Under the pieces are notes generated by a model. That model worked only from the letters and a program-made list of their open reading frames with translations, ran no database searches and had not been told where the DNA came from. A stretch of 64,000 nucleotides of DNA from Cryomorphaceae bacterium 1068 (GTDB lineage Bacteria > Bacteroidota > Bacteroidia > Flavobacteriales_D > Cryomorphaceae), in the NCBI GenBank assembly GCA_027214385.1, contig JAPVXR010000012.1, positions 1-64,000 of the forward strand. Direction: 5' to 3'. Position 1 is the stretch's first letter. Each line of letters starts with the position of its first letter. Both the position numbers and the translations under genes were made by a program. Shown here piece by piece: positions 1-64,000 of this stretch.

Positions 1-108
1 CAAATGAATGCCGTGATTCAATTGCCCGAACTCGCTTCAGGAATTTACACAGTGAATGTTGTGGTAAATGAAGAAAGAGTAGGTGCTAAGAAGCTAGTAG
101 TAAGGTAA
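1..108 (+). CDS. C-terminal end of a T9SS-secreted protein (partial, 5' end outside window)
   Basis: An open frame runs in from the left edge and stops with TAA at 106-108. Its 35 residues have the pattern of the last part of a type A T9SS sorting domain: a leucine-containing strand, a SGIYTV turn, a second strand with VVVNEE, and a final KKLVV plus Arg. Such domains direct cargo through the outer membrane and onto lipopolysaccharide. Nothing of the passenger protein is visible, so its function cannot be given. A strong terminator follows directly, so this is the last gene of its transcript. Confidence 0.75.
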   Translation, partial: QMNAVIQLPELASGIYTVNVVVNEERVGAKKLVVR

Positions 109-130
109 TAGTTTAAACTACCTTCGATTG

Positions 131-163
131 AAACCCGCCGAGATCTCTCGGCGGGTTTTTTTG
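131..163 (+). terminator. Rho-independent terminator after the T9SS cargo gene
   Basis: A perfect 10-bp GC-rich stem (CCCGCCGAGA with TCTCGGCGGG, 134-155) has a tiny loop and is followed by a run of seven T. It lies 25 bp after the stop at 108. It also faces the DUF6702 gene that ends at 208 on the other strand. Confidence 0.92.
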
Positions 164-207
164 TATAAAGACATAATAATCAATGTCATCAACGGAAACC
201 AGTCAAG

Positions 208-681
208 TCAGGGTGACTTTTGGAAGATAGCTATGGTTTTTTCAGAAGAAATAAGACCGCTCTGATTTTCATTACCATACTTGAAATGAACAATATGCGA
301 TTGATCGGAGAATACGGACATCAGGATTTCATTCTGCACATGAATTTCCTCTCGCATTTGGGTCTTATCACTTTCCAGATAGATCCAAGTCACATCGTAT
401 TCTCTCTCGCTACCAATGTATTTTAAGTCAACTCTATCTGCTGCCGAGATGCTGAAGTGTTGATCAACATAAACCGAAATAAGGCTATCGGATAAATCAG
501 TAGAGCTCGAGTCAAATAGATCAATACTTAGATCGGAGAATTCCTCAAGCCCTTTTTCTAAGTCGTCAGTAAAGAGCTTTAAACTAACTTGATAGCTTTC
601 AGAATCTGAGTTGTAATTAATATCGGTTAAACCTACATGAAAAGGATGTAGCATAAACCAAAGGAGTAAAGATGATATCAT
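208..681 (-). CDS. DUF6702 family protein
   Basis: A 157-aa protein with a hydrophobic N-terminus, followed at once by HPFHVGLTDI, the typical opening of the Bacteroidota DUF6702 family. The rest is predicted beta-rich and acidic. The ATG at 681 is preferred; an in-frame TTG nine bases upstream (690) would add three residues. The family is exported and its role is not established. In related genomes it is often found beside HupE/UreJ-like and M1 peptidase genes, and exactly these two genes follow here, divergently transcribed from 853 on. The shared upstream region 682-852 should hold both promoters, but I cannot assign boxes with confidence. Confidence 0.72.
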   Translation of the reverse strand: MISSLLLWFMLHPFHVGLTDINYNSDSESYQVSLKLFTDDLEKGLEEFSDLSIDLFDSSSTDLSDSLISVYVDQHFSISAADRVDLKYIGSEREYDVTWIYLESDKTQMREEIHVQNEILMSVFSDQSHIVHFKYGNENQSGLISSEKTIAIFQKSP

Positions 682-852
682 AGCCGACAAAGGTAGTTCT
701 ATCTCTATTACCTCTGTTTAGTATTCGTTTGACTTACAGTGAGGTTAAAAAATGTTCTTTTCCTTTCAACTATTGGAACGGTATAACTTCCCGGGTCGTG
801 GTATAAATAGGAAAGGAAGTTTTAAATATTTGCTACTTCAATTTAGCTTATC

Positions 853-1428
853 ATGTTCAGCACCTATTTCGAGCTCGGAGTCCGACATATTGCAGATATT
901 AACGCTTACGATCACATGGTGTTTTTACTTGCATTAATAGCAGTTTATCAGTTGATAGATCTTAAGAAAATTGTGTTACTGGTAACGGCGTTTACCATAG
1001 GACATAGTATTACTTTGGTCTTAGCCACTTTGGATCTTATTAACGTAGAATCTAAGTATATCGAATTCTTAATTCCAATTACCATTCTGATCACGGCAAT
1101 TACAAACCTGATTCAAGGAAGAAGTGCCGGCAAGGGAGCGATGGGGTGGAAATATTTCTTGGCGACATTTTTTGGTCTTATCCACGGGATGGGCTTCAGC
1201 AATTATCTTCAGGCAATTCTTTCCAAGCAGCAAGATCTATTCATTCCAATGCTCGGTTTCAATTTAGGCGTTGAGTTAGGTCAGTTGATAATAGTCTTGG
1301 TCATTCTGATTATCGGAACCTTGAGTTTTCAAGTTTTCAGGTTTAAACATAGAGACTGGATCTTGGTTATATCAGGTGCCTGTGCTGGTGCTGCACTAAT
1401 ACTAGCAAAGGATACTGTCTTTTGGTAA
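853..1428 (+). CDS. HupE/UreJ family membrane protein
   Basis: A 191-aa polytopic inner-membrane protein with about six hydrophobic segments. It carries the family signatures GVRHI near the start, TIGHSITL around residue 50, and GLIHGMGFS around residue 113. HupE/UreJ proteins are putative nickel or other divalent-metal carriers, or accessory factors. In Bacteroidota this short form normally sits away from hydrogenase and urease genes, beside a DUF6702 gene and an M1 peptidase gene, as here. Its metal substrate is therefore not known. The stop at 1428 lies 23 bp before the peptidase start at 1452, so the two genes are probably co-transcribed. Confidence 0.75.
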   Translation: MFSTYFELGVRHIADINAYDHMVFLLALIAVYQLIDLKKIVLLVTAFTIGHSITLVLATLDLINVESKYIEFLIPITILITAITNLIQGRSAGKGAMGWKYFLATFFGLIHGMGFSNYLQAILSKQQDLFIPMLGFNLGVELGQLIIVLVILIIGTLSFQVFRFKHRDWILVISGACAGAALILAKDTVFW

Positions 1429-1451
1429 ATTCGCACTTTTTTGTAAAGCCT

Positions 1452-3743
1452 ATGAAATATATACTGACGACCATTATGGTCTCTGTTGCTTGCATTGTTT
1501 TTTCGCAAGGAAACTCCAATCCGAACAAGTTCAAGCAATTATACGATGAACTACCAACACCAAATGTCTATCGAACTGCTTCAGGTGCTCCGGGACATCA
1601 ATATTGGCAACAACGAGCTGACTATGATATAGAAGTGAGACTAGATGAGGACAATCAAGTATTATACGGTGAAGAGACGATCACTTACTTAAACAATTCT
1701 CCTGATGCCTTAGATTATTTGTGGATTCAGCTTGACCAAAACAGAAGATCGCTGGACAGCGATAGCTATAAAGTGCGTCAAAGTAAATTGAAAGATCAAT
1801 ACTCCTTAAAAAGCTTTCAGAATCTCTCTCCTTGGTTTGATGGAGGCTTTAAGATCGAGTATGTACAGGATACCAAAGGAAATCCATTGCCGTATGCTAT
1901 CAATCAGACGATGATGCGGATTGACCTCCCTGAGCCGCTCGTACCAAATGGCGGTATTAGCTTTAAAATCAAGTGGCATTACAATCTTAATGATCGACTG
2001 AAGATCGGTGGCCGTTCCGGATACGAATATTTTGAAGAAGAGAACAATTCGATTTATACAATTGCCCAGTTTTATCCTAGAATGGCTGTTTATTCGGATA
2101 ATGAGGGTTGGCAAAACAAACAGTTTCTTGGTAGTGGAGAGTTTGCCGTTCCTTTCGGAAATTATGATGTAAAAATCACCGTTCCTGCTGACCATACCGT
2201 TGCATCTACAGGAGAAATTCAAAATGCCAAGGAAGTCTTGGAATCGAAACACCTTGATAGATTTGAGAAAGCCAAAACTGCCGATCAGCCTGTTGAGATT
2301 GTAACTCAAAACGAAGCAAAGGAAATAGAGAAAGGCCGTTCAAAAGAATTGAAAATATGGCATTTCAAAGCAGAGAATGTGCGCGATTTTGGATGGGCTT
2401 CTTCCAGGAAGTTTATATGGGATGCGCAGGGAGTTCAGCTAAATGATCGAACCGTGATGGCAATGAGCTATTATCCGAATGAAGCCAATCCCGTTTGGGG
2501 TCTTTATTCAACTAAGGCCGTAAAGCACACTGTTGAGACTTATAGCAAGTACACATTCGATTACCCTTATCCGGTGGCAATTTCAGTTAATGCGGCTAGC
2601 ATCGGAATGGAATATCCAATGATTTGCTTTAATTACGGAAGGTGTGAGCCTGACGGCACATATACCGAAAGAACCAAATATGGTGTGATCTCAGTTATTA
2701 TTCATGAAGTCGGTCACAACTGGTTTCCAATGATTATAAATTCTGATGAGCGCCAATGGACTTGGATGGATGAAGGTTTGAATACTTACTTACAGTATCT
2801 CACCGAGCAAGAGTTTCAAAGGAATTATCCAAGTAGGAGGGGTGAACCCAGAAAAATTGTTGACTATATGAAAGGCGATAAGACTACTATCAGTCCTATC
2901 ATGACCAATAGTGAGTCGGTGCACCAATTGGGGAACAATGCCTACGGTAAGCCTGCCACAGCGCTAAATATACTGCGTGAAACGGTAGTAGGGCGCGAGC
3001 AGTTTGATTTTGCATTTAAGACTTATGCAAACAGATGGAAATTTAAGCATCCATCTCCGGCTGACTTCTTCCGTACAATTGAAGATGCCACTGCGGTGGA
3101 TCTCGACTGGTTCTGGCGAGGATGGTTTTTCACCACCGACAACGTAGACATCGGAATCGATTATGTGAAGTACGCTACAATGAAAAGCTTCGAGCCGGGT
3201 GGAGAGAAACTAGGAGATCAGGCATTGAAAGATAGTGAGCCCGAAAGCATATCAAGTATGCGTAATCTTGATCAGATCAAAGAAACGTATGCTGATAGAG
3301 ACTCCACGCTGAAAGATTTTTACTACGACTACGATGAAAATGCCTTAACGGAAGCAGATCGCGTGGCATTCGATAAAATGACGGAAAATCTTTCTGAAGA
3401 AGAAAAAGCCCTCTTTAAGGATGATCGTCATTATTATGAAATATCATTTACAAATCATGGAGGACTTGTGATGCCCTTGATTGTTGAGTTTACTTTCGCA
3501 AGCGGAGAAAAGAAAATTGAGCACATCCCTGCTGAGATCTGGAGGAAGGGTGACCAAACGGTGACCAAGGTATTTGTCATGGATGAGAAAGCCACCAATG
3601 TGGTTCTTGATCCTTATTTGCAGACTGCCGACGTAGATTTGAATAATAATTCTTGGCCGGCGGTAGAAGTACCAACGAGGTTTGAACTCTACAAAGAGAA
3701 GGAGAGGGCGTCGAGGCCTAATCCGATGCAGAGTGCAAATTGA
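1452..3743 (+). CDS. M1 family zinc metallopeptidase, exported
   Basis: A 763-aa gluzincin aminopeptidase-like enzyme. The ATG at 1452 gives a clean signal peptide (MKYILTTIM...FSQG); a start 30 bases upstream would put a charged tail before it and overlap hupE. The zinc site HEVGH (418-422) is followed 18 residues later by the third ligand Glu441 in WMDEGLN. The substrate-anchoring loop reads GMEY (385-388) rather than the GAMEN of classical aminopeptidase N, as is common in the large Bacteroidota M1 proteins. The N-terminal half is the usual beta-sandwich with an inserted AQFYPRMAVY segment. It probably trims peptides in the periplasm. No T9SS domain is present. Confidence 0.88.
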   Translation: MKYILTTIMVSVACIVFSQGNSNPNKFKQLYDELPTPNVYRTASGAPGHQYWQQRADYDIEVRLDEDNQVLYGEETITYLNNSPDALDYLWIQLDQNRRSLDSDSYKVRQSKLKDQYSLKSFQNLSPWFDGGFKIEYVQDTKGNPLPYAINQTMMRIDLPEPLVPNGGISFKIKWHYNLNDRLKIGGRSGYEYFEEENNSIYTIAQFYPRMAVYSDNEGWQNKQFLGSGEFAVPFGNYDVKITVPADHTVASTGEIQNAKEVLESKHLDRFEKAKTADQPVEIVTQNEAKEIEKGRSKELKIWHFKAENVRDFGWASSRKFIWDAQGVQLNDRTVMAMSYYPNEANPVWGLYSTKAVKHTVETYSKYTFDYPYPVAISVNAASIGMEYPMICFNYGRCEPDGTYTERTKYGVISVIIHEVGHNWFPMIINSDERQWTWMDEGLNTYLQYLTEQEFQRNYPSRRGEPRKIVDYMKGDKTTISPIMTNSESVHQLGNNAYGKPATALNILRETVVGREQFDFAFKTYANRWKFKHPSPADFFRTIEDATAVDLDWFWRGWFFTTDNVDIGIDYVKYATMKSFEPGGEKLGDQALKDSEPESISSMRNLDQIKETYADRDSTLKDFYYDYDENALTEADRVAFDKMTENLSEEEKALFKDDRHYYEISFTNHGGLVMPLIVEFTFASGEKKIEHIPAEIWRKGDQTVTKVFVMDEKATNVVLDPYLQTADVDLNNNSWPAVEVPTRFELYKEKERASRPNPMQSAN

Positions 3744-3785
3744 TTTCCGTGGATTGAAGCCGGGCGTTTCCTGAATTTTGACATG

Positions 3786-3823
3786 AAAAAAGAGACTGCT
3801 TCATCAGAAGCAGTCTCTTTTTT
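3786..3823. terminator. Bidirectional terminator between M1 peptidase and GAPDH
   Basis: Stem GAGACTGCTTC (3792-3802) pairs with GAAGCAGTCTC (3807-3817) around a 4-nt loop. A-rich sequence lies on the left and six T on the right, so it can end transcription from both convergent genes. Confidence 0.9.
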
Positions 3824-3856
3824 ATTTTCTTGATACTTAATACTTAATACTAACTA

Positions 3857-5326
3857 CTAGTAATAGTGCTTCCTTCTCACCTTCGCCACATACTTGGCCA
3901 AGCGAATCACCTGTTTTGTATATCCGTATTCATTGTCATACCAAACATAAAGAACCACGTTCTTTTTGTCGGGATGCACTAGAGTAGCTCTGCTGTCATA
4001 TACCGAGCAGCAAGTATCTCCTACGATATCACTGGATACCAATTCAGGTTCAATACTGTAATGGATTTGGTTTACCAGGTCTCCTTTTAAGGCGGCCTTT
4101 TTGACCAAAGCGTTTACTTCCTCTACGGAGGTTTCCTTGTGAAGAGAAAGGTTCATTATGGCCAAAGAACCGTTTGGAACCGGAACTCGAACGGCATTTG
4201 CGGTAAGCTTATCTTTCAACTCGGGAATGACCTTCGTTACGGCAGCACCTGCTCCTGTTTCCGTAATCACCATATTCAGAGCTGCAGATCGGCCTCTTCT
4301 TTCTTTCTTGTGGAAGTTGTCAAGAAGGTTTTGATCGTTTGTGTAAGCATGAACCGTTTCGATGTGACCTTTGTCAATTCCGTACTCTTTCTGGATCACG
4401 CTTAGCACCGTACTAATTGCATTTGTCGTACAAGATGCAGCAGAATAGATGTTCTCGTGATCCAAATCCAGTGTTTGGTGATTGATACCGTAAACAATAT
4501 TCGGAATCCCTTTACCAGGTGCGGTTAAGATAACCTTGGCAATTCCTTTACTCTTTAAGTGCAAGGACAGAGCATCACGATCACGGAAAGCTCCTGTATT
4601 GTCCAAGACAATAGCGTCAGAAATACCGTAATCCTCATAGTTTACTTGATCAGGCCCGGGAGCTTGAATCATCTTAACGATTTGACCGTTAATGATAATA
4701 GCTTGTCTTTTAAGGTCGGGAACAACCGTGCCTGAGAATGGGCCATGAACGGAATCCAATCGAAGCAAATCGGCTCTTTTGATAATTTCTTCGTCCGTTA
4801 CCTTTCGGGTAACGATTGCCTTCAAGCGCAATTGCTGGCCTTTACCGAATTGTTGGATCAACTCTCGGGCTGCCAAGCGGCCAATACGGCCAAAACCGTA
4901 CAATACGACATCTCGAGGACCTCTCCCAGACTCGTCGAAAGAAGTGAACCCTTCAAGCTTAGAGCTGAGAAACGATTCGATCGAGTCGTAGTCGTTCTTT
5001 ACTTCCATCCATTCGGCTGTGAGTAATCCCACGTCGATTTTTGATGGAGCCAAGTCCATTTTTACAAGGGCCTCGGCTACTGCAGTAGTCTCGTGAACGG
5101 AAATTGGTTTTCCTACCACGTCTGCGGCATATTTATGAAGTAGCAATACTTCACTCACGCTGGTGTCTACCAGGTGGTTTCTAAAAAGAACAAGCTCCAC
5201 GGAATTATCGTAGAGCAAGTTACCAACGGCATTGATCAATTTGACCGTAGCCTTTTTTTTACTGATCCAGGAATCGAGCTCCTCATTATAGGTAGCTCTC
5301 CCTGCACTCAATAGGTCAGTGGACAT
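3857..5326 (-). CDS. gap: Glyceraldehyde-3-phosphate dehydrogenase, long Bacteroidota form
   Basis: A 489-aa protein whose C-terminal 350 residues are a normal GAPDH. The NAD-binding GFGRIGR is at 144-150, the catalytic Cys299 is in SCTTN, and the assisting His326 is in VHAYTND. It converts glyceraldehyde 3-phosphate, phosphate and NAD(P)+ to 1,3-bisphosphoglycerate. The first 135 residues are an extra helical domain not found in the usual 335-aa enzyme; this long form is known in many Flavobacteriia and may serve a different flux direction or cofactor. The gene follows the sigma factor gene by 42 bp on the same strand, so read-through co-expression is possible. Confidence 0.93.
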   Translation of the reverse strand: MSTDLLSAGRATYNEELDSWISKKKATVKLINAVGNLLYDNSVELVLFRNHLVDTSVSEVLLLHKYAADVVGKPISVHETTAVAEALVKMDLAPSKIDVGLLTAEWMEVKNDYDSIESFLSSKLEGFTSFDESGRGPRDVVLYGFGRIGRLAARELIQQFGKGQQLRLKAIVTRKVTDEEIIKRADLLRLDSVHGPFSGTVVPDLKRQAIIINGQIVKMIQAPGPDQVNYEDYGISDAIVLDNTGAFRDRDALSLHLKSKGIAKVILTAPGKGIPNIVYGINHQTLDLDHENIYSAASCTTNAISTVLSVIQKEYGIDKGHIETVHAYTNDQNLLDNFHKKERRGRSAALNMVITETGAGAAVTKVIPELKDKLTANAVRVPVPNGSLAIMNLSLHKETSVEEVNALVKKAALKGDLVNQIHYSIEPELVSSDIVGDTCCSVYDSRATLVHPDKKNVVLYVWYDNEYGYTKQVIRLAKYVAKVRRKHYY

Positions 5327-5368
5327 TTTGTTTGTAGGTGGTTATGTTGATGGTGTAATTGAATTCAA

Positions 5369-6232
5369 TTATCCCAAGTAAGCCTTCAAGTGCTTACTTC
5401 TAGAAGAGTGACGTAGTCTTCTGATCGCTTTTTCCTTGATTTGTCTCACACGTTCTCGTGTCAAGCCAAATCGGTCACCAATCTCCTCTAAAGTCAATCC
5501 ATGCTTCATTCCGATTCCATAGAACAGGCGAATCACTTCTCTTTCTTTTTCAGTCAGAGTAGAAAGTGATCGCTCTATTTCTTGAACCAATGATTCATTC
5601 AGTAGACCAAAATCAGCAGTAGGAGAGTCGCTGTTTACCATTACGTCGAGCAACGAAGAGCTGTCATCCTCTGTAAACGGTGCATCAACAGACACGTGTC
5701 TACCACTCACTTTAAGCGAGTCGGCAACTTTCTCTGCAGGAATGTCAAGGGCCGTAGCGATTTCTTCGACCGTTGGAGGTCTGTCGTATTCTTGCTCCAG
5801 CTTGGCGAACATCTTGTTGATTTTGTTCAAACTTCCCACTTGATTCAGTGGCAGACGAACAATACGAGATTGTTCAGCTAGTGCTTGCAGAATCGACTGT
5901 CGAATCCACCATACGGCGTATGAAATGAATTTAAATCCTCTAGTTTCGTCAAATCGCTGGGCTGCTTTGATCAGTCCAAGATTTCCTTCGTTGATCAAAT
6001 CAGGAAGTGAAAGCCCTTGGTTCTGATATTGCTTAGATACTGACACCACAAAACGTAAGTTTGCGCGTGTGAGCTTCTCTAATGCAAGCTGATCACCTTT
6101 TTTGATTCTCTGCGCGAGCTCTACTTCTTCCTCAGCTGTAATGAGGTCTTCACGTCCAATTTCCTGAAGGTACTTATCCAGTGATTGACTCTCGCGATTC
6201 GTTATGCTTTTGGTGATTTTAAGCTGTCTCAT
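5369..6232 (-). CDS. rpoD: Primary sigma factor, RpoD/SigA type
   Basis: A 287-aa sigma-70 protein without the long region 1.1 of proteobacterial RpoD, which is the standard length in Bacteroidota. Region 1.2 begins at about residue 16 (LDKYLQEIG). Region 2 contains [17 protein letters not shown] (79-95) and the -10-recognising YAVWWIRQ (105-112). Region 3 contains RPPTVEEIA (151-159). Region 4.2 is a complete helix-turn-helix, [20 protein letters not shown] (250-269). It directs core RNA polymerase to TTTG/TAnnTTTG promoters. The ATG at 6232 fits the usual [11 protein letters not shown] opening. It lies downstream of a terminator that ends the protease transcript, so it has its own promoter. 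Confidence 0.95.
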
Positions 6233-6346
6233 GTATCTTTTGCGTTAAAGTTGTTAAAATCGGACGTGGAAAATAAGCCGCAAAGATAGACCAATGCTTC
6301 CTAATTCCAAATCTCTTGTAATTCGTGTCGTTTTTCAAAAAGTATA

Positions 6347-6380
6347 AAAGCGACCCTTGCTCGTTTGCAGGGGTCGCTTT
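6347..6380 (-). terminator. Terminator of the DegP gene
   Basis: AAAGCGACCC (6347-6356) and GGGTCGCTTT (6371-6380) form a perfect 10-bp stem with a 14-nt loop. Read on the minus strand it is followed by a T-rich stretch, and it lies 106 bp beyond the protease stop codon at 6487, before the sigma factor gene. Confidence 0.8.
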
Positions 6381-6486
6381 ATTAAATTCAAAATAATTTC
6401 GAGATATCGATGGAATTGAGATGAATCGATGTTTACGGTTTCTGATGAGTATCTCGCAGGTTTTATCTTGAATCTTAAATTTATAG

Positions 6487-7935
6487 TTAAATACCAAAGC
6501 CATAATAGTCAGGCATCCCGTTTTGATGAAACCCTTCCACCAAAACCCCGCCACTTTTTGAGTGAAGGATGCGTTTTACGTCTTCAGGACTGTCAACGGG
6601 CTGTTTGTCAATATGTGTGATGACAAATCCTTTTTCAACACCCGCTTTCCTGAATTTTCCTTCCTCAATATCCGTTATTCTGACACCATTTACAACTTTG
6701 AGTGATGATTTTTCTTCTGAACTAAGTTCCTCAAATTTGGCTCCAAAGATCATATTGAGTTCTTCCTCAGTACGTTTCTTGAGTTCAGTTTTTCCGTAGC
6801 GATCGCGCAATAAAACTTCTAAAGAACGCTTCTGATTTTCGCGAAGTATGCTCACTGATATTCTATCTCCAGGTCGGTATTTTCCAACTTGTTCTTGAAG
6901 CTCTGTCACACTCTTAACCGGAAAGTCCTCTACTGAGACAATGATGTCTCCTTCCGAAATACCCGCTTGCTCAGCGGCTCCACCTTCTAGAAGACCTCTC
7001 ACATAAGCACCTTCGCTTACCTCAAGCCCTTGATTCATCATTAGTTCAGGATCAATGTTGCTAATGCTTACTCCAATGTATGCACGCTGCACCTTACCAA
7101 ACTCCAGGAGATCTGCTGTTACCTTTTTAACGATGCTCACAGGAACAGCGAAGCTATACCCACTGTAAGATCCAGTTCTTGAAGCGATAGCTGTGTTAAT
7201 TCCAATCAACTCTCCACGACCATTAACCAGAGCTCCTCCACTATTACCGGGGTTTACAGCGGCATCAGTTTGAATAAAAGATTCGAGTGGGAAAGTCTCT
7301 GAGTTGGGGTCATAATCCAATATGTTGATGTTCCTTGCTTTAGCACTTACGATTCCTGCAGTTACCGTTGAGGTTAAATTGAAAGGATTTCCAACTGCCA
7401 GCACCCATTCGCCGATTTGCAATGCATCGCTATCTCCAAGAGTGATTGAGGGCATTCCGTCAGCTTTGATTTTGAGAAGGGCTATATCCGTCCCCGGATC
7501 TCGGCCCACTAAGGTAGCCTCAAAGGTGCGGTTGTCATTTGTGGTAATTTCAATTGTTTCGGCATTTTCAATCACGTGATTATTTGTAACGATAAATCCG
7601 TCATCACTTATAATCACGCCCGACCCTGAAGATCTTTGTTGTTTTGAAGAATATGGATCGCCACCAAAATAGCGGCTCCATGGATTATAGTATTGTTGAG
7701 CTACAGAGACAGTTTTCACGTGAACTACAGCGTCTAATGATCTGTTAGACGCTTCCACAAAGTCGATGCTTTCTAAAGGCATGGAAGGGGAAGATGTGTA
7801 GTTGGTGAGTTTGAACTCTGTCTTTGGTTCAACTTGGTTGGGCAGATTACCACCCTCAAAAAAAGTAACGTAGGTTCCGAGTGCCACGAAACCTCCGAAC
7901 AATGCTACTACTGCTGTTTTGATCAATTGTTTCAT
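6487..7935 (-). CDS. degP: Do/HtrA family periplasmic serine protease
   Basis: A 482-aa exported trypsin-like protease with two PDZ domains. The triad is His120 (TNNHVIENA), Asp150 (GTDIALLK) and Ser232 (GNSGGAL). PDZ1 covers about residues 270-365 and PDZ2 the last 100 residues. The ATG at 7935 directly precedes a membrane-targeting segment; a TTG at 7959 is less likely because it adds eight polar residues in front. Do proteases degrade or refold misfolded envelope proteins. A Gln-rich and Tyr-rich loop after residue 80 corresponds to the LA loop. The gene stands alone between a terminator and a divergent dapF gene. Confidence 0.92.
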   Translation of the reverse strand: MKQLIKTAVVALFGGFVALGTYVTFFEGGNLPNQVEPKTEFKLTNYTSSPSMPLESIDFVEASNRSLDAVVHVKTVSVAQQYYNPWSRYFGGDPYSSKQQRSSGSGVIISDDGFIVTNNHVIENAETIEITTNDNRTFEATLVGRDPGTDIALLKIKADGMPSITLGDSDALQIGEWVLAVGNPFNLTSTVTAGIVSAKARNINILDYDPNSETFPLESFIQTDAAVNPGNSGGALVNGRGELIGINTAIASRTGSYSGYSFAVPVSIVKKVTADLLEFGKVQRAYIGVSISNIDPELMMNQGLEVSEGAYVRGLLEGGAAEQAGISEGDIIVSVEDFPVKSVTELQEQVGKYRPGDRISVSILRENQKRSLEVLLRDRYGKTELKKRTEEELNMIFGAKFEELSSEEKSSLKVVNGVRITDIEEGKFRKAGVEKGFVITHIDKQPVDSPEDVKRILHSKSGGVLVEGFHQNGMPDYYGFGI

Positions 7936-8148
7936 GAGTTTTTTTGAGTGATTTGACAATATAAACAGTCAAAAGGCCTGATTTCTTTTGTCTGTTTTGT
8001 TAATTCGTGTTAAGCTACATCCTTGAACGCATGCACTCTACGGGCAATTTGTATGCCAAAGGATTGAAACTGACAATTTGTGAATTTTGTGTGGGTCAAT
8101 CTGCCATGATTTCCTTTTCTCCGAGCAAGCGTGATTGCAATTAACTGC

Positions 8149-8156
8149 TACTTTTG
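8149..8156 (+). promoter_or_regulatory. Candidate -7 box for dapF
   Basis: TACTTTTG matches the Bacteroidota TAnnTTTG -7 element and lies 11 bp before the dapF ATG, which would give a very short leader. The -33 TTTG element is not clear, so this stays tentative. Confidence 0.35.
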
Positions 8157-8167
8157 TCAGTCCAGAT

Positions 8168-8953
8168 ATGACCATTCCTTTTGTAAAGTACAGTGGAACA
8201 GGAAACGACTTTATCGTAGTAGATGATCGATGCCGCAATTTTCCTGAACATGATACCAAGCTCATACAAGCTATGTGCGATCGCCATTTTGGTATAGGTT
8301 CGGATGGGTTGATGCTATTGCGGGAGCATGATGAATTCGACTTCGAAATGATCTTTTTTAATCCCGATGCAACTCAAAGCTTATGTGGAAATGGCAGTAG
8401 ATGCTCAGTTCACTTTGCAAAGGAACTGGGACTGGCATCCGAATCGGGAACTTTTATTACAACTGACGGGGTACACGAATACTCTATTCCCCGGAATGAC
8501 GAAGTAGAGATTAGTATGCATGGCGTAGGATCGGTTCAAATTGTGAAAGGGATGGATTTCTTGAATACGGGTTCTCCGCATCTTCTCATCAGCAAAGAGA
8601 ACCTTGATTCAATCGATTTAATGAAAGAAGGCAGACAGTGGAGATACGACGATAGCTTCGCTGACACAGGAGGAACGAATGTGAATTTCATTCAGGAAAT
8701 TGATGCTGATACAGTTCGTGTTCGCACCTATGAAAGAGGTGTAGAATCGGAAACCCTGAGCTGCGGAACAGGCGTAACAGCCGTGGCATTGGCAAAAAAG
8801 AAGAATCAAAACGGAAAACATCAGGTTATAGTGAATACTGAGGGGGGAGTTCTACGCGTTACGTTTGTTCGAAATGAAAATGGATTTTCAGACATCATGC
8901 TGAGCGGCCCTGTACTTAAAATCTTTGAAGGAGTTTACCATGTTGGAAAATGA
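8168..8953 (+). CDS. dapF: Diaminopimelate epimerase
   Basis: A 261-aa enzyme that interconverts LL- and meso-diaminopimelate, the precursor of peptidoglycan cross-links and of lysine. The two catalytic cysteines are present: Cys73 in LCGNGSRC and Cys199 in SETLSCGTG. The opening KYSGTGNDF is the family start, which supports the ATG at 8168 over an upstream in-frame start at 8135. The length is normal. The 3' end overlaps the next gene by 14 bp, so dapF leads an operon with a GNAT enzyme and mltG. Together with mltG it makes a cell-wall theme for this operon. Confidence 0.95.
   Translation: MTIPFVKYSGTGNDFIVVDDRCRNFPEHDTKLIQAMCDRHFGIGSDGLMLLREHDEFDFEMIFFNPDATQSLCGNGSRCSVHFAKELGLASESGTFITTDGVHEYSIPRNDEVEISMHGVGSVQIVKGMDFLNTGSPHLLISKENLDSIDLMKEGRQWRYDDSFADTGGTNVNFIQEIDADTVRVRTYERGVESETLSCGTGVTAVALAKKKNQNGKHQVIVNTEGGVLRVTFVRNENGFSDIMLSGPVLKIFEGVYHVGK
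8927..8933 (+). promoter_or_regulatory. Shine-Dalgarno site that sets the GNAT start
   Basis: GAAGGAG lies inside the end of dapF, 6 nt before the ATG at 8940. Strong Shine-Dalgarno sites are rare in this genome. This one favours 8940 over the in-frame start at 8925, which lies just ahead of it. Confidence 0.6.
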
Positions 8954-9464
8954 GCGAATAAGGCTGCGTGCCCTCGAAATTACCGATGTGGATAAGCTCT
9001 TCATTTGGGAAAACAACCGTGCAAACTGGAGAGTTTCTCAGACTGTCACACCTTATTCACGGCATATTCTGATTGATTACGTGAATTCAATATCAGACGT
9101 TTTCACCGATAAGCAACTCAGGCTGATCATTGAACAGAAAGACTCTGATCTACCTATTGGGACAGTAGATGTTTTCGATTGTGATTTTAAAAACAAACGT
9201 GCCGGTATCGGAATCTTGGTAGCTGAACCAGAGAAAAGGGGAAAGGGTTTCGCTTCGGAAGTGATGGAAATCATCTTGCCATATTGTTTTCAAACCCTCT
9301 CGATGCATCAGGTTTACTGCAGTATTCTGACCGACAATACTGAAAGCATAAAACTTTTCAAGAAATATGGGTTTGAAGAAGTGGGAGTAAAGAAGGATTG
9401 GACTTTTTACCAGGGGAAATTCTACGATGAAATATTGATGCAGAAATTCAGAAGCAATGGCTAA
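8940..9464 (+). CDS. GNAT family N-acetyltransferase
   Basis: A 174-aa acetyl-CoA-dependent acetyltransferase of the RimJ/SpeG-like type. The opening LENERIRLRALEITD is characteristic, and the acetyl-CoA pyrophosphate loop is represented by PEKRGKGFASEV at about residues 96-107. The end has the family's VGVKKDWTFYQGKFYDE pattern, seen in spermidine and amino-sugar acetyltransferases. The acceptor cannot be told from sequence. The gene overlaps dapF by 14 bp and mltG by 8 bp, so all three are translated from one message. Confidence 0.85.
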   Translation: MLENERIRLRALEITDVDKLFIWENNRANWRVSQTVTPYSRHILIDYVNSISDVFTDKQLRLIIEQKDSDLPIGTVDVFDCDFKNKRAGIGILVAEPEKRGKGFASEVMEIILPYCFQTLSMHQVYCSILTDNTESIKLFKKYGFEEVGVKKDWTFYQGKFYDEILMQKFRSNG

Positions 9465-10497
9465 GAAGATCATATTTGCCTTAGCTCTCCTATGCTTATT
9501 GGCAGGTGCTATTATTGGCTATTATTCTTATAGAATGCTCTACGGCCCTGCGTTGGATTTAGAAAACCAGAGTACCGTCTTTTATATCAAGAGTGGTTCG
9601 AATGAGCAAGATGTCTTGAAATCTCTAACAGAGGTTGCAGGCCTCCGCCATCCTGATTTTGCCAAGACTTTGATGCAAAAGAAGAATTACCAAGGAAATC
9701 TGGTGGTTTCGGGCAAATACACTCTAATTGCCGACATGGGGCTCAATGAATTGATCGATCATCTCAGGGCCGGAAATGGAGAGGAAGAAGTTCTGGTAAC
9801 TTTCAATGCAGCCAGGACTCTTTCAGAACTGGCAGGTCGCGTGGCTGTAAATATCGAAGCTGATTCGGCTGATGTAGCCCAAAAATTGTCAGACCCTGAG
9901 GTGGCGCGGAAGTACGGCTTCAATTCTGCGACTTTTATCAGCATGTTTTTTCCTGATACTTATCAAATGGAGTGGGATACCGATGCCGACGAATTTGTTG
10001 AGCGAATGGCAGAAGAATACAAGCGGTTTTGGACGGCAGAACGAGTTCAAAAAGCCAGAAGCTATGGCCTTTCACAGAGTGAAGTCAGCACGCTGGCAAG
10101 CATAGTTCAAGCAGAACAGCAAGTGCATCCCGATGAAAGAAAAGTGATAGCAGGATTGTATTTGAATCGATTGAAAAAGGGGATGCGTCTCCAGAGTGAT
10201 CCAACCGTGGTTTATGCCGTTGGCGATTTTTCAATTAATCGAGTTTTGACAAAGCATCTTTCTACCCCAAGTCCTTACAATACCTATATGAATGCAGGAC
10301 TGCCTCCCGGACCTATAAATCTACCATCGAAACAATCCATCGACGCGGTACTGAACGCAGATCAGAACAAATACATCTTCATGTGTGCAAAGGCGGACTT
10401 CTCAGGTTACCACGCTTTTGCTACCAATCTGAACGAGCATAACAGAAATGCCAGGGCTTTCCAAAGGGCTCTGAACGAAAGGAAGATTTACAAATGA
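9457..10497 (+). CDS. mltG: Endolytic murein transglycosylase MltG
   Basis: A 346-aa inner-membrane protein with one N-terminal transmembrane helix (residues 4-24), a LysM-like region and the YceG/MltG catalytic domain. The catalytic glutamate is Glu220 in LASIVQAEQ, followed by NRLKKGMRLQSDPTVVYA and the late GLPPGPINLPS motif, all typical. MltG cuts nascent glycan strands and so ends their elongation. The start codon lies within the last codons of the GNAT gene, and its stop overlaps the next gene as ATGA. That organisation points to translational coupling. Confidence 0.93.
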   Translation: MAKKIIFALALLCLLAGAIIGYYSYRMLYGPALDLENQSTVFYIKSGSNEQDVLKSLTEVAGLRHPDFAKTLMQKKNYQGNLVVSGKYTLIADMGLNELIDHLRAGNGEEEVLVTFNAARTLSELAGRVAVNIEADSADVAQKLSDPEVARKYGFNSATFISMFFPDTYQMEWDTDADEFVERMAEEYKRFWTAERVQKARSYGLSQSEVSTLASIVQAEQQVHPDERKVIAGLYLNRLKKGMRLQSDPTVVYAVGDFSINRVLTKHLSTPSPYNTYMNAGLPPGPINLPSKQSIDAVLNADQNKYIFMCAKADFSGYHAFATNLNEHNRNARAFQRALNERKIYK

Positions 10498-10997
10498 GTC
10501 TTAGCGATTCCGTCAAGATTTCCGAGGGAAAGTCATACGCTTATTTGGTCCACAGTTCATTCTTGACGGTGGTCTTCTTTATTTTCGGTTTTCTATTTCC
10601 TTGGTGTTTTTTACTCATTTTTCCCTCCCTTTCTCTCCTTTTGATTACTACAGGTGTAGAGGTAGATTCAAGAAATAATCGGGTAAGGAATTACTCCGGT
10701 TGGTTGGGTAATAGGTTCGGGGTATGGCTTCCACTTTCTCACTTTCAAAAGGTCAGACTGGAAGAATTTGTGGTCAGTAAAAAGTCAGAAGGCGCAGTGA
10801 GATTTAATCCGACGAGTTCAAGAACCTATGACATACTCTTGTTAGATAAATATGGGAAGATTTACGAGCTGAATGACTTCTTTGAATACGATCTGGCCCT
10901 TGAATGTATGCGCGAAATTGAGAAAACGGGTATAGAAGCTGAAAATGCATATGCTTTGTACACACAAAGTCTTTATCAGCGTAAAAGGAGAAGATAA
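10494..10997 (+). CDS. Small membrane protein, function unknown
   Basis: A 167-aa protein with two closely spaced hydrophobic helices (about residues 20-52), then a soluble tail that includes TTGVEVDSRNNRVRNYSG and a basic C-terminus (QRKRRR). The helical hairpin followed by a beta-rich part resembles bacterial PH-like membrane proteins, but I do not recognise a named family. Its ATG overlaps the mltG stop by four bases, so it is made together with MltG and may act at the envelope. No catalytic motif is visible. Confidence 0.6.
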   Translation: MSLSDSVKISEGKSYAYLVHSSFLTVVFFIFGFLFPWCFLLIFPSLSLLLITTGVEVDSRNNRVRNYSGWLGNRFGVWLPLSHFQKVRLEEFVVSKKSEGAVRFNPTSSRTYDILLLDKYGKIYELNDFFEYDLALECMREIEKTGIEAENAYALYTQSLYQRKRRR

Positions 10998-11048
10998 GTA
11001 GTCAACATTTTTAAAGATTTCATGTTCTTACAGTCGAATTTAAGCTAA

Positions 11049-13448
11049 ATGAGGATCTTCCTAACCTTCACAGCCCTTTTAGCTGTGTTTTCTGTTTTCG
11101 GTCAGTCAGGAGTTATTAAAGGCCGAGTTATCGATGATCTCACCAATGAGCCCGTACCTTTTTCCAATGTGGCCCTCCAAGAAACCACCTATGGTGCAGT
11201 GTCAGATATCGATGGCAATTATGAAATCACAGGGATAGAACCTGGTCTTTACAACGTCCAAGCGAGTTTTGTGGGATTCAAGACCAAAACAATATTTGAA
11301 GTAGAAGTTTTTGCTTCCAAACCTACGGTGTTGGACATACCGCTTGAGGCAGGTGCAACCAATCTGGAAGCAGTAGAGATAACAACCGAAGTTTTTGAGA
11401 GAAACGCTGAAAGCCCCGTTTCTCTGCAACAAATCGGAACCAATGAGATTCAACGTAATCCGGGAGGGAACAGAGATATTTCGCGTGCGCTCCAGATTTT
11501 GCCGGGTGTAGCTTCGTCACTTTCGTTCAGGAATGACATCATCATCAGGGGAGGAGCCCCCAATGAGAACCGATTTTTTCTGGATGGTATCGAGGTGCCC
11601 GTAATTAACCATTTCGCAACTCAAGGTTCATCAGGAGGTCCTGTTGGTATTTTGAACGTGAACTTCATCCAAAACGTTGACTTCTATTCAGGGGCTTTTC
11701 CTGCGAATCGAGGAAATGCCATGAGCGCAGTTTTAGAATTCACTCAAAAAGATGGGAATACTGAAGGCTTGAAAGGTAATTTCACCTTGAGTGCCACCGA
11801 TGTGGGGCTTACACTTGATGGCCCATTGGGAGATAAGACGACATTCATCGCCTCAGCGAGGCGCTCGTATCTGCAATTTCTTTTTGGAGTGATCGGATTA
11901 CCATTTTTACCGACTTACAATGATGCCCAGATCAAGGTGAAACATCGTATTAATGAAAAGAATGAAATTACCTTCATCGGTCTTGGAGCTTTAGATCAAT
12001 TTGAGCTCAATGAAAGTGCTGCTCAGGACGCTGAAACAGAAGAAGAGAAGCAGGAGATCAATTATATTCTCAATAATCTTCCCGTAAATAATCAGTGGAA
12101 TTACACTGTAGGAGCGAACTACAAGCACTTTTCTAATAAAGGTTTTCAAAACGTGGTTTTGAGTCGGAGTCACCTTAATAACCGCGCTGAGAAGTACGAG
12201 CAGAATGTTGAATCGCCCGAAAATCTTATTCTGAATTACGAATCAGAAGAAATTGAAAATAAGTTCAGGATTGAGCATACGCAAAGAACAAATGGGTGGC
12301 GATTAAATGCGGGATTCAACCTTGAGGACGTGACCTATTCCAATAGCACGTTTAATCAAATAAGTGTAGATACAACGGTACAAATAGTCGATTTTAACTC
12401 TGAGATCAACTTTCAGAGATTTGGGTTTTTTGGATCGATTAACCGAAGCTTTCTAGAGGACCGTCTGCTACTGTCCTTTGGTTTGAGAACAGATTGGAGC
12501 AATTGGTCAGAGAGTATGTTAAATCCTATCGATCAACTGTCCCCTCGACTATCTGCTTCATATTCCATCACCCCTGAGCTTTCAGTTCAGGCAAATGTGG
12601 GGCGTTACTACCAACTTCCTCCATACACCGTTATGGGCTTTCGCGACAATGATGGTGATTTGGTCAATAAAGAAAACGGTGTCTCTTACATTCAGAGTGA
12701 TCACTTGGTGGCAGGTTTGCAGTATGTTTTTCCGAGCAACACGAAAGTATCCGTCGAAGGATTCTACAAGATTTATGACAATTATCCTTTCACCCTTCGC
12801 GACAGCATTAATTTGGCAAATCTGGGCGCCGACTTTGGCGTGATCGGAAATGAGCCCGTTGTTTCTATTGGTGAAGGTCGTTCTTATGGAGTGGAATTCT
12901 TGATTCAGCGAAAGCTTTACAATGGTCTTTTTGGAATAGCTGCTTTGACTTTAGTGCGAAGTGAATTCACTGATAAGAATGGAGCTTTTGTCCCTTCTGC
13001 TTGGGATAACCGGTTTATTCTAAGTCTTACGGCTGGTAAGAAATTCGGAAAGAACTGGGAAGTTGGAACACGCGTGCAAGTTCTTGGCGGTCCACCTTTT
13101 ACTCCAGTTGACGAAGAGACTTCTTCGTTGATTCCTGTTTGGGATGTGAATAACAGAGGGATTCCCGATTACGATCGTTTGAACGAAGAGCGCGCCCCTG
13201 TGAGCTACCAGGTTGATGTTAGAATTGACAAGAAGTATTTCTTTGACAAATGGTCCTTGAATCTCTACATCGACATCGAAAACATTACGAACGCTGTGGT
13301 GGAGCTGGAGCCTTTTATTGACGTGGTACGCGATGGAAATGATCGACCCGTGGTCGATCCCAACGATTCCTCCAGATACCTTTTGACCACGATACCGAAT
13401 ACCAGCGGAACTCTTTTACCTAGTATTGGAGTTGTGGTTGAATTTTAA
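11049..13448 (+). CDS. TonB-dependent receptor with carboxypeptidase-regulatory-like domain
   Basis: A 799-aa outer-membrane receptor. A signal peptide ending in FGQ is followed by a CarboxypepD_reg-like beta-sandwich (about 22-105, GVIKGRVIDD ... VSDIDGNYEI), a plug domain (about 115-225, with IIIRGGAPNENRFFLDGIE) and a beta-barrel ending in Phe. Such proteins use TonB energy to import bulky ligands. There is no SusD partner next to it, and the size suggests a receptor for a siderophore, cofactor or peptide; the ligand is not deducible. Its stop codon abuts the stop of the convergent glycosyltransferase gene without a single base between them. Confidence 0.88.
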   Translation: MRIFLTFTALLAVFSVFGQSGVIKGRVIDDLTNEPVPFSNVALQETTYGAVSDIDGNYEITGIEPGLYNVQASFVGFKTKTIFEVEVFASKPTVLDIPLEAGATNLEAVEITTEVFERNAESPVSLQQIGTNEIQRNPGGNRDISRALQILPGVASSLSFRNDIIIRGGAPNENRFFLDGIEVPVINHFATQGSSGGPVGILNVNFIQNVDFYSGAFPANRGNAMSAVLEFTQKDGNTEGLKGNFTLSATDVGLTLDGPLGDKTTFIASARRSYLQFLFGVIGLPFLPTYNDAQIKVKHRINEKNEITFIGLGALDQFELNESAAQDAETEEEKQEINYILNNLPVNNQWNYTVGANYKHFSNKGFQNVVLSRSHLNNRAEKYEQNVESPENLILNYESEEIENKFRIEHTQRTNGWRLNAGFNLEDVTYSNSTFNQISVDTTVQIVDFNSEINFQRFGFFGSINRSFLEDRLLLSFGLRTDWSNWSESMLNPIDQLSPRLSASYSITPELSVQANVGRYYQLPPYTVMGFRDNDGDLVNKENGVSYIQSDHLVAGLQYVFPSNTKVSVEGFYKIYDNYPFTLRDSINLANLGADFGVIGNEPVVSIGEGRSYGVEFLIQRKLYNGLFGIAALTLVRSEFTDKNGAFVPSAWDNRFILSLTAGKKFGKNWEVGTRVQVLGGPPFTPVDEETSSLIPVWDVNNRGIPDYDRLNEERAPVSYQVDVRIDKKYFFDKWSLNLYIDIENITNAVVELEPFIDVVRDGNDRPVVDPNDSSRYLLTTIPNTSGTLLPSIGVVVEF

Positions 13449-14582
13449 CTAAAGTACTCCTGGCTTGGTGTGGTAATTCTTTCCACCGGTATCAACCAAA
13501 TCTTGGTAAAATTCAGCCATTTCCTCAATGGTGTCATCGGTGTTTAGTTTTTCCGCAATTCTGCGCTTAGCCAAGACCCCGATTTTCTTCGTCCAGTCTT
13601 TTTTGTCATATGCTGCCCACATTGCTTCAGCAAGGGCTTTAGGATTTTTGGAAGGAACCATAAATCCACTATGAGCGTGTTCAATCAAATACTTGTTCCC
13701 GGGAATGTCAGTAATTAAAGGAGTTGTTCCAAGTGACATGGCTTCAATAGCCGATTTGGTAATGGATTCGCCATAAATGGAGGCGAGCAGAAATACATCG
13801 CTAGCTTTATCTATTTCCAATGCATTGGGCTGAAAACCCGTAAAAATGACACGGTCGCCGTAACCACTCTCATCGGCTATTTTTCGGTATTCCTCCGTTT
13901 CAAGACCATTCCCGACCATGAGTAGGTAAAAGTCCATCCCCTTTGGCAAGTGATGCAATGCCTGCATAATATAAATTACCCCTTTCATCGGGCGTGTATT
14001 CGCGACACACGTAAAGACAAAGCTTCCCGGCTTTACACCGTATACAGACAGATCAGCGGGTTTGACATCCTCATACCATTCCAGTCGATGGCCCTTGTTG
14101 ATTGTCACCACTTTTTTCTTGGCGATTGATAACACCTGTTTTCTAAACTCTTCTTCTACACCGATAGAATTGCAGATGATTTTATCGACTCTCGGATGGT
14201 AGTACTTAGTATACAGAGAGGGGTCAAACCACTGTAGATTTCCTTGGTATCCGCGGTACAAAACCACTTTTACATCAAGGCCCTTTGCTGCCCTAATACC
14301 ATTGGTAGATGCTTTGCTATTGTAGAGTTGAAGAATATCAATTTTTTCGTCAATGAGGTGTTTTCGGATTCTTTCGATGGACTTTGTGTCGAATTTCTTT
14401 TCGGGATGAAAATCGATCACATTAACTCCTGCTTCTAAGAAGTTCTTGACATAGGGCGAATCCCCGTAAGTCATCACATCTATCTTCCAACCTTTCTTGG
14501 CTAGTCCTATGAAAATTTCGGCTTCAGGCCTTACGGTAACGGTACTACGGTAATTACTGATGACTAAAATCTTTGGAGGCAT
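13449..14582 (-). CDS. Glycosyltransferase family 4 protein
   Basis: A 377-aa GT-B fold enzyme. The N-terminal half has a Rossmann start (ILVISNYRSTVTVRPEAEIF) and the C-terminal half has FTCVANTRPMKGV, then ESITKSAIEAMSLGTTPLITD, which holds the nucleotide-sugar-binding E-x7-E pattern of GT4. It should transfer a sugar from a nucleotide donor to a lipid-linked or polysaccharide acceptor. It is followed downstream by nothing on its strand, and upstream by the ArnT-like gene nine bases away. The two likely act on the same envelope glycan. Confidence 0.83.
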   Translation of the reverse strand: MPPKILVISNYRSTVTVRPEAEIFIGLAKKGWKIDVMTYGDSPYVKNFLEAGVNVIDFHPEKKFDTKSIERIRKHLIDEKIDILQLYNSKASTNGIRAAKGLDVKVVLYRGYQGNLQWFDPSLYTKYYHPRVDKIICNSIGVEEEFRKQVLSIAKKKVVTINKGHRLEWYEDVKPADLSVYGVKPGSFVFTCVANTRPMKGVIYIMQALHHLPKGMDFYLLMVGNGLETEEYRKIADESGYGDRVIFTGFQPNALEIDKASDVFLLASIYGESITKSAIEAMSLGTTPLITDIPGNKYLIEHAHSGFMVPSKNPKALAEAMWAAYDKKDWTKKIGVLAKRRIAEKLNTDDTIEEMAEFYQDLVDTGGKNYHTKPGVL

Positions 14583-14591
14583 CTCGCGAAA

Positions 14592-16226
14592 TTAAGGTTT
14601 CTCAATTTGGTACAAAACCAAAGTGTTTTGAGTCCACTTGTCTTTGAACTCAAAATAGATTTTACTGTCGCTATTCAGTGCGTAGTTCTTTTCACCGAGC
14701 AGCCAACTATCCACAATGGGTTCTCCCAAATAAATCAATCGGCTGTTTGTATTCAAAGAGTAGTAGTACGGAATCTGATAGGCGAGTAAGGGTGGTGTAG
14801 TGAGACTATCTTTCAAGAAGCTTTGACCGGCCAATGATAATTCGGGTTGAAAGGAATAACTATAACCCGTCCAAAAGACTTCTTGGTGTTCTGTGATTTC
14901 TAAAATTTCTTCCACTTGATTGGCATAGTAAGTTGATTTACTATCTACCGCTTGGATAGGCAGTATACAGACATTGTAAGAGATTCTCAAGAAGGCCAAT
15001 AGCAAGGCAAGATGCAGAAATCCATTTTGCCTGGAGCGAAACTGAAAAACTCCAATTGCCAAAAACAAGAGTCCACAAACCAAGAAAGCAGCAGTGGATA
15101 TATGTTCTGGCGGCAAAGCTTCTGTAAATGGCAATGCGACAAACGAAGCTCCGATGAAAACGGCCAAAACTGCTGCAATTCGCGAAAGCTTGAAATCAAA
15201 CTTTTCGGCTTCGACGAGCTTGGTAATAATCTGAGCAATCAAAATGGCTAGAAATGGAAAGAAGGCGTAGAGATATCGATTACGGAGTTCGGGCGAAATC
15301 CAGTAAATCCAGATGTTGGCAAGAATAAAAATCAGAGAAAAGACTGCCAAAGGCGACTGTTTCCACTTGGCTCTCTTAGCCCAAAAAAAGAAGATGCTCC
15401 ACGGCAAGGTGATTTGAATGAGTTGCAAAGGGAAGGAGTAGAGCGCCTTGAAAATGCTTCCGAAACCCGCATTGTTGGCAGATTTGGAAGAACTTTCAGA
15501 CCAAAGGTTGAGCATGAATGCCGATGCATCTTCGTATTCCGAGTAGGCCAAAAAGTAGCCACCGACGATTCCCATAAATAAGAAGATGCCCATTAAATGT
15601 TTCCACGAAAACAACCCTTTCCAATCTCGGTTCCAAGAAAAATAAGCAACGATGGTGAGCCCTTGAAAAGCTACTGATGGAAGGCCTTTGGTTAGCGTGC
15701 CGGTGGCTGCGAAAAAATAGGACACCAAGAATAGTAGCAAGAGTTGCTTTCGCTGGTGAAAATGAAAAACAGCCATGACCTGAAGGAAAACAAGTAAAGC
15801 GTAGAACAAATCTATTTCCCCAGCATTGACAGCACCGTAAAAAATCAAGTCTCCAAAAGTCAGAAAAATGACTGCAGCGTACAGAGCGGATTTCCATTCC
15901 CCGTATTTCCTGACCAGCCAAAAAAGGACTGCTGCAATTATCCAAAGAGAGAGCACTCCGGGAAATCGCACCGCCGAAGGCGAGAAGGATTTATGAAGCT
16001 GAAATGAAGTTGCCAAAACCCAATTGTAAACAGGAGGTTTGTTGTAGTAAGGCTCTCCATGGATAGCAGGCACCAGCGCGTTGTTGCCCATTAAAGCTTC
16101 AATGCCGACAACTGCCCTTCTGGGCTCTTCGGCCCTAAGCCCCATGATGTCATTAAAAAAGAAGTACCCTGCCACCAGAAGTGCGAACAGCAGAATCACC
16201 TCAACTTTTGCGGCCTTGTTCATCAC
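14592..16226 (-). CDS. ArnT/PMT-like family 39 glycosyltransferase
   Basis: A 544-aa polytopic membrane protein with about eleven helices. The first periplasmic loop has the family's catalytic-type acidic pattern, LRAEEPRRAVVGIEAL (about 29-44), followed by HGEPYYNKPPVYNW. Such enzymes move a sugar from a polyprenyl-phosphate carrier to lipid A, protein or another acceptor on the outer face of the inner membrane. The C-terminal 110 residues form a soluble domain. The start is a double Met at 16226; the GT4 gene follows nine bases after the stop, so the two form an operon. Confidence 0.82.
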   Translation of the reverse strand: MMNKAAKVEVILLFALLVAGYFFFNDIMGLRAEEPRRAVVGIEALMGNNALVPAIHGEPYYNKPPVYNWVLATSFQLHKSFSPSAVRFPGVLSLWIIAAVLFWLVRKYGEWKSALYAAVIFLTFGDLIFYGAVNAGEIDLFYALLVFLQVMAVFHFHQRKQLLLLFLVSYFFAATGTLTKGLPSVAFQGLTIVAYFSWNRDWKGLFSWKHLMGIFLFMGIVGGYFLAYSEYEDASAFMLNLWSESSSKSANNAGFGSIFKALYSFPLQLIQITLPWSIFFFWAKRAKWKQSPLAVFSLIFILANIWIYWISPELRNRYLYAFFPFLAILIAQIITKLVEAEKFDFKLSRIAAVLAVFIGASFVALPFTEALPPEHISTAAFLVCGLLFLAIGVFQFRSRQNGFLHLALLLAFLRISYNVCILPIQAVDSKSTYYANQVEEILEITEHQEVFWTGYSYSFQPELSLAGQSFLKDSLTTPPLLAYQIPYYYSLNTNSRLIYLGEPIVDSWLLGEKNYALNSDSKIYFEFKDKWTQNTLVLYQIEKP

Positions 16227-16466
16227 GTCAAAAGTTCAAAAATTTTCTGATTGATCCTGAATTTAATTCAGAACGAATGAAGTTTCTAGCTAAGCTCTCA
16301 ATAATTGAAGTGTGCCATTTTGTGATTTTTACCATCGTCGGGCTTTCTTTGTGCAACTTGAATGCAAGCAATTCGTCATTTAGAAAACCAAGAATGTGAT
16401 ATGAATCCGGAGTGCATCATTCCTACAAATGATGTACCTTTTGGCCTTAAAATTTTGAATCCGATT
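16227..16466 (+). other. Intergenic leader with a small hairpin
   Basis: This 240-bp stretch separates divergent genes. It holds a palindrome CTGAATT/AATTCAG near 16257 and a perfect 7-bp hairpin CATCATT (16415-16421) / AATGATG (16428-16434) in the probable leader of the cytochrome gene. An in-frame extension of the cytochrome ORF reaches back to 16362 but lacks a signal peptide at its start. No promoter box is convincing. Confidence 0.35.
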
Positions 16467-17582
16467 ATGTTGAAGAAGAATTTCTTCCTATTTCTTTTGT
16501 TAGCGCTAGCAATAGTTTCTTGTAAGGAAGATGATGAGCCGCCGATGGATCCTACTCCTACTCCTAGTCCTCCTCCTAGTGAATCACCTGTAAATATTAT
16601 TTTAGACTCACTGCCATATAATACTCTTGCTGAGTACAATTTCTTCATAGGTGATGACATCTCGGATTTGGTTCCGAATGAGGGGCTTTTGCTTTACGAA
16701 CCAATTACTCAACTTTTTACAGACTATGCCAAGAAAACGCGTTATGTCTGGATGCCCGAAGGAGAATCCGCTAATTACGTTTCGGACTTCGAATCTTTTG
16801 ATTTTCCCGATGGAGCGATATTGATCAAGAACTTCTTCTACGAGAACGTTTTACCAAACAATGAACGAAAAGTCATGGAAACAAGGCTTTTGTTTAAGCG
16901 CGACGGTGTTTGGGAGTTCGCCGATTACGTTTGGAATGATGAACAAACCGAGGCGTTATTTGACTTAGATGGCCAAATCAAACCTATAGAGGTAGTACTT
17001 GACAATGGAGAAAATGTGTCGATCAACTACCGTGTGCCTAGTGAATCAGAGTGCATCACCTGTCATAAGATCAATGAATCTGCTTCGCCAAATGGGCCAA
17101 AGCCACAGAATTTAAATGCGGATCTTGAATACCAAGAAGGTGTGATGAATCAATTGATGAAATGGGCAGAAATGGGATATTTAGAGCCTACTTATCCCTC
17201 AGAGATAGAAACAATGGTAGATTGGGAAGATGAGACTCAGCTATTACAAGACCGTGTAAGAGCTTACCTCGATGCCAATTGTGGACATTGCCACAAGGAC
17301 GATGCTCACTGCTCTTACCGAAATATTCGCCTTGCATTTGAAGATAATGATCGCGAGAACAATCTCGGAGTTTGCGTACCATTTGATGAATTCGTACCCG
17401 GACAGCCTATGATGGAATATATCATAGAAGCAGGGCGTGCAGATAGGAGTATGCTCATTTACCGAATGATTGCCGAAGAGGAAAATGTTCAGATGCCTCT
17501 TATCGGGAAGAGTCTGGTCCATGAAGAAGGATTGGACCTTTTAACGACTTACATCAATTCACTTGAAGAAACCTGTAATTAA
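16467..17582 (+). CDS. SO2930-family diheme c-type cytochrome lipoprotein
   Basis: A 371-aa lipoprotein. The ATG at 16467 gives a clean lipobox (LALAIVSC), followed by an acidic and Pro/Thr/Ser-rich linker. Two haem c motifs are present: CITCH in the middle and CGHCH near residue 270. The LFTDYAKKTRYVWMPEG region matches the SO2930 (TIGR03806) family. Members are thought to transfer electrons at or outside the outer membrane, often together with a secreted beta-propeller or beta-helix partner. Here the partner position is taken by the FG-GAP/UnbV T9SS protein that starts 16 bp after the stop. The redox partner is unknown. Confidence 0.8.
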   Translation: MLKKNFFLFLLLALAIVSCKEDDEPPMDPTPTPSPPPSESPVNIILDSLPYNTLAEYNFFIGDDISDLVPNEGLLLYEPITQLFTDYAKKTRYVWMPEGESANYVSDFESFDFPDGAILIKNFFYENVLPNNERKVMETRLLFKRDGVWEFADYVWNDEQTEALFDLDGQIKPIEVVLDNGENVSINYRVPSESECITCHKINESASPNGPKPQNLNADLEYQEGVMNQLMKWAEMGYLEPTYPSEIETMVDWEDETQLLQDRVRAYLDANCGHCHKDDAHCSYRNIRLAFEDNDRENNLGVCVPFDEFVPGQPMMEYIIEAGRADRSMLIYRMIAEEENVQMPLIGKSLVHEEGLDLLTTYINSLEETCN

Positions 17583-17597
17583 TCAATAATAGAAACC

Positions 17598-19613
17598 ATG
17601 AAGAAAATTTACCTTTCACTTTTAACCATTGTATTTGCGGGCGCTCTGAATGCCCAAAACTCATGTGCGGAAGCACTCGAAATCCAAGCTGGAATCCACA
17701 CCGTGGATACGGTTGATGGTACGGAAATTCCTAACCCAATTTGTGCTCAAAATGGAAATGGTGCAGATAATGGTGAATGGTATAAATACCAACCCACCGA
17801 TACTTTTAATTTAGAGATTACCACTGACCTTGTGCAGAACTCAGGTGGGGATACTCGATTTCATGTTTACACGGGCGATTGTAATGATTTAGTTTGTGTA
17901 GCTGGTGATGATGACGGTGGTGATGTTGGCAACGGATACTTGTCTACTGATGAATTGGTAGTGTACCCTGAAAATGTCTACTACATCGCTTTTGATGATA
18001 GATGGAATCCCAATGGATTTGATTTTGAGCTGATAGAGGTAGTTATCGTTCCTCCTGCACCTGCAGTTTTCTCATTCACTCCTGAACCACTAAACTTAGA
18101 TGGAACCCTAAGAGGAGCGGTAGACATGGACGGCGATTTTCTTGATGATGTAGTTTCAATAGAGACGAATGCAGTCAACATTGCGCTTCAATCTGACTTT
18201 GGATTACTAATGGCCTCTCTACCTTCAGTTCCTGCTTTGTATTCTCCAAGCTGGAGCATGGCTGCAGGTGATGTTGATGGAAATGGTTGGAACGACTTAG
18301 TTTACGGAGCAGGTTCCGGTGCAAGTATTATGTTTCGTGCGGATGACGGTGCTTCTTTTGATGAGCAAGTCACAAGCGATTTTTACCTGTTTTCTCAAAG
18401 GTCCAACATGGTCGATATAAACAATGATGGAAATCTCGATGTCTTTGTTTGCCACGATGTAGAACCAAATACTTATTTCCTTAATCAAGGAGATGGCACA
18501 ATGGATTTTATCCAAGGTGGTCTTGGAGATGACGACCTAGGTGGAAACTATGGTTCGATTTGGACCGACTACGACAATGATGGAGACATCGACATGTTCA
18601 TTGCCAAATGCCGTGGTGGTGAAAACGTGATTAAAATTAATGAGATGCACCGCAACAATGGTGACGGAACCTACACTGAAGTAGGAGAAGAAATCGGTCT
18701 TGCCGACCCTGTTCAAACTTGGTCATCAGCTTGGGGGGATTACGACAATGACGGTGATATGGATGTATTCGTTGGAGCGAGCTCTTTTTCTGATGGTTCG
18801 CATAAAATGATGGTTAACAACGGAGATGGAACTTTTTCTGATATGACGGCAGGAACAGGTTTGGAAGCTTTGGCTGGAACGAGCATCGAATGGGTTACTC
18901 ATGACTTTGACAATGACGGTTACCTTGATATTATGGGAGGTGGCGGAAACATCCTGCAGAACAATGGTGATATGACCTTCACTGAGACTGAGATTGAATT
19001 TTTCAACGGTCCCGTGGGTGATCTTAATAACGATGGGTTCCTTGATGTAATTTCAAACGGACAGATTCAATTCAATGATGGTAACGATAATAATTACTTA
19101 GTAGTTAACACCATAGGTACGGAGAGTAATCTCAATGGAATCGGAGCTCGAATCACTGTTTATACGGAGTCATTTAGCCAAATTCGCGAAATCAGAAGTG
19201 GAGATGGATTCCGATACATGAGCTCGCTGAACGCATATTTTGGTTTGGGACAGGATTCTGAAATTGACAGTGTTGTGGTTAGCTGGCCTTCAGGAATTGT
19301 TGATGTGATTGAAGGGCCTGCCATAAACACTTCTCTTACAGTCACAGAAGGTGCGAATCCACTTTCTATCGAAAGCGAAATCCAGTCAACTCTTAAGGTG
19401 TATCCTAATCCTGCAATCAATGAACTATTTATAGAAGCATCTGAAAACCTAATCGGTAGCAGAGTAGACATCTTTGATGTACAAGGAAAGAGAGTTCAAT
19501 CTGGAATTTTAAACGCGAATAGAATCGACGTTTCAAGCTTGGAAACGGGAAATTACATTCTTCAAATTGTATTTGGAGAGGTAGCTGTTGAATCTAAGTT
19601 CTACAAGAAATAA
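17598..19613 (+). CDS. FG-GAP/VCBS repeat protein with UnbV domain and T9SS sorting domain
   Basis: A 671-aa secreted protein. After the signal peptide (ending NAQ) comes a beta-sandwich of about 130 residues starting NSCAEALEI, then seven or so FG-GAP/VCBS blades with calcium-binding DxDxDG-like loops such as DYDNDGDIDMF and DFDNDGYLDIM. An ASPIC/UnbV domain covers about residues 515-585 (REIRSGDGFRYMSSLNAYFG), and a type A sorting domain ends the protein (VYPNPAINELFIEA ... KFYKK). It should be a calcium-stabilised propeller on the cell surface. The adjacent diheme cytochrome gene suggests an operon and possibly a joint role. Confidence 0.85.
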   Translation: MKKIYLSLLTIVFAGALNAQNSCAEALEIQAGIHTVDTVDGTEIPNPICAQNGNGADNGEWYKYQPTDTFNLEITTDLVQNSGGDTRFHVYTGDCNDLVCVAGDDDGGDVGNGYLSTDELVVYPENVYYIAFDDRWNPNGFDFELIEVVIVPPAPAVFSFTPEPLNLDGTLRGAVDMDGDFLDDVVSIETNAVNIALQSDFGLLMASLPSVPALYSPSWSMAAGDVDGNGWNDLVYGAGSGASIMFRADDGASFDEQVTSDFYLFSQRSNMVDINNDGNLDVFVCHDVEPNTYFLNQGDGTMDFIQGGLGDDDLGGNYGSIWTDYDNDGDIDMFIAKCRGGENVIKINEMHRNNGDGTYTEVGEEIGLADPVQTWSSAWGDYDNDGDMDVFVGASSFSDGSHKMMVNNGDGTFSDMTAGTGLEALAGTSIEWVTHDFDNDGYLDIMGGGGNILQNNGDMTFTETEIEFFNGPVGDLNNDGFLDVISNGQIQFNDGNDNNYLVVNTIGTESNLNGIGARITVYTESFSQIREIRSGDGFRYMSSLNAYFGLGQDSEIDSVVVSWPSGIVDVIEGPAINTSLTVTEGANPLSIESEIQSTLKVYPNPAINELFIEASENLIGSRVDIFDVQGKRVQSGILNANRIDVSSLETGNYILQIVFGEVAVESKFYKK

Positions 19614-19632
19614 TCAAATCACTTTTAAAATT

Positions 19633-19665
19633 AACCCTCGGTCGTTTGGATCGAGGGTTTTTTAT
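19633..19665 (+). terminator. Terminator after the FG-GAP gene
   Basis: AACCCTCG (19633-19640) pairs with CGAGGGTT (19652-19659); a T-rich tract follows. It lies 19 bp after the stop codon and closes the cytochrome/FG-GAP transcript. Confidence 0.88.
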
Positions 19666-19738
19666 TTTACACAGGTTTCTTTTCACATTAAAGAATCGCA
19701 TGTATTCAAGTGGCTAAATCAATCCTTAACTTCGCGCT

Positions 19739-20884
19739 GTGCCAGCCAAGGAAACAATCGTGCTAGTAGGTCCTGCCTATCCACTAAGAGGCGGAATAGC
19801 CCACTTTAATGAGTCTTTTGCAAAATCATTAATTGCGGAAGGATATGACGTTAAAATCGTCAGTTTTTTCCTGCAATATCCTTCCCTTCTCTTTCCTGGA
19901 AAAACTCAAACCGCAGAAGGTGACCCGCCTCGCGATTTACAAATATTCCCTTTGATCAGCAGCATCAATCCACTTTCGTGGAAAAGGTCAGCCAGTGTAA
20001 TATCCAAATGGAAGCCAGCCGTTGTCGTCATCCGTTTTTGGATTCCTTTTATGGGTCCTGCGCTTGGTTCAATTGCTCGCAGCTTGAGGAAGAAAGGTAT
20101 TCTCGTGGTTGGTTTAGTCGATAATGCAATCCCGCATGAGGCACGTCCCGCTGACAAGGTATTATCGAGCTACTTCTTCAACAATTGCGATGCGTTCTTC
20201 ACCCTATCCAAAAGTGTAGCAGATGACATTAATCGACTGGCACCCGGAAAACCAGTCGCTACGAGTCCGCACCCGCTCTACGATTTTTTCGGTGAGAAAG
20301 TCTCACGGCTTAGCGCCTTGAAAGAATTGAATCTAGATACTGACTATCGCTATATTCTGTTTTTCGGGTTCGTTAGGAAATACAAGGGACTCGATCTTCT
20401 GATAGAAGGATTTGCCAAGTCGGGTTTGAAAAGTCAAAAGGTCAAACTCATAGTTGCAGGAGAGTTTTACGATGATAGTTCAACTTATTTCGAGCTAGCA
20501 AAGTCTTTGAATATTGAGGACTCAATGGTTTTCAGAAACGAGTACATCCCTGAAAATGAGGTGAAAAATCACTTCTGCGCCTCGTCTATCGTCGCGCAAA
20601 CTTATCGCTCGGCCACTCAAAGTGGTGTCACTCAAATCGCATATCACTTTGAACGTCCCATGCTGGTGACCGACGTTGGCGGACTTTCTGAGATTGTTCC
20701 CCATGGCAAAGCGGGATTCGTAGTCGAACCTCATTCAGATGCAATAGGCGAATCTTTGGCTCGTTTTTTTCAAGAAGACTTGGAGAAAGTGTTTGAAGAG
20801 AATGTCGCGATTGAAAAGCAGCGGTTTTCATGGAATCACTTCAAGAATGAGTTTTTATCTTTTATTCAGCAAATCAGGAACTAA
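19739..20884 (+). CDS. Glycosyltransferase family 4 protein (GTG start)
   Basis: A 381-aa GT-B glycosyltransferase. The start is GTG at 19739, five bases after TAACTTCG, a near-match to the -7 box, so the message may be almost leaderless. Signatures are VGPAYPLRGGIAHFNESFAK at the N-terminus, FFGFVRKYKGLDLLI around residue 205, and a C-terminal GVTQIAYHFERPMLVTDVGG stretch. This resembles the group that builds extracellular or capsular polysaccharides. Donor and acceptor are not known. The MORN-like protein gene starts only 7 bp after its stop. Confidence 0.82.
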   Translation: MPAKETIVLVGPAYPLRGGIAHFNESFAKSLIAEGYDVKIVSFFLQYPSLLFPGKTQTAEGDPPRDLQIFPLISSINPLSWKRSASVISKWKPAVVVIRFWIPFMGPALGSIARSLRKKGILVVGLVDNAIPHEARPADKVLSSYFFNNCDAFFTLSKSVADDINRLAPGKPVATSPHPLYDFFGEKVSRLSALKELNLDTDYRYILFFGFVRKYKGLDLLIEGFAKSGLKSQKVKLIVAGEFYDDSSTYFELAKSLNIEDSMVFRNEYIPENEVKNHFCASSIVAQTYRSATQSGVTQIAYHFERPMLVTDVGGLSEIVPHGKAGFVVEPHSDAIGESLARFFQEDLEKVFEENVAIEKQRFSWNHFKNEFLSFIQQIRN

Positions 20885-20891
20885 CCCCATT

Positions 20892-21872
20892 ATGAGTCGA
20901 TTCTTAGCATTGATCTTATTTACCTGCTTATTCCAGCCATTATTAGGCCAGGTCAATCAAACCGATAGCGATGGGAAGAAGCACGGTACTTGGGAGAAGC
21001 GATACGAGAACGAGGAAATTCAATACCGTGGTGAATTCCGCCACGGAGAACCAATTGGAACTTTCAATCGCTATTACGACGATGGTAGCCTTCAGGCAGT
21101 AATCAAATACAGGAGCTCGAGTGAAAACTACGCCATTTTGTATTACCCCGAAATAGAAGTCAAAATGGCTGAGGGAAAATACATCGATCAAGAAAGAGAT
21201 AGCGTTTGGACATTCTATTCAGAAGAGGGAATCCTTACCTCGAAAGAGGCTTACCAAAATGGCGATAGAGAAGGTATGACCGAGATATACTACGCCGATG
21301 GAAGTATTTCCGAGCGAAGTATGTTTAAAGGGGATGTAAAAAACGGAGTTTGGGAACAATACTTCAACGATGGAAATTCAAAGCTCAAGGCTACTGTTAA
21401 AGACGGGGTTAAATACGATGGTCAATACACCACCTATTATCCTGACGGGGTTAAGCTGGAAGAAGGCAAGTACGTAGATGGTAAGAAAGAAAGCTCTTGG
21501 TATCTTTTTAATGAAGACGGCTCGGTACACATCATCTACGTTTATCGAGATGATGTAATTGAAGAGGAGTTTCCAAAAAACGGCACCTTCGAATTGTATT
21601 GGCCCAATGATATTCAGCGCTCTGTCTACACCTACAAGAAAGGCAAGCGCGACGGGCCTTTCAAAGAGTGGTTCAATAAAGGTGAATGGAAGACCGAAGA
21701 GAGAGTCGACGAGGCCGGAAATCGCTATCCCGTACAAAAGCTCTATGGCACTCAGCTTCGACGTGAAGGAGTTTATAAAGACGGCAAACTTCATGGTGAA
21801 GTTATTACCTACAATGAGGATGGCTCAATAAAGAAGAAAGCTATTTACGAGATGGGGGAAATAGTTGATTAA
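20892..21872 (+). CDS. MORN-variant repeat protein (YwqK-like), exported
   Basis: A 326-aa protein with a signal peptide (MSRFLALIL...LLGQ), then about ten imperfect repeats of 22-25 residues of the type YYDDGSLQAVIKYR, YYADGSISERSMFK and TYYPDGVKLEEGKY. These are MORN_2/YwqK-type hairpin repeats that form an elongated beta-solenoid. Proteins of this kind are often called YwqK family antitoxins by automatic pipelines, but an exported single copy without a toxin gene does not support that role here. The upstream in-frame region overlapping the GT4 gene is not part of it, because the signal peptide begins at 20892. Confidence 0.8.
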   Translation: MSRFLALILFTCLFQPLLGQVNQTDSDGKKHGTWEKRYENEEIQYRGEFRHGEPIGTFNRYYDDGSLQAVIKYRSSSENYAILYYPEIEVKMAEGKYIDQERDSVWTFYSEEGILTSKEAYQNGDREGMTEIYYADGSISERSMFKGDVKNGVWEQYFNDGNSKLKATVKDGVKYDGQYTTYYPDGVKLEEGKYVDGKKESSWYLFNEDGSVHIIYVYRDDVIEEEFPKNGTFELYWPNDIQRSVYTYKKGKRDGPFKEWFNKGEWKTEERVDEAGNRYPVQKLYGTQLRREGVYKDGKLHGEVITYNEDGSIKKKAIYEMGEIVD

Positions 21873-21893
21873 CTTGTATTTATCTCGTAGCTT

Positions 21894-22601
21894 ATGAGGA
21901 AATTACTCTACATTTTTTTCGCTTCTCTTGTTCTAGTTTCGTGCAATGACGACGAGAGCGATGAGCCTACCCTAAACTTGGGATATGACTATTTCCCTAT
22001 CGAAATCGGGACTTTTGTAGAATATCGTGCAGATAGTATTTGGCATGATCAACCCAGTCCGAATATTGAAGGAATTCACGATACCACTTCTTATTACATC
22101 CGCGAAGTAATAGAATCAGAGATTTTGGATGCTCAAGACGAGCCTTCTCTACGCATCGTGAGATTTAAGCGAAATACGATGTCTGAAGACTGGAATTTGG
22201 TGGATGTTTGGTTTGCCAAAAGAACAGCGCAGAATGCGGAGAAAGTCGAAGAAAATGTGCGCTACATCAAGTTGGCCTTTCCCGTAAGGGAGTCAGCCAT
22301 GTGGAATTTGAATGCATTAAATGCCAAAGAAGAGTGGCCTACATTATACGATAGCCTTTTTGTAGAAAGAGAGATGGAAGACTTCATCTTTCCCAGGACA
22401 ATAAGGGTCTTACAGCGAGACAACAAAAATTTGATTGAGGATGAATTGGCCTTCGAGATTTATGCGGAAGGTGTTGGGCTCATCAAACGCTACGAGCGTG
22501 ACTTGACTACGCAGCTCAATTATATCAATGAGCCCACTGCGGAGAACATTAGGCTTGGGCACGAGTTTAAATGGGAGATAATAGATTATGGTGTTGAATA
22601 G
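21894..22601 (+). CDS. Lipoprotein of unknown function
   Basis: A 235-aa protein with a lipobox (ASLVLVSC) and an acidic tail after the cysteine (NDDESDEPT). The mature part has GYDYFPIEIGTFVEYRADSIWHD, a pattern repeatedly seen in short Bacteroidota lipoproteins of unknown function, and is probably a beta-rich fold. It follows the MORN-like gene by 21 bp, and its last 14 bases overlap the subtilase gene. These three genes are likely one transcript of envelope or secreted proteins. Confidence 0.65.
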   Translation: MRKLLYIFFASLVLVSCNDDESDEPTLNLGYDYFPIEIGTFVEYRADSIWHDQPSPNIEGIHDTTSYYIREVIESEILDAQDEPSLRIVRFKRNTMSEDWNLVDVWFAKRTAQNAEKVEENVRYIKLAFPVRESAMWNLNALNAKEEWPTLYDSLFVEREMEDFIFPRTIRVLQRDNKNLIEDELAFEIYAEGVGLIKRYERDLTTQLNYINEPTAENIRLGHEFKWEIIDYGVE

Positions 22602-24243
22602 ATGGTTTCCGGTTGGAGTTTTATTTTGTCTTGTTTCTACTGCTTTTTCTCAGGTAGGTGAAAACAGATACTTGGTTTATTTTGAGGATAAGGAAGGTAC
22701 ACCCTTCTCTGTATATGAGCCCGAAGCTTTTTTATCTGAACGAGCAATCACTCGAAGGATAGATCAGAATATTCCCATCACAGAGGAAGACCTTCCTGTG
22801 AATCCCGAATACATCGATCAAGTAAGAGAATTGGGAGACTTGGAGGTGATATACTCGCTGAAGTGGTTCAATGCCATCCTTATTGAGACGGACGATCAGG
22901 ATGTGATCGATGCCATTCTGGACTTAGAAATGGTAGTTGGTACTCAAATAAGTCCTGTTCTACGAAATGATCAGTCGCTTGAAATCGAAACAGACGAATC
23001 CATTTCCTCCCCTAAGAATAACTATGCTTACGGCCCTTCGTTTAATCAAATCAACATGATCAATGGGATTCCCTTGCACGAGGCGGGTTACACCGGCGAA
23101 GGAGTTTGGATTGGAGTTTTTGATGGTGGCTACTCTTTCGCTCAGCAAGACCTATCACTCCAAAATCTTGTGAATAGCGATCGCATTCTGGGTACGAAGA
23201 ATTTCGTTGATGGAAATGATGATGTTTATCAACGAAGCACTCATGGCTCTTACGTATTATCTGCAATGGCAGGCTATCTAGACGACAGTCTGATTGGTAC
23301 GGCGCCTGATGCATCTTACTTATTATGCATTACCGAAGACGTTCCGGTAGAACGGAGAATCGAAGAGGTCAATTGGGCAGCTGCCGCCGAATATGCTGAT
23401 AGTATTGGTATCGACGTGATCAATACCAGCCTTGGTTACACATTATTTGATTTGGAAGATGAAGACCACTCTTACGAGACCTTGGATGGAAACACTACGT
23501 TAATTACTCGTGCATCAAATATTGCTGCGAGTAAAGGAATTTTGGTTGTGACCTCTGCCGGAAATTCAGGAAACTCACCATGGTACTACATAGGTGCGCC
23601 TGCTGATGGAGATCACGTATTGGCTGTAGGTGCCGTCAGACCTGATGAAACTGTTGCTTCGTTGAGTTCAAGAGGACCACGGGTTGATGGCGCAGTAAAG
23701 CCAAATGTTATGGCACAAGGAATAGCAACGGTCGTGGGCAATCTGGGCGACGGAATAAGAACAGCGAACGGTACTTCTTTTTCTTCACCCGTAATGGCCG
23801 GAATGGCAGCAAGCCTCTGGCAAGCAGTACCCCAAGCTACCGCAGAAGAACTGTTTGATGCCATTGAGCAAAGTGCTAGCCTGTACCTGAATCCCAATGA
23901 CAGTCTCGGTTACGGAATTCCTGATTTTGAATTTGCACTTTCCCTCTTACAGACTCTAACGAGCTTCCGCAATACCGAGTTGGGTGGTAATGACCTTGGT
24001 CTTTACCCAAACCCCAGAGCTGATGATGAGATGCTCAATGTTTTAGTGCCCGAAGAATACGGCGCACAGATCACTTTAGAAGTATATGACATTACCGGAA
24101 AACGCTTGTTCAGCCAAAGACTTTCCGTTTTTGGTGGGCGAACTAAAGTCGAGTCAATACCTGTTTTTACAAGTGGAATTTATCTGGTCACCGCCCGAGG
24201 TGAAAGAGGACAGAAGGCCACCTCAAAGCTGATTATTCAGTAA
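22588..24243 (+). CDS. S8 family subtilisin-like protease with T9SS sorting domain
   Basis: A 551-aa secreted protease. A signal peptide (ending AFSQ) is followed by an inhibitor-like prodomain to about residue 140. The catalytic domain has the Asp in GVFDGGYSF, the His in RSTHGSYVLSAMAG and the Ser in NGTSFSSPVMAG, with the oxyanion-hole Asn in SAGNSG. The last 80 residues are a type A sorting domain (GLYPNPRADDEMLNVL ... TSKLIIQ), so the enzyme is exported through T9SS and fixed to the surface or released. It overlaps the lipoprotein gene by 14 bp. Confidence 0.92.
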   Translation: MVLNRWFPVGVLFCLVSTAFSQVGENRYLVYFEDKEGTPFSVYEPEAFLSERAITRRIDQNIPITEEDLPVNPEYIDQVRELGDLEVIYSLKWFNAILIETDDQDVIDAILDLEMVVGTQISPVLRNDQSLEIETDESISSPKNNYAYGPSFNQINMINGIPLHEAGYTGEGVWIGVFDGGYSFAQQDLSLQNLVNSDRILGTKNFVDGNDDVYQRSTHGSYVLSAMAGYLDDSLIGTAPDASYLLCITEDVPVERRIEEVNWAAAAEYADSIGIDVINTSLGYTLFDLEDEDHSYETLDGNTTLITRASNIAASKGILVVTSAGNSGNSPWYYIGAPADGDHVLAVGAVRPDETVASLSSRGPRVDGAVKPNVMAQGIATVVGNLGDGIRTANGTSFSSPVMAGMAASLWQAVPQATAEELFDAIEQSASLYLNPNDSLGYGIPDFEFALSLLQTLTSFRNTELGGNDLGLYPNPRADDEMLNVLVPEEYGAQITLEVYDITGKRLFSQRLSVFGGRTKVESIPVFTSGIYLVTARGERGQKATSKLIIQ

Positions 24244-24282
24244 ATCAACAATCGAGGCCTTGAAACTCTGTTGGATTTAAGA

Positions 24283-24306
24283 AACGCCAAATGATCTTTT
24301 GGCGTT
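24283..24306 (+). other. Hairpin just before the symporter start codon
   Basis: AACGCCAAA (24283-24291) pairs perfectly with TTTGGCGTT (24298-24306), loop TGATCT. It ends 10 bp before the symporter ATG at 24317 and 40 bp after the subtilase stop. No T tract follows, so it is either a weak terminator or a structure that affects ribosome access. Confidence 0.5.
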
Positions 24307-24316
24307 ATTTGACCAC

Positions 24317-25783
24317 ATGTCGCCAACTAGCATTATTCTTCTCATAGCGGGATATTTCCTCACCCTAATTCTTATTGCTAGAATCACAGGGAAGAAAGCA
24401 GATAACGACGGTTTCTTCGTTGGCAACCGCAATTCACCTTGGTATGTGGTGGCATTTGGAATGATCGGGGCATCATTGAGTGGTGTCACGTTTATCTCCG
24501 TGCCCGGTTGGGTAGGGGATTCTCAGTTTTCCTATATGCAAATGGTCTTGGGCTATGTCCCCGGATATTTTGTCATCGCTTTTGTGTTGTTGCCCCTTTA
24601 CTACCGATTGCAGCTCACCAGTATCTACACTTATTTACGAGACCGGTTTGGCAGACATGCCTATAAGACCGGAGCTTCCTATTTCTTGCTTTCGCGAATA
24701 ATCGGGGCAGCTTTTCGGCTTTACCTCGTAGCTATGGTATTGCAGCTGGCCGTATTCGACCGTATCGGTATGGAGGTACCTTTTGCTGTCACCGTTTTTA
24801 TTACTGTATTTCTCATTTGGCTATACACCTTTCGCGGTGGGATCAAAACGATTATCTGGACGGATACGCTGCAAACAGCTTTTATGCTTCTCGCGGTAGG
24901 AATCAGCGTGTACTCTATTTCAACTTCCTTGGGGCTCGATGCGGTAGGCTTGGTGGAGAAGGTAGGTGATAGCGAGTACAGCCGCATCTTCTTTTTCGAC
25001 GATATCAATGACTCACGTCATTTCATCAAGAGATTCCTTGCAGGGATGTTTATCACTATAACCATGACAGGACTCGATCAGGATATGATGCAGAAGAATC
25101 TCAGCTGCCGAAACCTTCGAGATGCTCAGAAGAATATGATCACCTTCAGTTTGGTCTTAGTGGTAGTCAATTTGGTTTTTCTCACCCTGGGTGCATTGCT
25201 ATTCATTTACAGCCAAGAGAACGGATTAGCGATTCCTGAACAAACCGATCAGCTATATCCCTTGCTGGCTGTAGAAGGTTACCTCGGCCCGGCAGTTGGA
25301 ATCCTCTTTGTTCTAGGATTGATCGCAGCGGCCTACTCCAGCGCCGATTCAGCTTTGACTGCCCTCACTACATCTTACTCCATCGATATTCTGGAGGTGG
25401 ACAAACTTGACGAGAAAACTGCCAAACGAAAACGACAGCGGGTTCATATCGTCATGTCACTCGTGCTGATTGCAGTCATCCTGATTTTCAAGGTGATCAA
25501 TAATGACTCGGTCATTGCACAGCTTTTTACCGCAGCTGGTTACACCTATGGTCCACTCCTGGGACTATACGCTTTCGGGCTGTTTACTAAGCTTCCCGTC
25601 CGCGATTTCGAAGTGCCTTATATCGCGGTGGCATCTCCCATTTTATCTTTTCTTCTCGATTACAATTCCGCAGAACTTTTCAAAGGCTACGAAATCGGGT
25701 TTGAGATTCTCTTGATCAATGGGGCAATTACTTATTTTGGATTGTGGATGAGTAGTCTCCGTGCGCGAAATATGGATCGCTGA
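24317..25783 (+). CDS. Sodium:solute symporter (SSS family)
   Basis: A 488-aa inner-membrane transporter with about 13 helices. The ATG at 24317 begins directly before helix 1. An upstream TTG in the same frame lies inside the hairpin. Family motifs are FVGNRNSPWYVVAFGMIGASLSG (first part of the sodium-site helix), YLRDRFGRHAYKTGASYFL and the late AAAYSSADSALTALTTSYSID. SSS proteins import sugars, amino acids or other small solutes with Na+. The sequence is closest in feel to the sugar/sialate-type Bacteroidota symporters, but no nearby catabolic gene tells the substrate. Confidence 0.9.
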   Translation: MSPTSIILLIAGYFLTLILIARITGKKADNDGFFVGNRNSPWYVVAFGMIGASLSGVTFISVPGWVGDSQFSYMQMVLGYVPGYFVIAFVLLPLYYRLQLTSIYTYLRDRFGRHAYKTGASYFLLSRIIGAAFRLYLVAMVLQLAVFDRIGMEVPFAVTVFITVFLIWLYTFRGGIKTIIWTDTLQTAFMLLAVGISVYSISTSLGLDAVGLVEKVGDSEYSRIFFFDDINDSRHFIKRFLAGMFITITMTGLDQDMMQKNLSCRNLRDAQKNMITFSLVLVVVNLVFLTLGALLFIYSQENGLAIPEQTDQLYPLLAVEGYLGPAVGILFVLGLIAAAYSSADSALTALTTSYSIDILEVDKLDEKTAKRKRQRVHIVMSLVLIAVILIFKVINNDSVIAQLFTAAGYTYGPLLGLYAFGLFTKLPVRDFEVPYIAVASPILSFLLDYNSAELFKGYEIGFEILLINGAITYFGLWMSSLRARNMDR

Positions 25784-25884
25784 TCCATTCTCCCATTTTG
25801 ACTGATAAAAGATTGTCCGGCATTTCAGATGTTGTCAGCTTCGAAAGAATTGTCAAAATGAAGTAAATTCATTTCTATTATAAT

Positions 25885-25935
25885 CAGTGGATTACCTTGT
25901 TCTTCAAAAGAAATTTCGTTTTCTAAAATCCACTG
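25885..25935 (+). other. Perfect 9-bp inverted repeat in the leader of the CHRD gene
   Basis: CAGTGGATT (25885-25893) and AATCCACTG (25927-25935) enclose 33 nt that are AT-rich and may form a short inner stem. The element lies 45 bp before the next ATG, so it could be a leader structure, an operator or the terminator of the symporter gene. There is no T tract directly after it. Confidence 0.45.
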
Positions 25936-25980
25936 GCCTGTTTCACTCGTTGGTATTACAAATCACTCAAAACAGGAATT

Positions 25981-27837
25981 ATGAAAAAAATTAAACTATT
26001 AGTAATGACATTCACGCTTGCCTTGATGGCAGGTACCATTTTTGCAAATCACCTTACAGGCAATTTACTCTTCTCCGCTCGCTTTTCGGGTGCGCAAGAA
26101 GTACCACCCGTTGAAACGGATGCTAAAGGGGTAGGAAGTTTCTTTTTAAACTCTTCCATGGACACTTTGTGTTTGACCATTACCGCAAATGGACTAAGCG
26201 GCTCGATCACGGGAGCACATATCCATGAGGGTATGGTCGGAATGAACGGTGGTGTTTTAGCAGGGTTTACCGATAATATTGAAGGGAATTCCATCAAAGC
26301 TACACTAACAGGTGAAGCTTTGACACCCGAATTATTGGAGGCCATGTTCAATGAAGGGCTGTACTTCAACATTCATACTGAAGCTAACCCTTCAGGTGAG
26401 ATCCGTGGACAGATTTTGCTCGAAACGGATAAAGCCTATACAGGGATGCTCGATGCAGCGCAAGAAGTACCTGCAGGAAGCAGTGAAGCTACCGGGTTGG
26501 CGACATTCAACTTAAGTAAGCAGGGAAATGAGGTTAATTACTACGTCGTAGTAGATGGTTTGACAGGACCGATTCAAATGGCTCATCTTCACAATGCACC
26601 TGTAGGTGAAAACGGTGGGGTCATAGTAAACTTGATGGATGGAATAGATGGAAACGTAATTTCAGGATCTTTTGATCCAACTGAATTCGATGGCCTATTG
26701 GAAGCTATGAACGCTGGTGAGATTTACATTAACGTACATACAGAGGCCAATCCTGGAGGGGAAGTGCGCGGACAACTCATGCTCCAAGAGAGATTGAGTC
26801 ATGACGCTTATCTAACCGTTGACCAAGAAATTCCTGCTCCAATGGGAACCGCGGCAAATGGTATAGCAGTGGTAGGATTAACATACGCTTTTGACACGTT
26901 GTACTATGACATTCAGCTTGAAGGACTTTCAGGTCCACTAACGGGTGCACACTTTCATGAAGGTGCGTTTGGTGAAACAGGTGGTGTATTGATCGGTATT
27001 ACTGACGACATCGACGGCAATAGAATAAATGGTTCTGTAACAGGAGAAGCGCTGACAACTGAAAATATTGTCAAGTTCTTGTCGGGTCAGATTTACTTGA
27101 ATGTGCATACTGATTTGAATCCTGTGGGAGAGATACGCGGACAGGTTTACAAATTGATTCGGGAAGGGTACACCTACGAATTGTCGGGAGACCGAGAGGT
27201 GCCCGCAGTTGATACTGACGCTTATGGATCAGGTATCGTAAGTATAGACCGCGATCAAACCAATGTGCACTTTATGATGGCATACAATGATCTCACAGGT
27301 CCACAGACAGTTGCGCACTTTCACAATGCACCAGCTGGACAAAATGGAGGCGTTATATTCGACTTGGGTCCATTTTTCGGACAGACTGAAACTTTTGACT
27401 CAGCATTCGGATACTGGAGTGACATGGACGGAATGCCGTTCGATGCTGCTGCAGCCGAGGCATTCAGAGAGGGTGAGGTTTATGTAAACATTCACTCTGC
27501 TGAGAATCCGGGAGGAGAACTGCGTGGTCAAGTAGATCGAATGCTCGTTTGCTCGCAAGGAACACTCGGTTTGTTCGATCAATTTGAATTTGAATCTTTG
27601 AGTATTTATCCGAATCCGACTGAAGGAATGGTAAACGTTGACGTATCATCTTTGGATGGCAGTCAATATCAACTGCTGGTTACCGATATCACTGGTAAGC
27701 GAGTAGATAGCCAAATCATTCGTCCGAATGGATCAAGCGTGGTAAGGTATGAGAACAATGATCTACGTTCAGGTATTTACTTCTTGACGATCAACGGAGA
27801 GAATGTGGTTTATTCAGCTAAGCTGATGATCCAATAA
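25981..27837 (+). CDS. Four-CHRD-domain T9SS secreted protein
   Basis: A 618-aa protein. After a signal peptide (ending IFAN) there are four successive CHRD domains at about 28-147, 152-267, 272-390 and 396-518. Each has the GAHIHEG/AHLHNAP-type histidine motif and the closing NIHTEANPSGEIRGQ-type motif. A type A sorting domain ends the protein (SIYPNPTEGMVNV ... SAKLMIQ). CHRD domains were first described in chordin; their bacterial role is not established, though the conserved histidines hint at metal or ligand binding. The gene stands alone between a 197-bp leader and a strong terminator. Confidence 0.88.
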   Translation: MKKIKLLVMTFTLALMAGTIFANHLTGNLLFSARFSGAQEVPPVETDAKGVGSFFLNSSMDTLCLTITANGLSGSITGAHIHEGMVGMNGGVLAGFTDNIEGNSIKATLTGEALTPELLEAMFNEGLYFNIHTEANPSGEIRGQILLETDKAYTGMLDAAQEVPAGSSEATGLATFNLSKQGNEVNYYVVVDGLTGPIQMAHLHNAPVGENGGVIVNLMDGIDGNVISGSFDPTEFDGLLEAMNAGEIYINVHTEANPGGEVRGQLMLQERLSHDAYLTVDQEIPAPMGTAANGIAVVGLTYAFDTLYYDIQLEGLSGPLTGAHFHEGAFGETGGVLIGITDDIDGNRINGSVTGEALTTENIVKFLSGQIYLNVHTDLNPVGEIRGQVYKLIREGYTYELSGDREVPAVDTDAYGSGIVSIDRDQTNVHFMMAYNDLTGPQTVAHFHNAPAGQNGGVIFDLGPFFGQTETFDSAFGYWSDMDGMPFDAAAAEAFREGEVYVNIHSAENPGGELRGQVDRMLVCSQGTLGLFDQFEFESLSIYPNPTEGMVNVDVSSLDGSQYQLLVTDITGKRVDSQIIRPNGSSVVRYENNDLRSGIYFLTINGENVVYSAKLMIQ

Positions 27838-27857
27838 TATTTAGATCAATTTCATTC

Positions 27858-27890
27858 AAATGGCCTGCAATACATGCAGGCCATTTTTTT
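27858..27890 (+). terminator. Terminator after the CHRD gene
   Basis: AAATGGCCTGCA (27858-27869) pairs with TGCAGGCCATTT (27875-27886); seven T in all follow the GC part. This is one of the clearest terminators in the window. Confidence 0.92.
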
Positions 27891-27993
27891 GAACTAAAAA
27901 ACAGAAAATGAAATCTGCAACCGTCTTCGGTTCGTAGATAATATGGTTTAGAACGGTTTGCTATGTGCCGTTCGCGTTTTATGGTTTATTGCT

Positions 27994-28022
27994 AAGAGAG
28001 GGCTCGATAGGGCTCTCTTTTG
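27994..28022. terminator. Weak hairpin next to the phospholipase stop codon
   Basis: AAGAGAG (27994-28000) pairs with CTCTCTT (28013-28019). The 12-nt loop holds half of a direct repeat AGGGCTC. It sits just beyond the minus-strand stop at 28025. The short T run is on the plus-strand side, so assignment as the phospholipase terminator is tentative. Confidence 0.35.
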
Positions 28023-28024
28023 CT

Positions 28025-28951
28025 TTACCAATCAATCAGGCTGATGCCAATCCCGAAGGTGTTTTGGTAATTTCGGTAGTCGATCATGGTTTCGCCATAT
28101 CCCGCGAAAAATTGCAAATGACCTCGGAGATTCCCACTGATGGGAAAAATATAGTTTAACTCAAGACTCCCGCGCTTCAGCTGATTGAAAGGGTGCTTTC
28201 CCACTGCGTAAAGCATATGGTCGCCTATGGCATGGATTACTGTCAGCTCGGCTCGACCAATGTAATTTACCGCTTCGGGGTTATCCTCGTCCTTTCCTTT
28301 GATCACATACCACGGTCGAAACATCACTTGCCAGCCTTCTTTTTCCATCGCGAAATGGAAAATAATCCTATTCCAACTTCTGGAAAGCGGCAAGCTCTGT
28401 CCGTTTGATTCATGATTAAATGCCACACCCGCCATTTTTGCTCGAAAACCGAACAGATTAAAGTCGAGTGGGTAATTAAAGATGACTTCAGGTTCGTAGT
28501 TGAGTTCTCTAAACGGTCGCGACAACTCGCGATTGTATACTTGCCATGCTGCTAGCTGCGTATATCCCACCCAAAGATCTCCTTTGTTGTTGAATAGGCC
28601 TTGTGCAACCTTGGTCTTAAAGCTGATTTGAAATTTTGACTCTACAACATCCAAGTCGATAGGCTCACTAGTACTGAATTCCGCGTTCTGCCCAACAGGC
28701 TGTTGATTAGGGCTGCTTGACCAGCGAGCGAGCATGATATAGATAGGCTGATACGGTTCGAGCTGGAAGGTATTTCGACCCACAGAATCGACCAAATCCC
28801 AACGTTCGTCCAGACTGAGTATTTCACCATTCGCGATAAGTTCCTCAAAGAGTTGTGCTTTCGATCCAATTGACCAGCAAAGACTTAATAGGAAAATTAA
28901 AATGATCTTAGGAAGATAAGACTCAGCAAGGAGTTTGAGATTGATAGTCAT
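28025..28951 (-). CDS. pldA: Outer membrane phospholipase A (OMPLA-like)
   Basis: A 308-aa exported beta-barrel. The catalytic motif is visible as FNHESNGQSLPLSRSWNR, about residues 177-194: a His and a Ser two residues apart and an Asn further on, matching the His-Ser-Asn triad of OMPLA. The protein has aromatic-ended strands and finishes with an aromatic residue (LIDW). OMPLA hydrolyses phospholipids that reach the outer leaflet and so guards membrane asymmetry. The signal region (residues 10-32) is a little long. Its start lies 3 bp after the stop of the upstream TlpA-like gene, so the two are co-transcribed. Confidence 0.85.
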   Translation of the reverse strand: MTINLKLLAESYLPKIILIFLLSLCWSIGSKAQLFEELIANGEILSLDERWDLVDSVGRNTFQLEPYQPIYIMLARWSSSPNQQPVGQNAEFSTSEPIDLDVVESKFQISFKTKVAQGLFNNKGDLWVGYTQLAAWQVYNRELSRPFRELNYEPEVIFNYPLDFNLFGFRAKMAGVAFNHESNGQSLPLSRSWNRIIFHFAMEKEGWQVMFRPWYVIKGKDEDNPEAVNYIGRAELTVIHAIGDHMLYAVGKHPFNQLKRGSLELNYIFPISGNLRGHLQFFAGYGETMIDYRNYQNTFGIGISLIDW

Positions 28952-28954
28952 TGC

Positions 28955-29908
28955 TTAATCGAGTATCGTCACCCTTTCCGGTTGGATCTCAAAATTGAGT
29001 TTTTCTTGACTACGAATGCGCCTGATGGCATTAGAAAAATTTGTGGCCAATTCTCTATTGTCACCGAGCTGAGCACCGACTTGAATTTTTTGAACTTTGC
29101 CATTGCGGTCGATTATAATATTGGTGGGATAGGCCAGTACTGCAAAAGCTTCAGCTATATTCCTTGAATTGCCGATTTGGCGAAACGAAAAATCGAGGTA
29201 AACGGCATTGATATTCTCCGTGCTCTTCATTTTTAAGGGAATTACAAAAATGCTGTCGTTTTGTACCAAAACAGAATCTAAACACAAAGAAATAAGTTGG
29301 ACGGATTCATCATCTTTCCACTCTTCTCGAAGCCTATTCAAGGCAGGTATCTCTTCCATGCAAGCCTTACAGCCGTAGTACCAAAAATTCAATAGGGTAG
29401 TCTTTCCGTCAAAAATGGATGGCGTCACGATTTCTGAAGTAAGATGGTCGTAATGAGAAAACTCAGGTACTGATTGTCCCCAAAACCTAAATTGACTGAA
29501 GTTTGACCAAGCGCCAAGACTCTTGCTATCGAGAGGTGAAGGCATTTCTCCTTTTGGGACGTGGTGCCAAGAGGAATCAATCAGTTGATTTACAGAAGCC
29601 GTGAGCCCATAAGTTTTTTTTTCAAGTCCTGTTTCTACTTCAATCAGAATGCGCGAAGTGTCGAGCGGCATAACCCAAAGCGTTGTATCGTCTACTCGGT
29701 GCTCGGCATTTCCGATGACGTCATAACTTACTTCGGCGGGGTTGAGCTTGTCTTTGCCTTTTTTGAAATAGTAGGCCGACCAGTCAAAAGTTTTCAAGTC
29801 GCCTTGTTGGGACACCAGTTTAATCTTCTCTTCCACTTTTTCCACCTTTTCATCTGAGGTGCAGGAAAAAATTAGGACGGGGATAAGAAGGGTCAAGAGC
29901 TGTTTCAT
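28955..29908 (-). CDS. TlpA-like thioredoxin-fold lipoprotein
   Basis: A 317-aa lipoprotein (lipobox IPVLIFSC). The C-terminal half from about residue 165 is an AhpC/TSA-TlpA thioredoxin fold with the redox pair in YYGCKACMEEIPAL; the residue before the first Cys is Gly and the usual Trp is Tyr. The cis-Pro region is AYPTNIIID. It may reduce disulfides in periplasmic or surface proteins, or hand electrons to cytochrome maturation. The N-terminal 150 residues are an extra domain of unknown fold. It precedes the phospholipase gene by 3 bp. Confidence 0.82.
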   Translation of the reverse strand: MKQLLTLLIPVLIFSCTSDEKVEKVEEKIKLVSQQGDLKTFDWSAYYFKKGKDKLNPAEVSYDVIGNAEHRVDDTTLWVMPLDTSRILIEVETGLEKKTYGLTASVNQLIDSSWHHVPKGEMPSPLDSKSLGAWSNFSQFRFWGQSVPEFSHYDHLTSEIVTPSIFDGKTTLLNFWYYGCKACMEEIPALNRLREEWKDDESVQLISLCLDSVLVQNDSIFVIPLKMKSTENINAVYLDFSFRQIGNSRNIAEAFAVLAYPTNIIIDRNGKVQKIQVGAQLGDNRELATNFSNAIRRIRSQEKLNFEIQPERVTILD

Positions 29909-30009
29909 GGTCTCAATTTAAAACCAAGATAGAATACCCACAATGCTTCAGCAAAATATAGCTGGTCTATTGCTTTCCTTTGCAAATTTCTTAGTGTAAT
30001 TGATTCGAG

Positions 30010-32046
30010 TCAACGTGCAATTATAACTTTCTCATTGACCACTTCCTTCTCAGTCGTCAACCGATACAGATAAACCCCATTCGGCAATCCCGATCCATCG
30101 AAATCAAATCGGTACTCGGCGTCGGGGCTGGTATTTCCTGCAAAGAGGCGTTCGATTATTCTTCCATTCATATCCAACACTTCCAAAGTGGTATATTGCG
30201 GTTCTTTCACCGAAAAGGTCACTTGGGAGAAACCTTCAGTGGGATTGGGATAAGCTACTAAACCAGCAGCATCAGGTGTGGTAAACGGTTGCCACGCCGA
30301 CCAAGGCCCCGCCACAATCGGCGACTGTGAACACCCACAACGCACGCGCCAAGCGTAGTCCGTGCCGTATTCCAGAACCGATCCGGATAAGAAATAGGAT
30401 TGGACATCGCCGACAAGTATTTTAAGAAGTGGATTCCCATTCGCAAAACGCAAGTCTACTTGACAGCCAATTTGATAGGGCACCGCTTCCCATTCCAGCA
30501 GATAGCTAGTTCCTGCGAAGGTTGTATTAATGCTTGAATTTTCTACGGCGGGAAATGGATTGGCACAGTCAGGGGGACCTGAAGACATGTTGTCTTCAAA
30601 TTGGGCTAAATATAAATCGCTTCCACCATTCATATCTTCCTGCCAGCTATTTTCATCACCGTAGAATTCCTCACTTCGAGTGGATCCACAGACAGCAAAA
30701 TTATTTCCATTAACCGCTATTCCTCCCGCAGAATCAACATTTTCTCCACCGAAGGCAGTAATCCAAATCGCTTGGCCTTCAGAGGAAAATTTAGTTATAA
30801 AAACATCCGAAGAACCATTCAATTCAAATTGAAAAGGGTTACTGTTGAAACTATCATCATAGGCTGAGCTCCTATAGTTTAGCAAAACTCCGCCTTCGAT
30901 CCATTCTATATAATCCGCGGCTGGACTCCATGTTCCTCCATAAAAGGTGCCCCATAGGCGCTCTCCATCAGGACTAAACTTCATAAGGAAACCGCTATAA
31001 TTTCCAACACTTTCATTCCCCCCTTGGTGAGCTCCTTCCGTAGCAATTCCCCAATACGAACCGGTAACTCCTGAGAGATAAACATTTCCGTCGGGATCGG
31101 CTGTAATTATACTCTGGTACTCATCCCAACTTCCACTAACATAGGTTGACCAAACTAAATTTCCGTTGGGAGAGAATTTAGCCAGAACGATGCTATTACC
31201 AGATCCGGAGGTCTGATAGGCTCCTTGGGTAGCCAACCCTTCTTCGCTATCCGTGTCTATGGCAATATAGATATTTCCGTTTCCATCCGTTGAGATAGAT
31301 TCTTCCGAATCAACCAAAGCACCAACAGCTTCGACATCAGTATTCGCCGGCAGGTAAGTGCACCACAACAGTGAGCCATCACCGGAAAATTTAGCCAAAA
31401 AAGAATTTGCGCCAAGCGATGGATCAAACGTCTCATCGAAAGCCCCGGATGTGGATAGATTGGATGAAAGAGTTCTTCCTGCCAAAATGATAGAACCATC
31501 AGGACTACTTTTGATTACCGCACTGCTCTCAGCTGCAAGTCCTCCAAAGTAGGTGCTCCATTCCAACGTGCCGTCGGGATTAAATGCGGCCAGAAATAAA
31601 TCTTCTTCACCTGCTCGTTCTATTTGATGCGCATCGCCGAAAACGATTCCTTCATCGGACAGGGTAGTTCCGGAAATAATGATTTTTCCATTCGCACTGC
31701 ACATAGTTTCAAATAAATCATCCTGAGGACCTCCGAAATAATTGCTCCACGCGAATTGTCCGTCATCCGAAAAACGAATTAAGAACGCATCAACTCCACC
31801 TGAAACTGAATCCTGATTTATGCCTGAGCCAAATAGCAGCTCTTCGTTCGATTCTCTGCCAGCAATGTATACTTCATTATCTGCACCAAAAGCCACGCCT
31901 TCTTTCTTTTCAAAACCCGAAAAAGTTTGGTAAAAAGATGGCCCCCCGATATAGGTAAACCAGTCGAGGGTTTGATCGGTTTGCGAATGTGTGGGAATAC
32001 AAAATAGGAGCGATAGTGCTAGGCAGGTTAGGATTTTCTTCATCAT
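30010..32046 (-). CDS. SBBP-like beta-propeller protein with T9SS sorting domain
   Basis: A 678-aa secreted protein. After the signal peptide (ending THSQ) there are about eight repeats of near 55 residues with the pattern WSTYFGG ... DGSIILAGRTLS, typical of SBBP (seven-bladed propeller) proteins. A fibronectin-like domain follows at about 495-590, and a type A sorting domain at the end (VAYPNPTEGFSQVTF ... NEKVIIAR). No enzyme motif is visible; surface adhesion or binding is the likely role. The gene is transcribed alone: HigBA and a 251-bp gap lie upstream, and a 101-bp gap lies before the TlpA-like gene. Confidence 0.83.
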   Translation of the reverse strand: MMKKILTCLALSLLFCIPTHSQTDQTLDWFTYIGGPSFYQTFSGFEKKEGVAFGADNEVYIAGRESNEELLFGSGINQDSVSGGVDAFLIRFSDDGQFAWSNYFGGPQDDLFETMCSANGKIIISGTTLSDEGIVFGDAHQIERAGEEDLFLAAFNPDGTLEWSTYFGGLAAESSAVIKSSPDGSIILAGRTLSSNLSTSGAFDETFDPSLGANSFLAKFSGDGSLLWCTYLPANTDVEAVGALVDSEESISTDGNGNIYIAIDTDSEEGLATQGAYQTSGSGNSIVLAKFSPNGNLVWSTYVSGSWDEYQSIITADPDGNVYLSGVTGSYWGIATEGAHQGGNESVGNYSGFLMKFSPDGERLWGTFYGGTWSPAADYIEWIEGGVLLNYRSSAYDDSFNSNPFQFELNGSSDVFITKFSSEGQAIWITAFGGENVDSAGGIAVNGNNFAVCGSTRSEEFYGDENSWQEDMNGGSDLYLAQFEDNMSSGPPDCANPFPAVENSSINTTFAGTSYLLEWEAVPYQIGCQVDLRFANGNPLLKILVGDVQSYFLSGSVLEYGTDYAWRVRCGCSQSPIVAGPWSAWQPFTTPDAAGLVAYPNPTEGFSQVTFSVKEPQYTTLEVLDMNGRIIERLFAGNTSPDAEYRFDFDGSGLPNGVYLYRLTTEKEVVNEKVIIAR

Positions 32047-32297
32047 TTCTGGTGAATATAGTTAACAGAAATATAGGGGTTTATTCTAAAATCTACAACA
32101 GGGCCACATGCATACCATGTATCAGAAGTGATTTTTCCATATTTGGTATAAGTCCCTGTGCTCGCTGAGCCAATAAGAGTTAAAATTGTCACCGATAGGA
32201 AATGTTGCTCATATCGCTCAGAGTGAGATGTCGTAAGCGACGATAGGAGCTTATGCATTTTACTAAATGTTGCCCTTAGTGTTTTTTCTTTTTTTCT

Positions 32298-32654
32298 TCA
32301 ATAATCCTGAATCAAAACTTCCGTAGGTATGCGCAACTGAGTATTTAGCTTTCTAATCATGTCCAAAGTAAGTTTGCGCTTTCTGTTCATTATTTCGCTC
32401 ACTCGGCTTTTAAAACCAATCATTTCTACTAAGTCCTTTTGTTTCAATCCCATCTGTTCCATTCGAAAATTGATGGCAGAAATCGGGTCGGGCATTCCGA
32501 CAGGGAAATTCTCATTTTCGTAGTTGTCGATTAGAATCGCCAAAATTTCCAGTTCGTCACCTTCTTTTGTTCCCCGCTTCGCATCAAAAATCACTTCGAG
32601 TCTCTCGAGTGCCTTTTTATAATCTTTCTCGTTTCTAATTGGTGAGATGTTCAT
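32298..32654 (-). CDS. higA: HigA-type antitoxin, XRE helix-turn-helix
   Basis: A 118-aa protein starting at the ATG at 32654, one base after the toxin stop. Its N-terminal half is the HigA-specific acidic helix bundle (NEKDYKKALERLEVIF), and its C-terminal half is an XRE-type helix-turn-helix, MGLKQKDLVEMIGFKSRVSE, followed by IMNRKRKLTLDMIRKL. It should neutralise HigB and repress their common promoter. The long gap of 251 bp after its stop shows no gene. Confidence 0.87.
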   Translation of the reverse strand: MNISPIRNEKDYKKALERLEVIFDAKRGTKEGDELEILAILIDNYENENFPVGMPDPISAINFRMEQMGLKQKDLVEMIGFKSRVSEIMNRKRKLTLDMIRKLNTQLRIPTEVLIQDY

Positions 32655-32655
32655 A

Positions 32656-32949
32656 TCAAATTTCGTTTGCGTTAATCTTATCATAATCAGCGTGAGTTCC
32701 AATGAAGCGTATCCATGCCAGTTTGTATTCAAAATTGAATTTTACAATCATTCGATAGTCATTGCCTTTGATGTTGAATACAATTCGGTTATCATTTAGA
32801 ATACTGGCGCTGGGATAATTGCTTTTCAGTTCGTTTATCGAAGCCCAATTGGATTTTTCGGTTTCACGATACCACGCCTTCAATTGAAGTTCGCAGTCTC
32901 CGTGTTTTTCCCAAAAATCCCTTAAGGTTCCACGCGAAAATATTTTCAC
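32656..32949 (-). CDS. higB: HigB-type mRNA interferase toxin
   Basis: A 97-aa protein of the HigB_toxin (PF09907) family. Recognisable parts are LRDFWEKHGDCELQLKAWY at the N-terminus and RIVFNIKGNDYRMIVKFNFEY plus WIRFIGTHADYDKI at the end, the usual RelE-like core. It is expected to cut ribosome-bound mRNA. The start codon is GTG (32949), which fits a low toxin level. Toxin before antitoxin with a 1-bp gap is the normal HigBA order. Confidence 0.88.
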   Translation of the reverse strand: MKIFSRGTLRDFWEKHGDCELQLKAWYRETEKSNWASINELKSNYPSASILNDNRIVFNIKGNDYRMIVKFNFEYKLAWIRFIGTHADYDKINANEI

Positions 32950-33123
32950 ATTACTTTCTTTAACGCAAAGGTATAATAAAAGTTACCGTATCGGGAACTT
33001 TCTGAAGTCTTTTTTTTATTATGGGCAACGTTGGAGCAAGGCGATGTGGGTGAGTCAAAGCTAAATAGTGAAATCGTTCTTACCTCGATTAACACTAGGA
33101 GGCCATTTTGAGCAGTCTTCGCG
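32950..33123. other. Promoter region of higBA and spacer to the phosphatase gene
   Basis: A 174-bp gap. The higB-proximal part is AT-rich and should hold the autoregulated promoter, but I see no clear palindromic operator. The part near 33020-33060 is more GC-rich (GGGCAACGTTGGAGC) and carries no gene. Confidence 0.3.
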
Positions 33124-33918
33124 TTACCACCCCTTCACCATATCCACCAAATCTTGGTGAATCAGTCCATTGTCGCAAACAAGGGTACTCCCAAAAAGAT
33201 AGTCATCCTTTCCGTAAAAGTCGGAGACTTTCCCACCTGCTTCTTCGATGATGATAGCTCCCGCTGCTACGTCCCAAGCATTGAGACCGTACTCGTAAAA
33301 ACCATCAAATCGGCCGCAAGCCACGTAGGCCATGTCTACCGCCGCTGCTCCGAGTCTTCTGATGCCGCGAGAATTAGCATTGACCTCTGCCAAAATTTTC
33401 AGGTATTCCATTTGCCGACCTTTGCTGTCGTATGGAAATCCCGTTGCCAGCAAAGTCAGCTGAATATCGTTTTGATCGGAAACCTTGATTGGCTCCCCGT
33501 TGAGAAAAGCTCCCAAACCTTTTGCGGCGCTGAAACACTCGTCGCGCTCAGGGTCGTAAATAACTCCGAGGAGAATCTCGCCGTTCTTCCAAAGGGCCAC
33601 ACTCGTGCAATAGCAGGGAATACCAAAAAGGTAATTGGTAGTACCATCCAATGGGTCGATAATCCAGTTGTAGTCTTCACCACGCTCGCCCGTTCCTTCT
33701 TCGGCGATGTAGCCTGCTTCGGGCAGTACTTTGCGGAGATAATCCACGAATCGTCGTTCAGCTTCTTTGTCGGCGCGGGACACGAGATCGTTCTTCCCGC
33801 TTTTCATTTCAACCTCGGAAGTCTTGATGCTTTGGCGCTCGTCTTTCAGAAATTTCCCCGTCTCAATGCTGATCTCGATGACTTGATCCAGAATTTCTTT
33901 AAGCATGTATCGGCTCAT
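33124..33918 (-). CDS. suhB: Inositol monophosphatase family protein
   Basis: A 264-aa Mg2+-dependent phosphatase. The metal ligands are in AEEG (72-75), IDPLDGTTN (87-95; Asp88 and Asp91) and the late NAWDVAAG motif. It should hydrolyse inositol 1-phosphate or related sugar phosphates such as FBP or PAP; the exact substrate is not settled by motif alone. The first ATG overlaps mtaB by 20 bp; a second Met at 33906 is equally possible and overlaps by 8 bp. The pair with mtaB is translationally coupled. The symbol is by family, not by function proof. Confidence 0.85.
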   Translation of the reverse strand: MSRYMLKEILDQVIEISIETGKFLKDERQSIKTSEVEMKSGKNDLVSRADKEAERRFVDYLRKVLPEAGYIAEEGTGERGEDYNWIIDPLDGTTNYLFGIPCYCTSVALWKNGEILLGVIYDPERDECFSAAKGLGAFLNGEPIKVSDQNDIQLTLLATGFPYDSKGRQMEYLKILAEVNANSRGIRRLGAAAVDMAYVACGRFDGFYEYGLNAWDVAAGAIIIEEAGGKVSDFYGKDDYLFGSTLVCDNGLIHQDLVDMVKGW

Positions 33919-35215
33919 TTAGAAGTTCGACTTTCATTAATCCATCGCGGTCGATTTCCGTCAGAGAAACAGTTCGTACCGTATTAATAAAACTTTCGTC
34001 AAATGGGATCTTCACTTTGACGTAATTCTCGGTAAATCCATTCATCATGCCCCCTTCTTCCTCTGCTTCGAAGAGCACTTGACTGGTCGTTCCCAGCTGT
34101 TCTTGATAAAAAGCCTTTTTCTTTTTGTGACTCAGCACGCGGAGCATTTTGGTGCGCTCGTAGCGAATAGCCTTGGGCACCACTTCTTCTAGTCTGACAG
34201 CGGTTGTATTTGCCCTTTCCGAATAGGTAAAAGCGTGAAGGTAGCTAACGGGCAAGTCTTTGAGGAAGTCGTAAGTGACTAGAAACTCTTCATCTGTTTC
34301 ACCAGGGAATCCCGTAATCACATCAACGCCAATGCACGCATCGGGCATAAGCGCCTTGATCTTTTCTACGCGCTCTCGGTAAAGGTCGCTGCGGTATCGG
34401 CGGCGCATGGCCTGCAGTATTCTGTCAGATCCAGACTGAAGAGGAATGTGGAAATGGGGAACAAATTTCTTACTCGCTGCTACGAATTCAATGATTTCGT
34501 CATTGAGCAAGTTGGGCTCAATACTCGAGATCCGATAGCGCTCGATTCCCTCCACCTTTTCCAATTCTCGGATGAGGTCTAGGAAGCTTTCTTCTGTTCC
34601 GTTTCCGTAATCACCAATATTGACTCCAGTCAGCACCACTTCTTTGGCACCAGCCGCCGCTGCTTCTCTGGCCACTTTCAAAGTCTCCTCAATAGAAGCA
34701 CTTCTCGATCTGCCTCGCGCCAGCGGTATGGTACAGAAGGCGCAAAAATAATTGCAGCCATCTTGAACTTTCAGGAAAGTCCGCGTGCGGTCATTGGATG
34801 AAAATCCGGGAATGAATTCTTTTGTGTGCTTAATCGCTCGGGCAGCTGTTTGTCCTTTCTCGGCAATGTCTTCGCGCTCCAAATATTCCGCTACATTGAA
34901 TTTCTCCTCGGCACCCAAAACCAAGTTGACACCGGGGATTTCTGCTATCTCGGTAGGCTTCAATTGGGCATAGCAGCCGATTACGATCACCACCGCTTCA
35001 GGATTGATTCGCAGTGCTTTTCTCACTACCGACCGACATTTCTTGTCGGCATTATCCGTCACCGAACACGTATTGATGACAAACACGTCAGGATTGTCTT
35101 CGAACGCGACCCGTCCATAGCCTGCATCTTGCAACTGACGTGCGATGGTGCTGGTCTCCGAAAAATTGAGCTTACAGCCCAACGTGTAAAAGGCTACCTT
35201 CTTGAATTGAAGCAT
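33899..35215 (-). CDS. mtaB: tRNA (ms2)t6A37 methylthiotransferase MtaB
   Basis: A 438-aa radical-SAM methylthiotransferase of the MiaB/RimO/MtaB group. The N-terminal UPF0004 domain starts TLGCKLNFSE (a cysteine for the auxiliary cluster), with further cysteines in FVINTCSVTD and VIGCYAQLK. The radical-SAM motif is GCNYFCAFCTIPLARG. A TRAM domain ends the protein. It adds a methylthio group to t6A at position 37 of tRNAs reading ANN codons. The TLGCKLN opening and 438-aa length fit MtaB better than MiaB or RimO. The phosphatase gene overlaps its 3' end. Confidence 0.93.
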   Translation of the reverse strand: MLQFKKVAFYTLGCKLNFSETSTIARQLQDAGYGRVAFEDNPDVFVINTCSVTDNADKKCRSVVRKALRINPEAVVIVIGCYAQLKPTEIAEIPGVNLVLGAEEKFNVAEYLEREDIAEKGQTAARAIKHTKEFIPGFSSNDRTRTFLKVQDGCNYFCAFCTIPLARGRSRSASIEETLKVAREAAAAGAKEVVLTGVNIGDYGNGTEESFLDLIRELEKVEGIERYRISSIEPNLLNDEIIEFVAASKKFVPHFHIPLQSGSDRILQAMRRRYRSDLYRERVEKIKALMPDACIGVDVITGFPGETDEEFLVTYDFLKDLPVSYLHAFTYSERANTTAVRLEEVVPKAIRYERTKMLRVLSHKKKKAFYQEQLGTTSQVLFEAEEEGGMMNGFTENYVKVKIPFDESFINTVRTVSLTEIDRDGLMKVELLNEPIHA

Positions 35216-35301
35216 GGCGCAAAGGTACTATGGTTTTCTTTTCAAAATAGCTGTATTCGGATCGAAACGAGTAATTTCGAATTTCCTACAAGCTTTGGAG
35301 T

Positions 35302-35895
35302 ATGAAAAGGATTTCGATACGATTTTGTTTGCTCTCTTTGCTGTTGATTTTATCAAATCAGGCCATCGGTCAGGATAAGGTCGAACGCGAATACAAAATC
35401 AAGAAGGAAGAAGTTCCGCAGAAGGCGCTGGAGTTTATCAACGAGATCGAGTCACTCTCGCCGAAAACAAAAGTGAATTGGTATCGAGAAGAAGCCGCGG
35501 ATTCAGAAAGTGTCGAGGCTAAATTCAAGGTGCAGAAGCGGAGCTACAGCATTGAGTTTTCGATCCAGGGCGAATTGCAAGACGTCGAAATACGGATTGG
35601 TGAACGAGACATTCCGAAGATGACCAGAAAAGCAATCAAAGAATCTCTTAACGCGGAGTTCATCAAATGGGCCATCAAGAAAGTTCAACTTCAGTGGGTA
35701 GGGGAGTCTTCTTTGGTGATTTCTTCCATCGATCGAAACGAAAGGCAGGAAGGAGTTGAAGAGAATTACGAGATTGTGATCAAAGGAGAGACGGATAAAT
35801 CCAAAAGCTACTTTGAACTGCTGTTCGATAGCAGTGGCAATTTGCTGAGAAAGTCCCGAATAGTGGAGAATTCAAGTGATATTCTCATCTATTGA
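35302..35895 (+). CDS. Exported protein of unknown function
   Basis: A 197-aa protein with a signal peptide (cleavage near AIGQ). The mature part is charged and of mixed alpha/beta character with alternating EIESLSPKTKVNWYREE and a second ELLFDSSGNLLRKS stretch; it looks like a PepSY-like or BLIP-like two-repeat fold, which I cannot prove. Its TGA stop overlaps the start of the next gene (TTGA), so the product is probably made in fixed ratio to the DUF2490-like barrel. Confidence 0.6.
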   Translation: MKRISIRFCLLSLLLILSNQAIGQDKVEREYKIKKEEVPQKALEFINEIESLSPKTKVNWYREEAADSESVEAKFKVQKRSYSIEFSIQGELQDVEIRIGERDIPKMTRKAIKESLNAEFIKWAIKKVQLQWVGESSLVISSIDRNERQEGVEENYEIVIKGETDKSKSYFELLFDSSGNLLRKSRIVENSSDILIY

Positions 35896-36578
35896 AAAAA
35901 ACTCTTCTCATAGCCTTTGCTGCCATTTTCTCCTTTCAAGGAATTGGTCAAGATGTGTACCGTTTTGGTTTGCTTCCGGTGTTTAACACCAATGCCAAAT
36001 TGAAAAATGATTTCAGTCTGAACGTCAAGCTGGAGAATCGACATATTCTAAGCAGAGGCACTCTCAACGGTGAGCTAAGAGGGAATGACTATCGATTCGA
36101 GAGGCAAGACATCGCGGGGATACTCGCTAAGAAGCTTTCCGCGAACACAAGAGTGGGAGCGGGCTACCTTTTTCGACTCGAATCGGAGAGGGTGATTCAC
36201 CGATTGATCCAGCAGATTTCTATTACCCAACCCCTGAATAAAGTGCGGATCGCGCACCGATTCAGCTCCGATCAGACCTGGGATCCCGATGAGGCTTTCG
36301 AATTCAGGCTGCGCTACCGAATAGGTCTTGAAGTGCCTTTGTCGGGAACTCAGATCGATCCGAATGAGCTTTATTTTAAGTCGAATTTAGAATACCTGGC
36401 GCGCTTTCAAGCAGGATTTGTGAATGAATTCAGGGCAATTCCCGCACTGGGCTATCTGGCAAAAAACAAAAATTCCTTTGAGCTTGGCTTGGACTATCGT
36501 GTTGGCACCGTATTCGAACCCATCATAGGTCATGGATTTTGGGTTTATTTCGGTTATTATCTTCGACTCAACAACTAG
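35892..36578 (+). CDS. DUF2490-like outer membrane beta-barrel (TTG start)
   Basis: A 228-aa protein with signal peptide MKKTLLIAF...GIGQ, where the start codon is TTG at 35892 overlapping the preceding stop as TTGA. The mature chain consists of amphipathic strands with aromatic ends (RVGAGYLFRLE, FEFRLRYRIGLE, FELGLDYRVGTV), ending WVYFGYYLRLNN. This matches DUF2490 proteins, small outer-membrane barrels of unknown role. No other in-frame start would keep the signal peptide, so TTG is well supported. Confidence 0.72.
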   Translation: MKKTLLIAFAAIFSFQGIGQDVYRFGLLPVFNTNAKLKNDFSLNVKLENRHILSRGTLNGELRGNDYRFERQDIAGILAKKLSANTRVGAGYLFRLESERVIHRLIQQISITQPLNKVRIAHRFSSDQTWDPDEAFEFRLRYRIGLEVPLSGTQIDPNELYFKSNLEYLARFQAGFVNEFRAIPALGYLAKNKNSFELGLDYRVGTVFEPIIGHGFWVYFGYYLRLNN

Positions 36579-36604
36579 CAACTTATGTCAGAAATCAAAC
36601 TTTA

Positions 36605-36713
36605 AATCCCTACTTCACTTGGTGGATTTATAGTTTACAAATATGACTCTATTGAATTGCTGTAGGGATTGCCTAGCACCAATCAAATTTACAATACAAT
36701 ACTTTTTGTAAAC
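36605..36713. other. Two interleaved perfect 9-bp inverted repeats upstream of the Rrf2 gene
   Basis: AATCCCTAC (36605-36613) pairs with GTAGGGATT (36662-36670), and GTTTACAAA (36633-36641) pairs with TTTGTAAAC (36705-36713). The pairs interleave, as in a pseudoknot, rather than nest. The region holds no gene. It could be a structured leader, a pair of long operators or the terminator region of the preceding gene. Confidence 0.45.
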
Positions 36714-36810
36714 CTTTTGCACTTAAGAGTTCTTTAATAGATTAGTCATTCACAAAAAGCGGATATCAAACTCCTTTTATACCTTTATCATTCACTAATC
36801 GATTTACGTA

Positions 36811-37245
36811 TTGTTTTCAAAAACTTGCGAGTATGCCATAAAAGCTATGGTATATATTTGGCACAGGGATTATTCGGTTACTACTTGGGCCAGTTTAAAA
36901 GAAATAGCTGAGGCTATTGATTCGCCTCCCTCGTTTACCTCAAAAGTGCTCCAGCAGCTCGCTAAAAAAGAATTGCTGCTCTCGATGCGCGGGCCTTCGG
37001 GAGGGTTCAGCAAATTGAAAAAAGGAGATATTCGACTGGGAGATGTGATTATGGCAATTGACGGGCCCAAAATCACTAGAAAATGCATTCTTGGTTTCGA
37101 AGAGTGCAATACTGCTTATCCTTGCGCTCTGCACGATAAATTTGCCCATATCCGCGATGATCTAAATAAAGTATTGGACGAAACGAAGATTGAGGGATTG
37201 GGAGACTTATTTTCCAGCGGGGCTTTCTATTTGAAGGAAGACTAA
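36811..37245 (+). CDS. Rrf2 family transcriptional regulator, candidate Fe-S sensor (TTG start)
   Basis: A 144-aa regulator starting with TTG at 36811; the opening FSKTCEYAIKAM is the Rrf2 N-terminus and fixes the start. The winged helix-turn-helix lies at about 25-70 (LKEIAEAIDSPPSFTSKVLQQL ... GPSGGF). Three cysteines (Cys92, Cys99, Cys105) stand where IscR/NsrR bind a [2Fe-2S] or [4Fe-4S] cluster. Sitting tail-to-tail with the nos operon, 11 bp from nosY, it is a good candidate to sense NO or oxygen and control N2O respiration. That link is inference from position. Confidence 0.83.
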   Translation: MFSKTCEYAIKAMVYIWHRDYSVTTWASLKEIAEAIDSPPSFTSKVLQQLAKKELLLSMRGPSGGFSKLKKGDIRLGDVIMAIDGPKITRKCILGFEECNTAYPCALHDKFAHIRDDLNKVLDETKIEGLGDLFSSGAFYLKED

Positions 37246-37256
37246 TCTTCGTTCAA

Positions 37257-38039
37257 CTAAAAATCCTTTTTCCCCGATTTGAAGACAATCCTGGCGACAA
37301 GGGCAATCGTCCAAGTGATAAGGGTAAAAATGGATAAGAACAATCCAAGGCTGGTGCCAAAAAAATCCTTGAATACGGCACCTGTGTAGCCCAGCAAAGC
37401 GGATATATCAAGCTTGAGTAGGATAAGGGTGCGCGAAAGGTCGATGGGATTAAACAGCGTGGCAGCCAATGAAAAAGTATCTAAAGGATACTCCTCAAAA
37501 ATGATAAGCGACATCAAAAAAGCTCCATCATAGATCACTGCGAAGAAGAGCCACATCAAAACAGCATAGCCAAAACCCTTAATCTTGTTTTCGTTTGATA
37601 ACGCAATATTGAAAGAGAAAGCCGTGAAAATGAGCGTAAGAAAACTCCCTACTACCAACAGGAGAAGGAAATCGTAAATCGCGTCGCTCACAAATAGGCC
37701 ATAAAGGACGAATGGAATACCTAGGCCAATAACTAAACTTAGGCTCAACGAGCAGGCTACTCCCAAGTACTGACCCATAAAAATGGAGGAGCGCTTTACG
37801 GGTTGGGCGAGCAATAATTGCGTGAACTCCCTTGAGTTGTAATAATACATGATCCCAAAAATTGTGGCGATGAGGGGCACCAAAATTACAATGACATTCA
37901 TTAGAGTGATCACCGCTTTCGAAAGGTCGTTATTGAGAAAAAGAAGAACGAATCCCAAAACCATATAGAAGACGAGATACACCAAGCTCCAAAGACTACG
38001 CACCAAGTCGTAAAAACTGTATTTAAGAATTTTAAGCAT
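37257..38039 (-). CDS. nosY: ABC transporter permease NosY
   Basis: A 260-aa membrane protein with six helices, of the ABC-2 type. The segment TQLLLAQPVKRSSIFMGQYLG is the common cytoplasmic helix after helix 2. It overlaps nosF by 8 bp and is the last gene of the nos operon. NosFY together with NosD are needed to assemble the four-copper CuZ centre, probably by supplying sulfur or copper across the inner membrane. In this position the assignment is firm although sequence alone would only say ABC-2 permease. Confidence 0.86.
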   Translation of the reverse strand: MLKILKYSFYDLVRSLWSLVYLVFYMVLGFVLLFLNNDLSKAVITLMNVIVILVPLIATIFGIMYYYNSREFTQLLLAQPVKRSSIFMGQYLGVACSLSLSLVIGLGIPFVLYGLFVSDAIYDFLLLLVVGSFLTLIFTAFSFNIALSNENKIKGFGYAVLMWLFFAVIYDGAFLMSLIIFEEYPLDTFSLAATLFNPIDLSRTLILLKLDISALLGYTGAVFKDFFGTSLGLFLSIFTLITWTIALVARIVFKSGKKDF

Positions 38040-38742
38040 AGCTCTTAACTGAAGTTATGGAAGCAATGGCATGTTCTAAATCATCTTGACCTGATTTTTC
38101 GCGAAGCTCACTCAGGCTTCCTTTAAAGTAAATTTTTCCTTCAAGCAAGTAGATAATTTCATCGGCTACTTCCTCAACGAATTGCATAATGTGCGAAGTA
38201 ATCAAGATGGTTTTTCCTTCCTCTTTGGCTTTTCGGATCAGTCCACGAAGGTGTATCATGGCCTGTGGGTCCAAACCTGTGGTGGGTTCGTCGAGAATGA
38301 CAATAGGAGCGTCAATCATAAAAGCCAGCACTACATTTACCTTCTGTTTGGTTCCTCCCGAAAGGGTAGAAAGCTGCTTTCGCAAAAAGGGCTTTAAGCT
38401 GAAAAGCTCGATTAGTTCTTCCTCTTGGCTCTCGGAGCTGCGCATATCCTTGATCATTCTTATCAGCTCAATCAGACGCAAATTCCCCGGAAAGGTCGCA
38501 ATCTGTGGGAGGTATTGAATTTCTTCGCGATACTTCCACTTCTTGCGAATCTGTTCTCCATTGAGCGAGATGCTTCCCTTATCGGGAATATTCATACCAA
38601 GTATAGACTTGATCAAGGTGGTTTTTCCTGAACCATTTGGGCCAAGTACTGCAAAAATCCCAGGTTTGCGGATGTCGAGATTTAGGTCAATCAAAACCTT
38701 ATTCTTCCCAAATCGCTTGCTTAAATTCTTTACTTCTATCAT
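38032..38742 (-). CDS. nosF: ABC transporter ATPase NosF
   Basis: A 236-aa ABC ATPase. Walker A is GPNGSGKTTL (34-43), the signature is LSGGTKQKV, and Walker B is VILDEPTTGLDP, followed by the H-loop ITSHIM. It powers the NosY permease in maturation of NosZ. It overlaps nosD by 4 bp and nosY by 8 bp, so the three products are translationally coupled. Confidence 0.9.
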   Translation of the reverse strand: MIEVKNLSKRFGKNKVLIDLNLDIRKPGIFAVLGPNGSGKTTLIKSILGMNIPDKGSISLNGEQIRKKWKYREEIQYLPQIATFPGNLRLIELIRMIKDMRSSESQEEELIELFSLKPFLRKQLSTLSGGTKQKVNVVLAFMIDAPIVILDEPTTGLDPQAMIHLRGLIRKAKEEGKTILITSHIMQFVEEVADEIIYLLEGKIYFKGSLSELREKSGQDDLEHAIASITSVKSYA

Positions 38743-39995
38743 TCTATTCGGCGCATCATAGGATTGGTATCCACAAGGTTATCGGGAGTAAACACAGGGC
38801 TTACCTTTTCTGAAAAGTCAATTATTTCCATGAACAAACTTCGCAACAGCACGATGGTCTCTGGTGTACGATTTACGATGTACGAAAAGAGCTTAACAGG
38901 CCGATAGGGCACATCGCCCACCTTATCCTTATTCAAGTCGTAGCCCGTGTAGCTGCTCCAATAGTTCCCATCGAATTCGTTGTCGTTCAAATTGCTGTTA
39001 TAGGATACATCGAAGCTGTTATAAAGAAAATTGTTCTGCCTGAACTTATTTTCATAGCAGGCGCCAACCACCTTCACCGCCCAGCCGTTTCCGATGAAAT
39101 TATTGCGCTCGTAATTGATCCTGTTCGACCCTTCGATATTGATACCGATGGTGTTTTCTTCAAAGGTGTTGCCGATGATTTCTGCATCGTTTATTTCCTT
39201 AAGGAGCATGCCGTAGCTGGCCGTTCCCCAATTCAACCGAAAGGTATTGTTGAGCATTTTTATCCGCTTTGAAAACATGACCGCAACCCCCGCTCCGTTG
39301 TCTTCGAAGGTATTGTTCTCGTAAATATCATCATCGGAAAACATAAAATGGAGACCGTACCTGATGTTTTTGGTGGAGGTGTTATTGGTAATGCTGATGG
39401 TATCAGAAAACTCAAGGTAAATTCCATCGCGAGCTCCTTGCACGTGGTTTTGATCTACCTCGATGTTATTGGAGTACCAAAGCTGAATGCCGTTTCCCGA
39501 ATTGTACTCATCTACCGCATCACCGATGATTTTATTGTGGTAAACCTTTCCGTAGCTCGATTTCTCGAGGTAAATCCCAAAGAAGAGTTTTTCTAACACT
39601 ACATTTTGAATGGTGAAGTACTTACTTTTTACTACCCGTATGGCTGCGTAATCGGTGGTGTAGCTGGTACCAACGTTTATAATGAATAGGCCATCTAGGG
39701 TGACGCTGTCGGAATAGATGGTGATGATCTCACCTTGGTCTTCCCCGTCAATCACGGGGTAGCGATCGCCCTTGATGGTGATTGGACGATCTACCTTGAT
39801 ATTATACTCTTGGTAGGTGGCTTTTTCTATCCAGACAGTATCATGGGGAGATGCTGCATATATTCCCGACTGGATACTTTGTAAAACACAAGTGGGACAT
39901 ACCTTTACGATAGCCCCACTTGCTGGTTTTACAACCATGAAAAGAAAGGTTGTGAGCGCAATAAAACCTAAACTAACCTGCTTTATCGCCCTCAT
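38739..39995 (-). CDS. nosD: Periplasmic copper-site assembly protein NosD
   Basis: A 418-aa exported protein (signal near residues 10-28) with a right-handed parallel beta-helix built of repeats such as NNIEVDQNHVQGARDGIYLE and NRINYERNNFIG, then a C-terminal NEFDGNYWSSYTGYDLNKD stretch typical of NosD. NosD works with NosFY to supply the CuZ cluster of N2O reductase. A CPTC motif (residues 33-36) lies soon after the signal peptide. A 55-bp gap separates it from nosL. Confidence 0.93.
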   Translation of the reverse strand: MRAIKQVSLGFIALTTFLFMVVKPASGAIVKVCPTCVLQSIQSGIYAASPHDTVWIEKATYQEYNIKVDRPITIKGDRYPVIDGEDQGEIITIYSDSVTLDGLFIINVGTSYTTDYAAIRVVKSKYFTIQNVVLEKLFFGIYLEKSSYGKVYHNKIIGDAVDEYNSGNGIQLWYSNNIEVDQNHVQGARDGIYLEFSDTISITNNTSTKNIRYGLHFMFSDDDIYENNTFEDNGAGVAVMFSKRIKMLNNTFRLNWGTASYGMLLKEINDAEIIGNTFEENTIGINIEGSNRINYERNNFIGNGWAVKVVGACYENKFRQNNFLYNSFDVSYNSNLNDNEFDGNYWSSYTGYDLNKDKVGDVPYRPVKLFSYIVNRTPETIVLLRSLFMEIIDFSEKVSPVFTPDNLVDTNPMMRRIE

Positions 39996-40050
39996 CTAAT
40001 TTCTCTCAATTTATACAGTCAACTCTTTGAACGAAAGCCCGAATATGACC

Positions 40051-40488
40051 TTACTCTTTAAATTTTTCCTTCAGTCCTTCCCAATCGTATAACTCTCCGC
40101 CATGGGAGGCATGCGCAGCGCTAGCTTCCGCCTCAGAACTGAACCCTGTGAGGAAAGCCCCCATCGGACTGGGAATTCCTTCGCTAATCAAATAAGTAGC
40201 ATTAGTTGCATCCATCAATTCGCCTGGATTGGAATAATCGTTGGCCAAAAATAGGGCAACCGTTGGCGCATCTGCCTCGTTCATTTGATTCATCATGCAC
40301 TCGATGGCGTCGTAGTTGAACACCTTTCCCTTGTCAGTTACTATTTGCGCAGCGTGCTGCTTGTCCACAATGGTCATACTGCAATAGTGGCACGCGGCTT
40401 CGCCATAATCAATGGGTTTTTGGCTGATGGAACATCCCACCAACAGGAGCAGTAGAATGAAAAGAATAGATAATTGATGTATTCTCAT
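40051..40488 (-). CDS. nosL: Copper chaperone lipoprotein NosL
   Basis: A 145-aa outer-membrane or periplasmic lipoprotein (lipobox LLVGC, Cys19). The Cu(I) site CHYCSM (33-38) is followed by the family pattern HAAQIVTDKGKVFNYDAIECM. NosL hands Cu(I) to the NosZ assembly machinery. It lies 3 bp downstream of the membrane protein gene and 55 bp upstream of nosD. Confidence 0.93.
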   Translation of the reverse strand: MRIHQLSILFILLLLLVGCSISQKPIDYGEAACHYCSMTIVDKQHAAQIVTDKGKVFNYDAIECMMNQMNEADAPTVALFLANDYSNPGELMDATNATYLISEGIPSPMGAFLTGFSSEAEASAAHASHGGELYDWEGLKEKFKE

Positions 40489-40491
40489 TTT

Positions 40492-41103
40492 CTAGGATTT
40501 TTTTGTGGCCTTCCAACCGATTAAACCCGCTACAAAAGTAAGCCCCATTCCTGCAAACATCATATAAGCTCCCATTCGGGGATAGGAATAAGCATCAAAA
40601 TTCAACATTTTGGAATGACCTAAAAGTGGCGGCTTATAACTCATGGGGGTACCGTCGGGATTTTGAAGTTTCAGTATGGCTTTTGGATCTAAATTGGTTC
40701 CGTAATCGGTCATCCAGAGGTTGAAATCGTACATTCCCAAAACACCGAGAATTGACATTAAAATAAACCAGCCAAAGAACCATTGGTATTTTATTTTTCC
40801 CAGAAAGCCAAGGAGTCCAAAGAGAACGCCCAATGAAACCATGGCGATATTGATTCTGGGAAACCATGTAAATTCCCACATCTCATGCGACTTGGGGAGT
40901 ACCTTCATTCCAATGTAATGGTTAAGGCCGTCGATGTTTTGGACATCAAATTCGTTTTGCCCTCTGATCCCGTCAATGTGAATATTCAACCCGAGTGGAT
41001 CGGGGTATTGGGGTGCACCGAGTTCGATATTCCAAAGTGGAAATGCGAACAAGCCTAAAAGCAGCAGCGACCCTATTATCATTATCACACTTGCCTTCTT
41101 CAT
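40492..41103 (-). CDS. Nos-operon membrane protein, function unknown
   Basis: A 203-aa protein with four hydrophobic segments (near 8-25, 72-90, 95-112 and the C-terminus) and a periplasmic part with LGLNIHIDGIRGQNEFDVQN and LNHYIGMKVLP. The pattern NHYIGMK is found in proteins encoded next to clade II nosZ; the family has no proven role but may help copper delivery or electron flow. The ATG at 41103 has an AAAGGA ribosome site just upstream; the in-frame ATG at 41121 is at the very edge of a dispersed repeat and is less likely. It precedes nosL by 3 bp. Confidence 0.72.
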   Translation of the reverse strand: MKKASVIMIIGSLLLLGLFAFPLWNIELGAPQYPDPLGLNIHIDGIRGQNEFDVQNIDGLNHYIGMKVLPKSHEMWEFTWFPRINIAMVSLGVLFGLLGFLGKIKYQWFFGWFILMSILGVLGMYDFNLWMTDYGTNLDPKAILKLQNPDGTPMSYKPPLLGHSKMLNFDAYSYPRMGAYMMFAGMGLTFVAGLIGWKATKKS

Positions 41104-41120
41104 TTCATTCCTTTTTTGCA

Positions 41121-41262
41121 TCTGTCTATATAGTCCACTAGCTGCGTTACACTTTTTTTAAAAACAGTCCCGTTCGACTTCGCTCAGGGCAGGCTTTGAC
41201 CGCTGTCAACTCCTTGATTTTTAAAATTTCGTGTGCCTTGCTACTGAACTCTCTAGCTCAGA
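41121..41262. repeat. Dispersed intergenic repeat, copy A
   Basis: This copy and the one at 53262-53380 share TCTGTCTATAtAGTCC, AACAGTC, TTTGACC/TTGACC, TGTCAACTCCTTG and a final TTGCTA...CTAGcTCAG block in the same order and orientation. Copy A has about 25 extra bases after AACAGTC (41170-41194), including TTCGACTTCGCTCAG. It lies between nosZ and the membrane protein gene within the nos operon. No open frame spans it. Confidence 0.75.
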
Positions 41263-41379
41263 TTTATATCTACTAGAGTTTTTCCGAACTCTATCTATGG
41301 TGAACATCTAAGTTTGATCAAATTTGGAGTGGGGAGCCAAAACACAGCTCCCCTCTACTAAACCAAAATCAAATTATTT

Positions 41380-43347
41380 TTAGTCCTCGCCTAAGCTCCA
41401 GGATAACTCCACATCAGAGTTTGCAGGAGAAACGCGAACATATCCTTGCATCTCTTGGTGGAGTGCCGAACAGAAATCTGTGCAATAGAATGGCCAAACC
41501 CCAACTTTTTTGGGCAACCAAATAGAAGTTTTGGTTTGTCCAGGCATGATTAACAACTCAGAGGTATTCTGTCCCATCATGGCAAAACCGTGAGGCACAT
41601 CGAAATCTTGCTCGTGGTTGGTGATGTGGAAGTACACTTCATCGCCCACTTTTATCCCTTCAATATTGTCAGGTGTAAAGTGAGAGCGTATGGTTGACAT
41701 ATAAATATGCACCTCCTTACCGTTTCTTTCTACCCGTGCTTCGCTTGGGTTGTTAATTCCGTAAGGATGCTTGTTTTCTTCAAGACGATAGATCTTTTTG
41801 GAATTGGCCATTAATAGTTCTGCAGGACATCCCGCCGCATAGTGAGGCTCACCGTGAGTTGGGAAATCGTAGATCAACTCCATTTTCTCACCAGAGATAT
41901 CGTAGAGTTGGGCACTGTGTTCCATCTCAGGGCCCACAGGTAGGTAGCGATCTTTGGTGATTTTATTCATCGCCAAAACGTACTTACCGAATGGCTTTTG
42001 AGAGTTTCCACCAGGAATCATCAAGTGACCCACAGAGTAGTAACAAGGCTTGCGGTCAATAACTTCAAACGTTCCAACTTTCCACTTCACAATCTCAGAA
42101 GAGATGAAGAATGTGGTGTAGGCATTTCCTTTGTCGTCAAACTCAGTATGGAGTGGCCCGAGACCACCACTGGATACCGTTCCGCCAAGAACATCCTCAA
42201 ATTTCAAGATCGGAATACCGTAGGCTTCACCGTCGAATTTTTCATTCTCGATGGCGTCGATCATTTTTGTGAAGGAGTGCGCGGTCAAATCTGCAGAGAG
42301 CTTACCGTTACCGATGATGTACTCACCGGTAGGGTCAACATCACAACCATGAGGCGACTTTGGCGTTGGAAGAAAGTAAATCGCACCAGGAATCTCGGTA
42401 GGATCTACTGTTAGTACCTCTTTCTTCATGGTAGATGTAGCCATGTGCGTATGCTCATCGTACACGTTGTGAGCGTAGTTGGCTGGCATCATCGTACCAC
42501 CGCCGTTATTGACATACTCTTCAATTTTCTTCCAGTTTACCGCTGCAATAAAATCCTTATCATTTTGAGAAGCGTTAACCTCCATCAATGAGTGAGCCTC
42601 CTCGGTATTGTAAGTAGAGAGGAAGTGCCATCCGTGAGATTTTCCGCGACCAGGGTGAGAAAGATCGTAGTTGAAACCAGGCATCAAGATCTGGAATTTA
42701 ATTCCCATTCTACCCGTTTCCTGATCTACACTGATAAAGGAAACAGCTCCCTTGAAATTACCCTTCATTTCGTTGATGGGCATATCTCTCTGCGGAACCG
42801 GAACTGCGAAACGCGTTCCTGCTATTACGTACTCCGTATTTTCAGTAACAAAAGCCGAACTGTGGTTACCTCCCGAATTCGGAATCTCAATAATCTCAGT
42901 CGTTTCGAAAGTGGTGAGGTCAATTCGTGCAATACGTGGTGTATTGTTCCCATTGATAAATACCCAACGACCGTCAAGCTCACCGTTGGTTTGCGAAATA
43001 TCAGGGTGGTGTGAATCATCCCAAGGCACAAAACCAAAGGAAGTGTTGAGCATAGGCTTCGTTTCCTCAGAATAGCCGTAACCCGAAGTAGCAAACTGAG
43101 AGAATACCGGGATTTCCTTAAAAAGACGGCCAGAAGGCAGACCCACTACGGTGATGTTACCGCTGTATCCGCCAGAAACAAAGGCGTAAAACTCATCGTA
43201 CTCCCCAGGAGCTACGTACACTTTCTCAGCGTTGTTTGATGAAAGCGCACCATTTTTATTGGAGCCGTTTCCATTTTGATTTCCACATCCAGAAATCATC
43301 AGAGCGATTCCCATCAAGGCAATCAGGCTGTATTTTATGTTTTTCAT
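41380..43347 (-). CDS. nosZ: Nitrous oxide reductase, clade II
   Basis: A 655-aa enzyme that reduces N2O to N2. The N-terminus is a Sec lipoprotein signal (lipobox SGC, Cys21) and not a Tat signal, which marks clade II. The seven-bladed propeller carries CuZ ligands such as His113-His114 in DDSHHPDIS, the GPLHTEFD motif, and MEHSAQL plus GEPHYA. The C-terminal cupredoxin domain has the CuA ligands His586, Cys622, Cys626, His630 and Met633 (CTDFCSALHQEM). All key ligands I could check are present, so the enzyme should be active. It is the third gene of the operon. Confidence 0.96.
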   Translation of the reverse strand: MKNIKYSLIALMGIALMISGCGNQNGNGSNKNGALSSNNAEKVYVAPGEYDEFYAFVSGGYSGNITVVGLPSGRLFKEIPVFSQFATSGYGYSEETKPMLNTSFGFVPWDDSHHPDISQTNGELDGRWVFINGNNTPRIARIDLTTFETTEIIEIPNSGGNHSSAFVTENTEYVIAGTRFAVPVPQRDMPINEMKGNFKGAVSFISVDQETGRMGIKFQILMPGFNYDLSHPGRGKSHGWHFLSTYNTEEAHSLMEVNASQNDKDFIAAVNWKKIEEYVNNGGGTMMPANYAHNVYDEHTHMATSTMKKEVLTVDPTEIPGAIYFLPTPKSPHGCDVDPTGEYIIGNGKLSADLTAHSFTKMIDAIENEKFDGEAYGIPILKFEDVLGGTVSSGGLGPLHTEFDDKGNAYTTFFISSEIVKWKVGTFEVIDRKPCYYSVGHLMIPGGNSQKPFGKYVLAMNKITKDRYLPVGPEMEHSAQLYDISGEKMELIYDFPTHGEPHYAAGCPAELLMANSKKIYRLEENKHPYGINNPSEARVERNGKEVHIYMSTIRSHFTPDNIEGIKVGDEVYFHITNHEQDFDVPHGFAMMGQNTSELLIMPGQTKTSIWLPKKVGVWPFYCTDFCSALHQEMQGYVRVSPANSDVELSWSLGED

Positions 43348-43390
43348 ATCGTTTGGTATAATCTGTTAGTTGAAATAGAGTGTAATGGAA

Positions 43391-43966
43391 TTATTCAGGT
43401 AGGATGACCTTATCTACGACGTGCACGATACCGTTGCCCGCATCTACACTAGCCAGAATTTTGGCACCGCCTACATAAACATCGTCTCCTTTGACTTCAA
43501 TCGTAACGTTGGTGTCATCGGCTTGACCGAGCTTCTTGAATTTCTTCAAAAACTCCTTGTCGTATTTACCCGCAGTTACGTGGTGCTTAAGAATAGTAGC
43601 CAATTGCTCTTTATTCTCAGGCTTTAGCAATGTTTCTACGGTGCCTTCTGGCAATGCGTCGAAAGCAGCGTTTACAGGAGCAAAAACCATCAATGGCCCT
43701 GCATTTACAAGGGCATTTTCTAAATCGGCAGCTTGCACAGCCGCTACCAGAGTGGTGTGGTCTTCTGATCCTATAGCGATTTGAAGCACATTGGGCTTTC
43801 CTACATCACCTTCAATAAAGGCCTGACCTGCTTCCTTGCTAATCTCTTCGGTTTCGGCTGGAGCCGATGCAGAAGAAGATTCAGCATTAGGCGATTGACA
43901 CGAAGTGACAACCAATAGCATGGAAGCCAAACTGGGGAGAATTAAATTTTTAATGATCCTTTTCAT
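43391..43966 (-). CDS. Fasciclin (FAS1) domain lipoprotein
   Basis: A 191-aa lipoprotein (lipobox VVTSC, Cys23) with one FAS1 domain from about residue 50 to the end. The H1 motif (VFAPVNAAFDALP) and the late H2-type HHVTAGKYDK are recognisable, as is the closing NGIVHVVDKVILPE. FAS1 domains mediate adhesion or protein contacts. Its place between cytochrome c and nosZ, 43 bp before nosZ and 9 bp after the cytochrome, suggests a structural or docking partner of the N2O reductase chain at the membrane. That role is inference. Confidence 0.88.
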   Translation of the reverse strand: MKRIIKNLILPSLASMLLVVTSCQSPNAESSSASAPAETEEISKEAGQAFIEGDVGKPNVLQIAIGSEDHTTLVAAVQAADLENALVNAGPLMVFAPVNAAFDALPEGTVETLLKPENKEQLATILKHHVTAGKYDKEFLKKFKKLGQADDTNVTIEVKGDDVYVGGAKILASVDAGNGIVHVVDKVILPE

Positions 43967-43975
43967 GGTGGTTGG

Positions 43976-44458
43976 TTATAGGGTTCTGAAATATTCCAAA
44001 ACGGCGCGTGTTTGCTCCACGGTCATATTTTGGTTGGCCATTGCGGCACCGTTAAATTCTACAAGTAAGTCTTTCGCACAGCGATCTTCTTCAACCATGA
44101 GTTGAGGATCGAGAATCATATTCATAATCCATTCGGGGCTTCTTCTTTCCAAAATACCTTTTGGCGATGGGCCGATAAAGCGCTTATCTACTTTGTGACA
44201 CGCCGTGCAATTTGTTTTAAAAATAGCAGCTCCTTCGGCTACCATATCCTGATTGATCTCAGGATCAAGTGTAATCTCTTTGATCTGTCCTACTCCTTTG
44301 TCATCGAGTGTGATTCTTTCAGATGCGGGTGGAAGTTTTTCTTCAAGCATTGATTTAGGTGCGGGAGCATTGGTGGCTTTTTGAGGTTCATCACCACCTC
44401 CGCAACTAAAGAGGGAAACAAGGAGGCAAACACAAGTGATTTTGAGAAGATCGTTCAT
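43976..44458 (-). CDS. c-type cytochrome lipoprotein, probable electron donor to NosZ
   Basis: A 160-aa lipoprotein (lipobox SLFSC, Cys19) with a Pro/Ala/Lys-rich linker and a class I cytochrome domain. The haem motif is CTACH (84-88), and the distal Met is likely in NGAAMANQNM near residue 140. It opens the nos operon behind a palindrome and a good -7 box, and most likely passes electrons from the menaquinol chain to the CuA centre of NosZ. Confidence 0.88.
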   Translation of the reverse strand: MNDLLKITCVCLLVSLFSCGGGDEPQKATNAPAPKSMLEEKLPPASERITLDDKGVGQIKEITLDPEINQDMVAEGAAIFKTNCTACHKVDKRFIGPSPKGILERRSPEWIMNMILDPQLMVEEDRCAKDLLVEFNGAAMANQNMTVEQTRAVLEYFRTL

Positions 44459-44482
44459 CAGAGTAGTTTTATTTTTCGGGTC

Positions 44483-44490
44483 AAATGTAT
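44483..44490 (-). promoter_or_regulatory. Candidate -7 box of the nos operon
   Basis: Read on the minus strand this is TACATTTG, a full match to TAnnTTTG. It lies 25 bp before the cytochrome ATG. The -33 region is poor in TTTG and instead covered by the palindrome at 44512-44527, as expected of an activator-dependent promoter. Confidence 0.5.
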
Positions 44491-44511
44491 AACCCGATGG
44501 TTGAATGAAAT

Positions 44512-44527
44512 ATGATATTTGTCATAA
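44512..44527. promoter_or_regulatory. Palindromic operator TATGA-N6-TCATA before the nos operon
   Basis: TATGA, six bases, TCATA: the symmetric spacing and half-sites are of the Crp/Fnr type (compare TTGAT-N4-ATCAA). The centre lies about 41 bp before the start site expected from the -7 box. An identical arrangement occurs at 47650-47665. The regulator itself is not in the window. Confidence 0.55.
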
Positions 44528-44604
44528 TTAAAGACAAAAGTATCTTTATTTCTTTAATGACAATTTAACATTTTAAAGTGGTGGGTTGATGGCAGCTACG
44601 CACT

Positions 44605-45840
44605 CTATAAAGTAGGCTGTACAACCGCCTCTATAAGAGCTTCCAGCTTATCTATCGTGACATGTTCCATTACAACTATTTTGAACCACTTAGGATTCGC
44701 GTGATTATCGGCTACAAGGCCAAAGCGATGAGCGGTGGATGGATTGATGGAAGTACTTTTGATGGCAACAATATTGGATGATGGGTGGCGATAAAAATCC
44801 ATATCCATACGCTTTAGTTTTTGGCAGAGCCAATTGGTGCGTTGCTGAAGGATAGATACCTTTTCGTGCCAACCATGCGGGCCATTTTTTGTGAGAATCA
44901 TCCAAACGGCTATGGCGTTTGCGCCTGATCTGCTTCCAATGAGTGTACAGTCTTCACCTTCTACATAGCTTGCCTCCTTGGTGTGGACATGGTGTATAAG
45001 ATTCTTGCGAATGATAAACACACCTGTTCCGTATGGAGCCTGAGCCATTTTGTGTGCATCAAGGGTAAACGAAGAAATGTGAGGATTCTCAAAGGTTAGG
45101 CGAGATTCAGGATTGCAAAAAGGATAATAAAAACCTCCGTAAGCACCATCTACGTGCAGCTTGTATAGGCACGATTGGGCCTCGAGTTGCTGGGTGTAAA
45201 GGTCGATGTCATCAACCGATCCAAACATGGTCGTTATCATATTGCATACCACAACGAAGTATTTCTTGCCCTCGGCCTTGGCAGCTCGAATGGCTGCGCT
45301 AATGTTATGACCACTTATTTTTCGAGAGTCTTGTTCTACCTTGACTTTGTAAATACTCAATCCCAAAAGATTGGCCGCTTTGCTCATAGAGTAATGGCTG
45401 TCTTCACTACACAGCACGCAGATTTCTTCACTTTTGGCAGCAAATAGGTCTTGATAATAGTTTCGATAAGTCCAAACGGCTTGAATATTTGCTTCCGTAC
45501 CTCCCGAAGAAACGTAGCCGTCCTGCGCAGCTCGTTCTCCTTTCAATATGTCAACAGCACATATTTCTATCAGCTCCCTCTCAATTTGGTGGGTTCCTTT
45601 GAAAAATGATTCGGACTTTCCCAGGGTGTGGCAACCGATGTGGTTGGGGTTTTGCAATAACGCAGATAGATAAGGTGCTTCTTGCAAAAAGCTCACATCC
45701 TGATTAAAAACCTGCTTATCCAAATAAGATGCAGGTACTCCCAGTGCATGATGCTTTCGGTAGTCAACCGTTTCGGTCAAGGCTCCAAAAACAATTTTTT
45801 TAATCTCTTCCTGAGACTTCTTTTTCCAGACTTGGTTCAT
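44605..45840 (-). CDS. Pyridoxal-phosphate-dependent group II decarboxylase
   Basis: A 411-aa PLP enzyme of the amino acid decarboxylase group. Visible sites are SSGGTEANIQAVW (phosphate anchor), VDGAYGGFYYPF (the Asp that binds the pyridine N) and FTLDAHKMAQAPYGTG, where the Lys carries the cofactor. The compact length and the HK signature fit histidine/tyrosine/aspartate decarboxylase-like proteins; the substrate cannot be read from sequence. It is the first gene upstream of the nos operon on the same strand, separated by the regulated promoter region, and it may simply be a neighbour. Confidence 0.8.
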   Translation of the reverse strand: MNQVWKKKSQEEIKKIVFGALTETVDYRKHHALGVPASYLDKQVFNQDVSFLQEAPYLSALLQNPNHIGCHTLGKSESFFKGTHQIERELIEICAVDILKGERAAQDGYVSSGGTEANIQAVWTYRNYYQDLFAAKSEEICVLCSEDSHYSMSKAANLLGLSIYKVKVEQDSRKISGHNISAAIRAAKAEGKKYFVVVCNMITTMFGSVDDIDLYTQQLEAQSCLYKLHVDGAYGGFYYPFCNPESRLTFENPHISSFTLDAHKMAQAPYGTGVFIIRKNLIHHVHTKEASYVEGEDCTLIGSRSGANAIAVWMILTKNGPHGWHEKVSILQQRTNWLCQKLKRMDMDFYRHPSSNIVAIKSTSINPSTAHRFGLVADNHANPKWFKIVVMEHVTIDKLEALIEAVVQPTL

Positions 45841-45897
45841 AGGTATGTGTTTTCACTAAGAGAAGGTGTATCAAAATTTTCAGTTGTTTGCATTTTT

Positions 45898-46386
45898 TTA
45901 TTTCATCCATTGCCAGCCATGGCTCCCTGCCACCACACCAGCAATGGTCATAAGGCTTATGATGAGCAATACCCAATGTGCTCTTTGCATGATGGTAAAT
46001 ACCTTTTCGGGGTGGGATTCAGCAAACGCGGCCATTCGTTTTTTAAGTACGAATGGTTCCAGAACAAAAAGAATGATCGTAAAAAGAATCCACACCAAAG
46101 TCATGGCGTGAATCCACCAATACCGATAATCCAGGTACCGATTCCAGGCATCCATCTCGTATAACATGTAAAACCCCGTAAGACCCGTAATCAAGGTGGT
46201 GATTTTGGCCACTCGCGCAAACCGTCCCTCTATGCGCTCAAAAGCTTCTATTCTATTATCGGTTGCGTCAAATTGCTTTAAAGAGGGTAGAATTACCAAG
46301 GTAACCATGGCGACTCCACCTATCCACAACACTACTCCCAATACGTGCACCACCCTGGCCAAAGTAAAAATCTCATATTCTTCCAT
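45898..46386 (-). CDS. CopD-like four-helix membrane protein
   Basis: A 162-aa inner-membrane protein with four helices. The first helix has LARVVHVLGVVLWIGG, with a His that could bind haem or copper, and a second His lies in RYWWIHAMTLVW; both are seen in CopD/YcnJ and related b-type-haem proteins. The start overlaps the end of the next upstream gene by 14 bp. Copper or haem handling would suit the nos locus, but this is not proven. Confidence 0.66.
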   Translation of the reverse strand: MEEYEIFTLARVVHVLGVVLWIGGVAMVTLVILPSLKQFDATDNRIEAFERIEGRFARVAKITTLITGLTGFYMLYEMDAWNRYLDYRYWWIHAMTLVWILFTIILFVLEPFVLKKRMAAFAESHPEKVFTIMQRAHWVLLIISLMTIAGVVAGSHGWQWMK

Positions 46387-47587
46387 GGGCCTTATTTTTT
46401 AAGGTGCTACTAAAGATTTTGAGGAGAATGCCCATGGCCATTCCCGCACTGCCCAGAATTAGAAAAATTTGGCTGAAAATTTGGCCAAGTCCACGGGCAG
46501 CTAAGAGTATTTCTGTAAAGACGAAGCAGAGCAAAAACAAAAAGCTTCCCGCTCTGGAAAGAGCGTTTATTTTTATCCATTTATGATGCACAATGAGGGC
46601 GAGGAAAACAAGCGAAACAGCCCCGATAAGGCTCAAGTGGAGATAGGCAATGACGATGGGTTTATTAAAAAAAGCGTACGCTTCAAAATAAGGTAAAGCA
46701 GAGAGGCTTTGTAAGGTGGTTTTCAAAATGAATGAGCTCAAGAATCCCAGGATAAAAAGCCTTACCACAATCTCTTGGTCGCTAAGGTAGGCGAGAAGAT
46801 TTTTGGGTAAGGCGAGTACGAAAAACACCAATGCTGCAATGGTGAGCGCTGCGGCCAAGAAGGCTGGCACCCTCACCGCATCGGCGAAATCCATTCCCAG
46901 CAGTGATAGCGAAATGGCGGGTATCACGGCAAGGACAAATAAGACGTAAAAGCGTTTGAGGTGTTTTTGGTCGACTTTCAAACCGCTGCTTTCCAAAAAA
47001 TGGAAGAAAAGCCCGATGGCAACAAACAGAAACCATCCATTGTACTGAAGGTGCAAAAAGGAGTAGACCATGGATTGATAAACCTCCGAATTCCCTAGGC
47101 CCCTTGCCGATAAGGCTCCTATTCCAAAAGGCAGTAAGGTAGATATTGCTCCAAGCCATAGCCCCGTTATAATAAAGCGCAAAGACGTGGTCTTTTCAAG
47201 TCTCAGGGGATGCTGTCTCGTATCGCTGATAAATCGATAGATAAACCAGTAATTCAAGATTTGGAAAAGGGTAGAAAACACAATAGAGTAGAGTCCATAA
47301 CCCTTCATGGCAAAGGAAATAAGCACGCCGATCACCACCGCAACGCTGAGCTTAAACTGGAGTACGTACCTTCCCTTTTGAATTTGATCCTTGGTCAGAA
47401 AAGTCTTGGTGAGCAGGAGGATCATTATGGTGTAGATCCAGCCTTGAAAAGCCACATGAGAATGGGCGTGCACCAAATTCATGTACTCCAGAGGAAGGCC
47501 GACATAAGAAACCGATCTCAAAAGAGTGCCAATAAGGGCAACGGCCAGAAAAAACAACAGGCTTATTTCGTACCACTTCCCTTTCAT
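46373..47587 (-). CDS. Polytopic membrane protein with HAHSH motif, haem-copper-oxidase-like
   Basis: A 404-aa protein with about twelve helices. Helix 2 opens with LVHAHSHVAFQGW (His40, His42, His44); later helices contain FLHLQYNGWF, IAYLHLSLIG and IVHHKWI, so histidines stand at membrane faces in a way like subunit I of haem-copper oxidases or NnrS. The known motifs for catalysis of NO or O2 reduction are not complete, so a sensor, haem/copper-handling or electron-transfer role is as likely. It shares a 14-bp overlap with the CopD-like gene and faces the cupin gene across a 137-bp divergent promoter region. Confidence 0.62.
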   Translation of the reverse strand: MKGKWYEISLLFFLAVALIGTLLRSVSYVGLPLEYMNLVHAHSHVAFQGWIYTIMILLLTKTFLTKDQIQKGRYVLQFKLSVAVVIGVLISFAMKGYGLYSIVFSTLFQILNYWFIYRFISDTRQHPLRLEKTTSLRFIITGLWLGAISTLLPFGIGALSARGLGNSEVYQSMVYSFLHLQYNGWFLFVAIGLFFHFLESSGLKVDQKHLKRFYVLFVLAVIPAISLSLLGMDFADAVRVPAFLAAALTIAALVFFVLALPKNLLAYLSDQEIVVRLFILGFLSSFILKTTLQSLSALPYFEAYAFFNKPIVIAYLHLSLIGAVSLVFLALIVHHKWIKINALSRAGSFLFLLCFVFTEILLAARGLGQIFSQIFLILGSAGMAMGILLKIFSSTLKNKAHGRI

Positions 47588-47649
47588 AAGAATTTTCAGA
47601 AGGCTTTTTCACCTTTGCGTCAAAAGTAGAAGTATGAATGAGGGGGTAC

Positions 47650-47665
47650 TATGATAAAAGTCATA
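47650..47665. promoter_or_regulatory. Second TATGA-N6-TCATA palindrome, divergent promoter region
   Basis: Same half-sites and spacing as 44512-44527. It lies between the HAHSH gene (minus) and the cupin gene (plus). A TAATTTTG box (47692-47699), matching TAnnTTTG, follows on the plus strand, which puts the palindrome just upstream of the expected -33 region of the cupin/haemoglobin transcript. Confidence 0.55.
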
Positions 47666-47724
47666 TTTCGGATACGAATGTCTTTTATTTGTAATTTTGG
47701 AGAAGAATCACCAAATAATACAAG

Positions 47725-48069
47725 ATGAAGAAGTCATCCTTTGAAAACGAACTGAAATACAGCAGTGAGCGGGTTCAAACCAAGCTTATACTTGAAAGCT
47801 CTTTTACCAAGGAGATTGGAATTGCGATGGAATCGGGTCAAATAATGAAGGAGCACCAAACGCCTTTTCCCATTATCGTGCACATCCTGAAAGGGGAGAT
47901 TGACTTTGGTGTGAATGGTGAAGTGAGTCGCTTGCATGAAGGAGATATCCTGAGCCTGGAAGGAGGCATACCTCACGATCTCACAGCTAAAAAGCCGAGC
48001 ATCGTGCGCCTCAGTTTGAGCAAACTCGACCGAACTGAGCGCGTTCAGCAAGTAGCTAAAAACTCCTGA
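47725..48069 (+). CDS. Small cupin domain protein
   Basis: A 114-aa single-domain cupin. Motif 1 is reduced to KEHQTPFPIIVHILKGEIDF and motif 2 to GDILSLEGGIPHDL, which leaves two or three His/Glu candidates for a metal. It is followed 9 bp later by the truncated haemoglobin gene, and the pair is preceded by the palindrome. Cupins of this sort occur beside haem or NO-detoxification genes; a role in NO or oxygen response is plausible but not shown. Confidence 0.75.
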   Translation: MKKSSFENELKYSSERVQTKLILESSFTKEIGIAMESGQIMKEHQTPFPIIVHILKGEIDFGVNGEVSRLHEGDILSLEGGIPHDLTAKKPSIVRLSLSKLDRTERVQQVAKNS

Positions 48070-48078
48070 TTTCACTTT

Positions 48079-48465
48079 ATGAAAACTCTGACTTCACGAG
48101 AAGATATCGCCAACCTCGTTCATTCGTTTTATGCGAAAATTAGAACAGACGACATGCTCGGATCAGTATTCAACCGACACATCGCTGAAGATGAATGGCC
48201 CGCTCACCTATCCAAACTCACCGATTTCTGGGAAATGAAGCTTTTGGGTGGCACCAATTTTCAAGGCAGTCCCACCCGCAAACACATCGAAGTTGATCAA
48301 GCTTCGGGGCATACCATCTCTCAAGATCACTTTGCTCAGTGGCTTCGCCTTTGGCATGAAACCATCGACGAATCGTTTACTGGCGCGCTGGCCGAACGCG
48401 CAAAAAGGCAGTCCCGAAAAATGGCGACGGGTCAGTATATTGGGATTTGGCAGAGTAGGCAATGA
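48079..48465 (+). CDS. Group III truncated haemoglobin
   Basis: A 128-aa two-on-two globin. The family marks are LVHSFYAKIRTDDMLGSVF at the N-terminus, WPAHLSKLTDFWE in the E-helix region, and the proximal His69 in RKHIEVDQ, followed by HFAQWLRLWHETID. Group III haemoglobins bind O2 and NO; here they would protect the copper enzyme or remove NO. Operon with the cupin gene; regulated, by inference, by the same palindrome as the nos operon. Confidence 0.9.
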   Translation: MKTLTSREDIANLVHSFYAKIRTDDMLGSVFNRHIAEDEWPAHLSKLTDFWEMKLLGGTNFQGSPTRKHIEVDQASGHTISQDHFAQWLRLWHETIDESFTGALAERAKRQSRKMATGQYIGIWQSRQ

Positions 48466-48499
48466 ACTTTCCCCATGTCTCCATTCTTATCAGGGTGTT

Positions 48500-49168
48500 T
48501 CAATTTTCGACTTCGTAGAGTTTCGGCTCCTCAGTACCTCTTTGCAGCATCAAGTCTTTGTTCATCTCGAAGTGGCTTTTTGTCATGCGATTCAAATATT
48601 CTTCCAATGGAATCAGACCGACAGCTTTTCTCCTGGTGTTGACATTTGAGCTATCCGCAAGGGCCTTGGGAATGGCCTGCCCTGTTTCCATGATGTAGGT
48701 GACCTGTGTGCCGTAAACTTGCTTTTCCCCTGAGTTCAGGTTCACGCGGTCAGTCAGCAAGGCATAATTTCTGCCGTCAGCATTTCCCTTCTCGTATTGA
48801 ACCTTTAATTTTTTTAAGACTCTTCGTTGGAATGCCGGATCAAAATCACAGTGTTGTACCATGACCCAATAATCTCTCTCCCCTTTTTCACCTACCAGAT
48901 CATAACCAGGATAACCATGAATATCCAAAACTCTTTCCAAGAAAGCCTTATTGGTTCTAAACACACTATCCTTAAATGCGCTCCATTCTTCGCTTGAGTA
49001 GTCTTCGTACTTTCCTTGAGGTATGTACGCAGCGATTTGGTCAAGTTCAGACCTCGCACTCAGTTCATCAGCCAAGGATTGGTTGAATACAGTGTTGGGG
49101 TTTCCCTCTTCCTGAGCCAGACAAAAAATGGATAATATCGATAGAAAAATAGTGAATGAAACTTTCAT
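48500..49168 (-). CDS. DUF6624 family exported protein
   Basis: A 222-aa protein; the start at 49168 gives a signal peptide (MKVSFTIFLSIL...LAQ). The conserved part is GYDLVGEKGERDYWVMVQHC followed by DPAFQRRVL and then ALLTDRVNLNSGEKQVYGTQ, which is the DUF6624 signature. The function is unknown. A longer frame reaches 49273 but lacks any signal feature. It ends 34 bp from the haemoglobin stop, tail to tail. Confidence 0.75.
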   Translation of the reverse strand: MKVSFTIFLSILSIFCLAQEEGNPNTVFNQSLADELSARSELDQIAAYIPQGKYEDYSSEEWSAFKDSVFRTNKAFLERVLDIHGYPGYDLVGEKGERDYWVMVQHCDFDPAFQRRVLKKLKVQYEKGNADGRNYALLTDRVNLNSGEKQVYGTQVTYIMETGQAIPKALADSSNVNTRRKAVGLIPLEEYLNRMTKSHFEMNKDLMLQRGTEEPKLYEVEN

Positions 49169-49349
49169 CTCGCATGTTTTAAGAATCGGAGGCGCAACTT
49201 TTTCTCCTTCGCGGCATGTAGCACACCATTCAAATTTACTGAATACTTGTTTGTTTCCTCTCAGGTTGAGCATAGGGTTTTCGAAGGAGAAGAACTCATA
49301 TGATAGAAATAGAAAAAGATGTAGAAGAATCAGCTATTTTTGTGCGCCT

Positions 49350-50762
49350 ATGTCTAGACTGATTTCTTCCTTTATCCTCATATCTTTTGTACAATTTTCC
49401 CACGCGCAAAACATCCAAAAGGACATTGAGCTTGGGAAGCAGTACTCCGAATATGTAGAAGCTTCGGTTGGTATATACGATAACCCAGAGTTGACGGATT
49501 ATATCAAAGCAGTAGGAGACAACCTCACCGCTCAACTGGAGGAGCCTCTCTTCGAATACCAATACACCATTTTGGCGACACCTGAGCCCAATGCCTTTTC
49601 CATTCCGGGAGGCCATCTTTATATCACCACCGGCATGTTTCCTTTTCTCGAATCAGAAGATGAGCTGGCTTGCATCATGGCTCATGAGATCATCCATGCA
49701 AACAATCGCCATGTGATCAAGTCCAATAGAAAGGGAATCATTCCAGGGATTCTTCAAATACCTGGCGCTATCATCGGCGCTGTGGTCGATGAGAATCTTG
49801 GAAACGCTCTTCAATCTCCCTTTCAACAATTGGGACTTTTGACACATGCCTCATACAACCGAAAGCAAGAGACTGAAGCAGATCTCGAAGGTGTAGAAAT
49901 TGCCGCGAAAGCCGGATATGATCCGAATGCGTTGAAGACCATTTTATCTCGAATAGGTGAGTATGGGGAAATTGTATCGGGTGAGGAGGAAGAGAAGAAC
50001 GCCTACGCCAGCCATCCCATGACCGATGACAGAATAGCCAGAATTGATAAAATTCGATCAACTCTAGAGGTAGGAGAGAGGTCCTACGTAGCAAGTGACT
50101 TTTTGGAGAAATTTGATGGAGCTTTAGCGGGAAGCGATCCATCTAACGGAATATTTGTCGAGCAGAATTACCTCAATCCTAAAGATGATTTCAAACTAGA
50201 TTTCCCTGAAGATTGGGAATGTGACTTTGTAGGAAATTTAATCGCAGGAGTCAATGTAGAAAAGAAAGAGTACATGCGAGTGACTTTTGAGCGAAGTGAT
50301 GTCAATCCCACGGAGGCAGCGCAAAAGTATTTGGAGAGTTTGAGTTCTTATGCCAAGGAGTCTATGATTGGGTCAGAGCCGGTTTCAATAGGTAATAAGA
50401 TTGGTCATATCATTGCCTTTAAAGAAAAGTCGGGCGAAGACGTTTATTACGGATCCAAAACTTGGGTAAAGCAAGATAGCCTCCTCTTTGCTTTTATGGC
50501 CGTGAGCACCAGTCAAGACCAAGCCAAGATGGAAGGAATTCTGTATAGCCTGGACTCACTTAGCGAGGAGGATATCCAAACTATTAGCGTCCCAACTCTT
50601 GAATTGGTGAGTGCCAAAGAAAACGAAACAGCCGGCTCGATCATTGAAAGAACTAAAACGGAACTGACTGAGGCCATTACCCTCTTAATCAATCAAAAGA
50701 AAACGGGAGACCTATTTCAAAAAGGAGAGACCGTGAAGGTCGTGGTTCCGGAAAAACTCTGA
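49350..50762 (+). CDS. M48 family zinc metalloprotease
   Basis: A 470-aa exported protease. The ATG at 49350 starts a signal peptide ending HAQ. The zinc site is HEIIH (112-116) in LACIMAHEIIHANNRHV; the third ligand is a Glu in the later QETEADLEGVEIAAKAG. The second half is an uncharacterised beta-rich domain (from about 270). BepA/LoiP-like proteins of this type check outer-membrane protein assembly. The upstream in-frame region to 49128 overlaps the DUF6624 gene on the other strand and is not expected to be translated. Confidence 0.88.
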   Translation: MSRLISSFILISFVQFSHAQNIQKDIELGKQYSEYVEASVGIYDNPELTDYIKAVGDNLTAQLEEPLFEYQYTILATPEPNAFSIPGGHLYITTGMFPFLESEDELACIMAHEIIHANNRHVIKSNRKGIIPGILQIPGAIIGAVVDENLGNALQSPFQQLGLLTHASYNRKQETEADLEGVEIAAKAGYDPNALKTILSRIGEYGEIVSGEEEEKNAYASHPMTDDRIARIDKIRSTLEVGERSYVASDFLEKFDGALAGSDPSNGIFVEQNYLNPKDDFKLDFPEDWECDFVGNLIAGVNVEKKEYMRVTFERSDVNPTEAAQKYLESLSSYAKESMIGSEPVSIGNKIGHIIAFKEKSGEDVYYGSKTWVKQDSLLFAFMAVSTSQDQAKMEGILYSLDSLSEEDIQTISVPTLELVSAKENETAGSIIERTKTELTEAITLLINQKKTGDLFQKGETVKVVVPEKL

Positions 50763-50806
50763 GTGCGTTTCAGTACCTTGTGCGAAGCAACCATTTCAAA
50801 GGACTT

Positions 50807-51136
50807 ATGGCTTCTGATCAAAGTTACGTCGACTATGTTTTAGACCACATTCATGGTGCGGGAGAAATCGTCGCCAAGAAAATGTTTGGTGAATATGCAA
50901 TCTATTCGGATGGAAAGATTTTCGGCAGTGTTTGCGACAATCGACTTTTTATCAAACCCACCAATGCAGGCAGAACGTTTATTGGTGAGCCAACCGAAGC
51001 TCCGCCTTATCCAGGAGCTAAACCCAATTTTTTGATCGAAGAAAAGATTGAAGATAAAGCTTGGCTGAGCCAATTGATACGACTGACTCTTGAGGAGCTT
51101 CCGGCGCCCAAACCCAAGAAGAAGAAAAAGAAATAG
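50807..51136 (+). CDS. TfoX N-terminal domain protein
   Basis: A 109-aa protein. The TfoX_N features are DYVLDHIHGAGEIVAKKMFGEYAIY and GKIFGSVCDNRLFIKP. Start at 50807 with ATG; an upstream GTG is possible. The C-terminus is a run of lysines (KPKKKKKK), which suggests contact with nucleic acid. Related proteins include the Sxy/TfoX competence activator, but free-standing N-domains are common in Bacteroidota and have no proven role. Confidence 0.82.
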   Translation: MASDQSYVDYVLDHIHGAGEIVAKKMFGEYAIYSDGKIFGSVCDNRLFIKPTNAGRTFIGEPTEAPPYPGAKPNFLIEEKIEDKAWLSQLIRLTLEELPAPKPKKKKKK

Positions 51137-51199
51137 TCTTGAGTCTCAATGAGGCTCTTTTAGTATTTCTTCAGCTCTTTTCCCGTTATTGATCTTTCC

Positions 51200-51613
51200 A
51201 TGAAAAAATATCTCTCATTTGTTTTTTTGGTTTGCCTTGCTTGCAATGAAGAGCCTCAAGAGGAGAGCTTAAAATGCTTCAAGGTTTCTGTGACCGCTTA
51301 CAACAGTTTGCCATATCAAACACGACCCGGAACACCTGGAAACATCGCCGCATGGGGAGATACACTTGAACCGGGAATGAAGTGTATCGCTATTTCACGT
51401 GATTTACTGGATAGCGGACTCGTGAGAAATGCACGTGTGCTCGTAGAAGGTTTTGAAGGCGATACCTTTTTGGTCATGGACAAGATGCACCACCGTTTCC
51501 GTCGTCGTATTGATCTCTACATGGGTGTCGATGTTCAGATGGCTAAGGAATTCGGTTTTCAAAAAAGATGGATCTGCCTGATTGAAGATAAGTCTGTGGG
51601 AAACGAAAATTGA
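51200..51613 (+). CDS. 3D-domain lipoprotein (RlpA-like barrel)
   Basis: A 137-aa lipoprotein (lipobox FLVCLAC). The fold is a double-psi beta-barrel of the 3D type: VTAYNSLPYQTRPGTPG near the start, WGDTLEPGMKCIAIS in the middle and the three aspartates of the group in GDTFLVMDKMHHR ... RRIDLYMG. 3D domains occur in MltA-type lytic transglycosylases and Gram-positive wall hydrolases. A cell-wall-binding or lytic role is likely. The next gene starts 41 bp later on the same strand. Confidence 0.82.
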   Translation: MKKYLSFVFLVCLACNEEPQEESLKCFKVSVTAYNSLPYQTRPGTPGNIAAWGDTLEPGMKCIAISRDLLDSGLVRNARVLVEGFEGDTFLVMDKMHHRFRRRIDLYMGVDVQMAKEFGFQKRWICLIEDKSVGNEN

Positions 51614-51654
51614 ATTTCAATTTCGCCATTGAAAAAGCTCCTTAATTTGCATCA

Positions 51655-53259
51655 ATGAGAGGATTCATCATCATATTTGTCTTGTTTCTTTTTGGCTGCG
51701 CCAATGAACACACTCATCCTGACAAGATGATCTTCCGCTACAACGAGTCGGCGGGGATTTCTTCTCTTGATCCCGCTCAAAGCCGCAACTTGGAAAATCT
51801 TTGGGCCTGCAATCTTCTCTTTAACGGCTTGGTAGAAATAGATGACCACTTAATGGTAAGGCCCGCTATCGCCCATGCCTGGGAAATAGACTCGACAGGT
51901 ACCATTTACCGATTCTTTCTTCGTGATGATGTGTTCTTTCACGACAGTGAAGCTTTTCCCGATGGAAAAGGCAGAAGGGTAGTCGCGAACGATTTTGTCT
52001 TCAGTTTTAAAAGGGTGATTGACCCGATGAAAACCACGCCGGGCGCATGGGTTTTTGGAAATGTCAGTGAAAATGAGCCATTTGAAGCTATTAATGACAC
52101 GACGCTCGAAATTCGACTCAATCGTCCTTTTCCGCCATTTCTCGGTCTTTTGGGAATGAAGTACTGCTCTGTTATTCCAAAGGAAGCCATTGAAAAGTAC
52201 GGCGACGATTTTCGGAGCAATCCCGTCGGAACGGGCCCTTTTAAGTTTCACTTTTGGATTGAGAATTCCCGATTGGCACTCCACAAGAATGAGAACTATT
52301 TTCAAGTTGATGAAGCGGGGGAGAGGCTGCCCTATCTCGATGCAGTCGCGGTTTCCTTTATTCCTGACAAGAGTGCGGCCTATCTAGATTTCCTCAAAGG
52401 GAATTTCGACTTTATGTCGGGCTTACACGCCAGTTATAAAGACGAATTGCTCACGGCTGTGGGGGAACTCAACCCAATCTATTCAGACAAGTTTTATTTA
52501 CAGCGTCATCCATTCTTAAAGACGGACTACCTCGGTTTTCAAATCAGCGATTCACTCAACGAGGGCAGCCCTTGGCTCAATGCCGATTTGCGCCGAGCGG
52601 TAAACTACGCCATCGACCGCGACGCTATGGTGCGCTACTTGCGCAACAATGTGTACACACCTGCCCACGGTGGGTTCATTCCCAAAGGAATGCCGGGCTA
52701 CAACGAAAGCGCCGGATATACGTATCGACCCGATTCGGTAAAAGCCATTCTGAAAAGAGCTGGATACCCCAATGGTGTCGGCCTTTCTGAATTGACGTTG
52801 AGTACAACTACAGATTACGTCGATCTTTGCGAATACGCTCAGCATCAACTCAGCGAGTTTGGGATCAAAATCAAAGTCGATGTCCTTCCTGCGTCCGTGC
52901 ATCGAGAAAGCACATCAAAAGGGAATTTGCCTTTCTTCCGAAAGTCATGGCTCGCTGACTATCCCGATGACGAGAATTTCATGGCTTTATTTAATTCAGA
53001 GAATAAATCACCGAGTGGTCCGAATTATACGCATTTCGATAGCCCCGAATTTGATGAGTTTTACCGACTAGCTTTGAGTGAAAACGACCCAAAAAAGCGT
53101 GCAAGTCTTTACACCGATATGGATAGTCTCATGATGGCTCAAGCGCCGATTGTCCCACTCTACTACGACGTGGTGATGAGGTTTGTCTCCAAGGATGTTT
53201 CGGGGCTGGATGCCAATCCGATGAATGTGCTAGACTTGCGGCGTGTTAGGATTAATTAG
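51655..53259 (+). CDS. Peptide-type ABC solute-binding lipoprotein (SBP_bac_5)
   Basis: A 534-aa lipoprotein (lipobox FLFGC). The family 5 features are SSLDPAQSRNLENLWACNLLFNGLVE near the N-terminus, GTGPFKF around residue 190, and LRRAVNYAIDRDAMVRYLRN in the middle. Such proteins bind oligopeptides, nickel or other small molecules and feed an ABC importer. No permease or ATPase genes are nearby, so its transporter must be encoded elsewhere. Start by ATG at 51655, 41 bp after the 3D gene. Confidence 0.88.
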   Translation: MRGFIIIFVLFLFGCANEHTHPDKMIFRYNESAGISSLDPAQSRNLENLWACNLLFNGLVEIDDHLMVRPAIAHAWEIDSTGTIYRFFLRDDVFFHDSEAFPDGKGRRVVANDFVFSFKRVIDPMKTTPGAWVFGNVSENEPFEAINDTTLEIRLNRPFPPFLGLLGMKYCSVIPKEAIEKYGDDFRSNPVGTGPFKFHFWIENSRLALHKNENYFQVDEAGERLPYLDAVAVSFIPDKSAAYLDFLKGNFDFMSGLHASYKDELLTAVGELNPIYSDKFYLQRHPFLKTDYLGFQISDSLNEGSPWLNADLRRAVNYAIDRDAMVRYLRNNVYTPAHGGFIPKGMPGYNESAGYTYRPDSVKAILKRAGYPNGVGLSELTLSTTTDYVDLCEYAQHQLSEFGIKIKVDVLPASVHRESTSKGNLPFFRKSWLADYPDDENFMALFNSENKSPSGPNYTHFDSPEFDEFYRLALSENDPKKRASLYTDMDSLMMAQAPIVPLYYDVVMRFVSKDVSGLDANPMNVLDLRRVRIN

Positions 53260-53261
53260 AG

Positions 53262-53380
53262 TCTGTCTATAAAGTCCGCCATCTGCCTTCCACTTGATCT
53301 ATAAACAGTCATTGACCCATGTCAACTCCTTGGTTTATAGCCCTGCGTGCGCGTTGCTATCAAACTTTCTAGTTCAGGCT
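53262..53380. repeat. Dispersed intergenic repeat, copy B
   Basis: Partner of the copy at 41121-41262 in the same orientation; see there for the shared blocks. This copy lacks the 25-bp insert and is probably nearer to the basic form. It begins two bases after the stop codon of the solute-binding protein gene and ends 20 bp before the EEP gene stop, so it may serve as the 3' end of both transcripts. Confidence 0.75.
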
Positions 53381-53400
53381 AATACGGTTAAGAACGGAAT

Positions 53401-54528
53401 CTAGTCTTTTTTAACCCACACAAACGAACTAATCGCATTGTGATCCGAAATACCCTCTTCGTAACGGGTGTAGTTTGCTGATTCCAAATCTTCCGAGTGG
53501 AAGATATAATCAATTCGAAAGGAGGGAAATGCCCCCAAGTATGTACTACCGATTCCCAATCCACCGCCTTCCCGAAAGGTATCAACCAAGCCATCTGAGA
53601 TAGTGGCGTAGCTGTAAGAAACGGGCGTATCGTTAAAGTCGCCGCAAATCACTACCGGATAGGGACTATCGCTGGAATGCGCTTTTACTTGTTCTACCTG
53701 CTTGGCTCTTCGTGCAAAGGCGCCTGCAAGTCGTTGGACGATTCCCAATGCCTCATCTATTTCGACATGGGCTTCTTGTTTTTCATCGTTCAACTCTTTG
53801 ATGAAAGCATATTGAGAGTCGCTAAATCGGATGGAAGCCGCGTGTACATTGTAAATCCGAATTGTATCGCCATAAGCCACCACATCAGTATAGATGCTCA
53901 TGTTGTTATTCGTCTCTCCTTCAAATCTAATTTTGCCCTGACCCACAATTGGAAACTTGCTGAAAGTCGCTATGCCGTAGTGTTGATTCTTCCCCACTGT
54001 TGAAGTGTACTCGTCGTATACATATGGCGCACCCAAGGTCAACTTTAAGAGTTCTTTTGTTTCAAAAATCCCTGGCCCGGAATTGTGAAAGTATTCTTGG
54101 AAACAGAAGATGTCTCCGTTCATTTTTTCCAATTTCAGCATCATGCGATCTCGCAAGGCAATATTCTCTCCCCAATTGTACCAGCCGAAGAGCTTCACAT
54201 TTTGGGAGACTACCTTCACCGACCGCGCAGGTGGATTTTTTGAATTCAAATCGGGAATAGCTTGAAAGTAAGAGGCGAGGTAGGTGAAGCCAAGCAAAAT
54301 GGCGAGGGTGGAGATCAAGGCGAATCGCTTTTTCACCAAGAGCCAGAAAACGATAAAGATGATATTGGCAACCAAAAAGAAGCCATAAGCAATTCCAAAG
54401 AAGGCGAGATATGGGAATTTATCGGGGCTGATTTCAGTAGCGAGGTAGGCCAATCCAATCCCAATGACCATAATGATATTGATGGTCAACATGGCGGACT
54501 TGCTAAAAGACCTGAGGCGCTTAATCAC
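53401..54528 (-). CDS. Membrane-anchored endonuclease/exonuclease/phosphatase family protein
   Basis: A 375-aa protein with three N-terminal helices (about 12-95) and a C-terminal EEP domain. Active-site motifs: SQNVKLFGWY, FCFQEYFH (metal-binding Glu), YNVHAAS, GDFNDTPVSYSY (Asp-Asn) and GISDHNAI (Asp-His). EEP domains cut nucleic acids, phosphoinositides or lipid-linked phosphates; with the membrane anchor, a lipid or surface substrate is likely. The start is GTG at 54528, sharing its base with the preceding stop (TAGTG); ATG at 54492 is an alternative. Confidence 0.83.
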   Translation of the reverse strand: MIKRLRSFSKSAMLTINIIMVIGIGLAYLATEISPDKFPYLAFFGIAYGFFLVANIIFIVFWLLVKKRFALISTLAILLGFTYLASYFQAIPDLNSKNPPARSVKVVSQNVKLFGWYNWGENIALRDRMMLKLEKMNGDIFCFQEYFHNSGPGIFETKELLKLTLGAPYVYDEYTSTVGKNQHYGIATFSKFPIVGQGKIRFEGETNNNMSIYTDVVAYGDTIRIYNVHAASIRFSDSQYAFIKELNDEKQEAHVEIDEALGIVQRLAGAFARRAKQVEQVKAHSSDSPYPVVICGDFNDTPVSYSYATISDGLVDTFREGGGLGIGSTYLGAFPSFRIDYIFHSEDLESANYTRYEEGISDHNAISSFVWVKKD

Positions 54529-55430
54529 TACTTCTTACTTGCGTTAAACAGAAACTCCTTTTCTGCTTTCGTCAAGCTGTCGTAACCGCTTTGAGAAATT
54601 TTATCAAGGATTTCATCTATCTTCTTCTGCTGCGACACTTCTTCTTTGCTCTTCTTGGCTTGGCTGCGCGAGCTTGAGCCGGATGCAGCTGACCTGGCCT
54701 TTGACGAGGCCACTTTCATTTTCGGTTTTGGCTTGACCAAATCGCGAAAGAAATTGACGAAACCGTAAAATCCATTTGACCAATCATTGCCCTTGCTAAG
54801 ACTTCTGGCGTAAGAAAAACCGAGTAGTGCACCGCCTAGGTGAGCCAAGCGTCCACCTGTATTTCCACCGTCGAGGAATAAAATGTCTAAGGCCACAAAG
54901 AAGATGGCGATGAATTTAAGTTTGACATTACCGATAAGGATAAGCCGCACTTCCATGTCTGGGTTATAAGTAGCTATTGCGACCAAAATGGCAATAACCG
55001 ATGCAGACGCGCCAATAATGGTACTCTCAGCTCCTGAGAAAACGGGGAAAATATTGTAAGAAACAAAGTAGAGCAGGAAACCCGCTATACCACCATAAAA
55101 ATAAACGGCTACCAATCGTCGGTCTCCTAGCAGGTCACCAAAGAGCCTTCCCGAAAACCAGAGCATGATCATATTGACAAAGAGATGCCACAGCCCCTCG
55201 TGGACAAACATGTACGTCATCACGGTCCAAGGCCGAAACAACATAGTCTCCCAATTGGAAGAGCCAGCTACCCAAGGAACTACTACTCCCAAGAAGTCAC
55301 TTTTGTAAAAGAAGCCAAAAACGCGAATGAGACTCAAAGCCACGAAAACACCTACATTCAAAAAGATGAATCGAGTGACCATATTGCCACTGTGGTAGCT
55401 GCGCTTTAAGTCGTCTAAGATTGAGGCCAT
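54528..55430 (-). CDS. Rhomboid-family intramembrane protease with C-terminal DUF6576 domain
   Basis: A 300-aa six-helix protein. The serine motif reads IIGASASVIAIL, where Ala replaces the Gly after the active Ser that is usual in GxSG; the partner His is in LAHLGGALLGF and the first-loop residues in HEGLWHLFVNMIML. The C-terminal tail has a Lys/Ser-rich linker and the DEILDKISQSGYDSLTKAEKE end that is called DUF6576. It should cleave transmembrane substrates. Four genes on this strand abut or overlap around it. Confidence 0.85.
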   Translation of the reverse strand: MASILDDLKRSYHSGNMVTRFIFLNVGVFVALSLIRVFGFFYKSDFLGVVVPWVAGSSNWETMLFRPWTVMTYMFVHEGLWHLFVNMIMLWFSGRLFGDLLGDRRLVAVYFYGGIAGFLLYFVSYNIFPVFSGAESTIIGASASVIAILVAIATYNPDMEVRLILIGNVKLKFIAIFFVALDILFLDGGNTGGRLAHLGGALLGFSYARSLSKGNDWSNGFYGFVNFFRDLVKPKPKMKVASSKARSAASGSSSRSQAKKSKEEVSQQKKIDEILDKISQSGYDSLTKAEKEFLFNASKK

Positions 55431-56189
55431 TTAGTGTCCGTATGAGGAGTTTCCTTTGTTACTATTCCAATATTTGATTAAGATAAAGCCAAATAGCATT
55501 CCCCCCAAATGGGCGAAGTGGGCTACGTTATCACCAGGTTGATTGGCTATACCTGAAAAGAGCTCGATGGCACCGTACCCAATAACAAAGTATTTGGCTT
55601 TGATAGGAACGGGAAAGAAAAGCAGCATTAGACGAGTATTGGGAAACATCATCCCGAAGGCCAATAAGATTCCAAAAACTGCTCCTGACGCACCTACTAC
55701 CGGTCCATTGTATAAGCCATTGAGCTTGCCTATAACAGGATCAGTGTAATTACGGTTATTGATTACGAGCTGTGCGCCTTCTGTCTTAATGACTTCCAGC
55801 ATTTCGCTGCTTACCTGAGGCAAAAGCTGTTCAATTTGATAAGCTACGACCAGGTAGTGCAAAATAAAAGCTCCAAATCCTGTAACGAGGTAGTACAGCA
55901 AAAACCGCTTTCCACCCCAAATTCTTTCGATAGCCGAACCAAACATCCAGAGAGCGAACATATTAAAGAAGATGTGAGGAAAGCTGGCATGCATAAACAT
56001 ATGCGTTACAATCTGCCATGGTTCAAATAGAATTGATTTCCAATAGAACGCGGCAAAGTAAACTTCCAGGTCAATGCCCTGAGGTTTTAATGCAATCGTG
56101 GCTAAGAAGAATAGGCCATTGATGATCAATAAATTTTTGACCACTTCGGGCATATTACCAAATGCACTGCTACTTTGAAATGCGCTCAT
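55431..56189 (-). CDS. Rhomboid-family intramembrane serine protease
   Basis: A 252-aa six-helix rhomboid with canonical motifs: HASFPHIFFNMFALW in the L1 loop region, VGASGAVFGILLAFG with the catalytic Ser, and AHFAHLGGMLFG with the catalytic His. Stop and start codons abut those of its neighbours at both ends (55430/55431 and 56189/56190). A tandem with a DUF6576 rhomboid is common in Bacteroidota, possibly with divided substrate range. Confidence 0.9.
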   Translation of the reverse strand: MSAFQSSSAFGNMPEVVKNLLIINGLFFLATIALKPQGIDLEVYFAAFYWKSILFEPWQIVTHMFMHASFPHIFFNMFALWMFGSAIERIWGGKRFLLYYLVTGFGAFILHYLVVAYQIEQLLPQVSSEMLEVIKTEGAQLVINNRNYTDPVIGKLNGLYNGPVVGASGAVFGILLAFGMMFPNTRLMLLFFPVPIKAKYFVIGYGAIELFSGIANQPGDNVAHFAHLGGMLFGFILIKYWNSNKGNSSYGH

Positions 56190-58046
56190 CTAAGCTTTGA
56201 ATTTTCTTTGAATTTCATCCAGTGTAAAGTTGAGAATCACTGATTTGCCTGAAGGGGTGATCTGCGGTTGCGCACATGCAAACAAACGATCTACCAAATC
56301 GAGCATTTCCGTATTCTCCATCTTCTTCCCTTCCTTGATTTTTAAACTTCTCGCCATTCCCGCAGCTATCTGGTCGTGGTGATCGTTTTGAAATTGTCCT
56401 ACTGAGCTTTTGTACTGTTCCAAGAAGTCTTGGATTAGAGCTCCTACATCCAGACCTTTTGCTTCGGCCGGAACTCCGTTTACCACCGCGCTTTCATTAT
56501 CGAAAGTTGAAATGTTAAAGCCGAGCTTAAACAAGTCCTCCTTCAAGTCTTCCAGCAACTGTAGGTCTTTTCCGTCGAGTTCAACACGCTGCGGAAACAA
56601 TTGTTGCTGGCTGAATCCGCTGCCGCGTTCCAATCCGCGTTTGATCTCTTCGAACAGCACACGTTCGTGTGCCCGCTGCTGATCAATGATGATAAAGCCT
56701 GACTTGATTTGAGTTAAGATGTAGCGACGGTGAAGCTGGAATATCGGGCGATCGCGATCGGTTACAGAAACAACCGGTAAATCGATCTCTTTCTCTTCCT
56801 CTCGGTCAAAAAGCGGAGACTGTTCCTCCCCATCTCTCTTTTCCGTAATACTGTAAAGCTCCTTCCAATTTTGGCTGAAACCACCGGAGCGACCTGAGTT
56901 GAATCCTCCACCACCACCATTTGTGGGCTGAGTCGCTTTGGTTTCAAACGGGTTAAAATTAAAGTCTTTCGATTCAGGTGGAGCTACTTCCACATTTTGT
57001 GGAAGCGGCTGAATATTGAGAATGGCTTCTTGATCGAAATCGAGGCTTGGAGCAATATTGTATTTGCCCAAGCTATTTCTCACCGAACTGTGCACGATGG
57101 CATAGATCGATCGTTCTTCGGTGAATTTTAATTCCGTTTTCGTAGGATGGATGTTGACGTCGATACTGGCGGGATCTACCTTGAGGTAAAGAAAGTAAGA
57201 AGGGTAGGAGTCCCGACCGATCAATTCGTCGAAAGCTCTTGTCACCGCGTGATTGAGGTAGCTGTTTTTGATGAAGCGGTCATTTACGAAGAAGTACTGC
57301 TCTCCACGCGTTTTCTTGGCGTATTCCGGTTTGCCGATAAAGCCCTCCAGCCGAACGATGGCAGTATCTTCCTTAACGGGAACCAGTCTCTCGTTGAACT
57401 TCGATCCAAAAACATTTACGATCCTTTGCCTTAAAGTCGAAGGCTTTAAGTTGAAGAGTTCGTTGTCGTTGTGGTGAAGGGAAAAGCCAATATCGGGGTG
57501 AGCCAATGCTACTCGTTCAAATTCTTCGACGATGTGGCGCATTTCTACCGCGTCCGACTTTAGGAAATTTCGTCGGGCGGGAGTATTGTAGAAGAGATTC
57601 TTAACTGAGATTGAGGTGCCATGTGCCGCAGCACATGGTTCTTGATTGCCGATTTCACTACCTGCAATCGTGATTTTTGTTCCTATTTCGTTTTCGCGCA
57701 AACGCGATCTCATTTCCATATGAGATATCGCGGCAATTGATGCCAAAGCCTCTCCGCGAAAGCCTTTCGTGCGAATCTGCCAAAGCTCTTCGGCTTTTTT
57801 GATTTTTGAAGTAGCGTGGCGTTCCAAGCTCATTCGAGCGTCTGTTTCGCTCATGCCACAGCCATCGTCTATAACCTGAATCAGTGTCTTGCCCGCATCC
57901 TTGATGATAAGCTGAATATTTTCAGCACCTGCATCCACGGCATTTTCCAGCAGTTCTTTCACTGCCGAGGCAGGTCGTTGAACTACCTCACCCGCCGCTA
58001 TTTGATTAGCGACGGCATCCGGAAGAAGTTGAATAATATCGGGCAT
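56190..58046 (-). CDS. mutL: DNA mismatch repair protein MutL
   Basis: A 618-aa MutL. The GHKL ATPase part has ELLENAVDAGA, DDGCGM and TKGFRGEAL; the region up to about 330 is conserved. After a low-complexity, glycine-rich linker (near 405-425) comes the C-terminal dimerisation domain with IDQQRAHERVLFEE, a variant of the DQHA-x2-E-x4-E endonuclease motif, and ACAQPQITPSGK near the end. The start at 58046 (MPDIIQLLPD) is the true MutL beginning; the upstream 41 codons overlap the neighbouring gene. It joins MutS with strand discrimination by nicking. Confidence 0.93.
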   Translation of the reverse strand: MPDIIQLLPDAVANQIAAGEVVQRPASAVKELLENAVDAGAENIQLIIKDAGKTLIQVIDDGCGMSETDARMSLERHATSKIKKAEELWQIRTKGFRGEALASIAAISHMEMRSRLRENEIGTKITIAGSEIGNQEPCAAAHGTSISVKNLFYNTPARRNFLKSDAVEMRHIVEEFERVALAHPDIGFSLHHNDNELFNLKPSTLRQRIVNVFGSKFNERLVPVKEDTAIVRLEGFIGKPEYAKKTRGEQYFFVNDRFIKNSYLNHAVTRAFDELIGRDSYPSYFLYLKVDPASIDVNIHPTKTELKFTEERSIYAIVHSSVRNSLGKYNIAPSLDFDQEAILNIQPLPQNVEVAPPESKDFNFNPFETKATQPTNGGGGGFNSGRSGGFSQNWKELYSITEKRDGEEQSPLFDREEEKEIDLPVVSVTDRDRPIFQLHRRYILTQIKSGFIIIDQQRAHERVLFEEIKRGLERGSGFSQQQLFPQRVELDGKDLQLLEDLKEDLFKLGFNISTFDNESAVVNGVPAEAKGLDVGALIQDFLEQYKSSVGQFQNDHHDQIAAGMARSLKIKEGKKMENTEMLDLVDRLFACAQPQITPSGKSVILNFTLDEIQRKFKA

Positions 58047-58063
58047 TAGCGAATGGAGAAGGT

Positions 58064-58369
58064 TTAAGCCAATAAGAAGTAATAAACAACAGCCATAAGG
58101 GCCGCCAAAATTAGCAAAAGTCTCAAGCCTGAGTTGCGTTGAACACGTCTTGTTTCTTTCCGAGACCAAGATTCGCTAATTCGCTCCCTAAGGTGCTCTT
58201 CGTATTTCTTTCCAAGCTTCTGTTCCAGCGCCAGTTCCTTCTCTATTTCCTTCTTTCGTTTTGCCAATCGCTCCTTTCGCTCATCGAAGGTGCGCGGCTC
58301 ATAGTTGAAACTCTTGTAGCGGTTGTGCTCAGTTAGTTTAAATACAGATGGTAATCTCGGTGGTCTCAT
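58064..58369 (-). CDS. Small tail-anchored protein, conserved before mutL
   Basis: A 101-aa protein starting at the ATG at 58369. It has a KLTEHNRYKSFNYEPRTFDERKE opening, then a charged helix (about residues 30-80, Lys/Glu/Arg-rich, possibly coiled coil), and a single C-terminal hydrophobic helix (LLLILAALMAVVYYFLLA). It lies 17 bp upstream of mutL. Similar small proteins before mutL/rhomboid genes in Bacteroidota are sometimes mislabelled as riboflavin synthase subunits; nothing here supports that. An upstream extension to 58492 has no support. Confidence 0.6.
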   Translation of the reverse strand: MRPPRLPSVFKLTEHNRYKSFNYEPRTFDERKERLAKRKKEIEKELALEQKLGKKYEEHLRERISESWSRKETRRVQRNSGLRLLLILAALMAVVYYFLLA

Positions 58370-58697
58370 CGATCGAGGTTTTTTACACTTTCCAATTCCA
58401 AATTTCGTTCTACCTAAAGGATTGGCAAAGTGATGTGAATAAAAATACTGCCTTTCTTCGGCGATGGTTGACAAGCATACTACATTCGTCATGATTTGTG
58501 TGAAGAGAAAATTCTGTCAATTCGAGTGAATTTCCCGAGTGTAAGGAGGGAAATTTGTATCGAGAATCAGAATTTTCGTGTGCAAGGCTGTTCTCGATAC
58601 TATTCGCTTGGCGCGAATCACTCGAACTGACATTGCCGCCATTCATGTTCAATTGACTTAATGAGTTCATTCAATATTGTTTAACAAATATCCATTG
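58370..58697. other. 328-bp divergent intergenic region
   Basis: No gene is visible. The main content is the palindromic element at 58515-58632. The rest is AT-rich and must hold the promoters of the mutL operon (minus) and the GH3 gene (plus). The GH3-proximal part after 58640 shows no clear box. Confidence 0.5.
58515..58632. repeat. 118-nt palindromic element with four-way-junction fold
   Basis: Outer stem P1: 58515-58529 with 58618-58632, 14 of 15 pairs, and the one mismatch (58520/58627) becomes a G-U wobble in RNA from the minus strand. Inside lie P2 (58530-58536 with 58548-58554, 7 bp), P3 (58557-58566 with 58591-58600, a perfect 10 bp) and P4 (58603-58607 with 58613-58617, 5 bp, extendable). 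Only four bases stay unpaired at the junction. From memory, words like GTATCGAGAA and TTCTCGATAC recur in intergenic palindromes of Flavobacteriia; I could not verify this here. Confidence 0.85.
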
Positions 58698-61655
58698 ATG
58701 AGAATTGCCTTGAGGACACTTTTTTTCTTCTTTTTTATTGCATTTGCCTTGTCGGCGAAAGCCCAACCGATATTCGATAAGTCTGAAACACCTTGGGCTG
58801 ACAGCCTGTTGGCTACACTTTCCGTGGAAGAAAAAATCGGGCAACTCTTCATGGTAGCTGCTTATAGCAATCGCGATGCCAAGCACGAAAAGGAGCTTCT
58901 CGAGTTGGTGGAAAGATACAAAATCGGCGGCTTGATCTTTTTTCAAGGTGGCCCCGTGCGTGAAACCAAAATGTACAATCGACTTCAATCTGCTGCTGAA
59001 ATCCCCTTGCTTATTGGGATGGACGCCGAGTGGGGACTGGGCATGCGGCTCGATAGCACCATCAGCTTTCCCCGACAAATGACCTTGGGCGCTATCAGAA
59101 ATGATTCGCTGATTTATGCCATGGGAAAGGAAATAGCCCGCCAAAGCAGACGAATTGGCATACACGTCAACTTTGCACCCGTCGTGGATGTAAATAATAA
59201 TCCGAACAATCCCGTAATCAACAACCGCTCTTTTGGTGAGGACAAAGAAAATGTCGAAAGAAAGGGACTGGCCTACATGCATGGAATGCAAGACAATGGC
59301 GTATTGGCCAATGCAAAGCACTTTCCCGGGCACGGAGACACCGATACCGATTCGCACTACAATCTACCCGTGATCAAACACGATATGAATCGATTGAGAA
59401 GTGTCGAGCTCTATCCTTATTCTAAAATGTTCAAGGAAGGTCTTGGCTCCATAATGGTAGCGCACTTATCGATCCCGTCATTGGATTCTACTCCCAATCG
59501 GGCTAGCACGCTTTCGCCGAATGTGGTAACGGGGCTGCTCCAAGAAGAAATGGGTTTTGACGGATTAATCTTTACTGATGCTCTCAATATGAAAGGAGTC
59601 TCCAAATTTTACGATCCCGGTGAGGTGGACTTGCTTGCCGCGAAAGCAGGAAATGACGTATTGCTTTTTGCGGAAGATGTACCCAAAGCCCTCGACAAGA
59701 TTAGAGACGCAATCGCCGATGGGTCTTATTCTGAGGCTGATTTGAATCGCAGTGTTGCCAAGATTTTGAAGGCTAAGGAATGGGCTGGAATTCACCGTGG
59801 GGAAGTGGTATCGGAGTCCAATATCTTTGAAGATCTGAATACTCCCGAAGCTGATTTTCTCAAACAGAAGCTGAGCGATGCCGCCATGACCTTGGTGCAG
59901 AATAAGAATGGCATTTTGCCCCTCGGCGACTTGGACAGCCGAACCATCTCGGTGGTGACCATTGGCGGAGACGGCCAAATTTTCAAGAACCGATTGGCCA
60001 AATACACCGATTTCAAATCGGTGGAAACAGTGACTTCTCCCGAGCCTGTCGAAGCTCTGCGCGTTCGCGATTTTGCGCTGAAGAGCAATACCGTCATCAT
60101 CAACGTCGAGGGAACGTCTAATTCACCATCGAAGAACTTCGGGCTATCAGGTGATGCCATTAATTTAATCGAAACCATCGCCGCTGAGCGAGAGGTCATT
60201 TTGGTATTTATGGGCAATCCATACGCTTTGGCCAAGCTGAATCATCCCGAGCGTCTTAAGGCTATACTCGTGGGTTATCAAGATGATGCGCATCTCAATC
60301 GAGCGGCGGCCGAAGCCATTATGGGAGCCATTCCCGTAACGGGAAAACTGCCTGTTTCGGTAGGAGAGTACTTTAAGGTGAAGGAGGGAATAGAGTTGGC
60401 CGAGGCCACTCGACTTCACTACACCTCACCGATGGAGTTCGGTTTATCGCCCGAGGCTTTCGCCAAAATAGATTCCATTGCCATGGATGGCATCCAAAAA
60501 CGCGCCTATCCTGGAGCGCAAATTCTCATTGCTAAAAAGGGAAAAGTCATCTTCAATCAGAATTATGGGTTCCATACTTACGATGATCAAACTCCCGTGA
60601 GAAGCACTGACTTGTACGATCTGGCATCGATTACCAAGATTGTGGCTTCTACCATCAGTCTGATGAAACTCGATGACTTGGGCAAGTTTGATCTCGATGC
60701 CCCATTGAGTAATTATTTCCCTGAGATTCGGGCCGATAGTCCCTACTATACCATGCAGCCGCGGCGGATGCTGGCGCACGTGGCGGGCTTGAAAGCTTGG
60801 ATTCCGTTTTATGTGGAAACCATGAACGAGGGGGAGCCCAAGTGGGATGTGTATTCCAAGAGCGAATCGGCCTTGTACTCGCGTGAAGTAGCGCGGCAGA
60901 TGTACATCAATAATGTGGTGAGTGACTCGCTCATGTTCCGCATTCTGGCATCTCCCTTGAGGCCCAATAGAGATTACAAGTACAGCGATTTAGGTTACTA
61001 CTTTATGCGCGAAATCGTAAAGCGACAAAGCGGTTTACGATTGGATAGTTTTGCTGCATCCAATTTCTATGAGCCAATGGGATTGCAAACAATGGGCTAT
61101 CAGCCCTTGGAGCGTTTTCCAAAAGAGCGAATCGTTCCGACTGAGTACGACACCTATTTCCGAGGTCAGCTGGTTCACGGTTATGTGCACGATCCCGGTG
61201 CGGCGATGCAAGGAGGCGTTGGCGGTCACGCAGGGGTGTTTAGCAATGCTGAAGACCTAGCGGCTATTATGCAAATGCTCATCAACAAAGGCGAGTACGG
61301 CGGAGAGCGCTTTTTAAGTGAAGCGGTGGTGAGCGAGTATACCCGCTGTCAGTTTTGCGATTCGGAACTCGATGAGGAAAGGAGGGGAGCGGGGTTTGAC
61401 AAACCTGTGATTCCAGATGGTCCCGGCCCAACGTGCAAATGTGTGAGTTTCGACTCTTTCGGTCACTCTGGATTTACAGGTACCATTGCTTGGGCTGATC
61501 CTGTAGAAGACATTGTTTATGTCTTCCTCTCAAATCGTGTTTACCCCAGCGCTGAGAACAAGAAATTGGCTCGGATGGATATCCGCACGAATATTCAAGA
61601 AGAGATTTATCGGGTGCTGAGCGAAGAGAAGATTGGAGAGGGTGAAGCACCCTAA
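58698..61655 (+). CDS. Glycoside hydrolase family 3 - serine beta-lactamase-like fusion protein
   Basis: A 985-aa exported two-enzyme protein. Signal peptide to about residue 22 (ATG at 58698; a TTG at 58677 is less likely). The GH3 N-terminal domain has the NagZ-type loop KHFPGHGDTDTDSH (207-220) with the assisting Asp/His pair and the nucleophile Asp in IFTDALNM near residue 300; a GH3 C-terminal domain follows to about 565. The remainder is a class C beta-lactamase/serine hydrolase with SITK (644-647) and YSD. It may cut GlcNAc-anhydro-MurNAc peptides and then process the peptide or ester part. Convergent with the next gene: stop codons abut. Confidence 0.9.
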   Translation: MRIALRTLFFFFFIAFALSAKAQPIFDKSETPWADSLLATLSVEEKIGQLFMVAAYSNRDAKHEKELLELVERYKIGGLIFFQGGPVRETKMYNRLQSAAEIPLLIGMDAEWGLGMRLDSTISFPRQMTLGAIRNDSLIYAMGKEIARQSRRIGIHVNFAPVVDVNNNPNNPVINNRSFGEDKENVERKGLAYMHGMQDNGVLANAKHFPGHGDTDTDSHYNLPVIKHDMNRLRSVELYPYSKMFKEGLGSIMVAHLSIPSLDSTPNRASTLSPNVVTGLLQEEMGFDGLIFTDALNMKGVSKFYDPGEVDLLAAKAGNDVLLFAEDVPKALDKIRDAIADGSYSEADLNRSVAKILKAKEWAGIHRGEVVSESNIFEDLNTPEADFLKQKLSDAAMTLVQNKNGILPLGDLDSRTISVVTIGGDGQIFKNRLAKYTDFKSVETVTSPEPVEALRVRDFALKSNTVIINVEGTSNSPSKNFGLSGDAINLIETIAAEREVILVFMGNPYALAKLNHPERLKAILVGYQDDAHLNRAAAEAIMGAIPVTGKLPVSVGEYFKVKEGIELAEATRLHYTSPMEFGLSPEAFAKIDSIAMDGIQKRAYPGAQILIAKKGKVIFNQNYGFHTYDDQTPVRSTDLYDLASITKIVASTISLMKLDDLGKFDLDAPLSNYFPEIRADSPYYTMQPRRMLAHVAGLKAWIPFYVETMNEGEPKWDVYSKSESALYSREVARQMYINNVVSDSLMFRILASPLRPNRDYKYSDLGYYFMREIVKRQSGLRLDSFAASNFYEPMGLQTMGYQPLERFPKERIVPTEYDTYFRGQLVHGYVHDPGAAMQGGVGGHAGVFSNAEDLAAIMQMLINKGEYGGERFLSEAVVSEYTRCQFCDSELDEERRGAGFDKPVIPDGPGPTCKCVSFDSFGHSGFTGTIAWADPVEDIVYVFLSNRVYPSAENKKLARMDIRTNIQEEIYRVLSEEKIGEGEAP

Positions 61656-62303
61656 TCACCTCACAACAAACTTCCCACCTTCAAAAGCCCTCCCATCAAA
61701 GGGCCTCATGATATAAACGCCGGGAGCCAATCTAGCCGTCGAAAAATGAAACGGGCTTCGGTCGATTCTGAACTTCTTAAGTTCTTTTCCCAGTAAGTCA
61801 TAAACGGCAGATTCGCCGCGCCAATCGGTCTCGACAAAAAGGTCTCCATTACTTGGATTGGGATAAATCTTGAGCGCTGAAAGAGTTTCGTGACCATTTG
61901 TTGAATTTACTCCTTGGACGGAAAATTCGGTGTAAGCCGTGTCGGCGATGCCAACCTCTCCGAAAACGCCCGAGATCATCACATACTCGACTTTGTAGGT
62001 TCCGGGTGCATAAGTTCCCATTGAGGTGGTATCTATGGAATTGCATATAGCCGTGGCCAAGCCTAGCTCGTGTTCCACCACGATGGTAATGGTGTCTTGA
62101 CTGTAGAAAAATTCCGTTTCTACTATCGGGCAGCCTTGGCTGGGATGCCAGGCCGTGGCTATTACAGAAACTACATCATCTGTGGTGATGGGGGCTCCGG
62201 GTATGATTTCAAGTTCTTCAATACCTTGCCCAATAGCTGTAATGGTGCTCAAGGCAAATATGAGGATCAGAAAGGGTCGGGTGAATGGGGTATTTCTATA
62301 CAT
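61656..62303 (-). CDS. Small secreted protein with T9SS sorting domain
   Basis: A 215-aa protein. A signal peptide (ending AIGQ) leads to a 110-residue domain with two cysteines (about 60 and 87; SQGCPIVETEFFYSQ and TAICNSID), then a type A sorting domain (LKIYPNPSNGDLFVET ... GGKFVVR). The passenger is short and of unknown function, perhaps a small immunoglobulin-like domain. Its stop abuts the GH3 stop. It is downstream of a lipoprotein gene by 39 bp on the same strand. Confidence 0.78.
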   Translation of the reverse strand: MYRNTPFTRPFLILIFALSTITAIGQGIEELEIIPGAPITTDDVVSVIATAWHPSQGCPIVETEFFYSQDTITIVVEHELGLATAICNSIDTTSMGTYAPGTYKVEYVMISGVFGEVGIADTAYTEFSVQGVNSTNGHETLSALKIYPNPSNGDLFVETDWRGESAVYDLLGKELKKFRIDRSPFHFSTARLAPGVYIMRPFDGRAFEGGKFVVR

Positions 62304-62342
62304 GATTGGTCGATTAGGTAATGCTAAATTAAGTATTGATAA

Positions 62343-63011
62343 TTACCGAAGTAGCGTGTATCCATCAATGGAAAATGAAGTACCCATATCTCGAAGCGTG
62401 TGACTCATCTTAAGCTGACTTTCGTCATAGATCAGGTAGGCATCCAGATTTAAAATAATGGGAGGCACACAAGACACGATTCGGTTATTTTGGTAATCAA
62501 TGTCTTGATAGTTAAAAGTGGGCAGAAATCCGATTTCCTCACCGATAAAGGGCTCTCCATTTTCGTACTCAATAAAGCAGGTACCTTGATTGAGGTTGAG
62601 GTCTTCGGGTTTGGTCAAGTAGATGGTGTCATTGCCGTAAAAGAAGAAGAGTTGGGAGAATTGCCTTTCGGGAATTAAAATATAGCCTTCACGAGAAATA
62701 ACGCGGGTTTCGGATGGTTCCAATCCGCCAAAGTTGGTCGATCCTTCAGTGAACTCTTCGTAAAAGACGAGCCCTTCGGTTGTCGAGTGGATTTCGACTA
62801 CTAAAGTGTCACCGCTGTAGGCGAAACTTCCTTCGGGGTCGGAACAGTCTGCCGTGTAGCGCAGATAGCGATTGATTTGGCCTTCTTGGATGTTATCGAG
62901 TTCGATGGTGTTCTTTGGAGTTGGATCCGCAGGAGAATTTGAATCCTTGTCGTCGGAATTGCATGAAATAGCGAAAAAAGGGATGAGGAATAATGCAAGA
63001 TATTTTTTCAT
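62343..63011 (-). CDS. Lipoprotein of unknown function
   Basis: A 222-aa lipoprotein (lipobox PFFAISC, Cys17) with an acidic, Asp/Ser/Pro-rich stretch after the cysteine and a beta-rich mature part (TADCSDPEGSFAYSGDTLVVE and later TFNYQDIDYQNNRIV). Three further cysteines occur. No family is recognised. Probably in one transcript with the small T9SS protein downstream. Confidence 0.6.
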   Translation of the reverse strand: MKKYLALFLIPFFAISCNSDDKDSNSPADPTPKNTIELDNIQEGQINRYLRYTADCSDPEGSFAYSGDTLVVEIHSTTEGLVFYEEFTEGSTNFGGLEPSETRVISREGYILIPERQFSQLFFFYGNDTIYLTKPEDLNLNQGTCFIEYENGEPFIGEEIGFLPTFNYQDIDYQNNRIVSCVPPIILNLDAYLIYDESQLKMSHTLRDMGTSFSIDGYTLLR

Positions 63012-63376
63012 GTCGGTAGGTTTAATCGTTTGGTAATAGAGTGCCGAAAATTGGAAATGGTTACAGGGTGTTGTGTTTTTTTCGGTGAGCCGAAAGCGGT
63101 CTGCAAGTCTCCAGTGGTTAAGTCTGCAGTGCGTTTTTAAACGCAGAGCACTCCGAGACGGCGCGGAGATCGCTGAGAGATCCCGTTGAATTCAACTTGG
63201 TTTTTTCGGTTGTAGAGATTGTCCTTTATGGCCATTTCTTCGCGCGCTTTGCGCCTCATGAGTGCACTTTGCGGTTAGACAAGTCAAACAGATGCGGGCC
63301 ACTAGCATTTTACCTAAAAATCGGTTGATCGAGTGCGGTCAGTGAGCAAAGCCAGACCGGAGCCGAGATAACCGGC
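63012..63376. other. 365-bp intergenic region with repeat-like sequence
   Basis: No gene is visible in any frame that resembles a protein. It holds the degenerate repeats at 63140-63277 and a terminator-like structure next to the following gene. Base composition is more GC-rich than other gaps. A direct repeat GTCTGCA lies at about 63098 and 63122. Confidence 0.5.
63140..63277. repeat. Degenerate CGCAGAG / CGCAAAG repeats in opposite orientation
   Basis: On the plus strand 63140-63179 reads as spaced units of the type AACGCAGAG, CCGAGA, GCGCGGAG and CGCTGAGAG. On the minus strand 63277-63238 reads AACCGCAAAG, then CGCAAAG and CGCGAAG. The two blocks face each other 58 bp apart. Similar low-conservation CGCAGAG/CGCAAAG strings are common between genes of many bacteria; their origin is unknown. 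Confidence 0.6.
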
Positions 63377-63393
63377 TTAATCACTCAACCGAT
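63320..63393 (-). terminator. Terminator-like stem that includes the last codons of the barrel gene
   Basis: On the minus strand ATCGGTTG-AGTG (63393-63382), which encodes the last residues before the stop, pairs with CACT-CGAT-CAACCGAT (63335-63320), leaving a 4-nt bulge, and TTTT follows. An inner perfect 5-bp stem CGGTC/GACCG (63336-63340 with 63355-63359) stiffens the loop. It would end transcription of the outer-membrane protein gene. Confidence 0.5.
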
Positions 63394-64000
63394 AAATCAA
63401 TCCCGCTCTCACGGCTACCCCAAATGGCAGCGTTCTGATTTGCTCATTTTCGAAAATTGGTGTCATCCAACCGCGGTAACTTGGGTTGAGGCGCAGCGAC
63501 ATGCGTTCCGAGATGCCATATTCCACCGCTACACCTGCTTGAAAGGCCAGGTAGGTTCCTTCTATCTTTTTCATCGGTGCTATCTCCAAATCAGGTGAGC
63601 CATCTTCAAGTGTGTAGTCCATGCTTGAACCAAGGATGTGATTTACTGAGAGCCCGCCGCCTGCGGTAAACGTGAAAGGGTATAGGTTGTAGACATACTC
63701 CAAACTGATTGGAATAGAAAGATAGTTGATCTGTTGACGCGCTTGAATATTGAATTCAACAGGATCGGCATCAGGAGAAAGCGTCTCAAAACCAATTCCA
63801 AATGGGTTTTCACCCGAAGTTGAATTGTATTGTGTGCTTCCAAATGAGCTCTCGACACTACCACCGAAATCAAACTGCTCTGATCCTGTTGCCGTGTTGA
63901 TCATCACTTCTACATCGCTGAATACAACCTGTGCCGAATAACTGCCTTCTTGAATCCACTGATTGTATTCCACACCTATGCTCAAGCGGAATTTTTTTCC
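63377..64000 (-). CDS. Outer membrane beta-barrel protein (partial, 5' end outside window)
   Basis: The frame is open to the right edge and ends at 63377, so the N-terminus is missing; the first visible residues are GKKFRLSIGVEYNQ. The chain has alternating amphipathic strands (LSIPISLEYVYNLYPFTFTAGGGLSVN, AFQAGVAVEYGISERMSLRLNPSYRGW) and finishes AVRAGLIYRLSD, a pattern of OmpA-like or PorT-like outer-membrane barrels of Bacteroidota. No plug or peptidoglycan-binding domain is seen in this part. Role unknown. Confidence 0.72.
   Translation of the reverse strand, partial: GKKFRLSIGVEYNQWIQEGSYSAQVVFSDVEVMINTATGSEQFDFGGSVESSFGSTQYNSTSGENPFGIGFETLSPDADPVEFNIQARQQINYLSIPISLEYVYNLYPFTFTAGGGLSVNHILGSSMDYTLEDGSPDLEIAPMKKIEGTYLAFQAGVAVEYGISERMSLRLNPSYRGWMTPIFENEQIRTLPFGVAVRAGLIYRLSD

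Follow-up and report, generated by a model that had tools for sequence, protein, structure and literature searches.

The window, meaning the whole 64,000-nucleotide stretch of Cryomorphaceae bacterium 1068 DNA that was analyzed, contains a 118-base palindromic structure at positions 58515–58632, between two divergent genes. Its minus-strand neighbor is the small first gene of the mutL operon, and its plus-strand neighbor is a family 3 glycosidase gene fused to a beta-lactamase-type domain. The original prediction described the structure as a near-perfect four-way junction. Its sequence and coordinates in the window were confirmed, as was the sole mismatch in the outer stem, A58520/C58627. When folded as RNA, the segment 58505–58642 formed an outer stem and three inner helices on the minus strand (−52.2 kcal/mol, z = −6.6) and on the plus strand (−48.2 kcal/mol, z = −4.5). 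None of 200 shuffles matched the fold energy on either strand, which bears out the claim that the structure goes beyond chance. Single-stranded DNA spanning 58515–58632 gave the same fold (−30 kcal/mol, z = −6.3). The 10-bp hairpin formed by GTATCGAGAA and TTCTCGATAC encloses a 24-nt loop, and its stem can be lengthened by a few pairs.

The 118-base structure is two facing, inverted copies of a small hairpin repeat, and the four-way fold is their by-product. The units share their conserved arms and can therefore pair with each other, which produces the 15-bp outer stem and the 10-bp stem; the remaining junction arms are the units' own inner hairpins. The features of the locus are as follows.

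58390..58440, minus strand: non-coding block that separates the element from the mutL operon gene and is conserved in G001, a genome of the same genus (alignment)
58515..58632, no strand: head-to-head (HH, tags outside) heterodimer of two REP-like units with a 22-nt spacer (sequence, unit search)
58515..58567, plus strand: left unit, with TGTCA tag, N (A58520) paired with N' (T58567), TTC/GAA stem, tandem GA/GA and inner hairpin (covariance model R1, 54.9 bits, E = 1.7e-9 in the window)
58515..58519, plus strand: YGTCA tag belonging to the left unit, which stays unpaired when that unit folds singly (across 364 units, found with a search pattern that allowed at most one change in TGTCA, the first four bases read TGTC 305 times and CGTC 39 times)
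58568..58589, no strand: spacer separating the two units (facing-pair spacers at other loci are mostly 4–90 nt)
58590..58632, minus strand: right unit, with TGTCA tag, N (G, 58627 on the minus strand) paired with N' (C, 58590 on the minus strand) and inner hairpin (covariance model R1, 58.4 bits, E = 3.3e-10 in the window)
58628..58632, minus strand: YGTCA tag of the right unit (same tag counts across 364 units)

The covariance model was built from 43 units taken from pattern-scan contigs together with the two in the window, where it gave no other convincing match. The unit consensus is YGTCA-N-TTCGAG-TG-(variable hairpin)-xG-TAT-CGAG-AA-N', laid out as TGTCA-N-TTCGAGTG-(10–40 nt)-TATCGAGAA-N'. 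The inner segment measures 13–40 nt, and its loops vary. Units are mostly 41–57 nt long, and the copies forming the window pair measure 43–53 nt. The tag is followed by the N-TTC/GAA-N' stem, the tandem GA/GA, a G-C pair, a short asymmetric loop and a second stem, which amounts to 4 bp, GA/GA, 1 bp, the loop and about 7 bp. The second stem is free in sequence, with its pairing kept. The two stems are separated by a near-invariant CGAG/CGAG that could form tandem G.A pairs, which are stable in DNA and RNA. The bases 3' of N' are not conserved (T follows N' in only 73 of 176 cases).

Watson-Crick pairing between N and N' was seen in 90.7% of 364 units, where 42% would be expected. In 262 unselected units the inner pairs were Watson-Crick in 72–95% of cases, compared with 27–57% after shuffling, and this pairing appeared in a single exact register only. 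A 45-row alignment, whose rows had been picked for pairing, gave a covariation of 0.651 against 0.156 when shuffled, and all seven pairs of the inner hairpin changed on both sides. Across 178 different inner segments the inner stem averaged 6.4 bp, against 3.9 bp with shuffled 3' halves (unbiased shuffle). Because N:N' pairing holds in 91% of the 364 units and covariation extends to all seven pairs of the variable hairpin, we conclude that selection acts on the single-unit hairpin. The secondary structure of the family is now given by covariation.

The pairing between partners behaved differently. Among 104 facing pairs, core changes were one-sided in 118 instances and matched in 6, and N was equal between partners in 17 dimers and differed in 87, fewer equalities than chance would give (re-pairing test, one dimer per locus, p = 0.0055). 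The four-way pairing is therefore not selected; of the compensatory changes that had been proposed as a check, those within the 43–53 nt unit were found, along with further copies, and those across the junction were rare. The A/C mismatch had been taken as a sign of selection on minus-strand RNA. However, A58520 pairs with T58567 and the right-hand G with its own C, and since the partners' letters at N usually differ, the mismatch marks a heterodimer and is not evidence for such an RNA. It is thus highly improbable that the 118-nt pair works as one four-way-junction RNA or protein-binding cruciform. The fold is very stable on both strands and as DNA, and facing pairs are commoner than pairs inverted the other way, but many units are single, spacer length varies, and the partner-change counts largely refute the idea. 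Among neighbors less than 400 bp apart, HH arrangements were commonest (71), followed by tandem (57) and tail-to-tail-like ones (TT, 43), which were not rare.

A role in the 5' UTR of the mutL operon had also been suggested. The conserved block at 58390–58440 is probably the promoter region of that operon. Its position between the element and the operon start suggests that the element lies outside the transcript. Furthermore, the window copy is missing from G001, the sole same-genus relative (73% identical, with an intergenic region too diverged to show a junction or precise empty site). Both points tell against the suggestion. No terminator-like site was present in the window region, and at another locus a separate terminator comes after the unit; the element was accordingly rejected as an intrinsic terminator. 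Divergent genes are the rarest context of the family, and the window copy is most likely a neutral insertion between two of them.

Half-elements proved to recur in the genome when it was searched with the whole element and with the element's 10-base arm; GTATCGAGAA occurred 45 times and the reversed control 14 times. The covariance model placed about 26 units in the same genome at E values up to 10, and 23 below 0.001 (these statistics were drawn from searches and retrieved stretches). When applied to a sample of 346 genomes from the class, it detected units in 52. Scanning named genomes for the unit pattern gave at least 120 matching stretches of contig, and almost all of these were from Flavobacteriia. 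The expectation of a large family of scattered, mostly intergenic palindromes in Flavobacteriia was therefore correct. Its member is the half-element and not the 118-nt whole as supposed, given that singletons are common and the four-way fold arises only when copies face each other. The family was rightly called unnamed as far as Rfam is concerned: comparison with the window, the element (at a permissive threshold) and eight family loci gave nothing credible and nothing above the gathering score. Literature searches by core sequence gave solely unrelated matches among those listed. We describe a widespread Flavobacteriia repeat family for which neither Rfam nor, by sequence, the open literature searched gave a match.

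Units crowd near the contig ends in four contigs of genome G000 (C10, C11, C18 and C31), so assembly breaks may hide more copies. In another stretch of G000 (L175, C1:132821-142705), long degenerate GTAGTCGATGG / CGTAGGGCGTAG tracts come after each of several single units. Two contigs labeled Candidatus Dojkabacteria (L098 and L103) carry units, with facing pairs in L098; these reflect either binning errors or spread across phyla.

In an enlarged set, with genes taken from simple open-frame calls, unit clusters lay between tandem genes in 122 cases, convergent genes in 74 and divergent genes in 14 (convergent versus divergent, p = 5e-11). Units are biased toward the 3' sides of genes; in the tandem contexts of a first set they lay a median of 39 nt past the upstream stop. 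They showed no leading/lagging strand bias. Sister species differ in which units they have. G387, with flanks that are 86% identical, lacks a facing pair that G336 carries, and G389 lacks a G336 unit that follows a stop codon and precedes a conserved intrinsic terminator. No clean insertion junction or target duplication was visible at these two sites, where the junctions are too diverged. At two of the G336 unit sites, G387 has other palindromes; a G387 stretch (L314, contig C32) carries GGGCTAAAGCCC, CCACGGCCTAAAGGCCGTGG and more at the intergenic sites of the G336 units in L308.

Departures from Watson-Crick pairing are asymmetric between strands. On the YGTCA strand, G.T outnumbered A.C in the non-Watson-Crick cells by 75 to 25 (p = 5.6e-7). 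Split by orientation, sense units gave 30:6, antisense units 13:5 and divergent contexts 4:0. The antisense bias was not significant alone (p = 0.10), but antisense and divergent units together gave 17:5 (p = 0.017), and sense and antisense units did not differ (Fisher p = 0.48). An apparent bias in either orientation is suggestive, although not proof, of one DNA strand being recognized as a single strand independently of transcription. Singletons were more often sense than antisense (35 versus 17, p = 0.018), which may point to some added RNA-level effect.

These data bear on a role in RNA, in which the hairpin would be selected in 3' UTRs, for example to stabilize or delimit mRNA, and dispersal would reflect such use. 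The 3'-side bias, the sense preference of singletons and the excess of G-U over A-C in sense units would all fit. We nevertheless consider this explanation unlikely, because the wobble bias is similar in antisense and divergent units, sites are not retained between sister species, the unit upstream of a separate conserved intrinsic terminator is not itself the terminator, and the window copy sits between divergent genes. A miniature inverted-repeat element moved by a DDE transposase could account for the inverted ends (TGTCANTTCGAGTGA, as 15-bp terminal repeats) and the short non-coding body. Such an origin is very unlikely: partnerless single units are frequent, the interior is not conserved, no transposase with matching ends was found, and no target duplication was seen at two sites with strongly diverged junctions.

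The closest resemblance is to the REPs tagged CGTC, often TGTC, that are described in five phyla including Bacteroidetes. In Di Nocera et al. (2013; PMC3733652), these REPs mostly form HH dimers, with TT dimers rare, and the CGTC-2 and CGTC-3 families prefer heterodimers. They lie between tandem or convergent genes, on 3' sides and rarely between divergent genes, and have no dedicated tyrosine transposase. Each has an 8–9 bp stem with complementary AT at the first and second positions, a loop of 4–5 bases and an unpaired 3-base tail, mostly CCA. The Flavobacteriia units are alike in carrying a terminal YGTC tag outside the stem, in often forming tags-outside dimers with heterodimers preferred, in their intergenic distribution and in flanking no dedicated Y1 transposase. 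In contrast, their stem is broken by the tandem GA and the asymmetric loop, they have an extra hairpin of free sequence, they keep neither the CCA tail nor the two complementary A-T pairs at the start of the stem, and their length is mostly 41–57 nt in place of a short stem and loop. The units look like a structured relative of these REPs that, judging by the stem, loop and tail dimensions described in the text, belongs to none of the four families.

Two other systems offer partial parallels. GTAG REPs and REPINs with their RAYT (TnpA_REP) share the build of a tag plus a hairpin and the inverted pairs, and strand-specific single-strand recognition is the model for GTAG REPs; unlike them, the Flavobacteriia units have a YGTC tag, no Y1_Tnp gene exists in the genome that holds the window and none was found flanked by units. 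The ends of IS200/IS605 elements are a plausible analogy through single-strand hairpin recognition, but the units have neither an attached transposase gene nor a leading/lagging strand bias.

We therefore consider it likely that the element is a head-to-head pair of REP-like palindromic units, kin to the CGTC/TGTC REP superfamily, that would have spread as non-autonomous elements recognized in single-stranded DNA. This explanation draws on the observed unit structure, covariation, dispersal, presence and absence in sister species, 3'-side bias and wobble strand asymmetry. A mobile element is also the best supported of the three roles first listed. Recognition would act on the hairpin that the YGTCA strand forms when single-stranded, much as it does for REP/RAYT and IS200/IS605 ends, and the enzyme responsible may often be absent today. 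Paired units would persist chiefly as heterodimers, in which a perfect long palindrome is avoided. A unit in a 3' UTR would place a hairpin in the transcript, with an effect that is probably mild at most.

Several points weigh against this explanation: no mobilizing enzyme was found, neither a clean insertion junction nor a target duplication was seen, the wobble bias of antisense units is not significant by itself, and singletons prefer the sense orientation. The Y1 transposase (PF01797) showed no link to the units. It is absent from the genome of origin, and its occurrence is unrelated to that of units: it was no commoner in genomes with units (37 of 52, thus missing from 15) than in those without (195 of 294). 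The retrieved flanks of 30 PF01797 genes held no unit, and all-against-all BLAST at 120 loci revealed no recurrent neighbor gene. That the family represents Flavobacteriia-wide REP-like units with a conserved tandem-GA hairpin, mobilized in trans as single-stranded DNA by a non-RAYT enzyme, is a tentative proposal that we regard as rather unlikely; if true, it would account for the transposase noted as missing in CGTC REPs. The family in any case sharpens the question of how YGTC-tagged REPs multiply without RAYT, and the strand-specific wobble bias provides a handle on it. At two loci (L309, positions 2769–2802, and L310), full units have shorter related forms beside them, TGTCATTCCGAG... and TGTCAGTTCGAGCGGAGTCGAGAAC among others, which are possibly a link to the canonical CGTC/TGTC REPs.
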